Virus record (IMG/VR): IMGVR_UViG_3300019884_000062
Coordinates: 1 to 58,751 of that record
Length of the DNA: 58,751 nucleotides
Source of the DNA: a virus
Reading direction: 5' to 3' (one strand)
Below the pieces are notes generated by a model. It saw only the letters and a program-made list of their open reading frames with translations, had not been told where the DNA came from and did no database searches. Each line of letters starts with the position of its first letter. The stretch's first letter is position 1. This document shows, in pieces, positions 1 to 58,751 of this stretch. A program made the position numbers and the translations under genes.

Positions 1-47
1 AGGACCACGGCGATGACGAAGCTCGCGAACGCTACCTTGGCGCGCAT
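1..47 (-). CDS. Tiny membrane protein, 5' part (continues at the window's right end)
   Basis: An ATG at 47 follows a GGGGAG ribosome-binding site and the TAA of the gene at 49-282. The 15 complete codons visible encode a basic start followed by a hydrophobic run. The frame continues exactly into 58751-58685 if the ends are joined, giving a 37-residue protein with one membrane segment. It is the last of seven consecutive small membrane proteins. Function unknown. Confidence 0.7.
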   Translation of the reverse strand, partial: MRAKVAFASFVIAVV

Positions 48-48
48 G

Positions 49-282
49 TTAGCTCCCCTGCTGGCTCATGTAGACGTAGACGATGAGACCGACGATGCCG
101 CCGACCACGATTGCGCCGCGTACGAATGGCTTCTTGAGGATGCCGGCGATGATGAGCGTGAGAACACCGATCACGATCACGGCCGGATGGTCGACTACCC
201 ACTGAGCGACCGATTCGAGCGACAAGCCATCGACGTTGTCAACCGATGGCGGCTCAACGTCTACGGCTGGAAGCTTGCGCAT
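49..282 (-). CDS. Small membrane protein, two transmembrane segments
   Basis: 77 residues. The start at 282 is chosen because GGAGAGG precedes it; the longer frame to 354 has no such site. A polar N-terminus of about 30 residues is followed by two hydrophobic stretches (around residues 32-48 and 55-72) separated by KKPFVR. Part of a run of tiny membrane proteins with short or overlapping spacers, suggesting one translationally coupled operon. No family recognised; a phage protein altering the host membrane (for example blocking superinfection) is possible but is inference. Confidence 0.75.
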   Translation of the reverse strand: MRKLPAVDVEPPSVDNVDGLSLESVAQWVVDHPAVIVIGVLTLIIAGILKKPFVRGAIVVGGIVGLIVYVYMSQQGS

Positions 283-316
283 GTTGCCTCTCCGAGTTGT
301 GTAGGGAGTTTGGGGT

Positions 317-475
317 CTACTCCACGAGCGACTTGACGAAGTCCCAGAGTCCAACGGCTACGTCGGCCACGGTCCGTCCCAGACCCTGGAACACGTCTCC
401 GGCCGCGTCCGGGCGGTAGGCGATGAAGAACAACAGGAAGGCGATGCCGCCCCACGTCAGGATCTTCTTGATCAC
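317..475 (-). CDS. Small membrane protein, single transmembrane segment
   Basis: 52 residues starting with GTG at 475, which overlaps the stop of the upstream gene in a GTGA arrangement. The N-terminus VIKKILTWGG leads into a hydrophobic segment (residues 9-19); the rest is a short amphipathic tail. Belongs to the tiny membrane-protein cluster. Function unknown. Confidence 0.7.
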   Translation of the reverse strand: MIKKILTWGGIAFLLFFIAYRPDAAGDVFQGLGRTVADVAVGLWDFVKSLVE

Positions 476-681
476 TTCTCTGGCTCCTTCCAGAGCTCAT
501 CGAGTACGCTGAGGACGGCGCTGCCGATGTCCTTGAGTAGCCGGAAGGCCCCGTCAGCGTGGCCAGTCGATTCCAACCACAGGAAGATCATCGTACCGAC
601 CGCGAGCCCCAGCACGGCTAGGATGATCGTGCCGCAACCGGAGCCTGGTCCCTTCTGGGTGTTGCCGATGCTATCCCACAC
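472..681 (-). CDS. Small membrane protein
   Basis: 69 residues from a GTG at 681 preceded by GGGAGG. A Gly/Ser-rich N-terminus is followed by one hydrophobic helix (about residues 18-35) and an amphipathic C-terminus rich in Leu, Glu and Asp. Ends in a GTGA overlap with the next gene. Function unknown. Confidence 0.7.
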   Translation of the reverse strand: MWDSIGNTQKGPGSGCGTIILAVLGLAVGTMIFLWLESTGHADGAFRLLKDIGSAVLSVLDELWKEPEK

Positions 682-683
682 GG

Positions 684-797
684 CTACAGCCTCCCGGTAA
701 GCCAAGCCTGCGCAACACCGAGCAGACCCCAGTACCAACTGACGGCGCAGAAGCCGAGCGCGAGCATGAAGAGCCAGAACTGTGCCGCCTTGCTCAT
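684..797 (-). CDS. Very small membrane protein
   Basis: 37 residues, mostly one hydrophobic, aromatic-rich helix after the N-terminus MSKAAQF. The ATG at 797 overlaps the stop of the preceding gene (ATGA). Two bases separate it from the next start. Length resembles small phage membrane effectors, but no homology can be claimed. Confidence 0.65.
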   Translation of the reverse strand: MSKAAQFWLFMLALGFCAVSWYWGLLGVAQAWLTGRL

Positions 798-952
798 TGG
801 TCGAGCCAACGGCTGATCTGGCCGGTCCACTCGCCGAGGTCGATCACACCGGCGAAGGCGAGGAACACCACCAACACGGCGACCACGATGACGATCATCA
901 CGACGCCGAGGCAACCGGCCGTCAGGTTCGGTCCACTACGGTCACCACTCAC
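794..952 (-). CDS. Small membrane protein
   Basis: 52 residues from GTG at 952, starting 11 bases inside the end of the upstream gene. The polar N-terminus (about 12 residues) is followed by a long Val/Ile-rich transmembrane helix (residues 14-36) and a short polar tail. The coupled start supports its reality; function unknown. Confidence 0.65.
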   Translation of the reverse strand: MSGDRSGPNLTAGCLGVVMIVIVVAVLVVFLAFAGVIDLGEWTGQISRWLDQ

Positions 953-1091
953 GGAACCAGTCTCCTATCCAATCGGGGAACAGCTCCCTGGTCTCGGGAG
1001 CGAGGTAGAGGATGACCACGAGTACGACGAACGCTATGGCGAACGCCCGGACGAAGGTCCAGATTCTGTCGTCGCGGTTCCCGTCACCCAT
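942..1091 (-). CDS. Small membrane protein, first of the membrane cluster
   Basis: 49 residues with a charged N-terminus (MGDGNRDDR), one hydrophobic helix at residues 11-30 and a Trp-rich tail. I prefer ATG 1091 because GGAG lies five bases upstream; an in-frame GTG at 1127 would give 61 residues with a weaker site. With 58685-952 it completes seven adjacent genes encoding tiny membrane proteins. Function unknown. Confidence 0.65.
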   Translation of the reverse strand: MGDGNRDDRIWTFVRAFAIAFVVLVVILYLAPETRELFPDWIGDWFREW

Positions 1092-1158
1092 CGCGGCTCC
1101 GATCTTGATTGAGGTTTTCGCTGCCACGCGTAACCTATCGGAGCGCTCCCCGTTGGCG

Positions 1159-1581
1159 CTAGTCGCCTACTAGCTCCAAAAGTCCTAATCGGACACCGAC
1201 CTCGGTCAAGACGCAAAGCGACTCGCTCGCATTCATCTCGGTGCCGCCGGTCACCCACCAACTGTCCTCAGTAGAGCATGTTGGGCCGAACTCGTGTTGC
1301 TCCCACAGAATCACGCCGTAGTTAGCCAAGAAACGTCCCATGTGCGCCTCGCACGGTTGGAACATGGCGCCATCCTTCGTTCGGACGTGCCACGCCGAGG
1401 CCGCCATACAGTCCTGCGCTGGATCGCAGTCCGGCGTGTCATTGTAGTGGCACGAGCCGTCCATGCCGCGCTCCAGATGGCCGACCGGAAGGCCGAGCGC
1501 GCGCTCCACGTCCTCAACGGTTTGTGGGACGAACTCCGGTGTTGGCTCGGTCACACCAGGAGCAGAGTCTATAGGGGACAT
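1159..1581 (-). CDS. Hypothetical Cys/His-containing protein
   Basis: 140 residues. ATG 1581 is preceded by GGAAGGAA. The protein holds several Cys and His residues (CHYNDTPDC, DCMAASAWH, PCEAH) that could bind a metal, with Trp-rich segments toward the C-terminus. Two copies of the dispersed palindrome (1182, 1264) lie in its 3' half and one spans its start (1567). No family recognised. Confidence 0.65.
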   Translation of the reverse strand: MSPIDSAPGVTEPTPEFVPQTVEDVERALGLPVGHLERGMDGSCHYNDTPDCDPAQDCMAASAWHVRTKDGAMFQPCEAHMGRFLANYGVILWEQHEFGPTCSTEDSWWVTGGTEMNASESLCVLTEVGVRLGLLELVGD

Positions 1582-1696
1582 ACAAGAATTCCTTCCAAGC
1601 TCGGATAGCCACAGCCGAGCGCGGCATGTAGCGGATGTCCTTAGGCCAATTGCATACGCCACAGGACGTGTTGAAGGGTCTAATGCGACCGTACAT
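1514..1696 (-). CDS. Small CxxC-CxxC putative zinc-binding protein
   Basis: 60 residues from ATG 1696 (a second ATG at 1699 is equally possible). It contains CGVC near residue 12 and CSWC near residue 46, a spacing suggesting a small zinc ribbon. It overlaps the 5' end of the 1159-1581 gene by 68 bases, which lowers confidence. The ribosome-binding site lies in a degenerate palindrome copy at 1699-1711. Confidence 0.5.
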   Translation of the reverse strand: MYGRIRPFNTSCGVCNWPKDIRYMPRSAVAIRAWKEFLYVPYRLCSWCDRANTGVRPTNR

Positions 1697-1874
1697 CATT
1701 CCTCTTAGGAGGGTCAGAACCCCTCTTCACGAATGGTTGATACTTCGACATACGATGCGGAGCCGCGTCCGCACCGTGCCAGCAGCATCGGCTCGCTACA
1801 TGCCATATGCCGTTGCGAACCACGCAGTAGCAGTCCACGGGCTGAACCCAGTCCGGATCAAGCACGTACATCAT
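1680..1874 (-). CDS. Small Cys-rich hypothetical protein
   Basis: 64 residues; two tandem ATGs (1874, 1871) follow AAAGGACC, itself part of the palindrome copy at 1881-1893. Cysteines occur as CYC and CC, and the C-terminus is basic. Overlaps the next gene by about 17 bases. Function unknown. Confidence 0.6.
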   Translation of the reverse strand: MMYVLDPDWVQPVDCYCVVRNGIWHVASRCCWHGADAAPHRMSKYQPFVKRGSDPPKRNDVRSH

Positions 1875-2050
1875 CGCTTGGTCCTTTCAGGAGGGTTGAT
1901 GAACTCCTTACAAGGGCAGAAGATGCAACCCTTATCTCTATGCGCACCTCGGCGGTGGCCGCATCGCTTGGGATCTTTGACGCGGTGCTTCTCCTCCCAA
2001 GCCCGCGACATAACCCGATCGCATTTGTCTCCGGCCTTAGGGGAGACCAT
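1871..2050 (-). CDS. Small basic zinc-knuckle-like protein
   Basis: 59 residues from ATG 2050, inside the 3' end of the upstream gene; longer upstream extension is low-complexity and overlaps that gene. The C-terminal half has CGHRRGAHRDKGC then CPC, a possible metal site, in a strongly basic context. A nucleic-acid-binding role is inference. Confidence 0.55.
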   Translation of the reverse strand: MVSPKAGDKCDRVMSRAWEEKHRVKDPKRCGHRRGAHRDKGCIFCPCKEFINPPERTKR

Positions 2051-2354
2051 GCGGCCTCGGCTCCACGTACTCCCCGGACGCGCGGCGCTCCTCATAGGTG
2101 GCCGGCCTCCAGATCCGCATCTGCCACGCGTAGTCGATCGCACCCCAGTAGAAACGAGCATTACAGGGAGCGCCATCGCCGTACACGTAGTTACAAGCAA
2201 ACCAGTTGCCATCAGGAATCACACCATGCCTGTGGTGCTCCACAACGTATTCCTTGTGGATCTCCCGGAACCAGCTCTCATCCGGTCCCATCTCCAGGCG
2301 CGGCAATCGCGCACCGTCCTGATCGGACAGTCCTTTATCGATTCGTTGCACCAT
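2037..2354 (-). CDS. Hypothetical protein
   Basis: 105 residues. ATG 2354 overlaps the upstream stop by one base (TGATG) and is preceded by AAGGG. Aromatic-rich central region with two cysteines (CNYVYGDGAPC) that may pair or bind metal. A tandem pair of palindromes (2316, 2330) lies within its 5' end. No family recognised. Confidence 0.65.
   Translation of the reverse strand: MVQRIDKGLSDQDGARLPRLEMGPDESWFREIHKEYVVEHHRHGVIPDGNWFACNYVYGDGAPCNARFYWGAIDYAWQMRIWRPATYEERRASGEYVEPRPHGLP
2316..2342. repeat. Tandem palindrome pair
   Basis: GTCCTGATCGGAC at 2316 and GTCCTTTATCGAT at 2330, 14 bp between starts, again with GGACAGTCCT. The first is identical to the copy at 41326. Confidence 0.6.
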
Positions 2355-2641
2355 CAGAAGCCCTTGACCCTCTCAGCATCGTCATCATCCGCGTACCAAT
2401 CGGCGGGAGTCGGCGGCGGCGGAGCTAACGGAAAGACCGTCGTTTTGACGCTGTCGCGCTTCAATCCCGAGTAGTGGACCGTCACATCGAATCCACCGGT
2501 GTCGTTGATCTTCGTCTCGACTCCCGTGATGATCACAGGCTCGCTCGGCGGCGTGTCGTACGTGAAGGCCCACTCGCTCTTGAACGCGATCCGGTGCTCA
2601 GCCGCCTCGGGCACTGCCGGCTCCTGGTTTCCGTCGCTCAT
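2354..2641 (-). CDS. Hypothetical protein
   Basis: 95 residues. The N-terminus is acidic, the centre reads like beta-strands (VIITGVETKI, FDVTVHYSG), followed by a proline run and an acidic DDDD cluster near the C-terminus. Coupled to the next gene by a TGATG overlap. Function unknown. Confidence 0.65.
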   Translation of the reverse strand: MSDGNQEPAVPEAAEHRIAFKSEWAFTYDTPPSEPVIITGVETKINDTGGFDVTVHYSGLKRDSVKTTVFPLAPPPPTPADWYADDDDAERVKGF

Positions 2642-2644
2642 CTC

Positions 2645-2740
2645 TCAGCCCTTCTTGGCGAAGATGAGGCAGGCCACGACCACGAGGCCGATCAGTAGGC
2701 CTGCCCAGAAGTGGTCCCACCTCACCCAACTAAAGTCCAT
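2645..2740 (-). CDS. Very small membrane protein
   Basis: 31 residues; the C-terminal two thirds form one hydrophobic helix ending in AKKG. ATG 2740 is preceded by TAGGAG at good spacing. Ends three bases before the next gene. One of about 14 tiny membrane proteins in this genome. Confidence 0.6.
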   Translation of the reverse strand: MDFSWVRWDHFWAGLLIGLVVVACLIFAKKG

Positions 2741-2774
2741 AGCTCCTAGCGTCCCGCGCCGAGCGCGATTGCCG

Positions 2775-3041
2775 CTAGTGTGAGGCCGGGACCTTCCGAC
2801 CCATGATCTCCATAGCCGCGTCGATGATCCGGACGTCCACGTTGGACACGCCCTTCTCCTGCGCGCGCTTGACGATGCGCTCCACATCCTCGATGTAGAG
2901 GTCGCGCGCGTGCGCCAACAGAGCCGTCTCCGAGGTCGCGGCCTCGGGTAGCTTGGGAGCGCTACCGCGTAGGCGGTCTAGCTCCAACTCGGTCGCACGA
3001 CGTACCTCATCGGGCATCTGCGGGAACGGTGTACCTGGCAT
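2775..3041 (-). CDS. Hypothetical helical protein
   Basis: 88 residues. ATG 3041 overlaps the upstream TAA (TAATG) and is preceded by GGAGG. Charged, helix-forming composition (for example RRATELELDRLRG and YIEDVERIVKRAQEKG). No cysteines or membrane segment. Function unknown. Confidence 0.65.
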   Translation of the reverse strand: MPGTPFPQMPDEVRRATELELDRLRGSAPKLPEAATSETALLAHARDLYIEDVERIVKRAQEKGVSNVDVRIIDAAMEIMGRKVPASH

Positions 3042-3136
3042 TACCTCATCCTCCAAGCTGCTAGTCCGAATAGGACGGCCGCAATCACGGCCACGCTCAG
3101 GACCTCGTGGAACGGAGGCCATTCAGCCGGCCACAT
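3041..3136 (-). CDS. Very small membrane protein
   Basis: 31 residues, N-terminus MWPAEWPPF, then one hydrophobic helix ending in WRMR. Start and stop are both interlocked with neighbours: TGATG at 3136 and TAATG at 3041, which supports it despite its size. A palindrome copy (3064) lies inside it. Confidence 0.55.
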   Translation of the reverse strand: MWPAEWPPFHEVLSVAVIAAVLFGLAAWRMR

Positions 3137-3315
3137 CAGCGTCGCTCCATACCTGGATGCCATACCGGCTGGTGCGGCGGTACGTCCCGCGCCTGCCACT
3201 CGTTGGGCATGACGGTCGCGTACTCGTTGTCATAGTCGCACGCGCTACAGATCAACACGCCGCCTGGGAATAGGCCGCGCCTCCGGCCGCAACACCGGAC
3301 GGTGAAGAGCTTCAT
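3136..3315 (-). CDS. Small zinc-finger-like protein
   Basis: 59 residues. ATG 3315 is preceded by GGAGG. Cysteines are arranged as CC near residue 8 and CSAC near residue 23, suggesting one zinc site; the C-terminal half is polar. It overlaps the upstream stop (ATGA) and the next start (TGATG). Function unknown. Confidence 0.6.
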   Translation of the reverse strand: MKLFTVRCCGRRRGLFPGGVLICSACDYDNEYATVMPNEWQARDVPPHQPVWHPGMERR

Positions 3316-3512
3316 GGGACCTCCGTTGGAGATAGCGCTCGGCAGATGAGCGTGTCCGGGTTGCCGTCCGTGGGCATAAGCGAGCGCGCCTCCTTCAGTT
3401 CTACTTTAGACGACCCATTGGCCGTAGAGGTCACCTCTACGAGCCAACGAAGATCATCGAGCGTGATCGGTCCCTCCAGTCTGACTTCGTTGGTCGATAT
3501 CCGCTTGGCCAT
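3312..3512 (-). CDS. Hypothetical protein
   Basis: 66 residues from ATG 3512, which overlaps the preceding stop by one base. Starts MAKRISTNEVRLEGP and is mixed charged/hydrophobic with no membrane segment. A perfect 9-bp inverted repeat (3423-3441) sits in the middle of the gene. Function unknown. Confidence 0.65.
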   Translation of the reverse strand: MAKRISTNEVRLEGPITLDDLRWLVEVTSTANGSSKVELKEARSLMPTDGNPDTLICRALSPTEVP

Positions 3513-3745
3513 CAGTTCGTGCCTCGCGCGGTGGCTGGATCGGTGGGCGCGGTCGGCTCCGGCACCGGCCGATACGTCAAGTCCACATCGGCCAAATCCT
3601 TGGTCCCGTCCGCCGGATTCGAATGGTAGATTTCCCACAGCTCCTCCTCCGCCGTGAGTTGGCGATCGGCCCGAGCCACCGGGTCGATCAACCCGTCGCC
3701 TCCACCGAATTCAGTATGTCCCTTTGGAGCCTTCTCATACGGCAT
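3512..3745 (-). CDS. Hypothetical acidic protein, first gene after the iteron region
   Basis: 77 residues. ATG 3745 is preceded by AGGAG at seven bases. Polar and acidic, with a Pro/Thr-rich C-terminus. It is the first gene downstream of the 376-bp noncoding iteron region, so its promoter or leader should lie there. Function unknown. Confidence 0.7.
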   Translation of the reverse strand: MPYEKAPKGHTEFGGGDGLIDPVARADRQLTAEEELWEIYHSNPADGTKDLADVDLTYRPVPEPTAPTDPATARGTN

Positions 3746-4121
3746 ATCGAACTCCTACCTCAATACTAGGAGAAAACCTCAATTCATCCGTTGCAAAGTG
3801 CCTCGGCGAGGCAGACGGGTTAGCGAAAGTTTAGGACCACTCGCGTAGGCGCGCGCGAGGCTCGCTGTAGGCGTACGACGCGCAATCGCGTCTACCAGTA
3901 CAAATACATATTGCAATAAGAAACACACCCTCCTATAGGGTCTAACTCTCTCTCTAACCCGTCTACCCGTCTGCCTCCTCTAGTCTTTATGCATCTTGAC
4001 CAGCAAAAACTCAGGCAGACGGGTTATCATTTTTACCCGGCTGCTACCCGTCTTCTACCCGGCTGCCTCATTTTTCCCCAAGAGGCCGGCAGACGGGTAG
4101 GCGGACGGGTAGGAAGACGGG
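3746..4121. other. Noncoding region with iterons: candidate replication origin
   Basis: No convincing gene in 376 bases. It holds about ten copies of an iteron (see the next entry), an AT-rich stretch at 3897-3933 in an otherwise GC-rich genome, a small hairpin (GACGCG/CGCGTC, 3877-3892), the box GACCAGCAAAAACTC at 3998-4012, and CGAAAGTTTAGG near 3824. It lies between the end of the primase-helicase gene and the next gene. Repeated iterons plus AT-rich DNA beside a replication initiator gene is the classic arrangement of an iteron origin; function here is inferred. Confidence 0.7.
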
Positions 4122-4124
4122 TTA
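3810..4124. repeat. Iteron array, consensus GGCAGACGGGTTA
   Basis: Copies start at 3810 and 4014 (plus), 4088, 4100 and 4112 (plus, head to tail every 12 bp), and in reverse orientation at 3955, 3965, 4034, 4045 and 4056 (the last three every 11 bp). The core is GACGGGT/ACCCGTC; some copies have GCCGGGT. The last copy overlaps the TAA of the primase-helicase gene at 4122. Helical-phase spacing suggests cooperative protein binding. Confidence 0.8.
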
Positions 4125-6593
4125 GAGCGCCCCGAAAAGCCTTGCGAATTCCTCAGAAAGTCGGATACCCGCTCGGACCTTGACCACATGCCTTCCATCA
4201 TCATCAATAACGGTCTTGCTCTTCTTGTCAAAGCCTCGGCCTGACATATAGCTACCAAACTTAGTGTTCGACTCGGGCTTGATCCCGTTCGTCGTACACC
4301 ATTGCTTATAGGCGGTGTAGAGCGCTTCCGGCGCGACCGAGGCACCCGGCTCAGCAATAGCAATCTCGCCTAGCGCTCGGTCGAAGTCGGACAATTCCCC
4401 CAAGAACTTCTCGCGCGCTTCGAGCGCGCCTGCCGGCATATCGAGGTCCCGAGACGCGGCGTACATGGTCCATCCTTCGAGCGCCCACGCGAGCACGGCC
4501 GGTGCGACCTCCGGCGAGGTGAGCCGGTCGAGCATCGTGTCGTCCTCATCAGACTGTAGGATGACTTGGTCCCACGGCACGATCACGAGCCGCCTACGAA
4601 CAGCCTCATCCGCGCCTTCGATCGTGGGAGAGTTGTTACATAGCAACCAAGGCGTGAAGGCCGGGATGACCTCCCAGAAGGTGTCCGATCGCATCCCGCG
4701 CGCGACTACCGGCGCGCCACCTGTGAGCCGCTTGACTTGGTCCGCATGGAGGTGCCAAGCTTGCGAGGTCTCCTCTGCGACTATCATGCGCTTTCTGAGC
4801 GCTCGCACCAGATCCGGGCGCGGGCGGTCATCTTGGTTGTCCCGGAACACGGTCATGGTCACGGCCGCTGCGTAGTCCCCCAGCGCCGAGCGTAGCGCCT
4901 CGGCGAACGTGGTCTTGCCCGTAGATGACGGGCCAAAGCATACAACAAACAGACGACGTGGGTTGGCGCCATACAGCGAGTAACCCACCAGCTTCTGGAG
5001 CCAGGCCCGAATCTCTGGATCCGGTTGGAACCGATCCAGGAATGCGTCCCAGTCCGGATGGGTGGTACCCTCCACCGAGGCGACATCGCGCACTCCTAGC
5101 TTCATGGTCATCTTGTGTTCGGGGAGAGCCGGCGTGATCGTGAAACCCGGGTTTCTAGACAACACAGCCCGGTCTAGCCGCGCTGGGTCCGCGTCGAAAT
5201 CTGAGCCGAGCACAGAGATCCCGCGCAAGCAGGAGGCGACCGAGATCATAGCCTCCAACGAGCCCTTGGATTCCGACTTGCGGGCCCACTTCTTCAACTC
5301 GACCATCTGGGCCGGATCTTCATCGGCCAAGAACTCAGCCTCATCGCCGATTGCCCGCGCCACTTGGATGGCCCGGCGCTTTACCTCGCCGTTCCGGTCG
5401 ATAATCCAACGTCCTTCAGCGTCCGACCAGAAGAGCCAGCCCCAACCTTCGACGTACCGCATATCGTGTCGGTTGGCGATCGCGAGCCGTTCGGCGTTGC
5501 CCGTATCGCTCCGGGCGTAGCTAAGATGTGCACTACCGCCGCTATCTCCGCCCGCCGGCTCATGCTCATCGCCATTCGAAGTGTTGCCGCCGCCCATACC
5601 TCCATCGAGTAGAGCACAGATGTCCCCATCCTCGGCCAAGCCTTCGGCCGCAACCTTTTGTACGCCTCGGATCACGATCCGAGCCCACTCCTCGGCGGCC
5701 TGCCGTTCGTCTGCGCGTCGAGCCGTAGCGGGGATGAACGTCTTTCGTAGTTCGGCAAGCGCCTTCTCCACGCCCGCGTGCCCGGCGTGTGCGTCCCCGA
5801 TGATCGCCCATGCCCCGTCGCGTCCGGCGTCGTGCGTCCCGCCGTCATCCGAGGCTTGCCGCGCCTTACGTTGGTAGGTCGTGAGAGTCCGCCGCATGGT
5901 CGCGCACATCTCCGGCCCGTTCCGGTTGGAGAGCCACATGCGTACATCGGCCTCATCGAGGTCCGCCACCGGCCGATCGGTCCAGCGCTTCCCGGACGTC
6001 AGACCTTCGATCCATAGCGCGGGTAGGTCCGGCACCTCATCCGGTGTTGGAAAGTCGTTACCCGGTCCCTTGATCCCATCGACCCACCAACGGTACCGGG
6101 CACCGTTTGCGTCTGGATTTGTTGAGGGGTCCACCATAGCGTAACGATGGTCCCAACGGACTAGCTCTACACCGCCGCCTTGCGGCAACTTACCGGGCCA
6201 CGCCAACCCTTCTGGAATCCTGAAGAGCCGGATGCCAGAGCCATCCTCCCGCGCGGTTGGGTAGTAGGTCGCAGGTAGCTCGCCCCATGCTTTGATGGCA
6301 GCCGCGAAGGTCTCCCGGCCTTGCTTGCCCTCGTACATATCCACATCGATGCCCAAGACTGTCTTGGGTAGCCGGAGGCCGATGTTTCCGCCCGCCGCGA
6401 GCCACACCATGTTACCGGCTGAGACGCGCGCCTTGGGGCGGAGCCACTTCTTGAGAGTGACTTCGTCAACGTATGCCCCGTGTACGCCAGTGTACCCATC
6501 GACTGGTGGCCACTTACAATTCGCCGGAAACGGGACCGGCGACCAACCTGCGTCGAAGTACGCTTGCGCGGCGAGGCCATATGGCCCAGTCAC
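4122..6593 (-). CDS. Primase-polymerase / SF3 (D5-like) helicase
   Basis: 823 residues. The N-terminal part resembles the bifunctional primase-polymerase domain: PVPFPANCKWPPVDGYTG near residue 20, acidic pair in GIDVDMYEG (D83, D85), and GVELVRWDHRY near 141. An acidic Gly/Ser-rich linker (about 325-360) separates it from a D5_N/SF3 helicase part with Walker A GPSSTGKTT (554-562), KRMIVAEET as likely Walker B, and a C-terminal winged-helix-like segment. It should prime and unwind DNA at the phage origin; the iteron array abuts its stop codon. Start is GTG 6593 in a GTGA overlap with the upstream small gene. Domain calls are from motif recognition; confidence is high for the helicase half. 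Confidence 0.9.
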   Translation of the reverse strand: MTGPYGLAAQAYFDAGWSPVPFPANCKWPPVDGYTGVHGAYVDEVTLKKWLRPKARVSAGNMVWLAAGGNIGLRLPKTVLGIDVDMYEGKQGRETFAAAIKAWGELPATYYPTAREDGSGIRLFRIPEGLAWPGKLPQGGGVELVRWDHRYAMVDPSTNPDANGARYRWWVDGIKGPGNDFPTPDEVPDLPALWIEGLTSGKRWTDRPVADLDEADVRMWLSNRNGPEMCATMRRTLTTYQRKARQASDDGGTHDAGRDGAWAIIGDAHAGHAGVEKALAELRKTFIPATARRADERQAAEEWARIVIRGVQKVAAEGLAEDGDICALLDGGMGGGNTSNGDEHEPAGGDSGGSAHLSYARSDTGNAERLAIANRHDMRYVEGWGWLFWSDAEGRWIIDRNGEVKRRAIQVARAIGDEAEFLADEDPAQMVELKKWARKSESKGSLEAMISVASCLRGISVLGSDFDADPARLDRAVLSRNPGFTITPALPEHKMTMKLGVRDVASVEGTTHPDWDAFLDRFQPDPEIRAWLQKLVGYSLYGANPRRLFVVCFGPSSTGKTTFAEALRSALGDYAAAVTMTVFRDNQDDRPRPDLVRALRKRMIVAEETSQAWHLHADQVKRLTGGAPVVARGMRSDTFWEVIPAFTPWLLCNNSPTIEGADEAVRRRLVIVPWDQVILQSDEDDTMLDRLTSPEVAPAVLAWALEGWTMYAASRDLDMPAGALEAREKFLGELSDFDRALGEIAIAEPGASVAPEALYTAYKQWCTTNGIKPESNTKFGSYMSGRGFDKKSKTVIDDDGRHVVKVRAGIRLSEEFARLFGAL

Positions 6594-6769
6594 GCGACCG
6601 CCGCGTAACCGGCAACCAGCAGCTCGCGGGCAACAACCGATCGACGTACCTTCCGGCGCTTCGCCTCAGCGCGAATGTACGCCGCAATCTCGTCAGGCGC
6701 GTGGGTCTGAACCTTGGGGCCGATGGGAGGCCGCCCAGGGCCGCTGCCTTGCCTCTCAACAACTTCCAC
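6590..6769 (-). CDS. Ribbon-helix-helix-like putative DNA-binding protein
   Basis: 59 residues from GTG 6769, preceded by GGGAG at five bases. After a GRPP segment, a short strand (PKVQTHAP) and two helices (DEIAAYIRAEAKRRK and RRSVVARELLVAGY) match the pattern of CopG/Arc-type regulators. It precedes and overlaps the primase-helicase gene, so it could autoregulate the replication genes or bind the iterons. This is inference from fold pattern and position. Confidence 0.6.
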   Translation of the reverse strand: MEVVERQGSGPGRPPIGPKVQTHAPDEIAAYIRAEAKRRKVRRSVVARELLVAGYAAVA

Positions 6770-6827
6770 ATCGACTCCCAGGTTATTCGATCGTGATTCG
6801 GGGTACCCGAGTCTATACCCGACGGAT

Positions 6828-7091
6828 CTAGAAGTGCCTGGTGTCGTCTGCCCAACCAAAGCAAGCTCGGCACTGCCGCCCATCCGCGCCGGGCAGGTAG
6901 TAGTGCGGGAACCAGTTGAGGAAGAACTCGCGCGAGATCATGCGCATACGTCTGCGATTACGCTGCCGCTCCATCCGGAGCCGGCTCTGCTTCGTGGTCT
7001 GCCGGTGCTTCGCTTGCTGCGCTCGCTTCGCCTCCGTCTGCGCTAGCATCCGCATCCGTGCTCTCAGCTCTGGGAAGTCCGTGGTCAACAT
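6828..7091 (-). CDS. Small basic protein overlapping the resolvase gene
   Basis: 87 residues. ATG 7091 has a strong AAGGAG site. The first 50 residues are an Arg/Lys/Gln-rich helix; the C-terminus (SREFFLNWFPHYY, then CRAC) looks folded and may bind metal. The N-terminal half overlaps the 3' end of the RuvC-like gene by 134 bases in another frame; an internal ATG at 6941 would reduce this but lacks a good site. Function unknown. Confidence 0.55.
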   Translation of the reverse strand: MLTTDFPELRARMRMLAQTEAKRAQQAKHRQTTKQSRLRMERQRNRRRMRMISREFFLNWFPHYYLPGADGRQCRACFGWADDTRHF

Positions 7092-7662
7092 AGGTCTCCT
7101 TGATACGCCTGAGCCAGGTTATGTTATGCCGCACCGCATCTCGGGCATGCTCCCGCCCCTTGAGGGGGTTCCAGAAGCCCCAAGCCTTCAAACGCTCATC
7201 GGTGACGGTCCGCATCGCGAGTGAAGCCGACTGCGGCGTTTGGATCTGTAGCGTCCGGCCAGCGATGTACATGCGGTCCTCGAAGCGCGAGAAGACTCGC
7301 ACCGGCGCCAGGAGGTCGCGCGACATGAGAAACTTCTGCAGAATGAAGTCCTCCCACCCCACCTTTGTGTTGTCGCCCCAGGCGAGCACGAGCGCCATCA
7401 TCTGGTCTACCACTTGCGCCTCGGTGCCGGTGAACTCTCCCGCGCTCCACGACGCCACGTTGGCGAGGATGCGGAGATCCTTCTGATACATGGCCTCCGG
7501 CCAGATCCCAAACACGGACCAACCGCAAGTCGAACCGGGGTCATACCAGATGGAGGTGAAGAACGGGTCGTCTGTCGGCTCGCCCATGTCTGCCGGCGTG
7601 ACCGGCGCGGCTCGCCGTGTCGCGATCCGCACGGGTGCTACCCAGCTCTCCAACTCATCCAC
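6958..7662 (-). CDS. RuvC-like Holliday junction resolvase
   Basis: 234 residues. The N-terminal third carries DPGSTCGW, the first strand of a RuvC/RNase H fold with the catalytic Asp; WEDFIL supplies the Glu and HARDAVRH near residue 175 the final acidic/His residues. Such phage resolvases cut branched recombination and replication intermediates before packaging. The last 40 residues are an acidic Ala/Glu/Asp tail. Start is GTG 7662, overlapping the upstream stop by eight bases. A RuvC-fold nuclease of other specificity is possible. Confidence 0.8.
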   Translation of the reverse strand: MDELESWVAPVRIATRRAAPVTPADMGEPTDDPFFTSIWYDPGSTCGWSVFGIWPEAMYQKDLRILANVASWSAGEFTGTEAQVVDQMMALVLAWGDNTKVGWEDFILQKFLMSRDLLAPVRVFSRFEDRMYIAGRTLQIQTPQSASLAMRTVTDERLKAWGFWNPLKGREHARDAVRHNITWLRRIKETYVDHGLPRAESTDADASADGGEASAASEAPADHEAEPAPDGAAA

Positions 7663-8242
7663 GCGGCGCCCACAATTTAATCGGATGACCCGCTTGCATG
7701 TCTACCGGCGGCACATAGTTCGGGAACAGTTCCCGGAGCCGTCGCATATACTGTCGCTCGGCGTGACCTGGCGACCAACCCTGGATCTGAACTCCCAAGG
7801 GCTCCAAGTGATCCACCGAGGTCCACGACGCGGGCGGAGCCGACATAAGCGCCTCGCGCTCATCGAGGATGATCCGTGCGTCCGCTTGGCGTACCAAGGG
7901 CGGCATGTCGTGGACGATGACGCCGAACCGATCGCATATCACCTTCATGAGACGGTCTTCAGCCAGACGGTACTCCGGCATGAAGTCCTTGAGCGGCCGG
8001 ATCATGTCGCCCATGTACGCCTCGGTGGCGTCGTGGAGTAGCGCCCAAGGCGCGTACTCCTCCGGCACCGCCCGGCTCATCAGGACACAGTGCTCGGCTA
8101 CCGAGTAGAACCGACGCACATGCCCGCCGTACCGGCACAGGAGACCGAGCGCGTGCGCGATGTCCAAAGGGTCCACATCTCTAACGTCCGCGTCCATTGG
8201 GTAGAACGCTTTGCCCGTGTAGGTCTGCATCCAGCTGTGCAT
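7655..8242 (-). CDS. HD-domain phosphohydrolase (YfbR-like 5'-nucleotidase)
   Basis: 195 residues from ATG 8242, preceded by GAGGAC. Metal-binding residues of an HD domain are visible: H of YSVAEHC near 52, the HD pair in LLHDATEAYMGD near 74, and a later Asp near 126. YfbR-type enzymes remove phosphate from deoxynucleoside monophosphates. Close to MazG-like, ThyX and HAD genes, it fits a dNTP-pool module. Substrate is inferred from family resemblance. Confidence 0.75.
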   Translation of the reverse strand: MHSWMQTYTGKAFYPMDADVRDVDPLDIAHALGLLCRYGGHVRRFYSVAEHCVLMSRAVPEEYAPWALLHDATEAYMGDMIRPLKDFMPEYRLAEDRLMKVICDRFGVIVHDMPPLVRQADARIILDEREALMSAPPASWTSVDHLEPLGVQIQGWSPGHAERQYMRRLRELFPNYVPPVDMQAGHPIKLWAPRG

Positions 8243-8421
8243 TAGTCCTCGATCCAAGCGTCTTTCAACTCGGCGATTTCATCCCAGGCGATGTCGCAAG
8301 TACAGCCGATTGTGTTGCCCTTACACATTTCCGCGCCGCAACTCCCGTCGCACGTGCACGGCTCTTCGGGTCCGTGCGGGCAAGCCTCGGCCATGCGTCG
8401 TTTGTACTCTTCGCGCTTCAT
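8242..8421 (-). CDS. Small Cys-rich protein
   Basis: 59 residues with seven cysteines: CPHGPEEPCTCDGSC, then CKGNTIGCTC. This density suggests one or two zinc sites. ATG 8421 overlaps the upstream stop (ATGA) and its TAA overlaps the HD gene's ATG (TAATG), supporting translation. Function unknown. Confidence 0.6.
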   Translation of the reverse strand: MKREEYKRRMAEACPHGPEEPCTCDGSCGAEMCKGNTIGCTCDIAWDEIAELKDAWIED

Positions 8422-8681
8422 TCACGCCTCGCGTTCGGTAGGCCCTTCTCGATGTACACGTCTGCGGCCTCGGAGCGGATCATGAGCGAGCCGAGGTTCA
8501 GACCTTGCTCGCCGAACGGCAACAGGGTCTCTTCGATGGCCTTCATGAGAGCCGCCTGGAGCGCGTGCCGGCGCTCGCGGTCGGCCGGGACCGTACCCGT
8601 CACTAACATCGCGAAGCCGTACACCTCGTGCCCCACTCTCGCAGCGATCTCTTCGATGGACTCGGCGGCAAACCGGCTCAT
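8418..8681 (-). CDS. Hypothetical protein
   Basis: 87 residues. ATG 8681 forms an ATGA overlap with the MazG-like gene. N-terminal helix (SRFAAESIEEIAARVGHEV) and mixed remainder without membrane segments or cysteines. Its interlocked position suggests it is part of the nucleotide-metabolism cluster. No family recognised. Confidence 0.65.
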   Translation of the reverse strand: MSRFAAESIEEIAARVGHEVYGFAMLVTGTVPADRERRHALQAALMKAIEETLLPFGEQGLNLGSLMIRSEAADVYIEKGLPNARRE

Positions 8682-9199
8682 ACCACACGACCGTGCTTGT
8701 AGGGCCGCGTCTCGTTGTAGGCCATCTTCTCTGTGATGGCCGCGTCGATGTCGATCCCGTACGCGGCACACGCGTCGAGCACACGGATGATGATGTCGGC
8801 GAACTCGCTGGGCACACCTTCCGGCTTGAGCGGGACCTTGTGAGCTCGCAACAGGTTCTCAAACTCGACCTGCGTCAACTCCTGGTCGCCACCGAACGGG
8901 GTCTTGACGAGCCACTTGCCGCCGCTCATCATTGTGTACTGGAACGGAACCTGGCCCGGCTTGACGCTCCACTTGTAGTGCGTCTCGGTCGGTAGCCGCC
9001 CGTCGCGGTACTCCTCCAGCGCCTCGGAGACCTCGGAGTGGATCAGGGCCAGGATCTCCCCAAAGTTGCGCGCATTGGGCGGAGCCACAGTTTCGCCCGG
9101 GGTAGCCGGCCCACGAGTATAGTCGCTCAGATCTCCCCACCAGCCGTGGTCACAGGCGTTGCGATGGATCACGCGAGCGAGGTCGTTCAGGTAGACCAT
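8678..9199 (-). CDS. MazG-like nucleotide pyrophosphohydrolase
   Basis: 173 residues. The MazG/all-alpha NTP pyrophosphohydrolase pattern is clear: EVSEALEEYRDG near residue 59, EFADIIIRVLDACAAYGID near 131, then KMAYNETRPYKHG. These enzymes hydrolyse NTPs or dNTPs to monophosphates. About 45 residues between the helices are unusual filler with GGKWLVKTPFGG. Start ATG 9199 uses AAAGGACTC, which is one arm of a perfect palindrome at 9207-9219, so ribosome binding could be affected by anything binding that site. Confidence 0.8.
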   Translation of the reverse strand: MVYLNDLARVIHRNACDHGWWGDLSDYTRGPATPGETVAPPNARNFGEILALIHSEVSEALEEYRDGRLPTETHYKWSVKPGQVPFQYTMMSGGKWLVKTPFGGDQELTQVEFENLLRAHKVPLKPEGVPSEFADIIIRVLDACAAYGIDIDAAITEKMAYNETRPYKHGRVV

Positions 9200-9342
9200 A
9201 ACAAGAGTCCTTTCAGGACGGACAGCAACGACGCTCCGATTAGGAGCAACAACACAGCCGCGCCGGAAGCGACCCAGTACCGCCAACCATGGTTGTACGG
9301 CGACTCGACCTCTTCCGGCGCATTCAGGGGTTCGAACTCCAT
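9187..9342 (-). CDS. Small membrane protein
   Basis: 51 residues: polar N-terminus of about 20 residues and one hydrophobic helix (WVASGAAVLLLLIGASLL). ATG 9342 overlaps the upstream stop (TGATG); the 3' end overlaps the MazG-like start by 13 bases. Two palindrome copies (9207, 9234) sit in its coding sequence. Function unknown. Confidence 0.6.
   Translation of the reverse strand: MEFEPLNAPEEVESPYNHGWRYWVASGAAVLLLLIGASLLSVLKGLLLWST
9207..9219. promoter_or_regulatory. Perfect palindrome over the MazG-like gene's ribosome-binding site
   Basis: GTCCTTTCAGGAC. Its minus-strand AAAGGAC arm is the ribosome-binding site for ATG 9199. A weaker palindrome (9234-9246) lies 27 bp away. Confidence 0.65.
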
Positions 9343-9506
9343 CACTCGGTCCAACTCAGCTCAAGTAGCCGGCCTTGCTCGTCGGTTACCGCGTACACGC
9401 GTGTCCCGAACTTCACGGCCGACAATACGGCTCGGATCTCCGAGGAAGTCATGCCGAGCCGGTCACGCGCTCGGTACGTCTCCCGCTTTCGCCACTCTGC
9501 CCTCAT
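9342..9506 (-). CDS. Small hypothetical protein
   Basis: 54 residues, basic N-terminal half (MRAEWRKRETYRARDRLG) and a short segment reading like beta-strands (TRVYAVTDEQGRLLEL). Its 5' end overlaps the upstream gene by 44 bases, and its stop overlaps the next start. No strong ribosome-binding site is visible, so confidence is moderate. Confidence 0.5.
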   Translation of the reverse strand: MRAEWRKRETYRARDRLGMTSSEIRAVLSAVKFGTRVYAVTDEQGRLLELSWTE

Positions 9507-9672
9507 GTCCGACATCGCCACGCTCCGTTGCGCTCATGAGCCGGTCCAGGTAGGCCAACGTTTCGGCCTTGTCCATCATGATCCTAGTAGGACGCTTGCC
9601 GACCTCGATGATCTCGACTTCGTACCTACCCCGCAAGTTAGTCTGGAGTAGACGGAAGCTCCACGGGACCAT
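9463..9672 (-). CDS. Small hypothetical protein
   Basis: 69 residues from ATG 9672 after AGGAGGG; an adjacent ATG at 9675 is also possible and would make an ATGA overlap with the previous gene. Basic/hydrophobic with segments resembling beta-strands. Palindrome copies at 9581 and 9641 lie in it and one (9678) overlaps its ribosome-binding site; the 9581 copy encodes P-T-R-I with the rare AGG codon. Function unknown. Confidence 0.6.
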   Translation of the reverse strand: MVPWSFRLLQTNLRGRYEVEIIEVGKRPTRIMMDKAETLAYLDRLMSATERGDVGHEGRVAKAGDVPSA

Positions 9673-10157
9673 CATCCCTCCTCTTTAGACCGTTGAGCGG
9701 CCTTAATGAGCTCGGCGTCCAGCTCGATGCCGTACCGCTGGAAGAACTGCACGGCCGGCTGTAGCATCTGGCTCCACACGATCCGCATCAACTGCGGGAC
9801 GTACGTGTGGCAGAGCGTCAGAATCTGGATAGCCGCGTCCACCGTGCCGATCTTGTCGCGTGGCTGTCTCGGGAAATGGGACGTCAGCCAGTCTTCGAGC
9901 CGTTGGACCTCCGCAGAGAAGAGATCGCGGGAGGACTCCGCGAGCGCCTTCGCGGTCATCGCTTCATCGTACTTCCGAGCGAGCGCGCTCGACTCCTCCA
10001 GCGTGAGCCGCTCATCACGCTCGGCCTCGGCCTGGTCCAACATCTCCGCGTACTGCGACTCGCGCTGGTCGATCATCTTCGCGATGTAGCTCTCGATGGC
10101 GCGCTTCTGCTCGGGAGGCATCATGTACCGCTCCCAAGGCGCCGGCAGATCCGTCAC
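9672..10157 (-). CDS. Hypothetical helical protein
   Basis: 161 residues. Mostly helix and coiled-coil-like (about residues 15-90, rich in Glu, Ala, Arg), then a more hydrophobic C-terminal half. The frame opens at GTG 10157 two bases after the upstream stop; an internal ATG at 10124 has a better GGGAG site and may be the true start. Function unknown. Confidence 0.65.
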   Translation of the reverse strand: MTDLPAPWERYMMPPEQKRAIESYIAKMIDQRESQYAEMLDQAEAERDERLTLEESSALARKYDEAMTAKALAESSRDLFSAEVQRLEDWLTSHFPRQPRDKIGTVDAAIQILTLCHTYVPQLMRIVWSQMLQPAVQFFQRYGIELDAELIKAAQRSKEEG

Positions 10158-10349
10158 CTAGTCCAACCAATCCATGCGTAGGAAGTCCGCGTTGGCTCGG
10201 ACAAACGCCTCATCGGAGGAGATCCGACGTCGCACCGCGTCTCGGTCGAGCACGTGGCGGACGTCCACGAGGTCCTGAGTAGACATCTTCGACATCACGA
10301 CGTCCAAGATGCCCTGACGGGTACCTCGGTCCGCCCACACGGCTGTCAT
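10158..10349 (-). CDS. Small hypothetical protein
   Basis: 63 residues. ATG 10349 follows AAGGAGGG. Charged helical sequence, no cysteines or membrane segment. A palindrome copy (10272) is in its middle, encoding S-T-Q-D. Function unknown. Confidence 0.65.
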   Translation of the reverse strand: MTAVWADRGTRQGILDVVMSKMSTQDLVDVRHVLDRDAVRRRISSDEAFVRANADFLRMDWLD

Positions 10350-10537
10350 GTGCCCTCCTTACATCCCGGCCGGCGACAGGCGATGACACCGATTCGCTCG
10401 GTCATGTAGGCGACCGACCAAGTACCCGTGTCATAGCCGCAAGCGGTCTGCCGCCAAGCTTGGCCGACTTTGTGTTGTACCGTAACATGCTTCGACTGCG
10501 TACGCGCTATCACGTACGGCTTTGCTCTGGTATCCAA
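10346..10537 (-). CDS. Small hypothetical protein with TTG start
   Basis: 63 residues. No ATG or GTG fits; TTG 10537 is preceded by GGGAGGAG at good spacing. Three cysteines (one near residue 33, then CRRPGC at the end) might bind metal. ATGA-type overlap with the next gene. Function unknown. Confidence 0.6.
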   Translation of the reverse strand: MDTRAKPYVIARTQSKHVTVQHKVGQAWRQTACGYDTGTWSVAYMTERIGVIACRRPGCKEGT

Positions 10538-10538
10538 C

Positions 10539-10715
10539 TCACTCCTCCCGAGGCTCGATCAGCTCCACCGCATACGACGCCACGCTATCCAGCGGGATCA
10601 TGGTACGCGGCACACCATAGCCGACGATAATTTGCCGAGCCGCCGAGTCAATCTTCCAGCCTTGGCCGAACGGTATGGGGTAGTACATAATCTGGTGGTT
10701 GAAATACGTCACCAC
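10539..10715 (-). CDS. Small hypothetical protein
   Basis: 58 residues if GTG 10715 is used (a second GTG follows immediately). The sequence after it, VTYFNHQIMYYPIPFG then SAARQIIVGYG, reads like a small beta domain. The open frame extends upstream into the thyX-like gene, but that part is low complexity. Start is uncertain. Confidence 0.5.
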   Translation of the reverse strand: MVTYFNHQIMYYPIPFGQGWKIDSAARQIIVGYGVPRTMIPLDSVASYAVELIEPREE

Positions 10716-10786
10716 GATCTGGATCCGCCGCCGCCGGTAGTGCCGGCACAGCGGAAGGTCAGATGCTTCGCCCTTGTAGTCGAGCG

Positions 10787-11941
10787 CTAGCCGATTCGGT
10801 TGCGGGGACTGGGTAGGAACACCCGGTTGTCCTGCTTCGCCCACGGGAAGTCACACTGCCTTTCGACGTTCTCCCAGCCCTGGAATGTACATTGCCGGCC
10901 GATACCGCCGCGACCTCCGCAAGTCGGGCAACCCTCCAGGCGGTAAGGCGGCTCTTCGTTGATCTCCGCCGCGTGCTTTTGGATGGCGAGATCGTTGGCA
11001 GAGGCAGCCACGCCGTCCGTGTGGATCCAGCCGGAGCCCTTACACGTTGGGCAGTCCTTGCCGGTCTTCTCGCAGCTGATCTTGACGTGCGGCTCCAGGA
11101 AGGGGTGTGCCTCGACCAGAACGCGCCGCATCTCCCGCGCGCACTGCACCATCTCCCACTGGAACATCGAGCAGCCTCGGTACGCGAAGACGTTGATGAA
11201 CTCGCGCAGCGGGTACTCGCAGAGGATGTAGTTGGTCGTGCCTTCCGGCAGGATGTACCGAGCGTCCTGATAGGACACCCCCGCGTCGCACGCCGCCTTG
11301 TACGCCTCCCAGCAGGCCAGCAGCGCTCGGTTCCAAAGCTCTGGAACTGACCACTCCGAGCGCGGACGATTAGTGCGATCCTCCCAGGCTTGCAGCTTCA
11401 GGATCGACATCGGCCAACGCTGGTTAGGGCGGTCGCCGTACCACGTCGCGCGCTGCGACTGCTGGTGGAAGGCGGCTCGCCGCGACCGCACGAGCTGGTG
11501 CGTCAGAACACGACTCGCGCCGATCACTTCGAAGACGACCACCTGTGACTCCAGCGCGGTCTGGAGGCCGCCACGGAACATCTCCATGGGGTCGGTCTCC
11601 TCCGGCGGCTCATCCGGGTGCACGCCGTTCGTGGCGCGGATGGTACGCCGCAACGTGTTCCGCAGCTGCGCCTCATCGATGCCCTGGATCAGTCGGACCT
11701 CCAGATTGTCCACGCCGTAGTCAACCCGGCCTTCATCGTACGGCGAGACCGCCTTGCCGTCGTTGAAGTCGTGATCATTGAACGCGCGATCGGCGAGCAG
11801 GAGTTGGTTATCCACGTTGGCCCGGCTGAAGATCGGACCGGGCTGGTAGTAGTCTCCGCCGTACTCGGGGTTGTCCAGGATCTCCTTGGGAACCGCATAC
11901 GGCCGGCTAGCCCGGTGCTCGTGAATCCAGTTGCCGGTCAT
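10787..11941 (-). CDS. thyX: Flavin-dependent thymidylate synthase with zinc-ribbon tail
   Basis: 384 residues. The ThyX core is recognised by RSRRAAFHQQSQR at 152-164, matching the RHR-X7-S signature but with Ser at the central His, by ARYILPEGTTNY near 228, and by INVFAYRGC near 249. ThyX makes dTMP from dUMP using FAD, NADPH and methylene-tetrahydrofolate. The C-terminal 95 residues carry two CxxC units with GxG (CPTCKGSG at 297, CPTCGGRGG at 338), like a DnaJ-type zinc ribbon, which is not part of ordinary ThyX. Strong site AAGGAGG before ATG 11941. A perfect palindrome (11264) lies within. Confidence 0.88.
   Translation of the reverse strand: MTGNWIHEHRASRPYAVPKEILDNPEYGGDYYQPGPIFSRANVDNQLLLADRAFNDHDFNDGKAVSPYDEGRVDYGVDNLEVRLIQGIDEAQLRNTLRRTIRATNGVHPDEPPEETDPMEMFRGGLQTALESQVVVFEVIGASRVLTHQLVRSRRAAFHQQSQRATWYGDRPNQRWPMSILKLQAWEDRTNRPRSEWSVPELWNRALLACWEAYKAACDAGVSYQDARYILPEGTTNYILCEYPLREFINVFAYRGCSMFQWEMVQCAREMRRVLVEAHPFLEPHVKISCEKTGKDCPTCKGSGWIHTDGVAASANDLAIQKHAAEINEEPPYRLEGCPTCGGRGGIGRQCTFQGWENVERQCDFPWAKQDNRVFLPSPRNRIG
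11264..11276. repeat. Perfect palindrome copy
   Basis: GTCCTGATAGGAC inside the thyX-like gene, within the stretch for ThyX residues near 222-226. Confidence 0.6.
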
Positions 11942-12135
11942 GACGCCTCCTTGATGCCGAGCTTGAACAGCTCAGCGATAGCTCCGGCGACCATGGCGAA
12001 GAACGTCACCCAGAACCAGGTCCAGTAGCCAGGAGCCGTCAAACCCATCTCCGGAAACAAAATCCGGCCGATGATGTACTCCAGAGCCGCGAAGACAAAC
12101 CACACGACTCCGAGCAATAGTCCGATTAGGATCAT
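11938..12135 (-). CDS. Small membrane protein, two transmembrane segments
   Basis: 65 residues with two hydrophobic helices (about residues 2-22 and 38-57) and short polar ends. ATG 12135 overlaps the upstream stop (ATGA) and its own stop overlaps the thyX start. Operon position beside thymidylate synthase does not reveal function. Confidence 0.65.
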   Translation of the reverse strand: MILIGLLLGVVWFVFAALEYIIGRILFPEMGLTAPGYWTWFWVTFFAMVAGAIAELFKLGIKEAS

Positions 12136-12446
12136 CCCTTGTGCGCCTCCATCCAGGGGCAGACCTCGGCGCGGAGCAGCGCCGGGCAGTGGGTCTTGAG
12201 GTGTTCCAAAAGCCGGTCGATAGACTCGCGTTGAGTCCTAATTCGACTGTCCAGGCCGGTCTCGAAGCGTGCGCCGACGATGTTGCCCTGAAGGATGATC
12301 TCAGCCGGAGACGTTTGGTTCAGCTCGAAGACAGCCGGCCTCGTGACTTGGAGCGCCCAAGCGACGGTTGCCTTGTCTTTCGTCCCAAGCACGGTCATGA
12401 TCTCCGGCGGAGTCGGTACGTAGAGCGCGGTCCTATCCAAAGCCAT
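12132..12446 (-). CDS. Hypothetical protein
   Basis: 104 residues. Begins MALDRTALYVPTPPEIMTVLGTK's first half as a polar segment, followed by mixed helices and two Cys near the C-terminus. Two palindromes (12120, overlapping the 3' end; 12235) map here; the second encodes R-I-R-T using the rare AGG codon. Function unknown. Confidence 0.6.
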   Translation of the reverse strand: MALDRTALYVPTPPEIMTVLGTKDKATVAWALQVTRPAVFELNQTSPAEIILQGNIVGARFETGLDSRIRTQRESIDRLLEHLKTHCPALLRAEVCPWMEAHKG

Positions 12447-12479
12447 AGCGTGAACCTATCCGATCGAAAACGGTTGCCG

Positions 12480-12671
12480 CTAGTACTGCCCGATGCGGAA
12501 CAGCATGGTGTCGCTGAGAGTAACCGGCACCTTGTGAATCTCCACAAGCGCGTGCAGAACGAAGTTCATTTGGTCCAAGTTGCTCGCGGTCGCGCAGTGG
12601 GTAACGAGGCCAGCATAGTCCTCGATGAAGATGCTGTTACCTACCACGATGAACTGCTTGATGGGAGTCAT
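12480..12671 (-). CDS. Small hypothetical protein
   Basis: 63 residues from ATG 12671 after GGAGG; the start lies within the last codons of the polymerase gene. Hydrophobic/beta N-terminus (IKQFIVVGNSIFI) then a helical region. Function unknown; coupled expression with the polymerase is likely. Confidence 0.65.
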   Translation of the reverse strand: MTPIKQFIVVGNSIFIEDYAGLVTHCATASNLDQMNFVLHALVEIHKVPVTLSDTMLFRIGQY

Positions 12672-15600
12672 GAGTCAACCTCCGGATCGATGATGTGTAG
12701 TTCTTTGACGTAGAGCGAGGCGCCGAAACTGTTCTGTGACTTCACGGCGCGGACCCAGATCACATCCTGGCCGAGCCGGATGCGTTCCAGGCCTTGCTTG
12801 AACATTGGGTAGTCGTACCGCTTCACGCGCACATAGACGTCCTCATCTCCATCGTCGCCACAGTGGAGTACGCAAGACGTAGGGAGGTCTGGCCTCCACA
12901 TCTCCGCCTTGATCTCCTCCACGTCCTTGCCGCTCCGCGAGCGCTCATCCTCGATGTAGTCCTTGTACTCCTTGACTCGCGGGATGCCGATCCAGATGAT
13001 CTCTACGTCCGGCGGTACGTCTAGGATGTCATCGCTTCGGCACGTCGGACGGCCGAGCGGGAGCGCGCCTGTGCGGATGTCCGCCCGTACCGCGTCTAGC
13101 ATCCGCTCGACTCGCTTGAGGCCGAACGGGTCATCACCGTCCAGCTGGTCCTCGAAGCCCTCAAGTATCTTCGCGCCGATCCCGTTGACCTTCAACAGAT
13201 CCCACGAGCCTGTGTACTCGTGTGTCTCAAGCCAGCGAAGTATCTTCCCGCTCAGGGACGGACCGATGCCCTTTAGCTGCGTCCATCCAGCCGCGACCTC
13301 GTGATCCGAGACCATCGTCCAGTCCTCAGAGGACCTTCCAGGCTTCACGCCATATACGGTGATCCCATGCTGCTCCGCGTCCTTGATGAGACGCGGCCAC
13401 ATAGTCTCCTTGGTACGCCTCAGTTGCGCGGTGTAGAAGGCAGCCGGGTGATGTACCTTGAACCACATCGCCCATACCCCTAGCATGGAGTAGGATATGC
13501 AGTGCGCGACGTTGAACGCGTAGGTAGCCGAGGTCACAAGCCGGCCCCATATGCCCTTAGCCGTCTCCGCGTCGATGCCGTGGAGTCGCTTGGCTCCGGC
13601 CGCGAAGCTCTCCGCACTCTCGTTGAACTTCGCCTCGCCGAGCTTCTTGCTGATGATCTTGCGGATCTCGTGGACCTCCGCGACCGGCAAGCCGCCGACA
13701 AGCTCCAGAATCTTCAGAATCTGCTCCTGGTAGATGATCTGATAGTTGGTGTCCTTCGTGAGGTCATCGATCATAGGGTGCCAGTGCCGCGCCTTCTTGC
13801 GGCCCCATTTCACGTCCACGTAGTCCGCTGTGGTACCGGAGAACAGAGGTCCAGGGCGGCTCAGCGCGTTGATAGCGGCCAGCTCCATAAACGTGTCCGG
13901 CTTGACATCTCGGTTCACGAGCCGGGTAGCTCGACCTTCGAACTGGAAGATGCCCACGACATCATTGCGGCGGAACGCATCCATGACCTCCGGCTCTTCC
14001 ATGGAGATCCGGTACAGGTCTTCAAGCGTGAGGCCGGTCAACGTGAGCGCCTGGTCGATCATCTCCATCGTAGAGAGTCCCAGGAAGTCAACCTTCAACA
14101 GGTTCAGATACTCGGCGTCATACTTGTCCACCGCGACCACACGAACCTCGTGGCCCTTGACCTCTCTGGTATATGCCGCAACAACTTCATCCAGCGCACG
14201 ATCGGTCGTCACCACGAGTCCGGCCGCGTGCACGTTCATCGTCTTGTAATTGCCTTCGAGCCGAGCCGCCTTCCAGAGGTCCGGATGCCGGTCGAACACG
14301 GCTTGTACGGCCGGGAACATACCGACCGTATCGGCAAGCGTGAAGTCGGCGCGCGAGTCTCCGCCGCTCCGCTCGATCAACATACCCTTCACGGTCTCCG
14401 CGTCTACCTTGGGAATCCGGTACACGCGGGCGATATCATCGATGGAGTTACGACCCTTGTAGCCGACATAGTTGGCGAGGTTCCCAACCCGGTCCTCGCC
14501 GTACCGGCGCACTAGGTGTTCGCGGACCTCGTGCCGTCGCGAGCTAGCAAAGTCGAGGTCGATGTCAGGGATGTCAGTCCTAGTAGGATCGATGAAGCGC
14601 TCGAAGTACATGAGCGGGTACTCCATCGGGTCAATCTCGGTGATCCTAAGTAGATAGCAAACCAAGGAAGCCGCAGCAGAGCCACGGGCCGGTCCCACAG
14701 GGATACCCGCATCCTTCGCAAATCTGACCGCATCGGCAGTGATGAGGAAGTAGTCGATGAAGTCCTTCGCTTTGATGTCCCCCATCTCCCGTAGGAGACG
14801 GTTGTGGTAGGCCACTTTCTCCGCAACCATCTTCCGATTGCCTTGCGCGACGCGGTACGCCCACCCCTCCCTCATCCACTTCCATATCAACTCCTCAGAG
14901 GACAGTCCTAACGCGACTTGGTCAACCGGGAACCGGAGATCACCGGCGCGCGGTAGCTCCACCGTGCAGCGCTCGGCTATCTCCATAGTGGAGCGACAAG
15001 CCTCCATGGCTGCCCGTCTACTTAGGCCAGTCCCTAGTAGACGGTCGAACACGAACTGGTCGGTAATCGGGTGCGTCAACCGGATGTCGTACTCCCACGA
15101 CTCAACCTGCTGCTTTACCGAGTTGCTACCGCGCGAGGCGGCGTGGAGAATGACCTGCATCTCGTTATCGTCAGCCTGCGGGTAGTGAACATCCTGAGTA
15201 CCGACCAACGGGATGCCAAGCTCGCCTCCCAGACGTTGGTACGCCTGGTTGATTTGCCCGGAGCGCGGGAGCTCAGGGAAGGCTTGGCACTCAAGGTAGA
15301 AGCGATCACCCAGTAAACCCTTGAACCGCTGGGCAACCGCCTTCGCGCGAGCATAGGACGCGTCAGCCGCGTCGATGGTCTTTCCACCCAGGAGACTAGA
15401 GGCCAGCAAGGAGTCTGAGCATCCTGATAGGATGATGAGACCCTCATGGTGATCCGCGAGCATGGACCCGTTGACCGTAGGCCAGTAATAGAAATTCTCA
15501 GCATATGAGCGCGTCACAATCCGGTTGAGGTTCGCGTACCCGGTCTGGTTCATGGCCAAGAGCGTGAGGTGGAACTTGCGTTGCGAGCCCGGCTCCGGAT

Positions 15601-15808
15601 GCGTGTACGCCTCCATGCCGAATATGGGCTTAATGCCGGCCTTCTTGGCAGCCTTCTCAAGCTGTACGTGTGACGAGACGTTGCCGTGCTCGGTCAGCGC
15701 TCCCGCGCTCATCCCTAGCTCGGCAGTGCGTAGCACGTGTGCCTCCGGCGTACCGAACCCATCGCCATAGCTGAAGGTCGAGTGGTGGTGCAGGCTAACG
15801 AACTTCAC
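12668..15808 (-). CDS. dnaE-like: DNA polymerase III alpha subunit-like (family C) replicative polymerase
   Basis: 1046 residues from GTG 15808. The N-terminus carries a PHP domain (SLHHHSTFSYGDG, then ALTEHGN near residue 40), with His and Asp residues typical of the active metal-binding form, so it may proofread or hydrolyse pyrophosphate. The polymerase core shows GPARGSAAASL near 373 and the catalytic PDIDLDF at 414-420, later KVDFLGLS; helix-hairpin-helix segments follow (LKGIGPSLSG, VNGIGAKILEGF). Shorter than most bacterial DnaE (about 1150-1200), probably reduced at the C-terminus. It should be the phage's replicative polymerase. Nine or more palindrome copies lie inside, encoding unusual codons. 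Confidence 0.92.
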   Translation of the reverse strand: MKFVSLHHHSTFSYGDGFGTPEAHVLRTAELGMSAGALTEHGNVSSHVQLEKAAKKAGIKPIFGMEAYTHPEPGSQRKFHLTLLAMNQTGYANLNRIVTRSYAENFYYWPTVNGSMLADHHEGLIILSGCSDSLLASSLLGGKTIDAADASYARAKAVAQRFKGLLGDRFYLECQAFPELPRSGQINQAYQRLGGELGIPLVGTQDVHYPQADDNEMQVILHAASRGSNSVKQQVESWEYDIRLTHPITDQFVFDRLLGTGLSRRAAMEACRSTMEIAERCTVELPRAGDLRFPVDQVALGLSSEELIWKWMREGWAYRVAQGNRKMVAEKVAYHNRLLREMGDIKAKDFIDYFLITADAVRFAKDAGIPVGPARGSAAASLVCYLLRITEIDPMEYPLMYFERFIDPTRTDIPDIDLDFASSRRHEVREHLVRRYGEDRVGNLANYVGYKGRNSIDDIARVYRIPKVDAETVKGMLIERSGGDSRADFTLADTVGMFPAVQAVFDRHPDLWKAARLEGNYKTMNVHAAGLVVTTDRALDEVVAAYTREVKGHEVRVVAVDKYDAEYLNLLKVDFLGLSTMEMIDQALTLTGLTLEDLYRISMEEPEVMDAFRRNDVVGIFQFEGRATRLVNRDVKPDTFMELAAINALSRPGPLFSGTTADYVDVKWGRKKARHWHPMIDDLTKDTNYQIIYQEQILKILELVGGLPVAEVHEIRKIISKKLGEAKFNESAESFAAGAKRLHGIDAETAKGIWGRLVTSATYAFNVAHCISYSMLGVWAMWFKVHHPAAFYTAQLRRTKETMWPRLIKDAEQHGITVYGVKPGRSSEDWTMVSDHEVAAGWTQLKGIGPSLSGKILRWLETHEYTGSWDLLKVNGIGAKILEGFEDQLDGDDPFGLKRVERMLDAVRADIRTGALPLGRPTCRSDDILDVPPDVEIIWIGIPRVKEYKDYIEDERSRSGKDVEEIKAEMWRPDLPTSCVLHCGDDGDEDVYVRVKRYDYPMFKQGLERIRLGQDVIWVRAVKSQNSFGASLYVKELHIIDPEVDS
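13322..13334. repeat. Perfect palindrome copy
   Basis: GTCCTCAGAGGAC inside the polymerase gene, encoding S-S-E-D-W context. Confidence 0.6.
14891..14917. repeat. Tandem palindrome pair in the polymerase gene
   Basis: CTCCTCAGAGGAC at 14891 and GTCCTAACGCGAC at 14905, 14 bp between starts, sharing the junction GGACAGTCCT. Confidence 0.6.
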
Positions 15809-15902
15809 GACGTAACCACCACCTACCGCACACGACGCAAAGCCAAGCCGGAATGTACGCAACGGTCGGACGTGGCGCCTCGGACACGTCCGTTACGACC
15901 AT
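15795..15902 (-). CDS. Possible very small Cys-containing protein
   Basis: A 35-codon frame (ATG 15902 to TAG 15795) in the gap before the polymerase, containing CVVC. It overlaps the polymerase start by 14 bases and has no clear ribosome-binding site. It may be only a leader or chance frame. Confidence 0.25.
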   Translation of the reverse strand: MVVTDVSEAPRPTVAYIPAWLCVVCGRWWLRREVR

Positions 15903-15922
15903 ACGCCGACCGCAAGTGTGCG

Positions 15923-16195
15923 TCACCGGAGCCGGAGCCGTTCGATCGTATCGCCGTCAGCGCCCGGACCCTCCCAATTCCAAATCTCGCCTTCCATCTC
16001 TCCATGGACGGTCAGCACGTAGTGCCCGCGCACGAACACCTTGACCGGCTCCGAGTCCGGACCGTTAACGAATGTCAACTCAATCGAGTAGTACATCCAA
16101 CGGCGAACCTCGGCACTACGCAAGTCGCCATGGAGCGGACCGCCCCAGCACTGCGCGCTGAACTCCTGACTCGGAGTCTTCCAATCAACCGGCAT
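15923..16195 (-). CDS. Hypothetical protein (CWGGPLHG motif)
   Basis: 90 residues from ATG 16195 after AGGAG. The N-terminal segment QCWGGPLHG and the following beta-rich sequence (YVLTVHGEMEGEIWNWEG) resemble small hypothetical proteins common in actinophages. No function known. Confidence 0.65.
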   Translation of the reverse strand: MPVDWKTPSQEFSAQCWGGPLHGDLRSAEVRRWMYYSIELTFVNGPDSEPVKVFVRGHYVLTVHGEMEGEIWNWEGPGADGDTIERLRLR

Positions 16196-16203
16196 GTCGG
16201 CTC

Positions 16204-16665
16204 CTATGTTGCGTTTGTGCTGCATTCGGCGGTGTACTTCCCGGTGACGACGTCATGACACAACACTCGGTTCTGACCTGGTTTCGGATCATCTCGCGCC
16301 ACGACTATGTCGATCGTAACTCGGTTGTTATTGTTAGCGGCCTGCAGGGTTATGGCCGCGTTCTTCCGGACCTCGATGGTACGCGTCCAGTACTTCTTGG
16401 TGATATATCCACCGTGCGTCGGATTCCACTTCCCGTCCAACTTGAAGCGGATCGTTATGTTATTCGGTACCCGGTTGCCGTCATCTCCGTCGATCACCAT
16501 CGACATCTTGACCCGAATGTGGTCTTCATCCGGCGTCGTGGTGACCTCGGGTACCTGGCCGCGCGTCCAAGAGATCCAATCGTGCGAGCCGGACACCCAC
16601 TCGTATCCGAGGCCGAGCAACGCAAGCACGGCCACGAGCGCGAAGACTTCCTTGATGGTCTTCAC
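16204..16665 (-). CDS. Membrane-anchored or secreted beta-rich protein
   Basis: 153 residues from GTG 16665, overlapping the upstream stop (GTGA). An N-terminal hydrophobic helix (residues 6-22) acts as signal anchor; the rest is polar and likely beta-rich and outside the membrane (for example NNITIRFKLDGKW). Two late cysteines (CHDVVTGKYTAEC) could form a disulfide. Possible envelope-modifying protein; function inferred only from topology. Confidence 0.6.
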   Translation of the reverse strand: MKTIKEVFALVAVLALLGLGYEWVSGSHDWISWTRGQVPEVTTTPDEDHIRVKMSMVIDGDDGNRVPNNITIRFKLDGKWNPTHGGYITKKYWTRTIEVRKNAAITLQAANNNNRVTIDIVVARDDPKPGQNRVLCHDVVTGKYTAECSTNAT

Positions 16666-16997
16666 CGCGCGAAGGCCGGGTGGTCGAGGGGGTTAGCGTC
16701 CGCCGGCTGCATGGCTCGCATGGCTGCCTCGGCTTGGATCGCGGCGGAGAAGCGGCTGACCTCACGCTGGTGGTAGCTCCATGCCCCGCGCAGGTCCGAC
16801 AGCTCCAAGTCCTGTCCCAGATGTAGCTGGATGGCCGACTCGCTCGCATGGATCCGAGGCGTAGCCGCCATACGCTTCCGCAAGTCCGCTTCGCGCTGAT
16901 CGGCCGCATACGCGTTAGCGCCTGCCTTAGCCATGTGGCGTAGCAACGAATTGTGCCAGCTGATCAGTTGCTCGTCGCTAGTACGCTTGTAGCTCAT
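16662..16997 (-). CDS. Hypothetical helical protein
   Basis: 111 residues; ATG 16997 lies inside the end of the glycosylase-like gene and is preceded by GAGGAG. Predominantly helical, Ala/Arg/Gln-rich with repeated charged segments. Function unknown. Confidence 0.6.
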   Translation of the reverse strand: MSYKRTSDEQLISWHNSLLRHMAKAGANAYAADQREADLRKRMAATPRIHASESAIQLHLGQDLELSDLRGAWSYHQREVSRFSAAIQAEAAMRAMQPADANPLDHPAFAR

Positions 16998-17619
16998 CAC
17001 GCATCTCCTCAATCTCTTGCGCCATATTCTCCCACTGGCGCTCGATGCGGTCCTTGATCCTGTCGTCGCCCCGCATGCCGTAAGCCGGGTGGTATTGGCA
17101 CGCGTAGTAGACGCCGTTGCGTAGCGCGTGGAGGCTACCTCGGTTCGTGATCGGCGTGAATCCCAACGCCTCCGCCGCAGCCGATCCCACGGCTACGATC
17201 AGTTTGGGACTCCCAACCAAAGCATACTCCTTACGTAGGAAATCCCTGGCGTGCACGATCTCTCCATCGGTCAACGCGCGGTTGCCGGGCGTGAGGTACT
17301 TGACGGTGTTGGTAAGCCACACGTTCGGCTCAATCGTACCGGAGGTCTCCGGATGCTTGTCGCTACCGGCGACAACGCGGGGGTAGGCGTACATATCGGC
17401 AAAGGCCATGAGCTCATGGAGGACTCTGCCGCTCGCACCGACGAACGGCTTGCCTACCCGGTCCTCTTCGGCACCCGGATTCTGGCCTACGATGAAGGCC
17501 CACGGCTGGTCCGATCCCATACCGGGCACAAGCCGCCGGCCATCGGTTCGAAGGTGTTCGTAGGCCCAATGCGCGTCGATTTCGTTCCAGAGGTCTATCA
17601 GACCGGCCTTGTCGATCAC
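16978..17619 (-). CDS. Uracil-DNA glycosylase superfamily protein
   Basis: 213 residues from GTG 17619, preceded by CAGGAC. The signature VGQNPGAEEDRVGKPFVGASG near residue 44 resembles the water-activating loop of family 4/5 glycosylases; later NTVKYLTPG and YHPAYGMRG match the second conserved loop. The N-terminal cysteines that bind an iron-sulfur cluster in family 4 are absent. It may remove uracil from DNA or, like some phage relatives, act on another base. Neighbour genes concern nucleotides, consistent with a DNA-quality role. Confidence 0.75.
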   Translation of the reverse strand: MIDKAGLIDLWNEIDAHWAYEHLRTDGRRLVPGMGSDQPWAFIVGQNPGAEEDRVGKPFVGASGRVLHELMAFADMYAYPRVVAGSDKHPETSGTIEPNVWLTNTVKYLTPGNRALTDGEIVHARDFLRKEYALVGSPKLIVAVGSAAAEALGFTPITNRGSLHALRNGVYYACQYHPAYGMRGDDRIKDRIERQWENMAQEIEEMRDELQAY

Positions 17620-17927
17620 GGTCCTGATTCTTCCGGCTCGGCTGGGTTGGCGCTAGCATCGCCGTGGTCGAGGTCGTACAACATGAGAAGCGCGTGCGCC
17701 GCGACCTCGAAGAGCATCGTACGAATACCCTCCCGCCAGCCGGCCGCGCTGTGGCCGTCCCACAGGACCGTCTTGAGCTTCCGCGCCTTGCGGTAGAGAC
17801 CAACAAACTCGCCTCGGATACCGAGGTCGCGCTCTTGTTGGTACTCCACAGCCCACTCATCGAAGCGCTGCATCAACTCAGGGATGATCTTCCTGAATAG
17901 ATAGTCGCGCTCTTCCCGGCTGCTCAC
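17616..17927 (-). CDS. Putative nucleotide-metabolism helical protein (MazG/Nmad-like?)
   Basis: 103 residues from GTG 17927 (GTGA overlap). The all-helical sequence with GEFVGLYRKARKLKTVLWDG and EVAAHALLMLYDLDHGD is reminiscent of small MazG-superfamily or DUF1599-like proteins linked to dNTP metabolism. The resemblance is weak and made by eye. Located between glycosylase-like and HAD genes. Confidence 0.5.
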   Translation of the reverse strand: MSSREERDYLFRKIIPELMQRFDEWAVEYQQERDLGIRGEFVGLYRKARKLKTVLWDGHSAAGWREGIRTMLFEVAAHALLMLYDLDHGDASANPAEPEESGP

Positions 17928-18559
17928 CGCAAGCCGCCTCTCCACACGTCGAGGTTCTTCGTGATCAGTTCCCTTATCTCCCAACAGGAGTGCACGCGGC
18001 CCATGACTGGGATGGTCGGCACGTAGTGGCGGTTGTAGGGCTGGTCCCGGATGTACGTAGTGAAGCGTTGCCGCGCGGCTAGCTCGCACTGCTCCGGAAG
18101 GTCATCGAACACGGCCGCTACCCGCGAGCCGGCTTGCCGGCGTAGCTCCTTGTACTTGTCTTCGCCGAACAGTACGGCATCATAGCGAATCTTGTTGCGC
18201 CGCAACCATTCCCTGGTGTCAGGGTCGATGTTGTCGAGCCGGAGGTATGGCCGTGTCGTACAGATCCAGACTTCGCACTTGGCCTTCCTGATGGCTTGGG
18301 TGAGGTCGCTCGCTCCGTCGTACGCGGGCATGAAGCGCTTCAGGCCGCCCTGACGGTATGCCAGCTTGACCTCCCGGTAGCGCGCTCGGGTCACCCCCAT
18401 GAACTTGTAGAGCGGCATACCCGGGTTGATCGTGTTGTAGCCCGGCATCTCCTTGTCCAGCCACATCGCGGCGAACCAGAGGAAGTGCTTGTGGTAGTTG
18501 CCAAGGGTTCCGTCGATGTCGAGCGCGAAGACTGGAACCCCTTCTCCATTAGTCCTCAC
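17924..18559 (-). CDS. HAD-superfamily phosphatase (5'-nucleotidase-like)
   Basis: 211 residues. Motif I is FALDIDGTLGNYH at the N-terminus (nucleophile Asp and the second Asp visible); motif II is likely WICTTRPY; motif IV AVFDDLPEQ near 146. HAD enzymes of this size in phages act as deoxynucleotidases or polynucleotide 3'-phosphatases. GTG 18559 is chosen because it gives a GTGA overlap with the upstream tiny frame and has AAGGGG upstream. Substrate not determinable. Confidence 0.75.
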   Translation of the reverse strand: MRTNGEGVPVFALDIDGTLGNYHKHFLWFAAMWLDKEMPGYNTINPGMPLYKFMGVTRARYREVKLAYRQGGLKRFMPAYDGASDLTQAIRKAKCEVWICTTRPYLRLDNIDPDTREWLRRNKIRYDAVLFGEDKYKELRRQAGSRVAAVFDDLPEQCELAARQRFTTYIRDQPYNRHYVPTIPVMGRVHSCWEIRELITKNLDVWRGGLR

Positions 18560-18663
18560 GGCCACCCCTTGATGATATCCATCTGCCCGCTACCCTCGCA
18601 GAAGGCGAGCAGGATGACGACTGTGATCATTAAGGCGGTCCAGCCGCCGTGCGTGTAGTTCAA
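18556..18663 (-). CDS. Very small membrane protein (TTG start)
   Basis: 35 residues from TTG 18663, which lies one base after the upstream stop; the stop overlaps the HAD gene's GTG. A hydrophobic helix (ALMITVVILLAFC) occupies the centre. No strong ribosome-binding site, but tight coupling on both sides favours translation. Function unknown. Confidence 0.45.
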   Translation of the reverse strand: MNYTHGGWTALMITVVILLAFCEGSGQMDIIKGWP

Positions 18664-18664
18664 C

Positions 18665-18934
18665 TCAGCCGACCATCACCAGGGGGCGGTCCATCAACGC
18701 CGTGTGCTCAACGGTCGTCGCTTCGCGGATGCGATGGAGCCGATAGGTCTCCCGCGCTCGCGCCGCTTGCCTTTGTTCGTACCAGACCCGCTCCAGAATG
18801 TCGCCGGCCCAGATGCCGGTCGAGTGCCGTCCGCCGCGTCCGGGTAGATAGTCCACCGTCAACAGGTCCCAGACGCGGAGGTCGCGCCCGTAGTGCGTCG
18901 CCTCGCGGACCATCCGCCGTAGCCATGCCATCAT
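18665..18934 (-). CDS. Hypothetical protein
   Basis: 89 residues from ATG 18934, overlapping the upstream stop (ATGA) after AAGGAG. Helical, Arg/Trp-rich; the segment SVWDLLTVDYLPGRGGRH-like (WDLLTVDYLPGRGGRHSTG) may be a turn between helices. Could bind nucleic acid because of its basic C-terminus, but no family is recognised. Confidence 0.6.
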   Translation of the reverse strand: MMAWLRRMVREATHYGRDLRVWDLLTVDYLPGRGGRHSTGIWAGDILERVWYEQRQAARARETYRLHRIREATTVEHTALMDRPLVMVG

Positions 18935-19764
18935 GATATGCGCTCCTTCACCTTGTAGTACGCCTCGTGCGATAGTACGCCCTTGGTCCACGTACCGTAC
19001 CGCCCGACGCGCATCCAACTCTTGTACTCTCCGATCCAGCAGTCGCACGTGGTAACGAGTGGCTTGGTGATCTTAGCCACGTCACTGATCGGCGGCTTGC
19101 GATCCTCCGGCCATTCGACCGTGTTGTATCCGTACACGTTCGCCGCGCGGTACCAGCCGACGTCTGGCACGCCGTTACAGACTACGGTCATCGGCTCCAC
19201 CTTCAACGGAGCGAAGATGCCGCGCTCCGGCGCGTCGCCGATACCCCAGACCTCCTGGTCTTGAAAGATATGGCTCCGATTGAAGCACAAGGCCGGCGCG
19301 GGTAGCGAGGTCACAACCAGATGATATCGCTCCCACTGAACTCCAATCGGCGTTTGGTTCGGCGTGAGCGCGCCAAAGGTAGAGGCGTTCATCTCGCCGA
19401 TGTCCTCGATGGCATCCGCGTACCGCTCCCAGGCCGCGTAGTACGTCGCACGGATATCCCAAACGGTGTACTCTCCTCTTAGGACTTCGACCGAGGCTTT
19501 GCCGGCTGGCAAACCACCCGCGCCGTACACCTTCCGGATGTAGCCTTCGGTCGTACCCACGAGCTTGTAGTTGAGAGTTGTGGAGCCGTTGGACAAGTAC
19601 GGGATCGGCTCGTGAAGGTACTGCGCGCCGAACATCTCGCTTCGCCGCTTCTTGGAGTAGATGTCGACATCCCAGCCGGCCTCCACGAGCGCGTGCACAG
19701 CGAAGAGTCCGGCCGGACCGCAGCCGAGCACGAGCGCTCGCTTGGCCCTGCGACTAAGACGCAT
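18931..19764 (-). CDS. FAD/NAD(P)-binding Rossmann-fold protein
   Basis: 277 residues, ATG 19764 after GGAGG. The N-terminus ALVLGCGPAGLFAVHAL is a textbook GxGxxG dinucleotide-binding start, followed by GWDVDIYSKK, the acidic/basic end of strand 2. Later VWGIGDAPERG resembles the second FAD-contact motif. No catalytic domain of a known oxidoreductase is obvious, and the C-terminus has a CDC. Similar small flavoprotein-like genes occur in actinophages without proven function. Role in base modification or flavin supply to ThyX is only speculation. Confidence 0.7.
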   Translation of the reverse strand: MRLSRRAKRALVLGCGPAGLFAVHALVEAGWDVDIYSKKRRSEMFGAQYLHEPIPYLSNGSTTLNYKLVGTTEGYIRKVYGAGGLPAGKASVEVLRGEYTVWDIRATYYAAWERYADAIEDIGEMNASTFGALTPNQTPIGVQWERYHLVVTSLPAPALCFNRSHIFQDQEVWGIGDAPERGIFAPLKVEPMTVVCNGVPDVGWYRAANVYGYNTVEWPEDRKPPISDVAKITKPLVTTCDCWIGEYKSWMRVGRYGTWTKGVLSHEAYYKVKERIS

Positions 19765-19927
19765 CGCGCACCTCCATCTCTTTGATCCTCCACGAGGTCC
19801 AGCCGACCGTCTTGGTCACCTTGACCTCGGCATCCTCGCTGTGAGTGGCGAGCGCTCGCTTGATCTCGCCTGCGTTCATGCCGACCTTTGGATCGGTCGC
19901 CTGATAGGTCGTGATCTTCCAAGTCAT
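19754..19927 (-). CDS. Small hypothetical protein
   Basis: 57 residues from ATG 19927 (ATGA overlap); its 3' end overlaps the flavoprotein start by 11 bases. Charged, alternating segments (IKRALATHSEDAEVKVTKTVG) suggest a small alpha/beta fold. Function unknown. Confidence 0.6.
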   Translation of the reverse strand: MTWKITTYQATDPKVGMNAGEIKRALATHSEDAEVKVTKTVGWTSWRIKEMEVRDAS

Positions 19928-20412
19928 GCCGCACGCTCCTGGTACCGGCGCACAGCCTCGGCACGGATAGCTTGGATGTCCGGCTTGGTCGGATTCTCGA
20001 AGATGGCAAGGATGTAGGCGGTCGCCTCGGCGCGGCCGGGGTCACGACCATCCTCGGCCTCCGAGCCCGGGTTCATGAGCCGGTCCATGATGTCGTCCAG
20101 CTCGCCCCAGACCAACTCCCATATGCTCGGCCCGTGCCGGTCCTCCAACACAAGCACGCCGTTCTTGCCCGTGCAGTCCGCCTGGTGCTGTGGCGGATCA
20201 AGGCAAGTACATGCCGTCTTCTGGACCCATCCTCTCGCAGCCATACTCTCACTCCCGTGCTCGTGCGATTGCTTCTTCGTCCTATGTAGATAGTTGTGAT
20301 AGACCTCGTGTGTGCGCCGCGTCCTAATTCGACGGTCGCTACCAATCCATCGCATCCGGAGGTCTGCAGCATGCTCTGCCATCAGGTGGTCGGCGAACTC
20401 CGTATCATCCAT
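19924..20412 (-). CDS. Hypothetical His/Cys-containing protein
   Basis: 162 residues from ATG 20412 after AGGAGGAG. The first half is basic and His-rich (HEVYHNYLHRTKKQSHEHG), followed by CTCLDPPQHQADC, a probable metal site, and a helical C-terminus. An internal ATG with GGGAG could give a shorter form. Two palindromes (20279, 20321) lie in the 5' half; one encodes R-I-R-T with AGG. Confidence 0.6.
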   Translation of the reverse strand: MDDTEFADHLMAEHAADLRMRWIGSDRRIRTRRTHEVYHNYLHRTKKQSHEHGSESMAARGWVQKTACTCLDPPQHQADCTGKNGVLVLEDRHGPSIWELVWGELDDIMDRLMNPGSEAEDGRDPGRAEATAYILAIFENPTKPDIQAIRAEAVRRYQERAA

Positions 20413-20601
20413 GTCTCCTCCTGATGAGAGCGGGAGCGGTCCGCTACCGAACGCCAAGCCTCCAGCAAGAGCGCTTTGCCTTACGGTCTTGGGGCTCTCA
20501 CGAACAGCTCCCACTCATCCCGCGAGTCGCGTCGAGCCTAGCGCTCATCCGCCGCGACGCGACATCCCGGCCAGCGGGTGGCCGAGAGTAGGTGCCGATC
20601 C

Positions 20602-21183
20602 CTAGAACGGGGGTTCGTCGTCTACCGGCCCGGTCGCACCGGCATCCTCCTCCGGAGCCGGCTCCGCCGCCGCCGCCTCGGAAGGCGCCCAATACCCGCC
20701 GTATGCGATCTCCCGGCGTGCCTTGCCCTCGTATGAACCGGTGATCACCTCGGCCAGTACGTAGGTCTTGCCGGACTCGAAGACCCAACGACCGATCTTC
20801 TGCACCGACCGCGAGCCCTGCCGGTTGGCGTCCTTCTCGACGTCCATGCGCTCCATGAAGTCCGCCGCGCTGACACCGATGGCGTCCAGGAACGGCTTGA
20901 GGCGGTCCGCAGTCGAGGACATGACCGGGATGTAGTCGGTGATGTAGAACCCCTTGAACGGAACCTGCTCGGTACGTCCCTTGCGGGGCACCAGTTCCAA
21001 GCCGACGATGAGCTGGTCATTGTCCTGCCGGCTCTTGCCCTTCCGGAGCTGGTTGACCTTGAAGGCATAGATGCCGTCCGGCGGTGGCGGTCCATCGTAC
21101 CTCTTGAACCGCGAGCCTTGCGCGTTCTCAAGGTCATCGCGAGAGATGGGCTCTGCGCCCGATCCCCATGTTGCTCTGGGCAT
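20602..21183 (-). CDS. Single-stranded DNA-binding-like protein (acidic DDEPPF tail)
   Basis: 193 residues, ATG 21183 after AGGAGG. Central beta-rich part (GIYAFKVNQLRKGKS, DQLIVGLELVPRKGR, PFKGFYITDYIPV) looks OB-like or DUF669-like, as in phage SSB substitutes. The C-terminus is an Ala/Glu-rich linker ending DDEPPF, very like the DDDIPF tip that recruits repair proteins to bacterial SSB. It precedes no other gene for 189 bases. Positioned next to the RecA-like gene, it likely coats ssDNA during replication and recombination. Confidence 0.7.
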   Translation of the reverse strand: MPRATWGSGAEPISRDDLENAQGSRFKRYDGPPPPDGIYAFKVNQLRKGKSRQDNDQLIVGLELVPRKGRTEQVPFKGFYITDYIPVMSSTADRLKPFLDAIGVSAADFMERMDVEKDANRQGSRSVQKIGRWVFESGKTYVLAEVITGSYEGKARREIAYGGYWAPSEAAAAEPAPEEDAGATGPVDDEPPF

Positions 21184-21247
21184 TCGATCCTCCTGTTAGG
21201 ACTCCCGCGAGCGCGCTGCGCGACGCGGCCTTGCAACCCGGCTCAAG

Positions 21248-22115
21248 CTATTCAGCGTTCGCCGGAGTCTTATCGACCAGTTCCATCAACTGCTGCATAT
21301 TGATGTCGTCCATGAACCGCCCAAAGGCGGTGAACTGATCCTTGGCGAAGTAGATGGTACCCGTATTGGGATCGGCGGTCTGCTGCCAGAGCGCGCGGCG
21401 GACCTCGTGGTGTGGCTTGCGCTTGTTTTGCTCGGTGACGGTCTGCCCCTCTTCGTCCACCCAACGCTTCCGCATGAAGCCGACCGCGTGCATGAGACCC
21501 GAGACGTAGTTGGAGAGCGCGCCATCCTTTTGCTGGAAGGCCGGCACTACAAGCCGATCACCGGCATCATCATCAAACCGCATCGCATGCGCGGTCGTGA
21601 GAGTGTTGACCTGAAGGTCGATCAGGCGCGCCATCGCCGACCGGATGAAGTTCTGGGTGTTGAAGTAGTCCGGCTTGTCGGGGAGATTCCGATGCGCACG
21701 GCTGGCCGGGTTGAGGTCGAACGCCTCGGCCGTATAGCCTAGCCGGACCTTGGTCTCCAACGTCGTGGCGCCTTCGAGGATGATCCACTCGTACTGCTTC
21801 CATCCTCCGGACTCCAACCAGTCGAGTCCTGTTAGGAGGGTCGAGCTGTTGGGGATAGGCCGGATCATCCGCCGCCCGACCGGCACGCCGAGCGATACCC
21901 GCGCGGCGGAGATGTAGCCCGGCTCGCACGCGAGGATCAGAGAGTTGGGGCAAGAGCCGGCCACGACCGTCTTGCCGCAGCCGGAGTCGCCATACAGCAG
22001 GAAGTTCCAAGTCACGGATGCCGGCCGTGAAGTCGTCAACCGACACCACGTTAACATCAGTCGAAGTGCCGACACGACCCGCTGCCCGCGCGGAGCCGGC
22101 TTGCGCTTCCTTCAC
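21248..22115 (-). CDS. RecA-like/Sak4-type ATPase, apparent +1 frameshift near its 5' end
   Basis: The ATPase part reads WNFLLYGDSGCGKTVVAGS with Walker A GDSGCGKT, ILACEPG, then WIILEGATTL as a probable Walker B (Glu rather than Asp). This matches phage Sak4-like single-strand annealing ATPases. The coupled GTG at 22115 (GTGA with the upstream stop) opens a frame reading SVDDFTAGIR, which looks like the family's N-terminus, but the ATPase lies one base further on. Skipping one base near 22013 would join FTAGIR to TWNFLLYG. Alternatives are a late GTG start at 22015 without a ribosome-binding site, or a sequencing error. Confidence 0.7.
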
Positions 22116-22588
22116 CATGCGCTCGGGAGCTTCCAGGTGACGGGTACCGAGCGAGCCGTGAGCGCCGCGTGGATCTGGTTGAGACGCTTCGGTCCCACGC
22201 CCGGCGTGTCCAGGAGCCGGTCAAGCGTCGCGTGCCCGAGGTCCCAGACGTTCTTGATGCCGGAGTGGTTCTGGAGCGCGAGCAGGATATGCGACGGTAC
22301 GCCGCTCAACGCGGTCACCGGAGTCAACCGCGCGGCTCGCGCCAACTCCGCCTCCTGCTGCCAACGGACGCAATGCGCCGGGGTGCCGGTCCGGATACCC
22401 GACCGGACGCGGCCATACATACCCTGCGTCAGGAGCGCTCGCACCGAGGTACCCGGCTCGGCGTTGTCGGTCAACCGGCCTCGGCTTGGCCGTGCTATCG
22501 AGCCTTGGGCCTTCTGAAGCAACACGTTCGTCATCATACGACGCCAGGCTGAAACGCTCGATGCCGTATTGGCGGTCTTGGTCGTCAT
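22112..22588 (-). CDS. Helix-hairpin-helix (RNA polymerase alpha-CTD-like) protein
   Basis: 158 residues. ATG 22588 forms an ATGA overlap with the nuclease gene and follows GGGAG. The C-terminal 60 residues (NVWDLGHATLDRLLDTPGVGPKR as pattern: helix, PGVGPK hairpin, helix) resemble the alpha-CTD or HhH fold that binds DNA. The basic N-terminal half shows no recognised domain. Probably an accessory DNA-binding factor of the recombination cluster. Confidence 0.65.
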   Translation of the reverse strand: MTTKTANTASSVSAWRRMMTNVLLQKAQGSIARPSRGRLTDNAEPGTSVRALLTQGMYGRVRSGIRTGTPAHCVRWQQEAELARAARLTPVTALSGVPSHILLALQNHSGIKNVWDLGHATLDRLLDTPGVGPKRLNQIHAALTARSVPVTWKLPSAW

Positions 22589-23742
22589 AGCTCAAAGCTC
22601 CCAATCTCTTCAGCCGACTTCCGGTGGTTCGCGTACGGATCGGCTACCCGGTACGCGATGCTACGTAGGTCTTGCCAGTTGCCGCTAGTCTCTTCGAGCC
22701 GGCACATGTCGTAGAAGTCGCAGAGTCTCGCGCAGCTCCAGTGCGGAGTCTTCGTGATCGGTAGCTCGCCGCGTCGGTAGACCTCCATGGTGGCCGCGTC
22801 GTCTTGGATCCGAATCAGCTGGTTTCGTTGCTCGGCGCGGGTACGCGGCAACGGATGCCGCACAAGGAGTGGGCTAGGTTGGAGCTTAGAGCGCTCGCCA
22901 AGCACGGTCAACCCTCGCTCCACAGCTAGGTCTGCCAAGCCGCCTAGCGTGAGCTTATCCAGGCTCTTGAGGCCGGGACCGGGAGTCACGCCGGCCGCTT
23001 CGAGCGCGGTCACATAATCGACCTTAATTGGCTTGTTGGTCGCGTAACCTTGCGCGTCGCGCGGCCGGAGGTCCGGTAAGCCCTTCCGCAGGAAGTTGTA
23101 CATGATCCCGTGAAGCCGCTCGGTCTTCTTGATGAGACCGGCCTTCAACAGCGTCCGGTACGCCACAACCCAATAGGTCCCACCTTGCTCGTCTAGCGGC
23201 AAGTGATCGAGCCGGATGGACTTCGCGGTCTTGTGCTCTCCGAGCCAGAGCCAACCGGTGTCCGCGTCGCGGTACACGAGGTCGAAGGTGCCGACGTTCC
23301 GCGCCAGGAGCGAGCGCGTCTCTTCGCCCCACCACTCCGGCCAAGGGATGTCAAAGGTGAACGTCTGCTCGGGAGAGACCACGAGCCAGCGCTCATCATT
23401 CCCGTACGTCTTCACGTACTCCTCAAGGAGCGTGATGCCGAGGTCGCGGAGGTTAGTCCACTCAGCGATCTCTTCATCGGTCGCGGCCTTGGTTTTGAAC
23501 ATGCGCATCTCGTCGGTCGCGAGGCTCGCGAAGGTCTCCGCCGGGTGCGGTCCACGCTTCGTACCGGGACCACAGTACCAGAGCGCCATGCCAACGTGAA
23601 CCAACTCGCCGAACCAGAGCGGGTTGCTGACTCGCTTAGGCTTCAAGCCTTCCCGGTACGCCCACCACCACGCGCGCTTGCAGCGCTTGAAGAGTACGCG
23701 CTCGCTCGTGCGTATCTGTGGTATGGCCGATGAATCCGGCAT
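22585..23742 (-). CDS. Cas4/RecB-like PD-(D/E)XK nuclease with Fe-S cysteines
   Basis: 385 residues from ATG 23742 after GAGAGGAC. Catalytic positions are visible: His in FGELVHVGM, Asp in VGTFDLVYRD and the E-x-K of LGEHKTAK. One cysteine near the N-terminus (FKRCKRAWWW, C21) and three near the end (SCARLCDFYDMC, about 337, 341 and 347) form the four-cysteine pattern of Cas4/AddB-type nucleases with a 4Fe-4S cluster. Such phage enzymes are ssDNA or 5' exonucleases acting in recombination. Next to HhH, RecA-like and SSB-like genes it completes a likely recombination module. Confidence 0.82.
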   Translation of the reverse strand: MPDSSAIPQIRTSERVLFKRCKRAWWWAYREGLKPKRVSNPLWFGELVHVGMALWYCGPGTKRGPHPAETFASLATDEMRMFKTKAATDEEIAEWTNLRDLGITLLEEYVKTYGNDERWLVVSPEQTFTFDIPWPEWWGEETRSLLARNVGTFDLVYRDADTGWLWLGEHKTAKSIRLDHLPLDEQGGTYWVVAYRTLLKAGLIKKTERLHGIMYNFLRKGLPDLRPRDAQGYATNKPIKVDYVTALEAAGVTPGPGLKSLDKLTLGGLADLAVERGLTVLGERSKLQPSPLLVRHPLPRTRAEQRNQLIRIQDDAATMEVYRRGELPITKTPHWSCARLCDFYDMCRLEETSGNWQDLRSIAYRVADPYANHRKSAEEIGSFEL

Positions 23743-24118
23743 CGGTTGTCCTCTCACTAGCCGAGCAGTCGGAAGAGGGTTTGTCCGGTCACACCCACAA
23801 CGAGGCTCATACAACCCGAGGCGAGGGGACGTCACTCCCGCTGTCTCCTCAAACCGCTTTGATCCGCCTGCCCGAGCTAGTCGAGCGGTTCGGCCTCCGC
23901 GCCTAGGACACTCTGCCCTCTTCCAACCGTATCCCTGGCCCGACTCGGACGGGCAATCTGTCTCCTATGGCCGGCGATCAACCCGGTTGCAACAGAGCAA
24001 GGACCACGTACCGTTTCATCCATCACCGGCGATTCGAGAGGTCCTAAAAGGACATTCAGGCGCGGCGGCAGTCGCTTTAAACAATGGATCGGACGGTACC
24101 ACTCACGGACGTGGGGGA
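23743..24118. other. 376-base gap with a perfect palindrome
   Basis: No well-supported gene. A 48-codon minus-strand frame starting near 24022 exists but has poor composition and start context. The notable element is GTCCTAAAAGGAC at 24041-24053, one of five perfect copies of the dispersed palindrome and the only perfect one in a long gap. This gap separates the histone-like protein gene (ending 24119) from the nuclease start (23742), so it may hold a promoter controlled through that site. No clear terminator hairpin seen. Confidence 0.6.
24041..24053. promoter_or_regulatory. Perfect palindrome in an intergenic gap
   Basis: GTCCTAAAAGGAC within the 376-base gap upstream of the Cas4-like nuclease gene; best candidate for an operator. 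Confidence 0.6.
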
Positions 24119-24568
24119 TCAGAAAGGCGCCTCATCCGCAGCCGGAGCGGCGGCAGCGGCAGCCCGGCGCCGGGTGGTCGTGGCCTTCGCGGCCTTCGTC
24201 GCCTTGGCGGCCTTCGCGGGCGGAGCCGCCGCCGGAGCCGCATCCGCAGCCGGAGCCGCCGCCTTGGCCGCCTTCTTGGCGGGCTTGGGTGCCGCCGCCG
24301 CCTCTGCGTCCGCCGCCTCCTTCGCGGCCGCACGCTCCTGCGCGATGACCTCGCGCGCCTCGCGCCACTCGTCCGAGGACTGGTGGACCATCACGAGCGC
24401 CTTCGCGAGCCGGACGCCTTCGTTGAACGCCTCCTGCTTGGACTTCGCGAGGTTCGGGTTGTAGCCGGTCTGCTCCACGATCCACTCGGCGAAGTGGGTC
24501 TGCTGCTCGGTCGGCGCCTTCGTCGCGTAGCCGGTGAGGTCGCGCTCGGCGGTCTCTGCCTCGGGCAT
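24119..24568 (-). CDS. Lys/Ala-rich histone-like protein with SSB-like C-tip
   Basis: 149 residues; ATG 24568 after AAGGAG. Residues 20-75 form a helical domain (HFAEWIVEQTGYNPNLAKSK begins it). The C-terminal 70 residues are Ala/Lys/Pro-rich repeats (PAKKAAKAAAP, AKATKAAKATTTRRR) like histone H1 tails, ending ADEAPF, similar to the acidic SSB tip. It probably binds DNA and may contact host repair or replication proteins through the tip. Located beside the SNF2-type helicase. Confidence 0.7.
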   Translation of the reverse strand: MPEAETAERDLTGYATKAPTEQQTHFAEWIVEQTGYNPNLAKSKQEAFNEGVRLAKALVMVHQSSDEWREAREVIAQERAAAKEAADAEAAAAPKPAKKAAKAAAPAADAAPAAAPPAKAAKATKAAKATTTRRRAAAAAAPAADEAPF

Positions 24569-24636
24569 CTCCGTACTCCTTCTCAGTTTCGGTCTCTCTG
24601 CGTCGATCCTACTTGCACGGGTGGAGTTGGCGAAAG

Positions 24637-24807
24637 CTAACGCCTGAATCTGATCCGGCGGAGCTTGATTCCCTTACGCCGCTTACGATTCACCTCTTGG
24701 ATCTCGCGGAACCTCTGCTGCCTCCCGCGCTCGCGCCGCACTCCCAGGTTGTAGAAGAGCACGGCTGCGAGCACGGAAGTCAGCGTCAGTCCGATTAGGT
24801 CGATCAA
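24637..24807 (-). CDS. Small membrane protein with very basic tail (TTG start)
   Basis: 56 residues from TTG 24807, which overlaps the helicase stop (TTGA) and follows GGAGG. One hydrophobic helix (LIGLTLTSVLAAVLFYNLG) is followed by about 35 strongly basic residues (RRERGRQQRFRE, RKRRKGIKLRR). An anchored DNA- or RNA-binding tail facing the cytoplasm is possible. Palindrome copy at 24789. Confidence 0.6.
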   Translation of the reverse strand: MIDLIGLTLTSVLAAVLFYNLGVRRERGRQQRFREIQEVNRKRRKGIKLRRIRFRR

Positions 24808-26747
24808 CGGGAAGCCTCCATCACTGCACGGGCGAAGCTTACTCCACGTCGCTCATCCATGACGCGGCGGGTGTTGCCGGCTCGCATAGAGTTGACTAGC
24901 GCGATGCCGACGTCCACGGTGCCTTCCGACCGGAGGTAGTGGTACCGCACCGGCCTCGGCTTGCTAATCCGGTGAATCCGATCTTCAACCTGGATCATGG
25001 CATCCGAGTCAGCCTCATCAAGCAGCACCATGTCGTCCGCCGAGTCGATCGTGATGGCCACGCCGCCGGCCTTCACGTTCAGAAACATGACGTGCGGGCT
25101 GTCCGTCCCTACAGGACGGTTGAAGCTCTCGATCATGTCGGCTCGGCGGTCATGCTTCGTCTCTCCTGTTAGGACGCAAGCCATCCCATCCGTGTTGCCG
25201 GCGAACAGTCCGAAATAGAACATGTTCAAGAGCCGCGTGAACCTGGAGACAATTACTATCTTGCCGGTAGGATCGGAAGGAATTCCCATCTCCTCCAGAA
25301 ACTGCTGGACCCAGTCGAACTTGTTAGAGGGCAGGCTCGGCATGAAGTCTCCGCCTCGCACATCCCCGTACGCGGAGGCGAACTGCTGGAGCCGCGTCAT
25401 CTCGGCTAGCTCGCCGATGGCATTCAGCCGACCGGACTCAAGCTCCACAGCCGAGTCCTTCTCTATGGCCGCGTACGCCTTCGCTTGGGCCGGCAACATC
25501 GGCAGCCAAATCCCAACCGGTGAGTCGAAGTCGCTCGGGTCGTACGGAGTGCCCATATAGGTCTTCGGCGGCAAATCTGACGCGACCTCGGCTTTGGTGC
25601 GACGCAACACGATCGGGGAGATCTCATTCCACATCATCTGCTCGCGGTCCGGCTTGATCTTGCCGATCTCCCAGCCGGTGTAGCCGCCCGTCCCCCAGTA
25701 CTGCTGGATCCAGCGCCACTTCCCGCTGTATCGCTTGGGGGCCAACCAATTCAGCGTCCCCCAAAGCTGCTCTGGCTTCCCTCGCATCGGCGTACCGCTC
25801 GCGGCAATCGCCAAGCCGTCCGGGCGAATCCGGCCGCGTAGTAGCTCCGCGCCTCGGCGCCTTTGGGTTGGCGTGCCGGACTTCACCACCAACATCTCGT
25901 GCGACTCATCGACCGTGATCGAGCCCCATTCGATGTCGAAGAGTTGGGGAAACTTGTGGGCGTTAACCACCTTCGTCTTCGAGGTCTTGGGGTGCTCGCA
26001 GGCCAAGGTGGGGGTCGGCTTCTTGGTATACGTCGTTGCCTCGCCGCATACCTCGCACTCCCAGTAGGATTTGACCTGCGCCATCTCTGGGTGGATTACC
26101 AGCCAGGTATTCTCAACGTTCGCGGGCCATTCGCTGACGCCGAACCTCCGGTCACGCGTCGCTAGCTCGGTGAGGATCGCGTCGCGCTTCGCCTTGCCGT
26201 CCGGGACCGTCAGGACCTCCTGGCCCACGAGCCAACGCGGGATCTCGCGCGCCCACACGGACTGAACGGCGGTCTTGGGGCAGATCACCAGGTGCGGTCC
26301 GGGGCACTTGGCCTCGATCACGCCGCCTAGCACCTCTAGCGTCTTGCCTAGGCCAGGATCATCCGCGATCAGGACCGCCCTACCGTCCGCGATGAAACGC
26401 GCGCCTACCGGCTGGAACGGACGCGAGAACATGGCCTTGGCGAGCGCTGGCGCTACCTCGGGCACGCGGAGTAGATCGGCACGTGCCGCCGAGGCGAGCG
26501 AGCCCATGGCGCTCCGGCGCTCTAGCTCGGCTCGGTACCACGCGGAGACCTCCGGCCGGATCTTGAGCCGCGCGCCGAACTCCTCTCGGAGCCGCAAGCA
26601 CGTCTCGACCGTGCGCGGGAACGTCCACGCGCTCGCGCGCTTTGACCATCCGGCTCCGGCGATCCGCTTGCATGCCGCGATCGTTCCAGGGTCGTACGGC
26701 GACCGGAGCCAGATGCGGTCCCGGCCTCCCAACTCGATTTCGATCAT
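24804..26747 (-). CDS. SNF2-type DEAD/DEAH-like helicase with zinc-finger insertion
   Basis: 647 residues; ATG 26747 forms ATGA with the upstream stop and follows GGGAG. Walker A ADDPGLGKT near 142, DESH box in TVDESHEML, motif III-like ASGTPMRG, and C-terminal motifs IVIVSRFT and VEDRIHRISKP identify a SWI2/SNF2 superfamily 2 ATPase. A four-ligand insert (CEVCGEATT, then ACEHPK) near 246 suggests a zinc finger. The N-terminal 90 residues resemble a HARP-like annealing region (WSKRASAWTFP). It may remodel forks or anneal strands. The CTA-ACA-GGA codons of VLTG at 25163 are a palindrome copy. Confidence 0.85.
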   Translation of the reverse strand: MIEIELGGRDRIWLRSPYDPGTIAACKRIAGAGWSKRASAWTFPRTVETCLRLREEFGARLKIRPEVSAWYRAELERRSAMGSLASAARADLLRVPEVAPALAKAMFSRPFQPVGARFIADGRAVLIADDPGLGKTLEVLGGVIEAKCPGPHLVICPKTAVQSVWAREIPRWLVGQEVLTVPDGKAKRDAILTELATRDRRFGVSEWPANVENTWLVIHPEMAQVKSYWECEVCGEATTYTKKPTPTLACEHPKTSKTKVVNAHKFPQLFDIEWGSITVDESHEMLVVKSGTPTQRRRGAELLRGRIRPDGLAIAASGTPMRGKPEQLWGTLNWLAPKRYSGKWRWIQQYWGTGGYTGWEIGKIKPDREQMMWNEISPIVLRRTKAEVASDLPPKTYMGTPYDPSDFDSPVGIWLPMLPAQAKAYAAIEKDSAVELESGRLNAIGELAEMTRLQQFASAYGDVRGGDFMPSLPSNKFDWVQQFLEEMGIPSDPTGKIVIVSRFTRLLNMFYFGLFAGNTDGMACVLTGETKHDRRADMIESFNRPVGTDSPHVMFLNVKAGGVAITIDSADDMVLLDEADSDAMIQVEDRIHRISKPRPVRYHYLRSEGTVDVGIALVNSMRAGNTRRVMDERRGVSFARAVMEASR

Positions 26748-26917
26748 GAGCCCGTCTCCCACTTCCGGATCACCGCGTTGGCTAGCTCCACCCACGGCTC
26801 TTGCGTTCGCGGGTGGAGCTCATGCCACTCGATACCGGCGCCCCAACCGTCCGGCTCGCCATCACGCCAAGTCTCGAAGGCGACGCGGCCGCACTCGGTC
26901 AAGCGCTCTTCGCTCAT
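26744..26917 (-). CDS. Small hypothetical protein
   Basis: 57 residues, ATG 26917 overlapping the upstream stop (ATGA), and stop overlapping the helicase start. Trp-rich (FETWRDGEPDGWGAGIEWHEL), acidic. The double coupling supports translation. Function unknown. Confidence 0.6.
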   Translation of the reverse strand: MSEERLTECGRVAFETWRDGEPDGWGAGIEWHELHPRTQEPWVELANAVIRKWETGS

Positions 26918-27279
26918 GACTCGACGTACCCGCGAGCGTCAACCGCGCGGCCGTCCGAGACGGTATGCGGGTAGACGTACATGCCATCCTCGGGCACCAG
27001 CACCGGCTCCGCGCGCTCGACTCCCTCGATGGGCTTCACGCGAACGTAGTCGTCAACGTCAACGCACGGGTAGCACGAGAAGAAATCGAGGCCACCCGAG
27101 GTCGCGCCGACCGCCACGAGGATGACGTCCGTGTCGGAGTTACGACCGCAACCCTCGCAGTAGGCGCGGGAGTCGCACGACGTCGGGTGGCACTTGAGGT
27201 GCTCCTCCGCCTCAAACTCCCACATGACCAACCCTTCATCGTCAAGTTGGTCGATCGAAACCTTCGCAAACCCGGTCAT
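26914..27279 (-). CDS. Hypothetical zinc-binding protein
   Basis: 121 residues; ATG 27279 after GAGGAG. Cys/His positions HLKCHPTSC, YCEGCG and later CYPC suggest one or two zinc sites; the remainder is acidic. It begins a coupled run with the small protein and helicase. Function unknown. Confidence 0.65.
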   Translation of the reverse strand: MTGFAKVSIDQLDDEGLVMWEFEAEEHLKCHPTSCDSRAYCEGCGRNSDTDVILVAVGATSGGLDFFSCYPCVDVDDYVRVKPIEGVERAEPVLVPEDGMYVYPHTVSDGRAVDARGYVES

Positions 27280-27431
27280 GGGGCGCTCCTCTCGGCTCTC
27301 ACGCGCTTCCGCCGCAAGCCTACCTCAGTTCTCTGTTGCCGTCTACCCGTCCCCGGACCAGCAGAAACTCCTAGAAACCTCAGGCCTATACCCGAGGTAC
27401 CAAACGGGGGTTCCGTTGGCGAGGCTCCAAG
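27280..27431. other. 152-base gap with origin-like boxes
   Basis: Noncoding. It contains GTCTACCCGTC at 27341, matching an iteron core, followed seven bases later by GACCAGCAGAAACTC (27356-27370), nearly identical to the box at 3998-4012 in the iteron region. No good hairpin. It may be a second binding region for the same protein or a regulatory leader for the gene ending at 26914. Confidence 0.5.
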
Positions 27432-28106
27432 CTAGCACACCTCGCTGCGCAGCGTCGGAAAGACGCGACGGTACGTGCACAGGAAGTCCTCGAAGTCATC
27501 GGCCTTGAAGGGTAGGAAGACCTCTGGCCAACTCCACCGGGTGATCCGCTTCGAGCCTCGGATGAACCTCGGCCGGTGGACCCCCATGCCGTCTCGGTCC
27601 GCGCCGGGCACTCCGTCGAGCGCGAGCCAGCCGGCTCGCACGCCCGCGTGGAGGTAGAGCGACTCAGGCTCCACCTTGGCCCACGCGCCGATCCGGACCG
27701 CAACGTCGTACGTCGTGACCGGTCCGATCCCACGCGGCCGGATGGTCTCCAGCCGGTCGTGGAGCCGATCGAAGTCCTTGAGGTGCCAATAGGAGGTCGT
27801 ATCGAGGTGGCCATATCCGTTGAGAAACTCCGCCAATATAGCCTCGGCGAACGCCTCCTTGATGACCTTCGGCACCTTCGTCTGGTGGTTGTGCATCCGG
27901 CCGTCCGGCCGTTTCGAGGCGCAGGCGATGACGGTCGCCTCGGCGAAGGTCTTGCGGCTCGCCGCGAAGGTCACGACGTCATCGCGCTTCGCCGCGAGCG
28001 GACCGCCCGGCTCCGTCCGCCACCGCCAGTCCCGGATGATCGCGTCGAGCGAGGTTAGCTCCTCACGCGGCGGGTAAGCCTTGAAGAGCTTCGAGACGTC
28101 CATCAT
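27432..28106 (-). CDS. Hypothetical protein with helix-hairpin-helix-like segment
   Basis: 224 residues from ATG 28106 (a second ATG at 28103 follows). The segment RPRGIGPVTTYDVAVRIGAW near residue 137 looks like an HhH hairpin and is followed by PESLYLHAGVRAGW, a pattern I have seen in uncharacterised bacterial proteins. The C-terminus is aromatic and charged. A DNA-binding role is plausible; no enzyme identified. Confidence 0.6.
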   Translation of the reverse strand: MMDVSKLFKAYPPREELTSLDAIIRDWRWRTEPGGPLAAKRDDVVTFAASRKTFAEATVIACASKRPDGRMHNHQTKVPKVIKEAFAEAILAEFLNGYGHLDTTSYWHLKDFDRLHDRLETIRPRGIGPVTTYDVAVRIGAWAKVEPESLYLHAGVRAGWLALDGVPGADRDGMGVHRPRFIRGSKRITRWSWPEVFLPFKADDFEDFLCTYRRVFPTLRSEVC

Positions 28107-28198
28107 GACATCCAAAGGTAGGCGAAGAATGCGATCCAAACGGCCAAGCCGGCCCAGTGCTCCCACTTCCAGTGCGGTCCCGTCAATCGGATCTTCAT
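28103..28198 (-). CDS. Very small membrane protein
   Basis: 31 residues: polar MKIRLTGPHWKWEHW, then a hydrophobic helix (AGLAVWIAFFAYLWMS). ATG 28198 overlaps the upstream stop by one base (TGATG), and the stop overlaps the next start. Same design as the 31-residue proteins at 2645 and 3041. Confidence 0.55.
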   Translation of the reverse strand: MKIRLTGPHWKWEHWAGLAVWIAFFAYLWMS

Positions 28199-29025
28199 CA
28201 GTCGTCATCCTCTCCGCCGCGCCGCGCCTTGAAGGCGCGCGGGTTTCCGCCGACACGCACGAGCCGGGTGAGATAGAACGCCCGAAAGCCGGTCTGCGGG
28301 CAGACGAAGCTGAAGAGCCGGTCGCCGTTGCGCTCCTCCAGCTTGATGAACCGAGCCGATCGCGTCCGGTCGTTGACGTACGCAACTTCGGTGCCCTGGG
28401 AAAGATCGTTATGCCAGCTCACTACCTTGCCGGAAAGAGCGGCCACGACTTCCTCATCAGTCGCCAGCGCCGGATCGAATGGTAACCGAGCGCGCCTCGG
28501 CTCCGTAGGGGTCTTGCGGAAGAACCGGTTGGCCCGGACCTTTGCCAGCTCTTCGCTGCCGACCTCGGCCGGACGCGCGCCATACTGCTTGACGGCGCTC
28601 GCGTTCTTGAGCTTGATCGTCCGATCCTCTACCGTGTAGGTAGGCATTGGGTCCAAGGTCATCTTGCCGGCGCTCCAGGAGATCCACAGAACCTCGGTCC
28701 CGCGCCGGGCGGTCAACTCCAACACGTCTTCGCTCGCCTCGTGGCCCACGACCGGCTCCACCGTGGCGGCCCAACCGTGCGGCTCCAGCGCCTCGACTAC
28801 GGCAGTCGCCTTCTGCCACGATTTGGACGCTCCTGTGTCGGGAGCGCTCGCCGGTACGTCCGACTGGGTCTTGCGGCTCCGCTGCTTAGGCGCCACGCTA
28901 GCGGCCAGCGCCGCGTCGTGCTCATCGGCCACGGCTCGCGCCGGTAGCTCGGTCCGCTGCGCGTGCTTCGCGGTGCGAGCCGCGTGAGCCGCGCGCCTCG
29001 CTCCCTTGGGGGCGGTAACGGTCAT
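28198..29025 (-). CDS. Hypothetical protein with Lys/Arg/Ala-rich N-terminus
   Basis: 275 residues from ATG 29025. The first 60 residues are basic and Ala-rich (KGARRAAHAARTAKHAQR), the next part mixed, and the C-terminal half carries beta-like segments (GTEVAYVNDRTRSARFIKL) ending in an acidic EDDD. Possibly DNA-binding. No family recognised. Confidence 0.6.
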   Translation of the reverse strand: MTVTAPKGARRAAHAARTAKHAQRTELPARAVADEHDAALAASVAPKQRSRKTQSDVPASAPDTGASKSWQKATAVVEALEPHGWAATVEPVVGHEASEDVLELTARRGTEVLWISWSAGKMTLDPMPTYTVEDRTIKLKNASAVKQYGARPAEVGSEELAKVRANRFFRKTPTEPRRARLPFDPALATDEEVVAALSGKVVSWHNDLSQGTEVAYVNDRTRSARFIKLEERNGDRLFSFVCPQTGFRAFYLTRLVRVGGNPRAFKARRGGEDDD

Positions 29026-29066
29026 TTCGGTCCCACTCTCACTAGTCGCCTCGGTTGAGGTTCCTG

Positions 29067-29100
29067 AGCGGAGGCCGGGCACTACGTACCGGCCTCCGCT
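29067..29100 (-). terminator. Intergenic stem-loop, 12-bp stem
   Basis: Perfect inverted repeat AGCGGAGGCCGG (29067-29078) and its complement (29089-29100), 10-base loop, between the stop at 29109 and the start at 29025. No T-run follows, as is common for actinobacterial terminators. Confidence 0.6.
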
Positions 29101-29108
29101 CTCCGGCC

Positions 29109-29636
29109 TCACAGGCCTAGCAGCTTGAGCGCTTCGCTCGCGTTCCGGACCTTACGGCTCTTGCCGTCCACGACCGCGCTCGACACGGCGTAGAGGTAGC
29201 GGCCGGTGAGGTCCCAGCGGAGCACGAGGCCGGTCTCTTTCAGTTCGACCTTGAGCGTCACGGTGCCCTTCCGCGTCGAGACCTTGGCCGCGTCGATCGG
29301 GTACTTGCGGGTGATCCGCGTGGCGATCATGTCGGCCTTCTCGCGACCGGAGAGCGAGCGCCGGACCGTCATCCGCATCCCGGCACGGGAGGTCCCGGCG
29401 CGCTCGGCGTAGTCCTCGGCGGACCGGTCAAGCTCCGGATGGCAGATCCAACAGCCGTCCGTGTCGTTGGAGCCTTCCGCGTCGGTCCCGTGGCCATCGT
29501 CGCTGTGGACGTTCTCCATCTCGGCGAAGGTCATGCACGGGTCGCAGTACGGGAAGACGGTCCCAAACTTCGCCATCATCGCAGCCGCCGTCATCGCCGG
29601 CCGCTTCTCGCAGATCTCGCACCGCTTCGCGCTCAT
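29109..29636 (-). CDS. Hypothetical zinc-ribbon protein
   Basis: 175 residues; ATG 29636 after GGAGG. N-terminal CEICEKRP, YCDPC, and later CWICHPE give three CxxC units, so at least one zinc ribbon. The C-terminal half is beta-like (GTVTLKVELKETGLVLRWDL). Coupled ATGA with the upstream gene. Function unknown; DNA or RNA binding possible. Confidence 0.65.
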   Translation of the reverse strand: MSAKRCEICEKRPAMTAAAMMAKFGTVFPYCDPCMTFAEMENVHSDDGHGTDAEGSNDTDGCWICHPELDRSAEDYAERAGTSRAGMRMTVRRSLSGREKADMIATRITRKYPIDAAKVSTRKGTVTLKVELKETGLVLRWDLTGRYLYAVSSAVVDGKSRKVRNASEALKLLGL

Positions 29637-29806
29637 CGCGAGACCTCCGTCACCCGCACGCGGAATTCGCGACCGTCAGCCCGGACGAAGATTGAGTTCA
29701 GTCCATCCGGGTCATCCTCGTTGACCTCGAAACCCTTCACCGTGCCGGAGTCCTCAGCCGCTACCAGCGCAAACTGGATCATCTCGACTACCCGCTTCGC
29801 GTCCAT
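29633..29806 (-). CDS. Small hypothetical protein
   Basis: 57 residues from ATG 29806, stop overlapping the next ATG. Acidic, alpha/beta composition (FALVAAEDSGTVKGFEVNEDD). It is the first gene after a strong terminator-like hairpin at 29894-29925, so a promoter probably lies between. Function unknown. Confidence 0.6.
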   Translation of the reverse strand: MDAKRVVEMIQFALVAAEDSGTVKGFEVNEDDPDGLNSIFVRADGREFRVRVTEVSR

Positions 29807-29893
29807 CACTCTCTCACCGCTCTCACTCGGTCCCGGCGCCTCGCGCGCCGTTCGACCCCAACTCTACCCGTTGAACTGGCGAAAGCAAAACCA

Positions 29894-29925
29894 TGGCCGG
29901 ACGGAGATCGCATCGCGTCCGGCCA
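29894..29925 (-). terminator. Rho-independent-like terminator
   Basis: 10-bp perfect stem (TGGCCGGACG with its complement, loop of 12), located 20 bases after the stop of the gene at 29946. On the minus strand the stem is followed by GGTTTTGCTTT, a T-rich run, so this is the most canonical terminator seen. Confidence 0.7.
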
Positions 29926-29945
29926 CGGCCGCTCTACCAGCTCAA

Positions 29946-31040
29946 TCACGCTTCGATCGCGCCGGTACCGGTCGGCTCAACCTTGGTCTTGCGCGCACCG
30001 CGAGCGATCTCCACCGAGTCCGCCGCGTCCGCTCCCGCGCGACGACCGGCCACAGCTGAGGCGGAGTAGTGGAGTCGATTCCAGCGCGCCTCATCAGCTT
30101 GAGTAACCACATACGGGCGGTGGATCTTGCACTTTCCGGTCTTGCTCGTGGTTTTCGCGCAATCCGTACAAGGTCCTTCCGGCTCCGGCGTAGTGAAGGT
30201 CTGCGGACGGTACTGCGGGAAGCGCTCATAGAACGCCTCGTCCACCCGCTCCGCGCGGCCGGGCAGCACGAGCGCTCCGCCTTCCGCCTTGTCGGTCGCG
30301 TCGCGCGCGTCCCGTAGACGCCGGTTGTACTGCTGGACGAATGCCCGCGCGTACACCTCGCGGAAGGTGCTGACGGAGACTTCGCGGCCGGACACCGCCG
30401 CGTCTTCTCCGCGCTTCGCACAAGCCGCCCGGTAGAGCCGCGTCACCTTGGCGTTGTTCGCGTGCGAGCCTTCGCCCCAGATCATCTTTGCGATCTTGAT
30501 ACGCTCGATGCCGGCTGAGCGGAGCGCGTAGACGTTGTCCTCATCGGACTTCGCGGGATCCACAGCCGGCTCCAGCTTCGCGATCATCATGAGACGCGCG
30601 CTCCGGTGCAAGAACTCCGCATACCGGATGTCAGATTCGTAGCCGATGACCGTAGCGACGTAACTTCCACCAGTCTCGTAACGGTAGATGTACCGCACGC
30701 CGCAGTGCCGTGCGGTTTCGATCCACAGCGCCAGGTGCTGGTCAGAGAAACGGCTCCGCACGTCGGCTAGCGGAATCTTGTACTCCACGGGAAGGATGCC
30801 ACCCGCATCCTCGGCGATGAGCGCTTCCTCGGTGATCTGGTACTTCCGCATCAAGCGCTCGGCGATGGCCCGCTGGTCAGCCGCGAAGGCGGCATCGGCC
30901 TCAGGGTCGGTCTTGCCCGACATCGACCCGTGGCCATTCTCGTAACGCTCGGCGGTCTCCAAGGCAATCCGAATCGCCTTCATGATTCGGTCGAGGTCTG
31001 CCATCTGCTTCCGGCGAACGTCGCTCGCGCTCTCACTCAC
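29946..31040 (-). CDS. DUF2786-like protein with C-terminal basic tail
   Basis: 364 residues from GTG 31040 after AGGATC. The N-terminal helices with AAFAADQRAIAERLMRKYQ and ITEEAL match the DUF2786 pattern (a helical domain seen in phage and plasmid proteins of unknown function). The middle part (WIETARHCGVRYIYRY) resembles the region following DUF2786; the C-terminus has CTDCAKTTSKTGKC, a possible zinc site, and a basic tail. Likely DNA- or RNA-associated; role unknown. Confidence 0.65.
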   Translation of the reverse strand: MSESASDVRRKQMADLDRIMKAIRIALETAERYENGHGSMSGKTDPEADAAFAADQRAIAERLMRKYQITEEALIAEDAGGILPVEYKIPLADVRSRFSDQHLALWIETARHCGVRYIYRYETGGSYVATVIGYESDIRYAEFLHRSARLMMIAKLEPAVDPAKSDEDNVYALRSAGIERIKIAKMIWGEGSHANNAKVTRLYRAACAKRGEDAAVSGREVSVSTFREVYARAFVQQYNRRLRDARDATDKAEGGALVLPGRAERVDEAFYERFPQYRPQTFTTPEPEGPCTDCAKTTSKTGKCKIHRPYVVTQADEARWNRLHYSASAVAGRRAGADAADSVEIARGARKTKVEPTGTGAIEA

Positions 31041-31234
31041 GAGATCCTACCTTTCCAGTTCAAGGGGCCTAGCAAGCCGAGGTAGCTCCCGAAAGCCCAA
31101 CGAAGTATGGCCGCCGCACCGCGCGGCGAGTAGCCGTAATCCTTGATCAAGGTTCGGATCGCGGCAGCCTGCGAGTCGGACTCGATGGCCACTAGCCACG
31201 CGTTCCAGATCTCTTTGCCGTCCGGCCTAGTCAT
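31037..31234 (-). CDS. Small hypothetical protein
   Basis: 65 residues. ATG 31234 has GGGAGG eight bases upstream; GTG 31243 is an alternative. Helical, with a hydrophobic C-terminal part (AAAILRWAFGSYLGLLG) that may be membrane-associated. Overlaps the next GTG. Function unknown. Confidence 0.6.
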   Translation of the reverse strand: MTRPDGKEIWNAWLVAIESDSQAAAIRTLIKDYGYSPRGAAAILRWAFGSYLGLLGPLNWKGRIS

Positions 31235-31266
31235 CACGATCACCTCCCGGCTCCAATACTACGGCA

Positions 31267-31298
31267 CTGAGGTCCGGAGCGTCTACCCCGGACCTCAG
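31267..31298 (-). terminator. Intergenic stem-loop, 11-bp stem
   Basis: CTGAGGTCCGG (31267-31277) pairs perfectly with 31288-31298 around a 10-base loop, nine bases after the stop of the gene at 31307. No T-run. Likely terminator or RNA-stabilising element. Confidence 0.6.
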
Positions 31299-31306
31299 CA
31301 CCTTGG

Positions 31307-32152
31307 TCAGCTCCAGTTCGCCTTGCCGGCACAGATCCGGCCCATCGCTCGCGCGATGCTCTCTTCCAGGGTGAGGTCGCGACCGCACCTCATGCAGATC
31401 CCATAGAGGGCACCGAACTTCTCGGCCTCCTCCAGCGCCATCCGCCACTCCGGCTTGATCTTCGCCAGAAGGCCAGAGACGTACTCGAAGCGCGCCGAGG
31501 CGCCTTCGACCTTCGAGCCGTCCAAGAGCCCTACGGTCCGCGTCTCTCCGTCCGGCATATCGACGTAGAGCTGCTTGGCATAGAGGTGGCGCGCGTCGCC
31601 GTTCGCGCGGTTCCACTGGACCTTGAAGATGGCGCCGGTAGCCGGATCGCGGTACATGCCGTCCTGCGTCACGCGCTCCGGCGACACGTACGGCTCCGCC
31701 GCCTTAACGATCTTCATTCGCTGCGCAGCATTCTTATACGCGTCGATGAAGCGCTTCGCGAAGTCGAACGGCATCGGCTCCGGCTCATCATCGCGGCGGT
31801 GCGCCTCCACTCGCGTCTCCGCCTCGGCCCGCACGTCTTCGTCCATGCTCTTGTAGCGCGCGAGGCTCGCAACGTACTTCACCATCGGCTCGCTCGCGAC
31901 ACGGCGCGAGCCACCCCGGTAGCCACCGGTCATCCGAGCCGCCGCACGCTCTCCGTCCGCGAGGGAAGCTTGCTGCCGGCGGTAGCGCGCTACCTCGGTC
32001 TCTGTTGGCTCGGCATTCATCTCGGCTCGCGCGTCCGACCGAGCTAGCTGCGCCTCGGGGCGGTCCGCCACCGCTACGCCGCCACCGGAGCACTCCCGCA
32101 CGGCCGCGACCGACTCGTGGTAACCCTTGCACTTACCGCACTTGATCGCCAT
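31307..32152 (-). CDS. Zinc-binding protein with DUF6011-like C-terminus
   Basis: 281 residues; ATG 32152 follows GAGCTGAG. N-terminal CGKCKGYHESVAAVREC is a small zinc site of a type common in actinophages; the C-terminus CMRCGRDLTLEESIARAMG then CAGK matches the DUF6011 pattern. The centre is charged, with a beta-like region (YVDMPDGETRTVGLLDG). Possibly nucleic-acid-binding. Function unknown. Confidence 0.65.
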   Translation of the reverse strand: MAIKCGKCKGYHESVAAVRECSGGGVAVADRPEAQLARSDARAEMNAEPTETEVARYRRQQASLADGERAAARMTGGYRGGSRRVASEPMVKYVASLARYKSMDEDVRAEAETRVEAHRRDDEPEPMPFDFAKRFIDAYKNAAQRMKIVKAAEPYVSPERVTQDGMYRDPATGAIFKVQWNRANGDARHLYAKQLYVDMPDGETRTVGLLDGSKVEGASARFEYVSGLLAKIKPEWRMALEEAEKFGALYGICMRCGRDLTLEESIARAMGRICAGKANWS

Positions 32153-32153
32153 C

Positions 32154-32459
32154 TCAGCTCACACCCATCAACACGAAGTCCGCGCGGCGGAGGTTCCGGA
32201 GGCGCGGGGGAGTCCAGGTCAGTTTGTCGCTTCGGTCGCGGTTGCACGGCCCGCAGGCCGGCTGAACGTTCGCGCGCCGGTAAGAGCCGCCCGGGATGAT
32301 CCGATCGGCCTGAAGCGTCTCGAAGGTCAACGCAATCTCGCAGTGCACACACGGGGCGGTCTTGCCGTTCCCGAACTTGTGGAGAAGGAAGAACTTCCGT
32401 GCGCGGCGGTCGCCTGCGTTCCCGCGACGGTCATCACCGGTCTGCTGCCGGCGGCTCAT
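32154..32459 (-). CDS. HNH endonuclease-like protein
   Basis: 101 residues. Zinc-binding CVHC and CGPC frame the motif TLQADRIIPGGSYRRANVQP, the HNH core, with Asn in N-V-Q. The residue after Asp, usually the catalytic His (DH), is Arg here (DR). It may therefore be inactive, use another general base, or bind DNA structurally. Phage HNH proteins commonly assist packaging or act as homing enzymes; this one lies at the start of the early region. Overlaps the upstream stop. Confidence 0.75.
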   Translation of the reverse strand: MSRRQQTGDDRRGNAGDRRARKFFLLHKFGNGKTAPCVHCEIALTFETLQADRIIPGGSYRRANVQPACGPCNRDRSDKLTWTPPRLRNLRRADFVLMGVS

Positions 32460-32746
32460 CGCGCGCCTGCCTTCGCCTCGCGGAGCGCGGAGACCTTCTC
32501 GCGGTTGACCTCGATATAGATCCGCGATCCGGTGTCCTCGGTCGCGTCGAGAAGCGAGCGCGGATCGGTCAACAGGATCTCCGCCAGGTGACGCTCGCGC
32601 TCGCTGAGCACAACGATCACGGCGAAGGCGGAGTCAACACGCTCCCACTGTCCCACGGTCTCCAGCCGGAAGCCCTGCGCCCGGAGGTATCGGCGGATGC
32701 GCGCCTTCAGCAGCTCATCCTCGGTCATCGGTCCACGTCGCGCCAT
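32456..32746 (-). CDS. Hypothetical protein, first gene after the main gap
   Basis: 96 residues (ATG 32746; a second ATG at 32728). Basic N-terminus, then alternating strands and helices (RVDSAFAVIVVLSERERHLAEILL). It begins the long early operon after the double terminator, so early transcription probably starts just upstream. Function unknown; a regulatory role is possible only by position. Confidence 0.6.
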   Translation of the reverse strand: MARRGPMTEDELLKARIRRYLRAQGFRLETVGQWERVDSAFAVIVVLSERERHLAEILLTDPRSLLDATEDTGSRIYIEVNREKVSALREAKAGAR

Positions 32747-32990
32747 CTCGGGTCACCCTCCCAGGTCTCTCACAACCCATCGAGGCCGAGCGTACGCCAT
32801 GAATTCGCGATCGTAAACCCCCTAGGCTGATGGGTTACGCGCGAGGCGCTTTTGAGTTTCAAAGCCGGGCGAAACGGACTACCTCAGGAAACTGCCCTAG
32901 CGTGGAGCCTCCTGTGTCGGACCCCAGGGGGTAGGCGATCCCTTGCGACTGCATACGTTCGTTGTTTCTGCTGGTCAGAGTGCATATGAA

Positions 32991-33026
32991 GCGGGCCACT
33001 CCCGGTGAGAGTCAGGAGTGGCCCGC
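32991..33026 (-). terminator. Late-operon terminator 2, 12-bp stem
   Basis: GCGGGCCACTCC (32991-33002) pairs perfectly with 33015-33026 around a 12-base loop. It is the second hairpin met by transcription leaving the holin gene. No T-run. Confidence 0.7.
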
Positions 33027-33034
33027 GAGAAGCG

Positions 33035-33074
33035 CGACCGGCTCGGCGCAAGGTCGAGTCTACCGAGCCGGTCG
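33035..33074 (-). terminator. Late-operon terminator 1, 12-bp stem
   Basis: CGACCGGCTCGG (33035-33046) pairs perfectly with 33063-33074 around a 16-base loop, nine bases after the holin stop. Two strong hairpins in tandem suggest a tight stop for late transcription. Confidence 0.72.
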
Positions 33075-33083
33075 GAAATGCCG

Positions 33084-33473
33084 CTAGCGGCGGACGGAGC
33101 TTGAGTTGGGGTCGGTCACGACCTTGTCGCCGAGCACGCCGGTCTGCCAGGCGAAGGCTGCCGGCGAGATCTGCATCCGCGCCAGGAGCGCGAAGAGCGC
33201 CACGATGGCCGTCGAGACCGACGCCACGAACTGATCGCTCAGATCCAGACCGTACTGCGCGAGTAGCGCGACCACGGCCGTGAAGATGCCGGTGAAGAGC
33301 GGCGGACCGACCGGTCGCGTCGTGGCGGCGATGATGATCGCGTTGGCGACACCGGCGATTGCGAAGGCCGCACCCGGCGTGAGGACATCGAGGCCGAGCG
33401 AGCCGAGCATCGCCAGCACGGCGGTCACGGCGGTCACCCAAAGAGCCGGCTCGCGACCAAAGAGATTCTTCAT
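33084..33473 (-). CDS. Holin
   Basis: 129 residues from ATG 33473 after AAAGGGG. Three to four hydrophobic helices (residues about 12-32, 35-52, 62-78 and 84-102) separated by short loops and a polar C-terminus. Size, topology and position at the end of the lysis cassette after the amidase point to the holin that opens the membrane for the endolysin. The exact class is not determinable. Confidence 0.75.
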   Translation of the reverse strand: MKNLFGREPALWVTAVTAVLAMLGSLGLDVLTPGAAFAIAGVANAIIIAATTRPVGPPLFTGIFTAVVALLAQYGLDLSDQFVASVSTAIVALFALLARMQISPAAFAWQTGVLGDKVVTDPNSSSVRR

Positions 33474-33528
33474 TCCTTTGCCCCTTTCAGGCGGATTCAG
33501 GGTCGAGTTTAGACGCAAGGCATATTGG

Positions 33529-34050
33529 CTAGTTGGACATAAGCATAGTAGCGATGCCAAAGACAAGCACCAACACAACGCTTATGCCGCCGAGAATTGC
33601 CCCATAGTTCAACCGGCTTTCGCCAACCTGCGCCTTTTGCCCGGCCTGTTCATATTGCGTCTTACGTAGATCGGCGATGTCTTTTTGAATTGGCTCCAAT
33701 GAAGCGGCCCAAGCGACTCGAAGCGCCTCCGCCGAGGTCGCCACCTGGCTTCGTAGCGTCTCCGCTTGAACAGCTGCGACCTCTGTCGCGCGCTGGACCG
33801 CCCCCACATCCACCGCACGAATGGCATCAATTCGAGCCGTCTCCGCTTTGCGTAGCCTGTCTTCGTATTCGGACCGCAAGGCCATAAGCTCGCGAAGATG
33901 GATCGATTCGGCTTGAAGCTTCTCGCCATCCGCCTCGCGAAGATCATCCTGTCTTTGGATAGCAGCCTGGACCAGGTCCAACACATTTTGCGTCGGATCG
34001 ACAACCGGCGTACCGGACGCATCGACTCCCGGTCCAGGCTGTCTTGCCAT
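33529..34050 (-). CDS. Coiled-coil protein with C-terminal membrane anchor
   Basis: 173 residues. Long helical coiled-coil (about 30-140, rich in Ala, Glu, Arg, Gln) followed by one hydrophobic helix at the C-terminus (YGAILGGISVVLVLVFGIATML). ATG 34050 sits one base after the amidase stop. Between endolysin and holin it may be a lysis accessory protein, a second holin or spanin-like factor. Confidence 0.65.
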   Translation of the reverse strand: MARQPGPGVDASGTPVVDPTQNVLDLVQAAIQRQDDLREADGEKLQAESIHLRELMALRSEYEDRLRKAETARIDAIRAVDVGAVQRATEVAAVQAETLRSQVATSAEALRVAWAASLEPIQKDIADLRKTQYEQAGQKAQVGESRLNYGAILGGISVVLVLVFGIATMLMSN

Positions 34051-34051
34051 G

Positions 34052-34996
34052 TTACAGAGCCGCCTTGAGAGCCGCCAGCTCTTCCGCGTCGTACACGCCG
34101 CGCAGGATCTCGGCGGTCTCCGCCACCGGCGTCTCGCCGAGGCCGGACAGGAGTCCCTTCACGGCCTCCTTGGAATCCAACTCCGCCTCGGCCACCTTGG
34201 CGTTGAGCGTGTCGAAGTCGGTCTTGAGGGTCTTCTTGACCTCTTCGTCGGTCTGCCCCACGGCCGTGGCGAGCGCCTTCACGGCGCCGGTCAACCAGCC
34301 GAGGTAGACATGCAGCGGAACGCGCTTGCCGCTTTCGGTCGGCGATGGGATCGCGACAGCCGTGACATAGTGCGCATCGCGGAGCTGCTGCGCCTGCGCC
34401 GGATCGGTGATCTTCCCCACTTCGTCTTCTCCTCCAGTCATGAGCGCGTAGACGCGTGAACGCTCAGCGCTCATATTCACGCCTTTGGGATCGGTCTTGG
34501 TGCTCGTCTCGCCTGGCGGCTTGCCCGCAGCCGGCTGGTGTTCATAATGACCGGCCATCCGCTTGCGCGGGTCAGCGCCGATCTTGGTCATGATGGCGGC
34601 GGTCGCCTTACGCGCCGCATCGAGTTGGACCGCCGGCCAAGGCTCTCCCTTGTTGTCATTGGCCATCTCGATGCCGAATAGCGCGGTATTGCCCAATCCC
34701 TTGTTCGGTCCGGCCCATCCCACCTTGTTGTGATTGCATCGGCCAGACGCGCAAATGTACACCGTGCCGTCGCGCCAAATCATCATCTGCGCGATTGGCG
34801 GCGGAGCGGTTGCTGATCCATTCAGGATCACATTGACCTCTCCTTGCGCGGTAGCGGACCGCGAGCCGGCCGTGGCATGCCAGGTGATACCGATCGGAGA
34901 GAATGACGTTGATCCTCTGGTCTTCCAACCGGAGACCTCCACGACCTTCACACCTGCGGCGCGCAAAGCATCGGCTAACCATGTCTGCCTTGCCAT
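34052..34996 (-). CDS. N-acetylmuramoyl-L-alanine amidase endolysin
   Basis: 314 residues, ATG 34996 after GGAAGGGAGG. An amidase_2/PGRP domain is visible: ITWHATAG near 37 (zinc His), FGIEMAN, and AGHYEHQPAAGKPPGETSTK near 146 with the second His and downstream acidic/Lys residues. The C-terminal 120 residues are helical with no known wall-binding repeat (LKTDFDTLNAKVAEAELDSK). It cleaves the bond between muramic acid and the peptide stem. Followed immediately by the membrane lysis genes. Confidence 0.85.
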   Translation of the reverse strand: MARQTWLADALRAAGVKVVEVSGWKTRGSTSFSPIGITWHATAGSRSATAQGEVNVILNGSATAPPPIAQMMIWRDGTVYICASGRCNHNKVGWAGPNKGLGNTALFGIEMANDNKGEPWPAVQLDAARKATAAIMTKIGADPRKRMAGHYEHQPAAGKPPGETSTKTDPKGVNMSAERSRVYALMTGGEDEVGKITDPAQAQQLRDAHYVTAVAIPSPTESGKRVPLHVYLGWLTGAVKALATAVGQTDEEVKKTLKTDFDTLNAKVAEAELDSKEAVKGLLSGLGETPVAETAEILRGVYDAEELAALKAAL

Positions 34997-35029
34997 GGCA
35001 CCTCCCTTCCTGCCGATAAGCCTAGTTTG

Positions 35030-35986
35030 CTAGAAGAACTGAGTTACGATCACGATTCCTTCGCCGCCATTTGACCCCGCGCGGGCCGATTGGCTTGGGT
35101 CATTCGCGGCTCCGCCGCCACCGCCGCCCATCGAGCCGGTCGTGCCGGAGCTATTGCCGATACCGCCTCGGCCTCCCGTGCCTAGCGGTGAGTTACCGCC
35201 ATTACCTCCGGCCGCCTGACCCACGCCTACGCCCACCCGGATGCTGTTCTGTCCGGCTCCACCGCGCACTCGGAACGCACCGGTTCCAGAACCGGCATCC
35301 GGACCACCGGTGCCAAAGCCAGGCGAGACTCCCGCGCCGAGCACGCCTGCTGCGGATCCACCGGGGGCAGAGACTAGCGTCGCGGCCGCACTGAAGGAAG
35401 AGACCGCACCGACGCCACCGGACGCTCCGGCCACACCGACTCCGCCAGTGCCGACAACTACCGGCTCGCTGGAGGCCAGATCATCTGCGGCGAACCATCT
35501 TTCGCAATACGTGCCGGCCGCGCCTCCGCCTCCGCACGAGGTCTGGCCGGCCGGCGTAATCGCCGCACCGGCTCCGGCGGCTCCACTACCTTGGACCTGA
35601 ACGCGTACCGTTCGCGTCGAGCTGCCCTTGTTCCAGGTCCCAGACCCAAAGAAGAATTGACACAGAGCGTTTGCGTCTCCTGTTAGGACGGTCGGGTTGA
35701 CGTCGATAGCCATGGCGATTGCGCTTGTAGCTATGGCGATTTGCCTCCAGGTCGAGTCATCCGCCCGCCAGACGTACGCCTTTCCGGTGTCGGTCTCCAG
35801 GATTGCCCTACCGGGCCAACGATCCGCGCCGACCGGACGGGTACCAGACGTACAGATCGTGAAGCCGACCGCTGCATCGACCTTGTCCATGTTCTCGTTG
35901 ATGTCGGTCTCGACATCAACGCTATCGCCCGTAGTGGGGTCCGGATCTGGCTTTCGGAGCCCAAGTCGAGTAGTCTGTGTCGCCAT
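35030..35986 (-). CDS. Glycine-rich tail tip protein
   Basis: 318 residues; ATG 35986 after AAAGAGGAG. The first 75 residues are nearly the same as those of the next gene (RLxLRKPDPDPxTGD, TSGTRPVGA, RxILETDTxKAYVW), so this is the virion attachment part. The rest is a glycine-rich domain (runs of GGxG) ending GEGIVIVTQFF, like tail-tip adhesins that bind the host surface. Palindromes at 35677 (VLTG) and at the start (35989). Confidence 0.75.
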   Translation of the reverse strand: MATQTTRLGLRKPDPDPTTGDSVDVETDINENMDKVDAAVGFTICTSGTRPVGADRWPGRAILETDTGKAYVWRADDSTWRQIAIATSAIAMAIDVNPTVLTGDANALCQFFFGSGTWNKGSSTRTVRVQVQGSGAAGAGAAITPAGQTSCGGGGAAGTYCERWFAADDLASSEPVVVGTGGVGVAGASGGVGAVSSFSAAATLVSAPGGSAAGVLGAGVSPGFGTGGPDAGSGTGAFRVRGGAGQNSIRVGVGVGQAAGGNGGNSPLGTGGRGGIGNSSGTTGSMGGGGGGAANDPSQSARAGSNGGEGIVIVTQFF

Positions 35987-35995
35987 AGCTCCTCT

Positions 35996-37036
35996 TTAGA
36001 CTGGGCCGATGTCTTCGACGTACAGCTGTCGATCGCCCGTTGGAGTGATGGCCGGGTTGCCGGCGCCGGCAATCGATCGGATCGTGAAGGCTCCCAACGT
36101 GTGCGTGCCGGCCGAGAAGGTCACCAGCTTCTCGACGTGGATCGTAACTTGACCGGAGCCGCCGGCTACCGCAGCATGCGAAGCAGAGTTTGCTACCGAG
36201 GTGCTACCGGTCGTGGGCGTACTCGCACCCCCGTCACGAACGTGAATGTTGATAAGGCAGTTCGCCGAGGCAATGCTCAAGTTCACCTTCAGACCGCACA
36301 AGACGACGCGGTATCTACGGCTCGTCTCGGCCGTGAAGACATAGTTCCCCAGCAATGCATCCCGGACCTCCACACCATCAGCGGCAGTCGGCGTGCCGGA
36401 TCCATTCAAGACAGTAGGCGTGCCCATGATTCCGCGTGGCAGGGATCGGTTGGCCCGCAACACGTCCAGAGTCGCGTCAAACGCGTCATCAGTCCTAAGT
36501 AGATTGGCGCTGGCTCGCTTCAAGTTCACATCCGCAGCAGCGCCACCCGAGGACCACTGCATAGTCCCATCGAAGTCCAGGATGTAGTGGTCCTGCGTGT
36601 CACCGGAGCCTCGGAAGGAGATTGCGCGGTGCCCGGTCGCGGCGGATGACGTCTCGATGAGAACCTGAGCGGTAGAGCCACCACCGGCCGCAATCGTCTT
36701 GATCAGCTGGCTACCCGCGCCGGGCGCGACACCGAGGCCGAGCCGGTCAGCGCGCAGGCCGGCATTGAACTGCGCGGAACCGATCAAGAGCTGTAGCCAG
36801 CTAGCTCCGGTCGCGCTCCACACATACGCCTTCAACGTATCCGTCTCCAGGATGCCGCGACCATCCCAACGCTCTGCGCCAACCGGTCGCGTACCGGAGG
36901 TACAGATGTGGAAGCCGACCGCTGCGTCCAATTTGTCCATCGACGCGTTGATGTCGGTCGCTACATCGACATTGTCCCCGGTTACCGGATCAGGGTCAGG
37001 CTTTCGCAGCAACAGCCTAGTCGTGAACGTCGCCAT
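35996..37036 (-). CDS. Tail tip protein, paralogue of the glycine-rich one
   Basis: 346 residues from ATG 37036. Shares the N-terminal 70-75 residues with 35030-35986, then a different C-terminus rich in Thr, Ser and Gly with beta-like segments (HYILDFDGTMQWSSGG, YRVVLCGLKVNLSIAS). Probably a receptor-binding or chaperone-like tail component sharing an attachment domain. Palindrome copy at 36492 encodes L-L-R-T with CTA CTT AGG. Confidence 0.75.
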   Translation of the reverse strand: MATFTTRLLLRKPDPDPVTGDNVDVATDINASMDKLDAAVGFHICTSGTRPVGAERWDGRGILETDTLKAYVWSATGASWLQLLIGSAQFNAGLRADRLGLGVAPGAGSQLIKTIAAGGGSTAQVLIETSSAATGHRAISFRGSGDTQDHYILDFDGTMQWSSGGAAADVNLKRASANLLRTDDAFDATLDVLRANRSLPRGIMGTPTVLNGSGTPTAADGVEVRDALLGNYVFTAETSRRYRVVLCGLKVNLSIASANCLINIHVRDGGASTPTTGSTSVANSASHAAVAGGSGQVTIHVEKLVTFSAGTHTLGAFTIRSIAGAGNPAITPTGDRQLYVEDIGPV

Positions 37037-37595
37037 CCCGGCTTGCCTCCCTCTCCAGCAACAGTTGGTAGCGTGCAAGCCGGTCCATCTGGGCTCCGCC
37101 GCGCCCCATGTTCGCTCGCTTCTTTTCCACCATTTGCCGTTTGATATCCACAATCTCCCAATCCACGGCGCACTTCTCGCGCACGAGGTCCATAGGGTCG
37201 GTTGGGTCTACCTCGGCCACGTCTATATTCAACGCCCTAGCCCGCAAAGCCGGAGCCGGCTTCGTGACGCGTAGCGCGGAGCGCTTAGCGCCTTCAAGTC
37301 GAGCTAGGTGGAACGCTCCCGCTTGCTCCCGGCTCGGCGCGTTGAAGAGCGTAAACGGATGGTCCTCGGGCACCTGCGGCATGAAGTGTTCCATGAGGAT
37401 AAGCTCTACCAACTCATCCGTGGTCCAACCATCCAGTCCATACTCGGCGATCCGCCACTCAGGCGTGTCGGCCGGGAACACGAACTTGTGCATGATCGAG
37501 GTCTCGCCATCGGTCACATTGACTGCGAGCGCTATCATGTCCTCTGCCCCCGGACGGGGGTACAACTCGGATGCTATGATCTCCAAATCAATCAC
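37017..37595 (-). CDS. Hypothetical tail-region protein
   Basis: 192 residues from GTG 37595 (GTGA overlap with the tail protein stop). N-terminal half alpha/beta, C-terminal 60 residues a charged helix (EKKRANMGRGGAQMDRLARYQ). Similar proteins sit before tail fibres in phages, often assembly-linked. No function proven. Confidence 0.6.
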   Translation of the reverse strand: MIDLEIIASELYPRPGAEDMIALAVNVTDGETSIMHKFVFPADTPEWRIAEYGLDGWTTDELVELILMEHFMPQVPEDHPFTLFNAPSREQAGAFHLARLEGAKRSALRVTKPAPALRARALNIDVAEVDPTDPMDLVREKCAVDWEIVDIKRQMVEKKRANMGRGGAQMDRLARYQLLLEREASRDGDVHD

Positions 37596-40339
37596 AACGC
37601 AGCTCCTGCCCTGAACGCCCAGACGAACACCGCACGAGTGCGATAGTTCGGAGAAGTACCGCCCCAACCGACCGTGAAGCCGGTAGACGTTGAAACCGCA
37701 AGGTTGGATCGCTCTACAACTCCTGAATCCCAGAGAATGGAGCAGACCGGTCCCATCAGCTCGGACATCGTTGCCCCGTACACATAGGACGCGGCGCCGA
37801 ACACGTGCGGCGTTACGAAAGTGTTGTCTATAACGGTCCAGAGCGCGTCATCAGAGGCAACACCATACCCGTTCGGAAATTTGCCCTTGAACTGGATGAG
37901 GCCGGCTAGCGGCCAACCGAGGCTCAGATACAACTCCGGCGCGGAAGGCTTGTCGTGGCTAAGGATCGCGGCGAAGTCGAAGAGCGCCAGCTTGCCGCCA
38001 TCCTGCACATCGTCGGACGCGCGCCGGACCGAGGTCTCTACCGCCATACCTAGCGGTGTGTCCCAAGCGAGCTGCCGGCCAAAGTGGTCGAACGGACCGT
38101 GCGGCGTCATCCGGATCTGTGGCTGTACGCCCGGAAGGATGGAGATGCCGTTGCCGTTCACGAAGGTCTGGATCGTACCGGTGAAGCTCGCCGTACCGCT
38201 GGCCGCATCAATGTTCACATTGAGGTCATTCTCGGAGTCGTACGCCTTGATGCCGGTGCTCGTGATCTCGATACGCGAGCCGGACAATGCGGTCCGAATA
38301 GCAGCTGCCAGGATCCAGTTGGCCGTGATCGTCCCAGCCGTGACCTTCGAGACCGAGAGGTCAGAGATGTGAGCGTTATCAAGGAGATCCGCTGTCGCTT
38401 GAACCGCAGCGGAAGCTGCCGACTTGTTACCCATCCGGTCCACGGCTACGATGCGAACCCAGATGGCCTCCGTATTGGGGATCTGGAAGGTGCCCACGGC
38501 GCCAATCAGACCGAGCATCATACCGATGTTGGCGGCTAGCTCGCCGACCTTGTTGGAATCGTCCGGGTAGAAGTGATCCGAGCCGCCCACGTGAACATTA
38601 AGCCGCACCAGATCCGGCTCCAGATTGAACGTGCCGCCGCTCGCCTTCCCAAGGTTGTGCGTGACCTGGATTGCGATCAGTGAGCTAGCCACGATCGGCG
38701 CGGCCGGCGTGCTCGGCGCGAACAGGTCTCCGGTTGTGGTCTGGAAACTTGAGGCGGAGTACGGTCCCTGGTGTGGCGGGTTAGCCGAGTCCACGGCCCG
38801 AATCTGGAACTCATACCGCACGCCCGGCGTGAGCTCAAGGATGGTCGCTTCGTTCGTGCCCCATGGGACGTTGATGTAGTGCCATTCCGGATCGGCCGAC
38901 ACCGCGTCGGAAACCGGTGCGGTCCAACGATTCGTCTCCAGGTCTCCCCATTTGAATGGCGCGAGCTGTCCCCACTTCACCGCGTAGCCGAGGATCTGGT
39001 CAATCCGGTAGCGGATCTCATAGTGATCGCCATCAGTGATGACGGATGCGTCACCATTCAATGGAGTCGTCCAGCCCACCCGGATGACTGCCTTGGTATC
39101 ATTGGTGTCAACGGACTGGTACGCGCCAAAGTTCCAAGTCGTGAACGCAGGCGCAGCCGGGATGGTTAGGTCGGCTCCGCCGCCTTCCGGGAGGTTCGGA
39201 CGGATGCCGATCGGTTCCGCCGCTACGGTAACGGACCGGTTTAGCGCACCGACCACCACGGTGGTCTCGCCGGACTCCGGCGCGTAGTACGGCGACAGAT
39301 CCAACCACGCTCCGTCAACGGTTCTGAAGGCGACCGTCCACCCTTCTGGTACCGGCCAAGTCATTTCGACGCAGCGGAGCGCGACCGGGTTGATCGGCTG
39401 ACCCTCCCAGTAGACCTCACGCGACGGGTCGATGAACCCGTTGTTCGGGTCGTACACGTTGAGATAGTCCCCAACGGCGAAGTCTCCCTTGATGTCAAAA
39501 GCGTCCGTGCTGAGAGTAACCGCCTGTCGCTTCCCTTGAAACTGGGAGAGCGCTAGTTGAGCGCGGGTCGCAGCATTAGCGGATGAGGTCTCGCTCTCGC
39601 TCACGAGCCGGACAACCTTGATGTCCCCGCCGTGAAGGTGGTTGAATGGCGTAGCCGGCCCGTTCGCCGAGCCGGTCGCGATCGAGCCACCTTCGCCTTC
39701 AGCGAGCAACACGACGCGGGTGGTGTAGTCCTCCACATCCTCGGCTAGCGCCTGATTGCCCGGGAAGGCCGAGATCAGCAAGTCACGTCCTGCGGACTTA
39801 GACCGCATTAGGATGGCCTTAGGCGTGGTAACGTACAGTTGCGCGATCGTACCTGCGTCTAGCGTCCCGTTGTTGTTTACGCGCCACTCCGCGTCGAAGA
39901 TGGACGTCACGTAGTCGAGTGCCTGGCGCGGAGTCTGCCAACGGTGGACCCCGGTGTAGGTCCCAGCGATGGAATTGATGATGCCCGAGATCACCGACCC
40001 GCTCGGCGGCAACAGAGCCGCGACCGAGGCCGCGAAGGTCTGCGCGGTAAGCGTGACGGCGGTCTCGAAGACGTCTCCCTTGCCGTCCTCATCACCGAGC
40101 CAGTAGGCCATACCCGACCCGTTGAGTAGGAATTCATTTTGCGCATCCCGGCGCCTGAACACGCCGACGTACCGCGCGGCGGTCAGAAGATTGTCGCCAT
40201 ACTCCGCCGGATTGACATGGTTCGGTAGCACGGCGATGTGACCAAAGTACGAGAGCTGATCGAGGATTGATCGCGGCGTGGACTCGCGGAGCCGGAGCTG
40301 CCACGAGCCGAGCGCCTGCTTGACCTCGGTGATCGTCAT
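37592..40339 (-). CDS. Large minor tail protein with fibronectin III-like domains
   Basis: 915 residues; ATG 40339 (ATGA). The N-terminal 350 residues resemble the Gp37-like siphovirus tail family; the middle carries FN3-like segments (AVIRVGWTTPLNG, RYEFQIRAVDSANPPHQGPYS) and the C-terminus a long repetitive beta region (ITSTGIKAYDSEND). It is probably the central tail-tip protein contacting the host. Position after the distal tail protein fits this role. Confidence 0.8.
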   Translation of the reverse strand: MTITEVKQALGSWQLRLRESTPRSILDQLSYFGHIAVLPNHVNPAEYGDNLLTAARYVGVFRRRDAQNEFLLNGSGMAYWLGDEDGKGDVFETAVTLTAQTFAASVAALLPPSGSVISGIINSIAGTYTGVHRWQTPRQALDYVTSIFDAEWRVNNNGTLDAGTIAQLYVTTPKAILMRSKSAGRDLLISAFPGNQALAEDVEDYTTRVVLLAEGEGGSIATGSANGPATPFNHLHGGDIKVVRLVSESETSSANAATRAQLALSQFQGKRQAVTLSTDAFDIKGDFAVGDYLNVYDPNNGFIDPSREVYWEGQPINPVALRCVEMTWPVPEGWTVAFRTVDGAWLDLSPYYAPESGETTVVVGALNRSVTVAAEPIGIRPNLPEGGGADLTIPAAPAFTTWNFGAYQSVDTNDTKAVIRVGWTTPLNGDASVITDGDHYEIRYRIDQILGYAVKWGQLAPFKWGDLETNRWTAPVSDAVSADPEWHYINVPWGTNEATILELTPGVRYEFQIRAVDSANPPHQGPYSASSFQTTTGDLFAPSTPAAPIVASSLIAIQVTHNLGKASGGTFNLEPDLVRLNVHVGGSDHFYPDDSNKVGELAANIGMMLGLIGAVGTFQIPNTEAIWVRIVAVDRMGNKSAASAAVQATADLLDNAHISDLSVSKVTAGTITANWILAAAIRTALSGSRIEITSTGIKAYDSENDLNVNIDAASGTASFTGTIQTFVNGNGISILPGVQPQIRMTPHGPFDHFGRQLAWDTPLGMAVETSVRRASDDVQDGGKLALFDFAAILSHDKPSAPELYLSLGWPLAGLIQFKGKFPNGYGVASDDALWTVIDNTFVTPHVFGAASYVYGATMSELMGPVCSILWDSGVVERSNLAVSTSTGFTVGWGGTSPNYRTRAVFVWAFRAGAAL

Positions 40340-41553
40340 CGCTTCACCACCGCCGTTGTTTCGCTTACTGCGCCGATGTATTGGTCTCTTAGGACGGTCG
40401 CTGCGTCGCCAGCCGCCGCCGAGCCGCCAGCGAAAACAACTCCTAAGTAGACGTCCAACCCGGTCACGGCTGCCTTCGAGATCCCACGATCGGTTGTGTA
40501 GGCCACGGTCTTGCTCGACCCCACGATGAACCGGTTACCATCCGCATCATCGGCAGTCGCAGTCACGTAACCGGTCGCGGTCTGGTTGCTAGCCGTCTCC
40601 GTGGTCTCCAAGTACGCACCAAGAGTAGAGCTGACATCGGTCTGGATGTAGACCTCGGCGAGCCGCGACCCGCGCCGGAGCGAGACGTCCACATAGGTCC
40701 GACCGATCGTATGTGCCTTCAACAGACGTATGGTCGCTAGCTCGAAGTCGTTGCGGATGACGGTCATGGAGTCGAAGTTACCAAGCGATGTCGTCGCTCC
40801 GCCGCGCGCGATATGCCAGGCCTTAGTCTCCCATGCCGTCCCGCCCCAGGCCGAGACTTGGAGCATACCGGCGGCCAACAGCGGCGTAACGCGCACGAGA
40901 CCGTTGTTCAATTCCCAACCGGTCGCCGAGGCGCGGATGCCGACTCCGGTACGTTCGAACCCTCCTGTTAGGACTCGCACGCGGCCGGCTGGGTAAGCGA
41001 GCGCTGAGCAAGCGTAGCGCGGGTTGATGTTAGCCGGGATGGTGCGGTAGATCGTGATTGCGCCGTCCGTGCCGGTTCGCGTCATCGAGGTCGAAGGCAG
41101 CGTGGAGCCGGTGAAGTAGGCAGTATGGCCGATCGGCGGAGCGTGCCAACGCTCGCCCGTCAACACGTAGTTGTTGGCCCGTACCACAGTCCCCATTCGA
41201 CTCTCGATATCGAGTACGTTGTCCGGTCCGTACTTGGACAAGATGAAGTTCCACTCGAAGGAACGCATCATGTCTTCCGGCCAGTCGAGCACGGACGCAC
41301 CAACATCCTGCACTCGATAGAAACCGTCCTGATCGGACTTGTTGGAGAACCGGACCGGCACGATCCGGTCGGCAAGTCCAAGGATGTCCTCTTGCTTCCG
41401 TTGTACCTCCGCAAGGTCAGCGCCTCGGTAGCCGATGAAGTGTTGGCCGGTCACCTGAATCGTCCGCTCGCCGGTGCCGGCGTTATGCTGCTCGGACAGC
41501 TCGTGTCGCTCGGAGACTTCCAAGCGACCGATAGTCATCAGACCCCAGCTCAC
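40336..41553 (-). CDS. Distal tail / minor tail protein
   Basis: 405 residues from GTG 41553 (GTGA). N-terminal part starts TIGRLEVSERHELSEQ, then beta-rich regions (YRVQDVGASVLDWPEDM; WHIARGGATTSLGNF). By size and position between tape measure and tip it should be the distal tail hub or an adapter. Several palindromes (40440, 40962, 41326) force rare TTA, CTA and ACA codons. Confidence 0.75.
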   Translation of the reverse strand: MSWGLMTIGRLEVSERHELSEQHNAGTGERTIQVTGQHFIGYRGADLAEVQRKQEDILGLADRIVPVRFSNKSDQDGFYRVQDVGASVLDWPEDMMRSFEWNFILSKYGPDNVLDIESRMGTVVRANNYVLTGERWHAPPIGHTAYFTGSTLPSTSMTRTGTDGAITIYRTIPANINPRYACSALAYPAGRVRVLTGGFERTGVGIRASATGWELNNGLVRVTPLLAAGMLQVSAWGGTAWETKAWHIARGGATTSLGNFDSMTVIRNDFELATIRLLKAHTIGRTYVDVSLRRGSRLAEVYIQTDVSSTLGAYLETTETASNQTATGYVTATADDADGNRFIVGSSKTVAYTTDRGISKAAVTGLDVYLGVVFAGGSAAAGDAATVLRDQYIGAVSETTAVVKR

Positions 41554-44366
41554 TTGTACCCCTTTGCATAGCGGTCCAGCTCTTCGTGCAGCTTCGCCAC
41601 GAACTTACGCGGCACCTCAGGGTCATCGAGGTCCCAAGTCCCCGTGATGCTCACGGTACCGATGGTAATCGTTCGGTCTCCGCCGCTCGGCGCTGCCGGC
41701 GCGGGTGGCCGTTCCACGTGAGCGGCCATGCCGGCGTTAGCCTGGCCTACCGCCGCACCCGCCGGCATCGGCACCGCCTTCGACACGCCGCCGAGCGTCC
41801 GGGCAACCGCGTCCCGCGCGGCTTTCGCGGTCCCGATGATGCCGGATGCGAAGTCCTCGACCATATGCTGGCCACGGTACTTCACATATCCTCGGCCGGA
41901 CAAGGGGCCTTCCTTCGCAGGCGAGCCCGGCAAGAAGCGCGTCACGGAGTTGACGATGTTGCGAGCGGTATCTGCGACTACGCCAAGCATCGACCTGATC
42001 CCGTTGATGAATCCTTGGATTAGCTCGCGTCCCTTGTTGTATAGCATGCCACCGAGGTTCCCAATGGCGCCGATCACGCGGCCCGGGATGCCCTTGACGA
42101 AGCTGATCAGCGAGCCGGTGCCGCCTTCCGCCGCGCGCTTGAGTTCGTTGAAGAACCCTCGCACCTTGTCCACGATTGCTTTGATACCGTTGATGATCGC
42201 CACGATCGTGTTGACGGCGGTCCGCACGATAGCAGCAATCGCGTTCCAAGTCGTCGTGAAGATGAGCTTGATCGCGTTGAAGACCGTGGTCACGATCGCC
42301 TTGATCGCATTCCACGCAGTCGTAAAGACCGCCTTCTGGAAGTTCAACCAGGCGACGATGAAAGGCTTGAGGAAGTTGACAACAATCTCGATTGCCTTCT
42401 TGATGGCGTTGAAGGCGGCTGTGGTAGCCTTCGAGACTCCGCTCCAAATTGCGCCCCAGATCGCCTTCTGCGCGTTCAGCCAACCCTCGATGAACGGTCG
42501 CAAGAAGTTGATGACGGCCGTCACGACCATCTTGATTGCGTTCCACCAGTGCTCGAAGAGGAATGCCACGAACCTGAGGATGGGCTCCCATATGGTCCGC
42601 ATCAAGGTGATCCAGACCGCGAACAGAGCGTCCATGATCGCGAACGCAGTCTTTACCACAGAAACGATGAGGTCGAAGGCTGCCTTCCAGATCGGCGCCA
42701 CGACGCTGAAGATGGTCTTGAGAACGTTGAACCAGGTCCGCGCGACCGTCAGCCATGCGTTGAAGATGACCTTGATGACCTTCCATGCCGCTTCGAAGAA
42801 TCCTGAGATAGAGCCCCAGATATTCTTGAAGAATGGCACGAGCGTGTTCATGAACCACGAGGCAACCGCTTGTGCGGCCTTCTTGATCGCGGCCCAAACC
42901 GCGAGCACGATGTTGCGGAAGGTCTCGCTGCGCTTCCACAGAAGGATGATCGCGGCCACCAGCAGAATGATGGCCAATACTACCAGGCCGATAGGAGAAG
43001 TCAGGAATACCGCGTTGAACAGACGCCAGGCGAGCGCTAGCACCTTGATGGCGACGGTCCACGCGACCGTCACGATCCGCAGGAGCTTCATCGCGACCAC
43101 GAGCGCCTTCACGGCTCGCACGAACTGCATCACCTTGACGGCTACACCGAGGAACAGAAGAAAGCCGGCCGTCACCATAGCGATGTTGAGAATCAACGAC
43201 TTCGTGCCATCGTCCATGCTGTTCAGGAAGTTGGCGAACTTCGTCAGTGCCTTCACGATCTTCGTGATGGCCGGCAACAGAAGCGTCCCGAATGCGATGG
43301 CGGCGGTCTCCGCTGAGCCCTTCAATTGCTCGATGGCTCCGGCGGTGTTGTCGAGCCGCTTAGCCGCGACCTCTTCCGCCGTTACCTTGCCCATGGCGGT
43401 GGCCATCTCTTCGAAGCCCTTGCTGCCGGCCTTCGTGAGCACTGCCGCCGCTCGGATCGCATCCGAGCCAAAGATGGTCTCCAGCGTGAGCTGCTTCTGC
43501 TCCGCCGTCATGTTCTTGGTGCGGTCCTGCAAAAGCTGTGAGATGTCGGCCAGAGACTTGATGTTTCCCTTGGCATCGAAGAACTGGTTGGACCCGTCCT
43601 TGGTGACTAGCCCCAGTTCCTTGAAGAGCTCAATCTGCTTCTTGGTGGTCGGCGAGAGGTTCGACAGCATCGTCTTGAGCGAGGTGCCGGCATCCGATCC
43701 CTTGATGCCGGCCTGGCCCATAAGGGCGATGGCAGTCGCTGTGTCCTCAAAGGACAGTCCTACTAGGTTGGCCACCGCGCCGACTTGCTTCAGAGACTGC
43801 CCAAAGTCGCCCACGGAGATAGAGGATGCGTTGGCCGCGCCGGCAATCTGGTCCGCCACCTTGGGGAGATCGCTCGCCGAGAGGCTGAACGCGTTCATCG
43901 CGTCCGCCGCTAGCTCCGCCGCCGCCGGTAGCTCGACACCCCCTGCGGCCGCTAGGGCCACCGTAGCATCTGCGGCTCCGCCAAGGATTTGGTCTACTGT
44001 CAAGCCTGCCTTCGCAAGCTCCTCCATGGCGTTAGCGGCTTCGCCCGCACCAAAGGATGTATCCGCGCCTAGCTGGAGCGCCTTCTTGCGGAGCCGTTCC
44101 AAGTCCTCGGAGCTAGCGCCGGACACGGCACCGATCGCGCTGATCTGCTTCTCGAAGTCGATGGCGACCTTCGCGGCCAAGCCGATGCCTACGGCGATAA
44201 CCCCACCGGCGACCGCCATCTGGTGGCCGGCCTCATTGAAATTCTGACCGGAGCCCTTGGCAGACTTGCCGGTCTTGTCCATGTCCCGACGCGCTTGGTC
44301 AAGTCCCTTGCCGTCATAATCGACTTGGACTTTGCCCTTGGCTGTGCCCAGATTGTAGTCTGCCAT
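41550..44366 (-). CDS. Tape measure protein
   Basis: 938 residues, ATG 44366. N-terminus VQVDYDGKGLDQARRDMDK, then a long Ala/Gly-rich helical domain (TMP domain, about 60-330), many hydrophobic helices (about 380-500), tryptophan repeats (WNAIKAIVTTVFNAIKLIF and relatives at 590-730) and a Gly-rich C-terminus. Length in phages of this type sets tail length (about 940 residues suggests about 140 nm). Tandem palindromes at 43743 and 43757. Confidence 0.88.
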   Translation of the reverse strand: MADYNLGTAKGKVQVDYDGKGLDQARRDMDKTGKSAKGSGQNFNEAGHQMAVAGGVIAVGIGLAAKVAIDFEKQISAIGAVSGASSEDLERLRKKALQLGADTSFGAGEAANAMEELAKAGLTVDQILGGAADATVALAAAGGVELPAAAELAADAMNAFSLSASDLPKVADQIAGAANASSISVGDFGQSLKQVGAVANLVGLSFEDTATAIALMGQAGIKGSDAGTSLKTMLSNLSPTTKKQIELFKELGLVTKDGSNQFFDAKGNIKSLADISQLLQDRTKNMTAEQKQLTLETIFGSDAIRAAAVLTKAGSKGFEEMATAMGKVTAEEVAAKRLDNTAGAIEQLKGSAETAAIAFGTLLLPAITKIVKALTKFANFLNSMDDGTKSLILNIAMVTAGFLLFLGVAVKVMQFVRAVKALVVAMKLLRIVTVAWTVAIKVLALAWRLFNAVFLTSPIGLVVLAIILLVAAIILLWKRSETFRNIVLAVWAAIKKAAQAVASWFMNTLVPFFKNIWGSISGFFEAAWKVIKVIFNAWLTVARTWFNVLKTIFSVVAPIWKAAFDLIVSVVKTAFAIMDALFAVWITLMRTIWEPILRFVAFLFEHWWNAIKMVVTAVINFLRPFIEGWLNAQKAIWGAIWSGVSKATTAAFNAIKKAIEIVVNFLKPFIVAWLNFQKAVFTTAWNAIKAIVTTVFNAIKLIFTTTWNAIAAIVRTAVNTIVAIINGIKAIVDKVRGFFNELKRAAEGGTGSLISFVKGIPGRVIGAIGNLGGMLYNKGRELIQGFINGIRSMLGVVADTARNIVNSVTRFLPGSPAKEGPLSGRGYVKYRGQHMVEDFASGIIGTAKAARDAVARTLGGVSKAVPMPAGAAVGQANAGMAAHVERPPAPAAPSGGDRTITIGTVSITGTWDLDDPEVPRKFVAKLHEELDRYAKGYK
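43743..43769. repeat. Tandem palindrome pair in the tape measure gene
   Basis: GTCCTCAAAGGAC at 43743 and GTCCTACTAGGTT at 43757, 14 bp between starts, same GGACAGTCCT junction. Confidence 0.6.
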
Positions 44367-44373
44367 AGCGGAC

Positions 44374-44638
44374 CTACCCTCCTGGGCCAGAGAACTCCCC
44401 AGCGCCTAGATACTTCTGCATCACCATTCGCCGAGCCATGTCCTTGCCTCGCTTGGACTTCCGCCTAGCTTCCGCCTTGTCCAGTTCCTGTTCAAGATGG
44501 ATCGCGAACACGCCCACAGCCCGGTCGAGATAGAACGCTGCCGGCTGCTCGTCAATCCCCAGGAGTTGGCTCGGTCGCGTCCGGTACGTCGTTGAGAGCT
44601 GATAGAGCGCCCAGAGCTGCTGAGGATTCCGCACGAAA
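44374..44638 (-). CDS. Tail assembly chaperone extension (GT part)
   Basis: The downstream frame ending at 44374 encodes VRNPQQLWALYQL, PSQLLGIDEQPAAFYLDRAV and a basic tail, typical of the T part of GT chaperones. It is out of frame with the upstream protein by +1. Shift at TTT-C (44638-44635), where tRNA-Phe can re-pair on TTC, would join SDLVAF to VRNPQQLW. No independent start is convincing. Confidence 0.7.
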
Positions 44639-45115
44639 GGCAACCAGGTCGCTGGTACCTCCCACGCACCATTGGAAGATGAACATCTTGTCCTCTTCGT
44701 CCACATCTTCTGCCCAGAGAGCGCCGGGATAACTCGCCATCAGCTCTTCAGATGCGGCCTCAGCATCCCACAAGTTGCCGTCCAGCTCCGGCGGCTTCTT
44801 GGGACGCGTCAACACCTTCGGCTCGGCCACCACGAAGGCGGTCACCCGGTCGATCATCTCCATGGCCTCAAGGACCTTGGCCGGATCGCGCGCGAGACCC
44901 TTGACGGCTTGCGCCATCTTCCGGGGGTCCTTGGAGTCGATCAGCTCCACCTGCACGAGCGCGGTCAGCTGATCGAGGTCGTTGAGAAGATTCGCCTTGA
45001 TCAGACCCTGCGCACCCGGCCGGCGTGCGAGACATGTGTTCCCGGAAGGCAATGCCAACTCAACGGGGCGCATGCCCACGCCGAGTCCATACTTTGGCTT
45101 GGTCTTAGCCGGCAT
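44552..45115 (-). CDS. Tail assembly chaperone (G part)
   Basis: 187 residues; ATG 45115 after AAGGAG. Segment EEDKMFIFQWCVGGTSDL near 140 is typical of siphovirus G proteins. The downstream frame overlaps from 44706 to 44552. G alone and the G-T fusion guide tape-measure assembly before tail tube polymerisation. Confidence 0.8.
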   Translation of the reverse strand: MPAKTKPKYGLGVGMRPVELALPSGNTCLARRPGAQGLIKANLLNDLDQLTALVQVELIDSKDPRKMAQAVKGLARDPAKVLEAMEMIDRVTAFVVAEPKVLTRPKKPPELDGNLWDAEAASEELMASYPGALWAEDVDEEDKMFIFQWCVGGTSDLVAFRAESSAALGALSALNDVPDATEPTPGD

Positions 45116-45141
45116 CCTAGTGCTCCTTGGCTAGAAGTGGT

Positions 45142-45438
45142 CTACGCGGTCAACAACCACGCATGGTATCGAACTGAAAGCCGGTACGGCACCTGAAACT
45201 TCAGGCTCGCGTACCAAAGCTCGGTGGTCTCGTTGTAGGAGAGGTACGTAGACACCAGCGGGAAGTCCCCGCTAATGTATCCTTCAAACTCGGCCTCGGC
45301 ATCCGGATCGGTCGGTAGGCTGACATATCCACCGTGACCCCGGTAATCGGCCAGGTCGAACTCCCCAGAGCCGGCGAAGGCGTAGATGGAATCCTTCGCA
45401 TCGCCGGTCTGCGACTGGTGGTGCCAAGTCACGGTCAC
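45142..45438 (-). CDS. Hypothetical tail-region protein
   Basis: 98 residues from GTG 45438, overlapping the previous stop (GTGA). Beta-rich (ELWYASLKFQVPYRLSVRY). It lies between tail tube and chaperones. No function known. Confidence 0.6.
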   Translation of the reverse strand: MTVTWHHQSQTGDAKDSIYAFAGSGEFDLADYRGHGGYVSLPTDPDAEAEFEGYISGDFPLVSTYLSYNETTELWYASLKFQVPYRLSVRYHAWLLTA

Positions 45439-45797
45439 GGGAGTGGTCCCGTGATCTCGACCGTGGAACCCACGCCCGTACCGGCGCTGTAGGTCCACGA
45501 GATCATGCCGGCAGGGTTAGAGCGGAAGCGAGCCGCGTCCACCGTGACCTGCCGGACCTGGGCGTTGGTGACCACCACGGTAACGTCTGGATCGAACGTC
45601 TCTGCGTTCGGCGGAGCTACGGATGTGGGGTCGTCCAACTTGATCGTGAAGGCCACTCCCGTCGGGTTGTTGAACCGCAACAGATACTTGGCCGCGAACT
45701 GCGCCGCGAACTGATCCGGTCCAGCACTGAGCGCGTTCGTGGTCGGCACGGCAACCGGCTTGAGCGTCGGCAGCGTGAAGTTGGTAAGGGTTGCCAC
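45435..45797 (-). CDS. Hypothetical beta-rich tail protein
   Basis: 120 residues from GTG 45797 after AAGGAGG. Beta-strand-rich (AFTIKLDDPTS, VTVVVTNAQVRQVTVDAARF) with a Gly-rich end. Possibly a second tail-tube component or decoration protein given the position next to the major tail protein. Confidence 0.6.
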   Translation of the reverse strand: MATLTNFTLPTLKPVAVPTTNALSAGPDQFAAQFAAKYLLRFNNPTGVAFTIKLDDPTSVAPPNAETFDPDVTVVVTNAQVRQVTVDAARFRSNPAGMISWTYSAGTGVGSTVEITGPLP

Positions 45798-45806
45798 GAC
45801 GCCTCC

Positions 45807-46373
45807 TTACGGGAGTGGGGTTTCGGTCTCGTTCTGGACCCACTGCCAGACGCGGTTGAGGGTCGTCGCTTCGTTGGACTTGTAGCCCTTGCCGGAGGCG
45901 CCGGTGAGGAAGAACTGGCCATCGGCCATCTCACCCTCCAGGTTGTCGGTCGCCTTCGCTCGGTAGATGACGCACCAGAAGTCGCCACCGCTGTCCGAGA
46001 TTGAGCGACCCATGATCTTGAAGTACGGGCGCTGGCTCTGCGCGTAGGTCGTGCCGACGTACTTCGTGATGGTCTTGATCTGGTTCGGCGTAACACCCGT
46101 GGTTTGCACCACACCGCCGTACATGACCGCGACCGCCTCGAAGGAAACGCCTCCACCCTCCAGCTCCCATTCGACCTCGGCGCCGGCACCATGGGATGCC
46201 TGGAGCGCGTCATCGCCGCGTAGGTCTTCGAACTCCTCGACCTCCGCGAAGCTCAGAGTACGCGAGTTGGGAAGCTTGACCGCACTGCCGAGCGTCGTTG
46301 CCGCCGCATCCGTGTACGGCGTGAGACGTACCTCACGAAGACCGAATGGCAACGGGATTGTGTCGAGCGGCAT
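45807..46373 (-). CDS. Major tail (tube) protein
   Basis: 188 residues, ATG 46373 after AAGGGAGG. Sequence starts PLDTIPLPFGLREVRLTPYT and includes FAEVEEFEDLRGDDAL and EGEMADGQFFLTGASGKG, a pattern of siphovirus tube proteins of the HK97/lambda gpV type. Position before the chaperones is standard. Confidence 0.8.
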   Translation of the reverse strand: MPLDTIPLPFGLREVRLTPYTDAAATTLGSAVKLPNSRTLSFAEVEEFEDLRGDDALQASHGAGAEVEWELEGGGVSFEAVAVMYGGVVQTTGVTPNQIKTITKYVGTTYAQSQRPYFKIMGRSISDSGGDFWCVIYRAKATDNLEGEMADGQFFLTGASGKGYKSNEATTLNRVWQWVQNETETPLP

Positions 46374-46572
46374 CTGTCCCTCCCTTCAGGACACTCTCTG
46401 GTCCCGGCTCGCGGAACCTCTTGGTTTCCAACAACTTCCCAGTCTCCGGGTTGAAGCGGTGGATGACAACGACGCCCGGTGCGGCGCCACAGAACTTCGA
46501 CGGGCACTTGACCTCCAGCCAACCATCCTCGGTTAGCTCGCCGAACTTCTTGGCCTCGCAACGGATTTCCAT
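46333..46572 (-). CDS. Small Com-like zinc-ribbon protein
   Basis: 79 residues. MEIRCEAKKFGEL with CPSKFC and IHRFNPETGKLL matches the small zinc-ribbon Com-like proteins of Mu and actinophages, which can regulate translation of nearby genes. Overlaps the major tail protein start by 41 bases, so a translational role is possible. Confidence 0.65.
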   Translation of the reverse strand: MEIRCEAKKFGELTEDGWLEVKCPSKFCGAAPGVVVIHRFNPETGKLLETKRFREPGPESVLKGGTDAARHNPVAIRSS

Positions 46573-46573
46573 G

Positions 46574-46999
46574 TCAGACCGTCACGACCTCGAAGCGTCC
46601 ATCACCGAGGATGTACAGGTTGAACTGGTCCTCGGTGAGGAAGTCCAGATCCGAGCGCGGCACCATGAAGTCGTTTCCCTTGTACCAGTGCACGGTCTTG
46701 CCGTCTTCGACACCGAGCTTGGACCAGTTCTGCTCGGTGAGGGTTCGGATCTCGAAGTGCTGCGCGTCCTTCCATCGCACCATCTCCGTGCCCTCGCGCT
46801 CCTTGTCGACCTCGGCCTGCTCCTCTTCGGACAGTCGCCGGACCTCCGGCGGCTCCGGCTGCGCGGTTGCCGCGTCGGCAGTCGTGCCGTGAACCGCCTC
46901 GACCTCCGGCACGCTGTCCCCGGCTACGTTCGCCGGTAGCGGAGGCGCCTGCTGCGCCGAGCCGCCTTCGGCCGCACCAGCCTTCTGCTTGCCCGTCAT
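46574..46999 (-). CDS. Hypothetical protein
   Basis: 141 residues from ATG 46999 after GAGGAGGGG (other ATGs at 47002 and 47020 give an extra few residues). N-terminal half Pro/Ala/Gly-rich and disordered, C-terminal half folded (FEIRTLTEQNWSKLGVEDGK). Function unknown; in the head-tail region. Confidence 0.6.
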   Translation of the reverse strand: MTGKQKAGAAEGGSAQQAPPLPANVAGDSVPEVEAVHGTTADAATAQPEPPEVRRLSEEEQAEVDKEREGTEMVRWKDAQHFEIRTLTEQNWSKLGVEDGKTVHWYKGNDFMVPRSDLDFLTEDQFNLYILGDGRFEVVTV

Positions 47000-47009
47000 C
47001 ATCCCCTCC

Positions 47010-47423
47010 TCAGTTGCCACTCGCGATGATCGTGTACGCCCAATTGCGCGTCACGGCTTCATAACCCGGATCGTACAGGTCTTCGGACTGCCCATTGTCC
47101 ACAACTTCCGTGATCCAGCCGCCGTTAACGTTGACCGCCTTCAACGGGTACAGGATCGCGTGCGTCCTGAGTAGAGCGTCGATGATCGCGCTGTAGTCCG
47201 ATTCCTTGTCATACGCCCACACCGTGAGAAGCTGCCGACGTACGTCACTGTCCCGCCCCAGACGCGGCTCGGTAGTCCCCCAACGGAGTACCATGAACCG
47301 GCGCTGCGTCCCGCGCGGCGAGTCCGGCGCCTGAGCCGGGTAGAGCGTGTTTTCGTTGAACCCCAACGCATTCAGCTGAATGTCATCCTTCAGGAGGTCG
47401 AAGACGAACTCACGGAGGCTCAT
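47010..47423 (-). CDS. Tail terminator-like protein
   Basis: 137 residues from ATG 47423 after GGAG. Starts SLREFVFDLLKDDIQLNALGF and has RRQLLTVWAYDKESDYSAI, matching siphovirus tail-terminator/completion families. Located between the HK97 gp10-like protein and tail tube, as expected. Confidence 0.65.
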   Translation of the reverse strand: MSLREFVFDLLKDDIQLNALGFNENTLYPAQAPDSPRGTQRRFMVLRWGTTEPRLGRDSDVRRQLLTVWAYDKESDYSAIIDALLRTHAILYPLKAVNVNGGWITEVVDNGQSEDLYDPGYEAVTRNWAYTIIASGN

Positions 47424-47812
47424 CGGTTCGCTCCATCCTGAAGCCGAGCGAAGAGCTTGTTGAGCGTCCCCATGACTTTTGGTCCGGCCGTGATGAGCGT
47501 TGGGATCACGATCGCATACTTGCCGGCCCAACGGACCTCAAGCCATATGCCGTAGGAGACCGAGTGGAACAGGTCAATCCAATGCGACACGAACGGCTCG
47601 TGGCCGGCTACCGCGCGGAGGCCGAGCCGAGCGTTGCCGGTCCGGTCGGTCCAAGTAGCTCCCACCTTCATGGTTGCCTCGATGCGGGAGTCCCAATACT
47701 CCATCACGCCGGCCACGCCTCGGTCGAGCTGCTTGTCCAAGTTCAACGTTCCCTTTAGGAGCGGTGTCATGTCTAGCTCAAGGTTGATGTTCGCCCCGTC
47801 ACGCTTCGCCAT
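47420..47812 (-). CDS. HK97 gp10-like head-tail protein
   Basis: 130 residues from ATG 47812 (within the previous gene's last bases). MTPLLKGTLNLDKQ and the basic helix around IEATMKVGATWTDRTGNAR recall HK97 gp10-like proteins that complete heads or joins. Position supports this. Confidence 0.7.
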   Translation of the reverse strand: MAKRDGANINLELDMTPLLKGTLNLDKQLDRGVAGVMEYWDSRIEATMKVGATWTDRTGNARLGLRAVAGHEPFVSHWIDLFHSVSYGIWLEVRWAGKYAIVIPTLITAGPKVMGTLNKLFARLQDGANR

Positions 47813-48179
47813 AGCGCACCACCTGAGCGCGGATCTCATATCCGTTATCGGGCAACAGATTCCCGACCTCGAATACGATCCCATCGATGTCAACCCAAGT
47901 GTCGTGGAGGCCGATGGTCGCGGTGTACTCGCCCAACAGTTGGTATTCTGCCTTCCGCTGCTTGCCATCCAACGTCAGCACCGTGCCCGGCTCCGAGCCG
48001 AATGTGCGGGTCTGATCGATGAGACGGAAGGTCTGCGCCTCGCGCGGCGGACCTTCGACGTACCGCGTCCCGGTGCCGCTCTTCACGGGCGTACGCGGTA
48101 CCAAGGCAATCGACGTTGGGTTAGCCGCGATGAACGCCGTAGTGTTGATCCGGTGCATCTTCAGCTCACCCGCTTCCAT
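47799..48179 (-). CDS. Head-tail connector-like protein
   Basis: 126 residues; ATG 48179 after GAGG. Beta-rich (EVGNLLPDNGYEIRAQVV), beginning MEAGELKMHRINTTAF. Likely a stopper/adaptor; assignment is by order. Confidence 0.6.
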   Translation of the reverse strand: MEAGELKMHRINTTAFIAANPTSIALVPRTPVKSGTGTRYVEGPPREAQTFRLIDQTRTFGSEPGTVLTLDGKQRKAEYQLLGEYTATIGLHDTWVDIDGIVFEVGNLLPDNGYEIRAQVVRYGEA

Positions 48180-48181
48180 CG

Positions 48182-48502
48182 CTACCTCACAAGCTTTCGA
48201 ATTCTGGTTGCCCTAGGGGCATCCGGCTCCACACCGCCGGGTACCTGCGAGCCAAAATGAGCCGCCATCGACAGAGCCTGCTCGTACAAGTCGCCCATCT
48301 TCCGCGAAGAGCCGCCTTCGCTGATGTCTACTAGGGACGCTGCGCTCGCAGCCTTCTCGGTCCACACATCGTAGGCCACAAGGTTCAGTTCGCTTTGCGC
48401 CGCATCGATCCGCGCTCCGAGCGCGACATCTGTGTACGGTGGCAAATCCTCAGACTCCGCGATCAGAAGGCGAAGCTGAGCGATCTCTGCCGGTGTCGCC
48501 AC
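48182..48502 (-). CDS. Head-tail adaptor-like protein
   Basis: 106 residues from GTG 48502 after GGGGG. Helical N-terminus (IAQLRLLIAESEDLPPYTDVAL) is typical of the gp6-like head-tail adaptors. A palindrome copy at 48325 is inside. Position after the capsid block fits. Confidence 0.7.
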   Translation of the reverse strand: MATPAEIAQLRLLIAESEDLPPYTDVALGARIDAAQSELNLVAYDVWTEKAASAASLVDISEGGSSRKMGDLYEQALSMAAHFGSQVPGGVEPDAPRATRIRKLVR

Positions 48503-48520
48503 AACCTACCCCCTTGGTAG

Positions 48521-48554
48521 GCCGGCGACCGGTCTGGGCATACCGGCCGCCGGC
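48521..48554 (-). terminator. Stem-loop between capsid block and connector genes
   Basis: GCCGGCGACCGGT (48521-48533) pairs imperfectly with ACCGGCCGCCGGC (48542-48554) around eight bases. No T-run. It may reduce transcription into the connector and tail genes, keeping capsid expression high. Confidence 0.45.
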
Positions 48555-48573
48555 TCCTCCACCCGGTGAAGTC

Positions 48574-48909
48574 CTATTCGGACCGCGTGGCGTCGTCCAC
48601 CTGGAGCGCGGTCGCGTAGTCCGCCACCTTCACAGCTCCGTTGGCGCCTGTGCCGACCACCACGATGCCTGCGCCAAACTTCTCGTTGCGCGCGGCCACC
48701 TCGGCCTCCAGCTCCTTCTTGGGCCACTTGTTGTAGTCGTCCGGCAGTTCGGCGCCGGAGTCGGCGCCTCCGTCGTCCGGCTCGCTGTCCTCGGCGTCCG
48801 CCGGGAACTGCGCGTCCAGGTAGGCCACGCGCGAGTCGTCGCCTCGCATCAGCATGTAGGCACGGTCCTCATCGGACAGAGGCCGGTCCATCGGAATCTG
48901 GCGTGTCAT
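48574..48909 (-). CDS. Capsid-region protein with acidic linker
   Basis: 111 residues, ATG 48909. A charged N-terminus, an acidic Asp/Glu/Ser linker (residues 38-56), then DDYNKWPKKELEAEVAARNEKF, which looks like a small Rho/SAP-like helical unit, and a Gly-rich beta end. Likely capsid-associated in this position. Confidence 0.6.
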   Translation of the reverse strand: MTRQIPMDRPLSDEDRAYMLMRGDDSRVAYLDAQFPADAEDSEPDDGGADSGAELPDDYNKWPKKELEAEVAARNEKFGAGIVVVGTGANGAVKVADYATALQVDDATRSE

Positions 48910-48922
48910 CTCAGATCACCCC

Positions 48923-50071
48923 TCACGCCCACGCGAAGGCAGCCGGCACCGAGTAGGCCACGGCGTTCTGCATGATCGCAGCCGCGCCACGCGGACCCAC
49001 GCCGGTGCCGAGGCCACGGATGTAGTAGGAGTCGATGAGCGGGTACGCCTGGGTATTGCCCGGACGCAGGACCAGGCCGCGCAGACCGGGCAGACCGTGC
49101 TCCCGGATACCCACGACGTTGGTCTGAGTGGACGTTCCGCGCGTGGCGACCGCGATGAAGTACCCGGCCGGAATCTGGCCGTGCGTCACGATCAGGTACG
49201 GTCCCCACGACCCCAGGACGTTGAGGCCGGCGAAAGTGTTGGCCGGCAGACCACCCACGAGCGTGAAGCCCGGTGGCAGCTGCACGACCAAGTTCTGGCC
49301 AGCGCTCGGGATGAAGTCGTAGATGGAGTTCACGCCGCCGAACGACACGCCGCGCGCGAAGTTGGCGATCGTGGCCTGGGCATCGGCGAGGTTCATCACC
49401 ATGAGGATGTTGTAGCCGGCGCCACGGTCGTAACCGTGGTGCTCGACGTGCCCGCCCGCCGTCATGAAGTCGCCGGGGTCGAAGATGTGGGCCTGAGCCG
49501 ATCCGGTCGAGAGGTAGTGCGTGTGAGTCAGACCGTTGAAGTCCACACCCTGGTACGGCGGGATGAACGAGCCATCCGCGTTGTAGAGCGCCGTCACCAT
49601 GTAGTTGAATCCGTCGATGATCGTCTGGCGGTTCACGTTATTGAACAACGCCCGCATGACGTTCTTGAACTGGAGGTTGTTGTCAGCCTCCATCACCATC
49701 GAGAGGATCGCGTCCAGCTGCGCCTGGGTCGCACCCTGGGTGTTGGTCGGCCCACCCGCCAGGAACTGGAAGGTGTAGGCCGCACGCGTGTCGAACCACT
49801 TGAAGGGGTAGGCACGCGACGTCGGCGCCGGAGCCGGCCGGATGCCGGTCGGGATGCCGAACTCGGTTGCCTCTTCGAACTCCTCCTGGCCCGGCTGCAC
49901 GACCTCTTCGATGATCTGGTTCGTGGTGAAGGACAACAGGTCGATGAGCGGCTGCCGCTGAGCGTTGAAGAGCGCCAGCATCTCCTGGTACTGCTGCCAG
50001 ATGGCGTTGAGATCCTGACCGTCCCGAGTACGGGTGAGGATGTCGCCGGAAGCGTTGTAGCCCTTAGCCAT
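48923..50071 (-). CDS. Major capsid protein (HK97-fold)
   Basis: 382 residues, ATG 50071. N-terminal helical region (NAIWQQYQEMLALFN), an E-loop-like stretch (PGQEEFEEATEFGIPTG), and beta-rich P- and A-domains (YNILMVMNLADAQATIANF; AGYFIAVATRGTST) typical of HK97-fold capsids. It follows scaffold and two small capsid genes, as expected. Confidence 0.85.
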   Translation of the reverse strand: MAKGYNASGDILTRTRDGQDLNAIWQQYQEMLALFNAQRQPLIDLLSFTTNQIIEEVVQPGQEEFEEATEFGIPTGIRPAPAPTSRAYPFKWFDTRAAYTFQFLAGGPTNTQGATQAQLDAILSMVMEADNNLQFKNVMRALFNNVNRQTIIDGFNYMVTALYNADGSFIPPYQGVDFNGLTHTHYLSTGSAQAHIFDPGDFMTAGGHVEHHGYDRGAGYNILMVMNLADAQATIANFARGVSFGGVNSIYDFIPSAGQNLVVQLPPGFTLVGGLPANTFAGLNVLGSWGPYLIVTHGQIPAGYFIAVATRGTSTQTNVVGIREHGLPGLRGLVLRPGNTQAYPLIDSYYIRGLGTGVGPRGAAAIMQNAVAYSVPAAFAWA

Positions 50072-50091
50072 TGTGAAGTCTCACCCCTCTC

Positions 50092-50481
50092 TCAGGTCGT
50101 CGCCGGGTTGCAGCGAACCACGAGCCGCGTGGCGCGGGTGACGGTGATACCGACCGGAACACCTGCGGTGGCATCGTCGTCCACCACACCGGAAGCGTGC
50201 GCGAACACCGGGAGGCCGAGCACGAAGGCCAAACCACCGGTCTCCGTCGCCTCCTCGATTTCACCAGCCGTCATGACGTCGATCGGCTCACCGGCGGCCA
50301 TGGGCCGGACGGGGCAGATCAGTCCGCTGATTGCGGTCTGGGCCGGGCCGCCGATCACGGCTCGGCCAGTCGCATCGATCGAAACCGCGCGGACGATGCC
50401 GACGTCGGCGATGGAGAGCGCTGCCGCGAGAGGGGCACGGAAGCCACCGACGTGACCGTTGTACTTGTCGAAGCGGGCCAT
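50092..50481 (-). CDS. Capsid decoration-like protein (DUF2190-like)
   Basis: 129 residues, ATG 50481 after AAGGAGG. Beta-rich (AGEPIDVMTAGEIEEATETGG; GVPVGITVTRATRL) with the small-residue composition of DUF2190 proteins, placed immediately before the capsid gene. Role in capsid stability is likely. Confidence 0.7.
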   Translation of the reverse strand: MARFDKYNGHVGGFRAPLAAALSIADVGIVRAVSIDATGRAVIGGPAQTAISGLICPVRPMAAGEPIDVMTAGEIEEATETGGLAFVLGLPVFAHASGVVDDDATAGVPVGITVTRATRLVVRCNPATT

Positions 50482-50494
50482 CTTTCCTCCTTCC

Positions 50495-50836
50495 TCAGTC
50501 CAGCGGTCCGTACGCCTCGACCGTAATGGTGGTCACGGCGGAGAACGTGAGGGCCACATCGGCCGTTGGGGTCTTGCCGAAAGCCGGCCGCTTGAACACG
50601 AAGCTACGCGCGGTCGCGTTCACCACGGAGACGTTCGTGTACTCGACCGCACCGGCGCCGGACGCCGGGTCATCGATGCTGACCGTGATGGGCGCACCCG
50701 CACCGTTGATGACCCGCACCAGGTAAGTCTTGCCCGGCTGCATGGGGATCAAGTGGCTGGCGGCATCGGCTCCCACCGGTGTCGCGAGTGCGCCGGTTGG
50801 CGTACGCGGATCCAGTGGAGTCTGAACGACTGCCAT
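50495..50836 (-). CDS. Hypothetical capsid-associated protein
   Basis: 113 residues, ATG 50836 after GGAGGG. Beta-rich, Thr/Ser/Ala composition (YLVRVINGAGAPITVSID; DVALTFSAVTTITVEAYG). Lies between scaffold and decoration protein genes, so probably a capsid accessory (spike) protein. No family recognised. Confidence 0.6.
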   Translation of the reverse strand: MAVVQTPLDPRTPTGALATPVGADAASHLIPMQPGKTYLVRVINGAGAPITVSIDDPASGAGAVEYTNVSVVNATARSFVFKRPAFGKTPTADVALTFSAVTTITVEAYGPLD

Positions 50837-50859
50837 TCCCTTCCCTCCTTCACAGACTG

Positions 50860-51540
50860 CTAGGTGCCGATACCGCGCGTCCGCAAGGCAGGGATACGGG
50901 CAGCAAACTTCTTGGCGTCGGTCTTCGTGTCGGCCTGACGACCGCCACCTGCCGGCGCTCCGGTGCTGCCCCTTCCGGCCCCGTTGCTGTCTCCCCCAGA
51001 GCCGTCATCGTCGCCGGAGGTGTCTTCCTCCAACAGATACGGCTCGGCCTTCGCGAGCGCATCGAGAGCGGCCGTGAGGTTCCTCACGGTGCCATCGTCG
51101 TCCACTTCGACCTTGGAGAGATCAGCGAGCTTCAGAGCGGTCTTGGGGTTCTTCCACTTGTACTTGTTGTCGGTCACGAAGGCGTTCTCCAGGCGAGTCT
51201 GCTTCAAGTCGGCCAGCGCTGCGTCGCGCACCTTCTCCGCCTCGGCCAGATCTCTGGTCGCCTTCTCCAGCGCCGGCAAGTCCTTGTCGCGGATCTGCTT
51301 GAGGTCCGCCTCGGCCTTGGCGCGGTTCTGGTCTGCCGCTTGGAGTCGAGCCCTGAGCGCGTCGTACTCCGCCTGCGTTACCGTTGCGGGCGGAGGATTC
51401 TGCTGTCCGGCATCCGGAGCGCCACTCTGTGCGCCCGCACCACCGGCTCCAGGATCGCCTCCTGTACCCGTCCCATCACCCGTGCCGCCGCTCTGTGCGT
51501 TCGGGTCGCCGCTCTGTGCATTCGGGTCAGGGTTGGTCAT
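50860..51540 (-). CDS. Capsid scaffolding protein
   Basis: 226 residues. Long Gly/Ser/Pro disordered N-terminus (about 50 residues), coiled-coil helix with Asp, Ala and Lys (residues 55-120; RARLQAADQNRAKAEADLKQ), and a basic C-terminus (TKTDAKKFAARIPALRTRG). Composition and position between MuF and capsid genes are typical of scaffold. Confidence 0.78.
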   Translation of the reverse strand: MTNPDPNAQSGDPNAQSGGTGDGTGTGGDPGAGGAGAQSGAPDAGQQNPPPATVTQAEYDALRARLQAADQNRAKAEADLKQIRDKDLPALEKATRDLAEAEKVRDAALADLKQTRLENAFVTDNKYKWKNPKTALKLADLSKVEVDDDGTVRNLTAALDALAKAEPYLLEEDTSGDDDGSGGDSNGAGRGSTGAPAGGGRQADTKTDAKKFAARIPALRTRGIGT

Positions 51541-51578
51541 TTCCGTGTCTCCGATCTTAGCCCATGTTAGCGCGAAGT

Positions 51579-52466
51579 CTAGCGCGCCACCCTGTCTAGG
51601 TAGTCGTTGTACTTACCTGCCACTAGATTCCCCAGAAATTCATCTTCATCCGGTGGTTCTGGTGTTACGTAACAAAAGCAATGCGGGTGTGGCTTACGTG
51701 GTACGTCCTGGGGAAGGTACACACCGTCGCCATCACGTCCGCCGTGCGCGTACTGGTCGCAGACGTCCGCCTTTGGGTGGGACCTCGATAGGCGCCACTT
51801 CATCGCATCAATCCACGGCTTGTCCATGCCGTTCGTGACCGTGATGGCGTGGAACGCATTGTTGATCTCCGAGCGAGCGAGCCGGAGCGCCGCATACCGC
51901 GTCCCACCGGGCACATCCGGATTGAACCATGGCCGAGCCTCCGCCGCGAACTCCCGCGCCGTGAGACCTCGCAGCAAGGCCGAATCGATCATCCGGCTGA
52001 GCCGGCCGTCGAGCCAGACCCGTGTGGTGTAGATCCGTTCGCTCAACGGGAGCGCGCTCGCTCCCATCCGGGCCATAGCCAGCTCGATGGTCTGGTTGAG
52101 GCCGCGCGTTAGCGCCTCGCGAAGTGCCCTAGCTTGGCCCGTACGCCCCGCAGCCTCCAGTAGGGCGGTATCGATTGCGCTCCCAAGCCGAACTGCCCTA
52201 GCGGCAGCTTCGAGCCGCCGAGCGCGGATCACATCGCCGAGCCGGTCGAAGATGGCCGCCTGCTCGCGGAGTAGGTTGCGCTTCACGGTCAACAGTTGTT
52301 CCTCACGGACCATGTTGCCGATCCCGCGAGGCTGCGCCGCGATCCGAGCTAGCATCCTGTTGATGTCTCGTGAAGCTTGTTGTAGAACTTTCAACACATC
52401 GCGGTCAGCTAGGCGCTGAACTCTCGCGTAGGCCACAGACCAATCCGTGGGTTTAGGGATAGCCAT
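51579..52466 (-). CDS. MuF-like head morphogenesis protein
   Basis: 295 residues. Helical N-terminal part, then PRPWFNPDVPGGTRYAALRLARSE-like region near 170 and a C-terminal Cys/His segment (CDQYAHGGRDG; KPHPHCFCYVTPE) found in SPP1 gp7/MuF proteins. These sit inside the capsid near the portal. Confidence 0.8.
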   Translation of the reverse strand: MAIPKPTDWSVAYARVQRLADRDVLKVLQQASRDINRMLARIAAQPRGIGNMVREEQLLTVKRNLLREQAAIFDRLGDVIRARRLEAAARAVRLGSAIDTALLEAAGRTGQARALREALTRGLNQTIELAMARMGASALPLSERIYTTRVWLDGRLSRMIDSALLRGLTAREFAAEARPWFNPDVPGGTRYAALRLARSEINNAFHAITVTNGMDKPWIDAMKWRLSRSHPKADVCDQYAHGGRDGDGVYLPQDVPRKPHPHCFCYVTPEPPDEDEFLGNLVAGKYNDYLDRVAR

Positions 52467-52469
52467 GGG

Positions 52470-54026
52470 TTAGGCGCCTCCCGGTTCGCCTCCTGCCGGG
52501 CCGCCTCCGGCCTCGGTGTCGAGCCGCGCGCTGACCGCATCCAGCATCTGCTGCTGCTCGGCCACGATCTCCGCCAGCATGGTCGTCGGGATGTCATAGC
52601 CCAACCGCTCGCGGATCAACTTCTGTGCGAACTGAATCGATATCACCTTAGCCGTCAACATGTCCGTGATCTCCTTGAGGACGGCCACGCGGTCGAGCGG
52701 CAACGGATCGCCGAATGTCACCGCGAGCGAGAGCCCCATCGGATTGACCGACTCGAAGGCTACCGCCCACTTGTTCACCCAGTCGTACAGGAACTGCTCC
52801 AGCTTTCCCTTGAGCTCAAGCTCCTTCTCTTCGTTCTTGGCAAGCACCGGGCTCATCTGGATCGCGAGCGCAATACCAGACTGTGCGACTTCCACGTCTA
52901 CGCTACCGATGGCGACCTCGGAGGTAGCCGTGGTCCGATACGCTTGCCCCTCAAGGAATTTCGTGTGATCCAGCAACGGCTGAATCGAGTCGATGCCCTT
53001 GACGCGTTCAAACTTGTCCTCGACACCCTCCAGCTCGATGATCGAAGCCGGCGCGATCAACCAATCGACCTCGACTCCTTGGTCATCCTTCGGGCGACCG
53101 GAAGTTGTGACGTAGACGCCAATACCGGTGAGCGCGATCGACGCATCCTCATCGGTAGCCGTCTGGTTGATGCCGACCAACAGGGTCTCGATGCCCTGTA
53201 CCTCGCTCACGCCGAACGGCTCGGAGCCGGACCGGTTGTTGCGGAAGTGGTAGACCGGTAGCGAGTCGATCACCGGCGGCAACTCGTATCCTGCGATCAG
53301 CGGGCTGTCGGCGAACCGCGCCGGCACATCGGCCTCTTCCAGGTCCCCATCGGACAGAGGGAAGCGGTCATCCCACTTATCAATCTCGAAGAACCGCAGC
53401 TGGGTCCAGATCCGTCCAGTCTCTAGGCGCCGGTACTCCTGCCGCTGCGTGATCGCCTCGCCTTCGTCGTCATCCACGATAGTCACGAGGTACACGCCAT
53501 CGAGCCGCGTCGGATCGACCGGGTTAGGGATCGTGAAGTATGTGGACGGGTCAAGCTCTTCCACGCGGAGCTTGGTCCCGTCCGCCTTCGTGTCATCCGC
53601 CAAAAGATGCAGGATCGCGTCGCCTCGGATCAAGTTCCATCGCTTGAGGCTAACGAACTTGGTGTGGAACTCTTCCCGCGCCGCGAAGTCGTTCCACAGC
53701 TTCATGACCTGTGCCATGGTCGCTTCATCAACCTGGAGCGTCGTGCCATCCGGGTTGGTCACGAGCGGCTGCGGCGTGATCGTGATGTCCTTTGCGAGAT
53801 ACCGGTTGGTGGCCTCGATGATGGTACGTACGGATGGCACGAGCCGCCGGGAGAGCGTGTCGTCATCCTCACGCATCACCTTGACGTACGCGTCCGGCAC
53901 GTTCCGGAAGATGTCCCAGTACGTCCAGTATGCAGCGACCCGCTGCTTGTCCATCTCATTCGTGATGTGATTCGGCTGCGGCCGTCCCAGCTCCAGCGCA
54001 GTCGAGTAAGGACTCACAGGTGCCAT
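52470..54026 (-). CDS. Portal protein
   Basis: 518 residues, ATG 54026 after AAGGAG. Helical-rich with YDWVNKWAVAFESVNPMGLS and LPVYHFRNNRSGSEPFGVSEV, typical of siphovirus portals of the SPP1/HK97 kind. Acidic C-terminus with Gly/Pro. It forms the ring through which DNA enters and leaves the head; follows the terminase by one base. Confidence 0.85.
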   Translation of the reverse strand: MAPVSPYSTALELGRPQPNHITNEMDKQRVAAYWTYWDIFRNVPDAYVKVMREDDDTLSRRLVPSVRTIIEATNRYLAKDITITPQPLVTNPDGTTLQVDEATMAQVMKLWNDFAAREEFHTKFVSLKRWNLIRGDAILHLLADDTKADGTKLRVEELDPSTYFTIPNPVDPTRLDGVYLVTIVDDDEGEAITQRQEYRRLETGRIWTQLRFFEIDKWDDRFPLSDGDLEEADVPARFADSPLIAGYELPPVIDSLPVYHFRNNRSGSEPFGVSEVQGIETLLVGINQTATDEDASIALTGIGVYVTTSGRPKDDQGVEVDWLIAPASIIELEGVEDKFERVKGIDSIQPLLDHTKFLEGQAYRTTATSEVAIGSVDVEVAQSGIALAIQMSPVLAKNEEKELELKGKLEQFLYDWVNKWAVAFESVNPMGLSLAVTFGDPLPLDRVAVLKEITDMLTAKVISIQFAQKLIRERLGYDIPTTMLAEIVAEQQQMLDAVSARLDTEAGGGPAGGEPGGA

Positions 54027-54027
54027 C

Positions 54028-55575
54028 TCATCTCCTTGTCCTAGCTCGCGTTTGCCTAGCGGAGCCGCGATCACTCCATGGTCGGCCGAACAGACCGCTG
54101 TAGAAGCGGCCTAGCGCCTCCGGCGTATGGTTGTCTTTGTCCAGTGGGGCCTCCCGAGCACTCCGCCCGCGCTCGGCGGCTTGCTCGGCCGTTTCTGGGT
54201 ATCGGTACGCGCCGAACTCGCGGATTGTGTTGACGCAACGTCTATGGATCGTAAGGCCGGGCATTCCTGTGGCCGGGTTCAACTTTAGACCACGGCGGAT
54301 CCACTCGATGCGATCCTCTAACGGGATGCTTCCCTTGCCGTGGGTTCGCAGCTTGAGTCGCTGGGCAAGCTCCTTGGTCCGGTCAGGCTCGGCTGGGTCG
54401 GGGTAGACCATCCGAACCGTTCGCGGCGCAAGACCGCGAGCAGCAATATCAGCTGCTGCCTCCTCTGTCGTCTTGTGCGTATCATAGTATTCGTCCAGGA
54501 CATGCACGCGCTCTCTATGTGGGTCTACCTGAATTAGCAACCAAACGAACGGGTTGTTGAACCCGTAGTCTACACAGGCGTAGGTCGCCCACGCCGGATT
54601 GAACTCCTCATCGGTAACGTGGAACTCCTCATCAAAGTCCTTGAAGACCCGACCCACGTACTCCGTGAAGAGCGCCGCGACCTCTTGGTTGAACAGCTCC
54701 TGGCTCATGTCCAGGAACATCGCCCAGATCTCAGCGTTGATGACGATGCCGTGCCGGTTATACCCAAGGCCGTGGATCGACTTAGTTGGGTCAAAGCGCA
54801 CAGCGTTATTGCCCCGGATTGCCTTGTATAGCCTCAGAAGCGCGTCAAGCTGGTGCCTGCGCCGCATCTCGATAGCCTTGCCGAGGAACGCCTCATCGAC
54901 TCCGCCCGGGTACACATGCGGGTTACACCACGATGGGGCGCGCCAAGACCTCCAGTCCGTCCTAAAAGGATCCAACCCCAACATGTAGAGGTCATAGAAC
55001 CAGTTCTTGCCTTCCGGGGTCGAGTTGAACATCGACCAACCGTTGAAGTCGGCGAGGGTAGGCCGGATGTACTTGTACCAGACGCTCGGCTTCATCTTCG
55101 CGGCCTCGGCCATGATCACGCCCGACAGACCTTCGCCAACCAGCGTCCCTGGGTACTTCGCCGACTTAGCGTGTATGATGAAGCGCCGACCGAACATGGA
55201 GATGACCATCTCGCCGGACTCGGGGTTGTTATAGCTACCGGGATGGTCGAACTCGAAGCCGAGCCGCTCCAGCTGACTCCAGGTAGTCCTGAACTCCTTC
55301 TCGGAGTCGCTGTATTCCGGCCCAACGATCCAGTACTCACGCCTCTGTCCGAGGCGGATCAACTCATCTAGCTCATACCAGGTCCGAAACGCCTCCGGTA
55401 CAAGCCTTCTACCGCCGGTCTGGGACTTGCCGGCTCGCCGACCGAGCGCGACCACCTTGTTTCTGGTGCCGTCCAACAGGATCTCGCGCTGCACTTTATG
55501 CGGCTCCCATCCCGACTGCTCCCAGAGTGATTCGTTGAGCTCATCTGGGATCGGTGGGGTGAGAAGGATCGGCAT
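54028..55575 (-). CDS. Terminase large subunit with inserted segment
   Basis: 515 residues. ATPase Walker A ALGRRAGKSQTG near 44 and Walker B GVIMAEAAKM near 152; nuclease domain begins CVDYGFNNPFVWLLIQVD near 336 with the acidic metal ligands. Between PGGVDEAF and QELFNQEVAALF (about residues 230-295) there is an extra segment of 60-65 residues (starts LGKAIEMRRRHQLDALLRLY) not needed for a compact terminase. The protein packages DNA into heads with the portal. Confidence 0.88.
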   Translation of the reverse strand: MPILLTPPIPDELNESLWEQSGWEPHKVQREILLDGTRNKVVALGRRAGKSQTGGRRLVPEAFRTWYELDELIRLGQRREYWIVGPEYSDSEKEFRTTWSQLERLGFEFDHPGSYNNPESGEMVISMFGRRFIIHAKSAKYPGTLVGEGLSGVIMAEAAKMKPSVWYKYIRPTLADFNGWSMFNSTPEGKNWFYDLYMLGLDPFRTDWRSWRAPSWCNPHVYPGGVDEAFLGKAIEMRRRHQLDALLRLYKAIRGNNAVRFDPTKSIHGLGYNRHGIVINAEIWAMFLDMSQELFNQEVAALFTEYVGRVFKDFDEEFHVTDEEFNPAWATYACVDYGFNNPFVWLLIQVDPHRERVHVLDEYYDTHKTTEEAAADIAARGLAPRTVRMVYPDPAEPDRTKELAQRLKLRTHGKGSIPLEDRIEWIRRGLKLNPATGMPGLTIHRRCVNTIREFGAYRYPETAEQAAERGRSAREAPLDKDNHTPEALGRFYSGLFGRPWSDRGSARQTRARTRR

Positions 55576-55691
55576 GATGCTAGCCTATCGTGCGGAGCCG
55601 GCTAGGCCATGCCGGCAACCAGGCCGCTCGTGGCGGAGCCGGTGCCGGCACGGGGGCCGCGCGTCGCCGGAGCTAGCGCGATCGGCAGGAC

Positions 55692-56042
55692 CTACGAACC
55701 GGTGAGAAGTACCTTGCCGGTAGCGATCGGGACCGGCTCACCCGCTGCATCCACGATCTCAAGGAGATATGTGGCCTCTTCCCAGGCGTAGTCGCCGGTT
55801 TCCACGCCCGGCACCACGATACTGACCTTCCCTGCCGGCGCGGCGATGAACAGCCGGCTGTTCTCGGTCGTGTACGTGGCGCGGATCGGCGGCGGCTCTT
55901 CCTCGCTCACCTCGGTGATGTCCATGCGAGCCGTGTAGCCGCTGAGGTCCTTGGGCCCGCCATTCTCGTACAAGATGATCGGCTGCTCGAAACGGCGACC
56001 GGGCCGCATCACCAGGTCCAGCTCTCTGACCGTGACCGTCAT
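55692..56042 (-). CDS. Hypothetical beta-rich protein upstream of the terminase
   Basis: 116 residues from ATG 56042 (ATGA) after GGAGG. RRFEQPIILYENGGPKDLSG, then TARMDITE recalls the N-terminal part of BppU-like or head-tail adaptor proteins found beside tails, but here it precedes the terminase. Function unknown. Between it and the terminase lies a 116-base gap with small GCCGGC hairpins and no gene. Confidence 0.6.
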   Translation of the reverse strand: MTVTVRELDLVMRPGRRFEQPIILYENGGPKDLSGYTARMDITEVSEEEPPPIRATYTTENSRLFIAAPAGKVSIVVPGVETGDYAWEEATYLLEIVDAAGEPVPIATGKVLLTGS

Positions 56043-56257
56043 GACAAATCCTCCGGTAGGCGCTCGGTCTCCGGAGCCGGGACCGAGTAGCCAACGGTAC
56101 TCCGGCGCGCAAAGTTCGATGTCCACTCGAAAAGCCGCTTGGCAGTGGCTTCAACAACTTCGAGGTCCGCATCGCTGTCCACGATCACGGTATGCCCGGC
56201 GACCGTCAGGTCAATCTTGTGGCGATGCTGTGCCGGCTCTTCGTCGTGCTCGGCCAT
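56039..56257 (-). CDS. Small hypothetical protein
   Basis: 72 residues, ATG 56257 after GAGGAG (upstream stop overlaps). N-terminus acidic/His-rich, then a helix (DLEVVEATAKRLFEWTSNF). Function unknown. Confidence 0.6.
   Translation of the reverse strand: MAEHDEEPAQHRHKIDLTVAGHTVIVDSDADLEVVEATAKRLFEWTSNFARRSTVGYSVPAPETERLPEDLS

Positions 56258-58751: not shown

What the first reader, a model, noticed from the sequence alone, without database searches (positions are those of the whole stretch)
3746..4124. Iteron-type replication origin beside the primase-helicase gene
About ten copies of GGCAGACGGGTTA or its complement are packed into 315 bp, some in exact 11- or 12-bp series, next to an AT-rich tract and immediately after the primase-helicase stop. 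No tailed-phage gene occupies this space. Iteron origins are classic in plasmids and some phages; for this phage type it seems undescribed to me.
Basis: partly seen in the sequence, partly recalled or inferred. Interest (0 to 1): 0.72.

Follow-up and report, generated by a model that had tools for sequence, protein, structure and literature searches.

The report
Phage replication origin behind its primase
A virus of bacteria carries, right behind the gene for its DNA-copying starter enzyme, a set of ten short repeated DNA words that most likely marks where copying begins; related viruses keep the same layout but each spells the word differently, which suggests that enzyme and start site change together.

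Summary
Ten copies of a 12-bp unit (AACCCGTCTGCC or complement) lie at 3810-4123, in both orientations, starting on the stop codon of the PrimPol-D5 primase-helicase gene (4122-6593, minus strand). The core 8-mer occurs 7 times there (0 of 300 shuffles reach this) and nowhere else in 58.7 kb.

Comparison supports the origin reading. Most relatives with this kind of primase (about 25 virus contigs and 10 named actinophages) have a noncoding stretch in the same place with their own, different iteron. In eleven close relatives the arrangement is conserved while the iteron is replaced in all copies together. The primase ends in a winged helix that resembles the phage P4 origin-binding domain. P4, run as a positive control, shows its two known iteron loci, one just behind its alpha gene.

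Best explanation: a P4/SaPI-type origin, recognised by the phage's own primase-helicase; a new variant of a known kind. No replication experiment exists; protein-iteron co-variation could not be shown; the role of the invariant box is a guess.

The parts
4122..6593 (-). PrimPol - helical domain - D5/SF3 helicase - C-terminal winged helix; proposed initiator, helicase and primase
   Evidence: Pfam Prim-Pol E 6.7e-16, D5_N E 4.7e-10; AF2 and Foldseek: ASFV PrimPol, MPXV E5, SaPI5 primase-helicase 7ola
4125..4403 (-). C-terminal winged-helix domain (residues 731-823), proposed iteron reader
   Evidence: AF2 pLDDT 90; VIA-align: RFX-DBD Z 9.4, P4 origin-binding domain 1ka8 Z 7.4 over 78 residues; Pox_D5 E 4.5e-4, just under Pfam's cut-off
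4112..4123 (-). iteron A1 (AACCCGTCTTCC), overlaps the primase stop codon
4100..4111 (-). iteron A2 (TACCCGTCCGCC)
4088..4099 (-). iteron A3 (TACCCGTCTGCC)
4056..4067 (+). iteron B1, opposite orientation
4045..4056 (+). iteron B2, opposite orientation, 11-bp spacing
4034..4045 (+). iteron B3, opposite orientation
4014..4025 (-). single iteron s (perfect copy)
   Evidence: in relatives 19-20 bp from B3 and 21-23 bp from the box
3997..4003 (-). invariant box 1 (CTGGTCA in TTTTTGCTGGTCAAGATG)
3964..3975 (+). iteron C1 of the tight doublet
3956..3967 (+). iteron C2, 8 bp from C1 (spacing conserved in relatives)
3899..3928 (.). AT-rich tract (8 of 30 G/C), candidate unwinding element
3892..3898 (-). 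invariant box 2 (CTGGTAG in TTTGTACTGGTAGACG)
3810..3821 (-). iteron D (perfect copy), distal to the AT-rich tract
6590..6883 (-). RHH-like small protein overlapping the primase start; conserved upstream in most relatives; probably an operon regulator, not part of the origin
   Evidence: conserved IGPKxQ motif; no Pfam hit, weak PHROG hit only

Best explanation
The stretch 3810-4123 is the phage's origin of lytic DNA replication, of the P4/SaPI type. The primase-helicase made from the neighbouring gene binds the AACCCGTCTGCC iterons with its C-terminal winged helix, assembles as SF3 hexamers on the opposed arrays, opens the AT-rich tract at 3899-3928, and its PrimPol domain lays the first primers; the phage's own DNA polymerase (12668-15862) then takes over. 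Shown here: the iterons, their layout, the conservation of layout in relatives with different iterons, the invariant box, the domain make-up and predicted folds. Inferred: binding, hexamer loading, melting, priming, and a priming role for the invariant box.
For: (1) Clustering far beyond chance. (2) Same place, directly after the primase stop: 14 of 18 loci including the window have 0 of 300 shuffles reaching their count; of later-fetched loci 9 of 11 virus contigs and 6 of 11 named actinophages have 0 of 200; six controls lacking the gap or the D5 part show nothing. (3) Layout in 11 genomes: opposed blocks A and B, single s, box, doublet C with 8-bp spacing, AT-rich part, block D; s to box 21-23 bp where the box has the same orientation. 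(4) Concerted change: window copies are 87% identical to each other but 60% to same-position copies of relatives. (5) Initiator fold: SaPI5 primase-helicase TM 0.63, P4 origin-binding domain Z 7.4. (6) Positive control: the same blind scan on P4 ranks its annotated ori (6 copies) and crr (5 copies, 46 bp behind the alpha gene) first. (7) SaPI Rep and SCCmec Cch2 bind iterons downstream of their own gene through the C-terminal domain (PMC7581432); PICI rep-ori segments replicate plasmids (PMC6092414). (8) Terminase, portal and polymerase are present: a full tailed phage, not a satellite.
Against: No replication or binding data. Four Zierdtviridae with a similar primase lack any such region behind it, and Thoth, L003 and L091 show no significant iterons. 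GC skew shows no turn. P4 has two iteron loci; only one is found here.
Confidence: 0.8

Rival explanations
1. The origin is recognised as a stem-loop (pRN1 type): what matters is that opposed arrays can fold into hairpins, not the iteron sequence.
For: The strand folds much better than shuffles (z -5.9; -4.5 to -11 in seven relatives). For pRN1, whose protein has PrimPol, SF3 helicase and winged helix, the origin is a stem-loop downstream of the gene (PMC4234260).
Against: With the iterons removed the remaining sequence has no excess structure (z -1.4 to 1.3), so folding follows from having opposed iterons. Tandem same-direction series with 8-, 11- and 12-bp spacing are not needed for a hairpin.
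Confidence: 0.08
2. A regulator array: the iterons are operators of the RHH-like protein (6590-6883) or another repressor that controls downstream genes or copy number.
For: An RHH-like gene lies directly before the primase in most relatives; pRN1 also has a repressor gene there (PMC4234260).
Against: Four relatives with iterons (L022, L026, L057, L058) lack the RHH gene; its presumed contact strand (KVQT) is the same in window and L001 although their iterons differ. No promoter-like site in the stretch.
Confidence: 0.07
3. A partition, packaging or recombination site rather than an origin.
For: Iteron arrays also serve as centromeres and packaging sites in other elements (own knowledge).
Against: The large terminase gene lies about 50 kb away; in the relatives read the array follows the D5 primase gene.
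Confidence: 0.05

Closest known systems
Phage P4 alpha protein with ori and crr
   Same: SF3 helicase-primase initiator with a C-terminal winged-helix origin-binding domain; iterons in both orientations; crr lies 46 bp behind the alpha gene
   Different: P4 alpha has a Toprim primase, not PrimPol (PMC4234260); P4 has two separate iteron loci; P4 is a satellite; the helicase parts are only 26% identical
SaPI / PICI pri-rep-ori replicons
   Same: [quoted passage not shown] helicase fold of SaPI5 7ola
   Different: Here a full-size phage with its own polymerase and a PrimPol fused to the helicase; extra invariant box; the PICI authors stated that no other known bacterial replicon has this organisation
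Archaeal plasmid pRN1 (orf56-orf904-origin)
   Same: Same protein make-up (PrimPol, SF3 helicase, winged helix) and origin directly downstream of the gene; small regulator gene upstream (PMC4234260)
   Different: pRN1 origin is a stem-loop without iterons; its authors suggested that proteins of this make-up recognise stem-loops
Plasmid RSF1010 oriV
   Same: Iterons plus separate primase sites (ssiA, ssiB), a possible parallel to the invariant box (PMC4234260)
   Different: Three separate proteins; the box here is not shown to be a priming site

Membership tests
P4/PICI-type origin (iterons read by a D5/SF3 initiator) | Initiator with SF3/D5 helicase | tested here: met
   Pfam D5_N; profile match to SaPI5 Rep, vaccinia D5, ASFV C962R; Foldseek 7ola
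P4/PICI-type origin (iterons read by a D5/SF3 initiator) | C-terminal winged-helix origin-binding domain | tested here: met
   AF2 pLDDT 90, winged helix; 1ka8 Z 7.4, rmsd 3.3 over 78 residues. Fold only; many winged helices score Z 5-7
P4/PICI-type origin (iterons read by a D5/SF3 initiator) | Multiple iterons immediately 3' of the initiator gene | tested here: met
P4/PICI-type origin (iterons read by a D5/SF3 initiator) | Two iteron sets flanking an AT-rich tract | tested here: met
   A, B, s, C on one side, D on the other side of 3899-3928; the far side holds one copy in the window, two in most relatives
P4/PICI-type origin (iterons read by a D5/SF3 initiator) | Initiator binds the iterons | not testable with these tools
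   needs a shift assay
P4/PICI-type origin (iterons read by a D5/SF3 initiator) | Segment drives autonomous replication with its initiator | not testable with these tools
   needs a plasmid test
Phage P4 replicon proper | Toprim primase domain and a second iteron locus (ori plus crr) | tested here: not met
   PrimPol instead; only one cluster in 58.7 kb
pRN1-type stem-loop origin | Conserved structure that does not rest on iterons | tested here: not met
   no excess folding after iterons are removed

The most novel reading that the evidence does not exclude
A two-part origin code in a broad group of actinobacterial phages: a private iteron word that is replaced in all copies together as phages diverge, keeping each initiator on its own genome, plus an invariant CWGGTMR box at a fixed distance that serves as the start site for the PrimPol primase or the loading site of the helicase.
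Probability: 0.35. Interest if true: 0.7.

Novelty: new variant of a known kind. Interest (0 to 1): 0.52.

Why it matters
Where PrimPol-D5 phages start replication is not annotated in any of the actinophage records read here, although hundreds of phages with related primases are sequenced. The comparison predicts an origin for many of them and gives natural series of initiator-iteron pairs (for example L012, L014 and L023: primases 82-84% identical to L012, iterons with AGAGACG, AGTTACC, AGATACC) with which initiator specificity could be dissected. It also bears on two published statements: that proteins of this make-up recognise stem-loops (PMC4234260) and that two iteron sets flanking an AT-rich region behind rep are found in no replicon other than PICIs (PMC6092414).

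Tried and rejected
Domain-specific co-variation of iterons with the winged helix: not found; the C-terminal domain is the most divergent part (34% versus 53-56% mean identity) but this proves nothing. The shared KVRAGI strand of window and L076, both with CCCGTCT iterons, is one pair and anecdotal. GC-skew turn: none. RNA families: none. Promoters and terminators: nothing above chance. Near DNA relatives among phage records: none. RHH as iteron reader: argued against. DNA structure independent of iterons: none. Invariant box tied to the PrimPol domain only: not upheld, since the JAWS primase matches only from residue 362 on, without the PrimPol part, and still has box-like sites behind it. Literature search for a described origin in such phages: nothing found in the open-access library; subscription papers were not searched. 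Cluster O mycobacteriophages have a suggested origin of a different kind (PMC4351075).

Full report
What is there. The array lies at 3810-4123. In the sense of the primase gene (minus strand) the order is: three units A at 4123-4088 (12-bp spacing, same direction as the gene, the first on the stop codon), three units B at 4067-4034 (11-bp spacing, opposite direction), one unit s at 4025-4014, then CTGGTCA at 4003-3997, a tight doublet C at 3975-3956 (8-bp spacing, opposite direction), an AT-rich tract 3928-3899, CTGGTAG at 3898-3892, and one unit D at 3821-3810. The core 8-mer is present 7 times and nowhere else in the window; no shuffle and no other stretch comes near.

The neighbour. The gene 4122-6593 encodes PrimPol, a helical part, a D5/SF3 helicase and a C-terminal winged helix. 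The whole model resembles ASFV PrimPol, MPXV E5 and the SaPI5 primase-helicase. The C-terminal domain alone (pLDDT 90) is closest to the RFX DNA-binding domain (Z 9.4) and then to ASFV PrimPol and the P4 origin-binding domain 1ka8 (both Z 7.4); ORC winged helices follow. Middling Z values are common for winged helices, so this shows a suitable fold, not function. The genome is that of a tailed phage with terminase, portal, tape measure, endolysin, a DNA polymerase, a helicase and an exonuclease, and ThyX; it has no near DNA relative among phage records for its first 12 kb.

Relatives. IMG/VR contigs with primases about 35-61% identical carry a noncoding stretch directly after the primase stop. 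Each has its own repeated word: AACCCAGTTACG (L001), AACCCAGCTACG (L004), AACCCAGATACC (L011, L024), AACCCAGAGACG (L012), AACCCGTCTACG (L076), and unrelated words such as ATACGTCT (L026), GGTAATT (L117) or GTGAACAG (L115, which shares the core of the P4 type 1 repeat GGTGAACA). Named actinophages do the same: Fowlmouth GTAACCGA, DumpTruck ACGGTACG, Nocardia P3.1 CGGTAACC, Onyinye GTAACCAG, LittleFella GGTTACGC, Hawkeye AATGCGGA. None of these records annotates an origin.

Conserved layout, changing word. In 11 genomes of the AACCC family the units sit in the same order and direction; s to box is 21-23 bp in nine (the box is inverted in L012 and L023), box to C1 is 27-28 bp in seven, C1 to C2 is 8 bp (9 in L001), B3 to s is mostly 19-20 bp. 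Within a genome copies at different places are 85% identical; between genomes copies at the same place are 74% (window: 87% versus 60%). Copies in a genome thus change together, as expected for sites of one sequence-specific protein.

The invariant box. Reading the stretches side by side showed CWGGTMR, often in the form TGTTTNCCCTGGTAGAAGTATATA, next to the AT-rich part in genomes with quite different iterons. It occurs 64 times in 35 regions against 12.7 expected from the same loci, in 32 of 35 regions. Because the pattern was taken from part of these data, the nine regions fetched or inspected afterwards (L040, L043, L044, L046, L050, L057, L058, L068, L076) are the fairer test: 17 against 3.8. 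It is found in either direction and one to five times. Its function is unknown; a primer start site, a helicase loading site or a host-factor site are possible. PMC7581432 reports priming start sites inside the SCCmec origin, and RSF1010 has separate primase sites beside its iterons (PMC4234260), which makes a priming site reasonable but unproven.

Controls. The blind 8-mer scan on phage P4 gives its annotated ori (6 copies) and crr (5) as top peaks, with crr 46 bp behind the alpha gene. Four Zierdtviridae, whose primase gene meets convergent genes, and two phages (Ashwin, REQ1) matched only in the PrimPol part show nothing behind the primase. In NovumRegina the only denser 8-mer cluster is elsewhere (57.7-58.2 kb) and was not followed.

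Rivals. Folding potential is high (z about -6) but vanishes when the iterons are removed, so a pRN1-like structure-read origin is not needed, though not excluded. The RHH-like gene upstream is conserved in most relatives but not found in four that have iterons, and its IGPKxQ strand does not follow the iterons.

What could not be shown. Iteron differences do not correlate with the C-terminal domain more than with other domains. No binding, melting, priming or replication has been measured. GC skew has no turn.

Verdict. A real, conserved, P4/SaPI-type origin candidate in a PrimPol-D5 phage, one of a large set in actinophages for which I found no description; new variant of a known kind.

Noticed in passing
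window 3892-3898, 3997-4003; 32 of 35 regions compared: Invariant CWGGTMR box beside the AT-rich tract, unchanged when the iterons change; function unknown.
   Followed up: partly
window 3840-3895; L011, L015, L016 between doublet C and block D: A GC-rich or CGTACGTACG-like palindromic stretch sits between doublet C and block D in several relatives (window ACGCGATTGCGCGTCGTACGC).
   Followed up: no
window 3512-3745; also L001, L004 and others: Small ORF right after the origin with a conserved start (KAPKGHTEFGGG...LIDP), no family match.
   Followed up: partly
window 6590-6883: RHH-like protein overlapping the primase start; conserved IGPKxQ motif in relatives; operon order resembles pRN1 orf56-orf904.
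   Followed up: partly
L115 3864-4240: A virus contig whose iteron GTGAACAG (9 copies) shares the core of the P4 type 1 repeat GGTGAACA, behind a relative of this PrimPol-type primase.
   Followed up: partly
NovumRegina record MT889393 57700-58250 (L124): Dense 8-mer repeat GCCGCCCA (7 copies in 350 bp) away from the primase in a phage that lacks the region behind it; inside an annotated gene.
   Followed up: no
window 24178-24371: Overlapping 9-, 18- and 30-bp tandem repeats, probably a repetitive coding stretch.
   Followed up: no
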